Program-made: the position numbers and the translations under genes
Source of the DNA: Nitrospinota bacterium
GTDB lineage: Bacteria > Tectomicrobia > Entotheonellia > J063
NCBI GenBank assembly: GCA_003696125.1
Contig: RFHZ01000769.1
Span: forward strand, 1-6,336
DNA length: 6,336 nucleotides
Reading direction: 5' to 3'
Shown: in pieces, positions 1 to 6,336 of the stretch
Layout of the letters: each line of letters starts with the position of its first letter
Position numbering within the stretch: the first letter of the stretch is position 1
The notes under the pieces: model-generated
Seen by the model: only the letters and a program-made list of their open reading frames with translations
What the model was told of the DNA's origin: nothing
Databases searched by the model: none

Positions 1-1579
1 ACATACCCCGTACGAGGAGCTGGTTTATGGCAAAAAGAAGCTGATTATGGAGCAGCATATGGCAGGGGATGTGGACAATCTGGCTCATCTCCTCAAGCAG
101 ATCTCCAGCCAGGATCGCCATGGGAGCGATATCACCCTCACCAGCCTGAAAAAGGCGTTGATAGAGATCTGCGCCGCCTTTCCCATCTATCGCACCTATG
201 TCCATCGCGACCCGCCAGACCCGGCAGATCGCCTGTACATCACCCGGGCTATCCAGAAGGCGCGGGAGCGCAATCCTGCCCTCCAGCATGAACTCTCCTT
301 CATGGAGCGTTTCCTCCTCCTCCGCTTTGGTGACTATCTTCAAGAAGAAGAGCGCAAAGCCTGGCTTCATTTCCTGATGCGCTTCCAGCAACTGACCGCT
401 CCTCTGATGGCCAAAGGCTTTGAGGATACGACCCTCTATGTGTACAACCGCCTCCTGTCGCTCAACGAGGTGGGAGGCGAACCGCAACGATTCGGCACCA
501 CCCTGGAAGAGTGGCATCGCTTCAACAGGGAACGTGCCGCGCGGTGGCCACACGCCCTGAACGCCACCGCCACCCATGATACCAAACGGGGTGAAGATGT
601 GCGGGCACGCCTCAACGTTCTCTCCGAAATACCGGACACCTGGGAGAAACAGCTCCGGCTGTGGAGTCGCCTCAACCGCCGGAAGAAGCGGATGGTGCGG
701 GGCCGGCCGGTCCCGGACCGCAATGACGAGTACTTCCTCTACCAGACCCTCCTGGGAGCCCTCCCCTTTCGGGCAGAGGAGTACCCCTCCTTTCAGGAAC
801 GACTCAAGGCCTATATCGTCAAAGCGGTACGGGAGGCCAAGGTGTACACGGCCTGGCTCAAGCCGGATACCGCCTATGAAGAGGCCTTCCTTGCCTTTAT
901 CGATGCCATCCTCTCCCCCTCTCCACGCAACCGCTTCTGGCCAGCCCTGCTCTCCTTTCACCGGCAGATCGCCTTTTACGGGATCTGGAACGGGCTGTCC
1001 CAGACCCTGCTCAAGCTGACCGCACCCGGGGTTCCCGATTTCTATCAGGGAACAGAGTTCTGGGATCTGAACCTGGTCGATCCGGATAACCGCCGTCCGG
1101 TCGATTTTGACCGTCGAAAAGCGGTCTTACAGGAGATCAAAGGGAAAGGACCGGACCAGAGGCGAGGCCTCCTGGCAGAGTTGCTGCAGACCAGAGAGGA
1201 TGGCCGGATCAAGCTGTTTCTCATCGGCAAGGGTTTAGAGGTGCGGCAATCCCGACCAGCGCTCTTTGCCCGGGGAGCGTATATCCCTGTAGAGGTGGAA
1301 GGAAGATGGAGAGAACACATCATCGCCTTTGCCCGCCACTGGCAAGAGGAATGGGCCATCAGCGTGGCACCCCGCTTTCTGACCAGCCTGATCCCGCTGG
1401 GAACCCTTCCTCTCGGGATTCCGGTCTGGGGGGACACCCACCTGCGTCTTCCGGCCGGGGCTCCGACGCTATGGCAAGAGGCCTTTTCTACCCAACCGAT
1501 ACGCGGGGCATCTCTGCTGGTGGGAGAAATCCTGCAACACTTTCCGGTCGCCCTGCTGGTGAATAAGGAGAGAGGATGA
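1..1579 (+). CDS. treY: Maltooligosyl trehalose synthase, C-terminal part (5' end outside window)
   Basis: TreY (GH13 family) isomerises the reducing-end alpha-1,4 bond of a maltooligosaccharide into the alpha,alpha-1,1 bond of maltooligosyl trehalose; TreZ then releases trehalose in the cytoplasm. The reading frame is open from base 2 (HTPYEELVYGKKKLIMEQHM), so the ATG at 47 is internal and the gene starts upstream. About 525 residues are present, compared with 700-950 for the whole family, so the first two catalytic acids lie outside. Visible family motifs are ATATHDTKRGEDVRARLNVL (the Asp at 578-580 is expected to be the third catalytic acid), PGVPDFYQGTEFWDLNLVDP from about 1025, and the C-terminal PLGIPVWGDTHLRLP and HFPVALLV. 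The stop codon overlaps the malQ start by 4 bp, suggesting co-translation. Family assignment is secure; substrate preference is not visible. Confidence 0.95.
   Translation, partial: HTPYEELVYGKKKLIMEQHMAGDVDNLAHLLKQISSQDRHGSDITLTSLKKALIEICAAFPIYRTYVHRDPPDPADRLYITRAIQKARERNPALQHELSFMERFLLLRFGDYLQEEERKAWLHFLMRFQQLTAPLMAKGFEDTTLYVYNRLLSLNEVGGEPQRFGTTLEEWHRFNRERAARWPHALNATATHDTKRGEDVRARLNVLSEIPDTWEKQLRLWSRLNRRKKRMVRGRPVPDRNDEYFLYQTLLGALPFRAEEYPSFQERLKAYIVKAVREAKVYTAWLKPDTAYEEAFLAFIDAILSPSPRNRFWPALLSFHRQIAFYGIWNGLSQTLLKLTAPGVPDFYQGTEFWDLNLVDPDNRRPVDFDRRKAVLQEIKGKGPDQRRGLLAELLQTREDGRIKLFLIGKGLEVRQSRPALFARGAYIPVEVEGRWREHIIAFARHWQEEWAISVAPRFLTSLIPLGTLPLGIPVWGDTHLRLPAGAPTLWQEAFSTQPIRGASLLVGEILQHFPVALLVNKERG
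1565..1570 (+). promoter_or_regulatory. Ribosome binding site of malQ
   Basis: AAGGAG lies 5 nt before the ATG at 1576, inside the last codons of treY. With the ATGA stop/start overlap it fixes the malQ start and points to translational coupling. Confidence 0.8.
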
Positions 1580-3087
1580 AGCGCAGAGGAAGCGGGATAC
1601 TGCTGCATATAACCTCCTTACCCTCGCCCCATGGGATCGGGGATTTCGGTCCCTGGGCCTATCGCTTTGCCGATTTCCTGGCCGCGGCGCAGCAGAGCTT
1701 CTGGCAGGTCCTCCCCTTGCATCCGACAAGCCCGGCCTATGGCAACTCCCCGTACAGCAGCGACTCTGCCTTTGCCGGCAATCCCCTGTTCATCAGCCTG
1801 GAGAAGCTCCAGCAGGAAGGATGGCTGGAAGGGGTGACGGTAAGCCCTCCCCCTCCCTTTCCCGCCGGGAGGGTCGATTACCAGGCGGTCACGGCGTACA
1901 AGGAGCAGGTCCTTGGCCTCGTCTATGCCGCGTACAGGCGTAATCGCAGGCAGGAAGCCGACTTTACCCGCTTCTGCCGGGAACAGGCCTTCTGGCTGGA
2001 GGACTATGCCCTCTTCCGCGTGCTCAAGGCCCACTTTCAGGGGACAGTCTGGTCGCAGTGGCCCCCCGCGATCCGGGAGCGGGAAGAAGAGGCCCTGCAG
2101 CGCTTCCGGCAGCGGTTTGATGAGCAGATCGAGCAGGAGAAGTTCTTCCAGTACCTCTTCTTTACCCAGTGGTCGGCTCTCAAAGACTACTGCCACCGCA
2201 AGGGGATCCAGCTCATCGGGGATATTCCGATCTATGTGAACTACGACAGCGCCGATGTCTGGTCACATCCAGAACTCTTCAAGCTCGATGAACACAAGCA
2301 ACCCCGCTACGTCGCTGGCGTGCCTCCCGACTATTTCAGCGCCAGCGGCCAGCTCTGGGGGAATCCGGTCTACGACTGGGAGGAGCTCAAACGCACCCGC
2401 TACGCCTGGTGGGTAGAGCGGATCAGGCATAACCTCCAGCTCTTTGACCTGGTACGCCTCGATCACTTCCGTGGCTTTGTCGCTTACTGGGAAGTCCCGG
2501 CCGGGGAGAGCACGGCGATCAGGGGACAATGGATACCTGTACCCAGTATCGACTTCTTCTCGACTCTCTTCACCCGCTTTCCCTGTCTCCCCCTCATTGC
2601 CGAGGACCTGGGTCTGATCACCCCCGAGGTGCGCGAGGTCATGCAACGCTTCCATTTTCCGGGGATGAAGGTCCTCCTCTTCGCCTTCGGTCCTGACCTC
2701 CCCACCAACCCCTATATTCCCCACAACCACATCCCCCACTGTGTCGTCTACACCGGCACGCACGACAACAACACGGTGCAGGGATGGTGGCAGGAGGAAG
2801 CCTCTCCTGAGGATCGCGCGCGTCTCTCTGCCTATCTGGGCCGCGAGGTGCCGGCTTCCCAGGTTCACTGGGAACTGGTCCGGCTGGCCATGATGTCGGT
2901 GGCCAGCCTGGTGATCTTCCCGCTCCAGGACATCCTGGGCTTGGGGGCAGAGGCGCGGATGAATCGGCCGGCCACCAGCACCGGGAACTGGGAATGGCGG
3001 GTGAGGGCAGAACAGCTCACCCCAGAGATATCGGAACGACTGGCCCGCATGACTCGACTCTACGGGAGGGGAACCGTCCAGCTATAA
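1576..3087 (+). CDS. malQ: 4-alpha-glucanotransferase (amylomaltase, GH77)
   Basis: MalQ transfers alpha-1,4-glucan segments between malto-oligosaccharides in the cytoplasm, changing chain lengths and releasing glucose. At 503 aa it has the usual bacterial length without the long N-terminal extension of the E. coli type. The N-terminus RGSGILLHITSLPSPHGIGD and the SPYSSDSAFAGNP motif (59-70) are typical. GDIPIYVNYDSADVW (215-229) and VAGVPPDYFSASGQLWGNP (246-264) follow. The expected nucleophile is Asp296 in VRLDHFRGF, the acid/base is Glu343 in LIAEDLG, and the third acid is Asp397 in YTGTHDNNT. RMNRPATSTGNWEWR (461-475) closes the domain. All key residues are present, so the enzyme should be active. 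Beside treY it probably reshapes glycogen-derived oligosaccharides for trehalose synthesis; this role is inferred from position. A CT-rich stretch at 1845-1873 encodes the PPPPFPAG linker. Confidence 0.96.
   Translation: MKRRGSGILLHITSLPSPHGIGDFGPWAYRFADFLAAAQQSFWQVLPLHPTSPAYGNSPYSSDSAFAGNPLFISLEKLQQEGWLEGVTVSPPPPFPAGRVDYQAVTAYKEQVLGLVYAAYRRNRRQEADFTRFCREQAFWLEDYALFRVLKAHFQGTVWSQWPPAIREREEEALQRFRQRFDEQIEQEKFFQYLFFTQWSALKDYCHRKGIQLIGDIPIYVNYDSADVWSHPELFKLDEHKQPRYVAGVPPDYFSASGQLWGNPVYDWEELKRTRYAWWVERIRHNLQLFDLVRLDHFRGFVAYWEVPAGESTAIRGQWIPVPSIDFFSTLFTRFPCLPLIAEDLGLITPEVREVMQRFHFPGMKVLLFAFGPDLPTNPYIPHNHIPHCVVYTGTHDNNTVQGWWQEEASPEDRARLSAYLGREVPASQVHWELVRLAMMSVASLVIFPLQDILGLGAEARMNRPATSTGNWEWRVRAEQLTPEISERLARMTRLYGRGTVQL
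1851..1873 (+). repeat. GC-rich inverted repeat inside malQ
   Basis: CCCTCCC (1851-1857) and GGGAGGG (1867-1873) form perfect 7-bp arms around a 9-nt loop. The minus strand of 1845-1863 also has four runs of three or more G separated by 1-3 nt, a G-quadruplex-type pattern. It falls in the variable proline-rich linker of MalQ, so it may simply be codon composition. Confidence 0.4.
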
Positions 3088-3167
3088 ACCCTCCCCCCTC
3101 TCTCCAGGAGAACAGGGCTTCCCCGGTGCGGATCTATGCGCGGCCGATATCCGGACCTTGAAAGATC
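3088..3167. other. Intergenic region downstream of malQ, no gene and no clear terminator
   Basis: This is the promoter-upstream part of the 221-bp gap between malQ and the methyltransferase. It holds a pyrimidine tract (3089-3105). The first seven bases of this tract can pair with GGGAGGG at 3064-3070 across the malQ stop codon. No run of T follows, so this is not a convincing intrinsic terminator. No RNA gene or plausible small protein gene was seen. Confidence 0.5.
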
Positions 3168-3196
3168 TTGACTTCCCCAGGAGGTCATTTTATAGT
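3168..3196 (+). promoter_or_regulatory. Sigma70-type promoter for the methyltransferase gene
   Basis: TTGACT (3168-3173) matches the -35 consensus at 5 of 6 bases. TATAGT (3191-3196) matches the -10 consensus at 5 of 6, and the spacer is the optimal 17 bp. Transcription would begin near 3202-3204, giving a leader of about 105 nt before ATG 3309. This would let the methyltransferase be expressed independently of treY-malQ, and possibly read on into the pilin genes. An AGGAGG at 3179-3184 lies in the spacer but has no ATG, GTG or TTG at a useful distance, so it is not taken as a ribosome binding site. Confidence 0.65.
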
Positions 3197-3241
3197 AGAG
3201 GACACCATACGGAGGAGAGACGGTTCGACCAGGCGCTCGCT

Positions 3242-3276
3242 CCACCTGGTGGTGGAAATCCCTGCGGGCCAGGTGG
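3242..3276 (+). repeat. Inverted repeat in the methyltransferase mRNA leader
   Basis: CCACCTGG (3242-3249) and CCAGGTGG (3269-3276) are perfect 8-bp complementary arms, extendable to 10 bp at the base with one G-U pair (loop 3250-3268). The left arm could instead pair with ACCAGG at 3228-3233, or with an identical ACCAGG at 3296-3301 that contains the putative Shine-Dalgarno AGGA. The arms are directly readable; a regulatory role is inference. Confidence 0.45.
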
Positions 3277-3297
3277 GGAAGGGGGAGGAGGGGAAAC
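3275..3297 (+). repeat. Purine-rich tract, copy 1 (methyltransferase leader)
   Basis: G-runs separated by A, ending GGGGGAGGAGGGGAAAC (3281-3297). Nearly the same string recurs at 3889-3906 inside the following gene with one extra A, and a related tract lies at 5180-5205. Its GGAGG (3284-3288) is 20 nt before ATG 3309, too far to act as the ribosome binding site. Confidence 0.5.
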
Positions 3298-3298
3298 C

Positions 3299-3302
3299 AG
3301 GA
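3299..3302 (+). promoter_or_regulatory. Probable ribosome binding site of the methyltransferase gene
   Basis: AGGA lies 6 nt before ATG 3309. It is short but well placed. No other in-frame start downstream of the promoter (GTG 3249, 3252, 3273; ATG 3318) has a better-placed site. Confidence 0.5.
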
Positions 3303-3308
3303 CCAGCG

Positions 3309-4214
3309 ATGGGGTCGATGAAACGATCCGAAACCCTGTTCTCTTATCACTTAAACGGACACCGCTTCACGCTCTATAACCTGGACTGTATCCACGGCAT
3401 GCAGAGGTGGCTGGAAAAAGGGTCTGTCGATGTCGTTGTCACCTCCCCTCCCTACAATCTCGGGATCAAATATCGCCGGTATGACGATACCATTCCCAGA
3501 CAGGAATACCTCGCCTGGTTAGGAAAATGGGCCCGGGTTCTCAAAGAGGTGCTCAGTGAGAAGGGGTCCCTCTTTCTCAACATCGGAGCCAAACCCCTCG
3601 ATCCCTGGGTGCCTTTTGAGGTGGCGCTGGAGATGCGAAAACACTTCTGCCTGCAGAACGTCATCCACTGGATCAAATCGATCGCCATCCAGAAGGAGGA
3701 TGTGGGAGACTATCCCGGGATCACGCAGGATGTGGCCATCGGTCACTATAAACCGATTAACAGCTCCCGCTTCCTGAACGATTGCCACGAGTACGTGTTC
3801 CACCTGACCAAAGGAGGGGATGTTGAGCTGCATCGGCTGGCCATCGGCGTGGAGTACCAGGACAAGTCGAATGTTACCCGCTGGGAAAGGGGGAAGGAGG
3901 GGAAACGGTGCCGGGGAAACACGTGGTTTGTCCCCTATAAAACCATTAAGAACCGGGAGAGTGAGCGCCCTCACCCGGCCACCTTTCCTGTAAAACTCGC
4001 CAAGATGTGCATCTTATTGCACGGATTGGACCGCACTCGCCTGGTCCTGGACCCTTTCCTGGGCATAGGACATGCCGCTGTCGCCTGTGTGGAACTGGGG
4101 GTCGATTTTGTCGGCTTTGAGATCGACACCGACTATTATGCGGAAGCCTGCGCCGCCATAACCACCGCAGGACAAAGGCAATCGGTGGAGTCAGGGAAAG
4201 AGGAGTCGCTTTAA
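3309..4214 (+). CDS. Site-specific DNA methyltransferase, beta class (N4-cytosine or N6-adenine), apparently orphan
   Basis: Transfers a methyl group from S-adenosylmethionine to the exocyclic amino group of a base at a specific DNA sequence. From ATG 3309 the protein has 301 residues. Catalytic motif IV is TSPPYN at 45-50; Ser before PPY is commoner in N4-cytosine enzymes, but N6-adenine cannot be excluded. A central region with [12 protein letters not shown] (from 202) and [18 protein letters not shown] follows. SAM-binding motif [15 protein letters not shown], lies at about 245-258. Motif IV before motif I defines the beta order. Motif I has His where FxGxG is usually followed by Thr or Ser. 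The frame is open back to TTG 3168, but that codon is the -35 box and the encoded extension is low-complexity, so ATG 3309 was chosen (ATG 3318 is possible). No restriction endonuclease gene is adjacent in the window, so it may be regulatory or a remnant of a restriction-modification system. A purine-rich tract (3883-3906) encodes RGKEGKR. Confidence 0.9.
3883..3906 (+). repeat. Purine-rich tract, copy 2 (inside the methyltransferase gene)
   Basis: GGGGGAAGGAGGGGAAAC (3889-3906), preceded by GGGAAA, matches copy 1 at 3275-3297 apart from one extra A and one G/A change. In frame it encodes the basic patch ERGKEGK just before the conserved RGNTWF motif. It could be a short dispersed repeat or chance purine bias. 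Confidence 0.45.
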
Positions 4215-4249
4215 GAAACGCCCCACCCTTATCCCTGCTCTGCACTGGG

Positions 4250-4259
4250 AAGGAGGTGA
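4250..4259 (+). promoter_or_regulatory. Strong Shine-Dalgarno site of the first pilin gene
   Basis: AAGGAGGTGA is a near-perfect complement to the 16S rRNA 3' end, 8 nt before ATG 4268. It decides the start: the in-frame GTG at 4256 lies inside the site and cannot be the initiator. The 53 bp between the methyltransferase stop and this ATG show no convincing promoter or terminator. Confidence 0.8.
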
Positions 4260-4267
4260 ACGCTCTG

Positions 4268-4699
4268 ATGGGGGAGAGAGCCTTCACCCTGATTGAACTG
4301 CTGATCGTGGGAATGATCCTTGCCCTTATGGCCCTGCTGGCCCTCCCCAATTTTACCCACTGGCTCTTCATGACCAGGATGCATTCGACCGCCCGTGAGA
4401 TTGCGGCTGATCTCCAGACAGCCCGTATCAAAGCGATCACCCAGAACACCGCGTTTCGGGTCCGTTTTGATCCCCAGACCGAGACCTATCAGATGGAGAA
4501 GAGGGTGGCAGGTCAATGGAAAACCGTGGGAGATCCCAAGACCCTTCCCGCAGGTGTTGATCTGGTCCAGGTTACGAGGCAACCGATTTTTCAGCCGATT
4601 GGTACCGCTCCGGGAGGGACTACGGTGACCCTGCACGGGGCTCAGGGAGGCATAAAGAAGATCAAGGTCTCCTTTGCCGGCCGGATCAAGATCGAGTGA
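4268..4699 (+). CDS. fimT: FimT/GspH-type minor pilin (type IV prepilin)
   Basis: Predicted minor pilin, inserted in the inner membrane, cleaved and N-methylated by the prepilin peptidase, then assembled into the pilus priming complex. The 143-aa protein begins MGERA followed by FTLIELLIV, giving a 5-residue leader and Glu at +5 of the mature protein. The hydrophobic helix covers residues 6-28 and includes Pro at +22. The GspH/FimT domain follows, with the conserved type of segment ADLQTARIKAITQNTAFRVR (about 48-67). The residue before the cleavage site is Ala where Gly is usual; Ala is tolerated in some prepilins. It overlaps the next gene by 4 bp (GTGA). The symbol reflects domain type and cluster position; gspH-like is an equivalent label. 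Confidence 0.85.
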   Translation: MGERAFTLIELLIVGMILALMALLALPNFTHWLFMTRMHSTAREIAADLQTARIKAITQNTAFRVRFDPQTETYQMEKRVAGQWKTVGDPKTLPAGVDLVQVTRQPIFQPIGTAPGGTTVTLHGAQGGIKKIKVSFAGRIKIE

Positions 4700-5115
4700 G
4701 AAAGACGATGCTTCGCAGCAGTTGCTCTCCCCAGGAATTCACCGGCCAGGGGTTCACCCTGATCGAGGTGCTCATCGCCCTGATGATGCTGGCCGTTGTC
4801 TTCCTTGGGCTCTCTGCGCTGACGATCGCCGTGAGCACAGGGCTCTCCTCCAGCCATGCCGTGACCACGGCCATCACCCTGGCCCAGGACCGGATAGAGG
4901 AGATCAAAAATGGTGGTTATGCGCAGGCTACGGCGGCCAATTATCCGACCGAGGATTACCACACGATCCCCGGGTACCCGCAGTTTCGGCGCACCGTAAC
5001 CATCACCACAGACAGCCCGATACCCAACGTCAAAACCGTAAAGGTCACGGTCTCCTGGCATGGAAAAGGGGGAAAGACGCGGGAAGCTTCGCTGCAGACC
5101 ATGATCAGTCGATAG
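4696..5115 (+). CDS. pilV: PilV-type minor pilin (type IV prepilin)
   Basis: Predicted minor pilin of the priming/tip complex, 139 aa. From GTG 4696 the leader is MRKTMLRSSCSPQEFTGQG, cleaved before FTLIEVLIALMMLAVVFLGL, with Gly at -1 and Glu at +5. ATG 4708 in the same frame would give a 15-residue leader and is a reasonable alternative; neither has a strong ribosome binding site. GTG is preferred because it overlaps the fimT stop (GTGA), which suits translational coupling. After the helix, AQDRIEEIKNGGY (about 57-69) is the conserved PilV/GspI-like segment, followed by a beta-rich C-terminus (RRTVTITTD, VKVTVSWHGK). GspI of type II secretion is the main alternative, but the following pilW- and pilX-like genes favour a type IV pilus. 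Confidence 0.85.
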   Translation: MRKTMLRSSCSPQEFTGQGFTLIEVLIALMMLAVVFLGLSALTIAVSTGLSSSHAVTTAITLAQDRIEEIKNGGYAQATAANYPTEDYHTIPGYPQFRRTVTITTDSPIPNVKTVKVTVSWHGKGGKTREASLQTMISR

Positions 5116-5117
5116 GT

Positions 5118-5777
5118 ATGTATACCCTTCACTCTGATGACAGGATTTCTCCTCCCTTCCCCTCTTTGTTCCCGGCAGAGGGGAAAGAGGGGAGGGGAGC
5201 AGGGGTGACGCTGATCGAGTTGTTGATCACGCTGGCCATCGGGGTTCTGCTCCTGGCCGGCCTCTATCACTTCTTCCTCGGTCAACAGCACGCCTATGCC
5301 CTCCGCGAAGAGATCGCTGTCATGCAGCAAAACCTCCGCATCGGGATCGATATCCTGGCCCGAGAGGTCCGGCTGGCCGGGTATGATCCGACGGAGACGG
5401 CAGGGGCAGGATTGTTGACCGCTGCTCCTCATGCCATCCGTTTCACCGCAGATCGCAACGGGGATGGGGACACCGATGACCCCAACGAAGATGTGATGTA
5501 CCTGCTCTACGATTCCGGAAAGGATGGGGACCTGGACCTGGGGAGAAACACGGGGGGGAGCAACCAGCCGGTGGTGGAGAACATACAGAGTCTCGACTTC
5601 GTGTACACCCTGCGCGATGGCAGCACAACGACGGCCCCTGCAGACCCGGGCCAGGTGAGCATGGTGCAGATTCGTTTAACGGCCCGCACCGCCCATCCTG
5701 ATCCTGCCTATGCCGCTAACGGGGGCTATCGGACCAAGACCCTTTCCACCCGGGTTCGACTCCCCAATCTCAAATAG
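5118..5777 (+). CDS. pilW: PilW-type minor pilin with unusual repeat-derived leader
   Basis: Predicted minor pilin, 219 aa from ATG 5118, which lies 2 nt after the pilV stop and has no clear ribosome binding site, so coupling to pilV is likely. The frame is open further upstream across pilV, but that part is a shadow of pilV. Cleavage is expected after Gly29, before VTLIELLITLAIGVLLLAGL (Glu at +5). The 29-residue leader is long and its second half (PPFPSLFPAEGKEGRGAG) is encoded by a large palindrome. NLRIGIDILAREVRLAGYDP is the hallmark PilW segment. DRNGDGDTDDPNED (112-125) and DSGKDGDLDLG (132-142) are acidic loops resembling calcium-binding DxNxDG loops. A C-terminal conserved region (PVVENIQSLDFVY) follows. 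An in-frame TTG at 5166 would give a 13-residue leader but also lacks a ribosome binding site. Confidence 0.86.
   Translation: MYTLHSDDRISPPFPSLFPAEGKEGRGAGVTLIELLITLAIGVLLLAGLYHFFLGQQHAYALREEIAVMQQNLRIGIDILAREVRLAGYDPTETAGAGLLTAAPHAIRFTADRNGDGDTDDPNEDVMYLLYDSGKDGDLDLGRNTGGSNQPVVENIQSLDFVYTLRDGSTTTAPADPGQVSMVQIRLTARTAHPDPAYAANGGYRTKTLSTRVRLPNLK
5152..5199 (+). repeat. 16-bp inverted repeat (REP-like palindrome) in the pilW leader codons
   Basis: Arm 5152-5167 (containing CCCCTCTTT) is complementary to 5184-5199 (containing AAAGAGGGG). Fifteen of 16 pairs are Watson-Crick and one is G-T, around a 16-nt loop. The C/T-rich arm, central CCCGGC and G/A-rich arm followed by GGGGTGA resemble REP-type dispersed palindromes of the CCCTCTCCC...GGGAGAGGG kind. 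There is no T-run, so it is not an intrinsic terminator. It starts 34 nt after the pilW ATG. Confidence 0.75.
5180..5205 (+). other. Canonical G-quadruplex motif on the coding strand
   Basis: Four runs of exactly four G (5180-5183, 5189-5192, 5194-5197, 5202-5205) are separated by loops of 5, 1 and 4 nt, fitting the standard G4 pattern with up to four tetrads. Folding would compete with the overlapping hairpin, since three of the runs lie wholly or partly in its loop or right arm. Whether it folds in DNA or mRNA is unknown. Confidence 0.6.
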
Positions 5778-5780
5778 TGT

Positions 5781-5785
5781 GGAGG
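5781..5785 (+). promoter_or_regulatory. Ribosome binding site of pilX
   Basis: GGAGG lies 6 nt before GTG 5792. It supports the GTG start over the in-frame ATG at 5813, which has no such site. Confidence 0.75.
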
Positions 5786-5791
5786 TGTCCG

Positions 5792-6336
5792 GTGCCAACT
5801 CTCCTGCCTGATATGTTTACGGGTCGATCAGAAGCGGTGGCCGGCTCTGTGCTCATCCATGCCCTCCTGGTGATGGCGGTCCTGACCCTGCTGGGGATAA
5901 CGGCCATAACCACGACCTCCATCGATCTGCACATCAGCGGGAACTATCGATTGGGCTGGGAGGTGTTTTATCTGGGGGAAGCCGGGGCAGAGCATGGCAG
6001 AGAGGCCTTGCGGGTCCTGAATGCCGGCAGTACCAACCCTCAATCCTTTACCGATGAGCTGACCGCGCTCACAGGGAGCAACGGACTCCTCGACGGCTAT
6101 GAGGAAGGGACCGACGATGTTCCCCTGCTGGGTCCAACCCCCTTGGGAGCAGGGACCTATACCGTGTACCTGACCAACGACCTTCTGGAAGGAGCTTCCA
6201 ATCCGATCGATAACAATGGGAAGGTCACCCTCACCGCGGTGGCGAGTGGTCCCCAGGGTTCCCAGGCCGTTGTGGAGAGCACGGTAGCCCTCTTCCCTTT
6301 TTTTCCGCTCCCGGCAGCGATCACCCTGCTCGGGAG
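5792..6336 (+). CDS. pilX: PilX-type minor pilin, 3' end outside window
   Basis: Predicted minor pilin; the frame stays open to the window end (181 complete codons), so the gene is partial. From GTG 5792 the leader is MPTLLPDMFTGRSEAVAG (18 aa), with Gly at -1. The hydrophobic helix SVLIHALLVMAVLTLLGITA follows, a typical PilX N-terminal domain. Position +5 of the mature protein is His, not the Glu of most pilins, as in several PilX/GspK-type subunits thought to sit at the tip. ISGNYRLGWEVFYLGEAGAE matches the segment following the helix in PilX proteins, and the end shows the PLPAAITLLG motif often seen before a further C-terminal region. It lies 14 bp after pilW with its own ribosome binding site. 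PilY1 would be an expected downstream partner but is not visible. Confidence 0.82.
   Translation, partial: MPTLLPDMFTGRSEAVAGSVLIHALLVMAVLTLLGITAITTTSIDLHISGNYRLGWEVFYLGEAGAEHGREALRVLNAGSTNPQSFTDELTALTGSNGLLDGYEEGTDDVPLLGPTPLGAGTYTVYLTNDLLEGASNPIDNNGKVTLTAVASGPQGSQAVVESTVALFPFFPLPAAITLLG

Follow-up and report, generated by a model that had tools for sequence, protein, structure and literature searches.

The prepilin leader of a PilW-like gene in the window (the whole stretch of 6,336 nucleotides analysed, which is the entire contig C160) contains a real inverted repeat and a real extra block. What is seen is a palindromic expansion of that leader, low in complexity and present in one copy. 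With moderate confidence, the gene product is read as an ordinary PilW-like prepilin, the leader of which was lengthened by a single local, in-frame, low-complexity palindromic block of ~57 bp and not by a REP or other dispersed element. The features referred to below are as follows.

Within the window: treY/malQ-like genes, recognised by inspection only.
3168-4214: gene for a DNA methylase (PF01555, N6/N4 type), immediately preceding the pilin operon.
4256-4699: GspH/FimT-like prepilin gene, minor-pilin operon.
4696..5115, + strand: PilV-like prepilin gene (N-methylation motif, PF07963 over cut-off), stop codon TAG at 5113-5115.
5118..5777, + strand: PilW-like minor prepilin gene (PF07963 over cut-off), with PilV upstream and PilX_N downstream.
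5777 on: PilX_N protein gene, minor-pilin operon.
5118..5204, + strand: prepilin leader of 29 aa, MYTLHSDDRISPPFPSLFPAEGKEGRGAG, with Gly at -1, then VTLIE with Glu at +5.
5145..5201, + strand: 57-bp block (19 codons), ISPPFPSLFPAEGKEGRGA, absent in the in-genome paralogue, with ends placed by alignment.
5152..5167, + strand: left, pyrimidine arm of the inverted repeat, CTCCCTTCCCCTCTTT.
5184..5199, + strand: right, purine arm of the inverted repeat, AAAGAGGGGAGGGGAG.

The PilW-like protein scores 22.9 bits against PF07963 (cut-off 21.2) and has Gly(-1) and Glu(+5), which identify it as a type IV prepilin. Its match to PF16074 (PilW) has an E value of 0.013 and a score of 16 bits, below the cut-off of 26, and the name PilW rests on gene order and this weak match. 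Common to this protein and the PilW-type minor prepilins of type IV pili are the Gly(-1) cleavage motif, Glu(+5) and the FimT/PilV/PilW/PilX gene order. It differs from them in that the leader is 29 aa long and palindromic, with a Pro-rich half followed by a Gly/Glu/Lys/Arg-rich half, the mature +1 residue is Val, and the score with the PilW model is below the cut-off. The FimT/GspH-like prepilin of the same operon has an unusual cleavage site (window 4256-4285), in which Ala replaces Gly before FTLIE (MNALMGERA/FTLIE). No restriction gene was seen within the window to accompany the DNA methylase gene at 3168-4214.

The leader extends from ATG 5118, located 2 nt after the pilV stop, through the Gly codon GGG at 5202-5204, and the mature protein starts from GTG (Val) at 5205. 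The preliminary description had placed a 16-bp inverted repeat within a 29-codon leader ending at this Gly; both the repeat and the leader length were confirmed, and the pairing is stronger than chance predicts, but the limit given there, 5207, takes in one codon of the mature protein (GTG 5205). The arms lie in frame inside the leader, on either side of a 16-nt spacer; of their 16 positions, 15 match, and there is one T:G wobble. In a second register, TTCCCCTCT pairs with AGAGGGGAA. Segment 5145-5204 has no stop codon in any of the six frames. The predicted RNA fold of 5140-5212 has an energy of -41.6 kcal/mol (z -3.4) and starts ~27 nt after the ATG. No intrinsic terminator was found, and a search of Rfam gave only sub-threshold matches, mostly to eukaryotic microRNA hairpins. 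An alternative start at TTG 5166, which would give a 13-aa leader, was not preferred, since it is not preceded by a purine-rich ribosome site and the 2-nt spacing of the paralogue is preserved with ATG 5118.

That paralogue, on contig C64, has the same distance between the pilV stop and the ATG, followed by a 10-aa leader, MERYHLQDTG. The interval from the pilV stop to the mature protein is 32 nt in the paralogue, as compared with 89 nt in the window, and the difference is 57 bp, i.e. 19 codons. The gap in the MAFFT alignment falls over the palindrome, in agreement with the protein alignment. The block is absent from the closest orthologue (G003, 60% identity), which has 25 nt between the pilV stop and the mature protein, and from the G001 homologue (43-45% identity), which has a 10-aa leader; the leaders of the closest homologues are 10-19 aa long. 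As judged by these alignments, the block is probably extra sequence relative to the homologues. The comparison set consisted of five genomes of the whole phylum, with the closest homologue at 60% amino acid identity and no close relative among them; hence insertion and loss are not separable with certainty. When reference genomes were scanned for closer relatives, the only result was a 32% homologue, in Desulfopila.

Contig C662 (L180, ~1420-1503) encodes another minor prepilin, the leader of which (MPRPSNGYRDRWQNPWRHASRGDSAPEG/MTLIE) differs in sequence and is at least 28 aa long; just before its cleavage site lies a small CCCCTGG/CCAGGGG hairpin. The length of this leader points to a loose constraint on leader length in this genome.

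The draft assembly comprises 4.18 Mb in 990 contigs, with completeness of ~95% and contamination of 8%, and stem statistics were derived from 669 kb, i.e. 120 contigs plus the window (16% of the genome). Under an order-5 Markov model built for this genome, 0.3 stems scoring at least 14 are expected per 669 kb. Such stems are rare in the sample, the others being mostly GTAG palindromes, members of a CCGCCGAG/CTCGGCGG family and contig-end artefacts. The observed stem score was reached by 14 of 20,000 dinucleotide shuffles of the 60 nt and by 242 of 20,000 (~1.2%) shuffles in which the pyrimidine and purine tracts were kept apart. Thus, tract composition accounts for much of the palindrome signal, and with ~1% of the tract-preserving shuffles equally palindromic, a special mechanism is not required for the pairing. 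The pairing in the leader is unusual, not extraordinary.

These values bear on a reading that is unlikely but has some weight, namely that an unselected purine/pyrimidine-rich leader happens to pair, with no insertion having occurred, in a lineage whose ancestral leader was already long. The frequency of equally paired tract-preserving shuffles and the long leader of the C662 prepilin are in its favour, as is a possible similarity with G003, the leader of which (CCCTCTTTGCTCC) has CCCTCTTTGyTCC in common with the left arm in the window (13 bp, in frame, at a distance one codon off). This similarity was picked post hoc and is reached in 10-16 of 5,000 shuffles (0.2-0.3%) when required to be in frame and near, and in ~3% when any offset is allowed; the end of PilV is also encoded by these bases in G003. 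On this resemblance, the left arm might be older than the right one, or part of the block might be older. However, a stem this strong is rarely expected in 669 kb, and the short leaders of the closest homologues are at variance with a long ancestral one.

The preliminary description had interpreted the palindrome as a REP-type element that became the leader, and named, as support, dispersed copies in the source genome and relatives with a short leader lacking the block, and, as grounds for refutation, a lack of further copies. The block is lacking in the C64 paralogue, G003 and G001, all of them distant. The dispersed copies failed to appear in pattern and BLAST searches that covered everything assembled (4.18 Mb), so that the ground for refutation applies. 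A near-exact pattern with up to 3 mismatches matched the window alone in this assembly, and the arm pairs CCCCTCTTT..AAAGAGGGG and TTCCCCTC..GAGGGGAA, with 3-30 nt between them, occur once in 4.18 Mb and are absent from the four class relatives. BLAST up to E 10 revealed no copies of the palindrome, only purine/pyrimidine-rich fragments; the best candidate copy (E 8.9e-4) was rejected as a fragment that lacks the palindrome and lies in an unrelated reading frame resembling a metallo-hydrolase. No matches were obtained for the arms pattern in viral contigs or for the block in plasmids, and neither a GTAG nor a CGTC tag is present in 5145-5204. As a positive control, a comparable pattern search gave 25 copies of the GTAG palindrome GTAGGGGCGCAGCGCGCTGCGCCCCTAC and its close variants, none of them in the four class relatives; hence a dispersed family of this kind would have been detected. 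As judged from sequence comparison, the REP reading of the leader palindrome, which is single-copy and untagged, is not supported.

REP elements carry GTAG/CGTC tags, and they resemble the leader palindrome in being short palindromes that are known also from inside ORFs (PMC3733652), whereas the leader palindrome has a longer stem and tract-like arms in addition to being unique and untagged. Rickettsia palindromic elements (RPE) are likewise palindromes read in frame within genes, but they form repeated families of ~150 bp (PMC10969869), as compared with a unique block of ~57 bp here. With no second copy, no repeated family with a conserved peptide in unrelated genes was found.

It is improbable that the leader received a mobile palindrome of REP type or resembling an RPE, the other copies of which were lost, are missing from the draft or are too diverged. 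The palindrome is genuine, the 57-bp length difference from the paralogue is exact and in frame, elements inside genes have precedents, and a family of GTAG-tagged palindromes as well as a single Y1_Tnp gene are present in the genome. However, a second copy of the arms is lacking at an estimated completeness of 95%, as is the tag, the closest BLAST match is the coding sequence of an unrelated gene, and the flanking repeat is only an out-of-frame CAGG. By inspection, CAGG was rejected as a target-site duplication, since precise excision would shift the frame.

Members of the GTAGGGGCGCAGCGCGCTGCGCCCCTAC family (e.g. L048:4396-4424 and L070:7281-7308) are mostly located outside long ORFs in the sampled contigs; GTAGGGGCGACGCATGCGTCGCCCCTAC is a variant. 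The single Y1_Tnp transposase gene, of the REP-associated type, is on contig C887:556-882 (L185), and no GTAGGGG palindrome occurs within the surrounding 2.4 kb. Several copies of another dispersed family of palindromes, CCGCCGAGnACGC...CTCTGCG...CTCGGCGG, are present in the 669 kb (L121:8246-8311, L078:3823-3893, L126:97-154 and L070:9634-9691). Very long palindromes at exact contig ends (L047:12533-12697 and L148:8829-8980) are probably assembly artefacts.

It is very unlikely that the PilV:PilW ratio is set by a selected RNA hairpin via slower early translation of pilW: the predicted early fold would suit it, and the other prepilin leader regions tested have no comparable stem, but the hairpin is absent from the paralogue and orthologues. 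Likewise very unlikely is that the hairpin acts as a translational brake on pilW under selection in this lineage only, or that the block is the draft's only copy of a novel palindromic element that targets prepilin leaders in frame.

In the preferred reading, a local lengthening of the leader, the block would have arisen locally and once as two low-complexity tracts, pyrimidines first and purines after them, together forming a quasi-palindrome. Over-representation of purine/pyrimidine-rich 12-mers of the block is mild at most (e.g. GGGGAGCAGGGG, 7 occurrences versus 1.6 expected in the 669-kb sample), and such tracts are thus common local raw material. Candidate mechanisms are tract expansion plus replication template switching that would copy one arm onto the other. 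Template switching at quasi-palindromes is documented for E. coli (PMC7202029) and is proposed to create hairpins (PMC8794818); switching between imperfect arms is a known route to more perfect repeats. The leader block is similar to the quasi-palindromes considered there in being a near-perfect local inverted repeat in a single place, and differs in that no ancestral sequence here displays the copying event. With only five phylum genomes and no close relative, the event is undatable.

Persistence of the block may be due to the removal of the leader by prepilin peptidase at Gly(-1), which would leave its sequence nearly free and the expansion close to neutral, and to the absence of stops from the tract in any frame. 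Translation of pilW may be reduced, as compared with that of pilV, by the strong mRNA hairpin that spans codons 10-30.

A translation that is first Pro-rich and further on Gly/Arg/Glu-rich is insufficient for calling a REP element, and caution is warranted where such a peptide is met. The palindrome is a modest curiosity and not a mobile element, and would have no wider consequence unless the stem is conserved in relatives. On a small scale, it illustrates how low-complexity palindromic DNA can be taken up in frame by a leader that is cleaved off.
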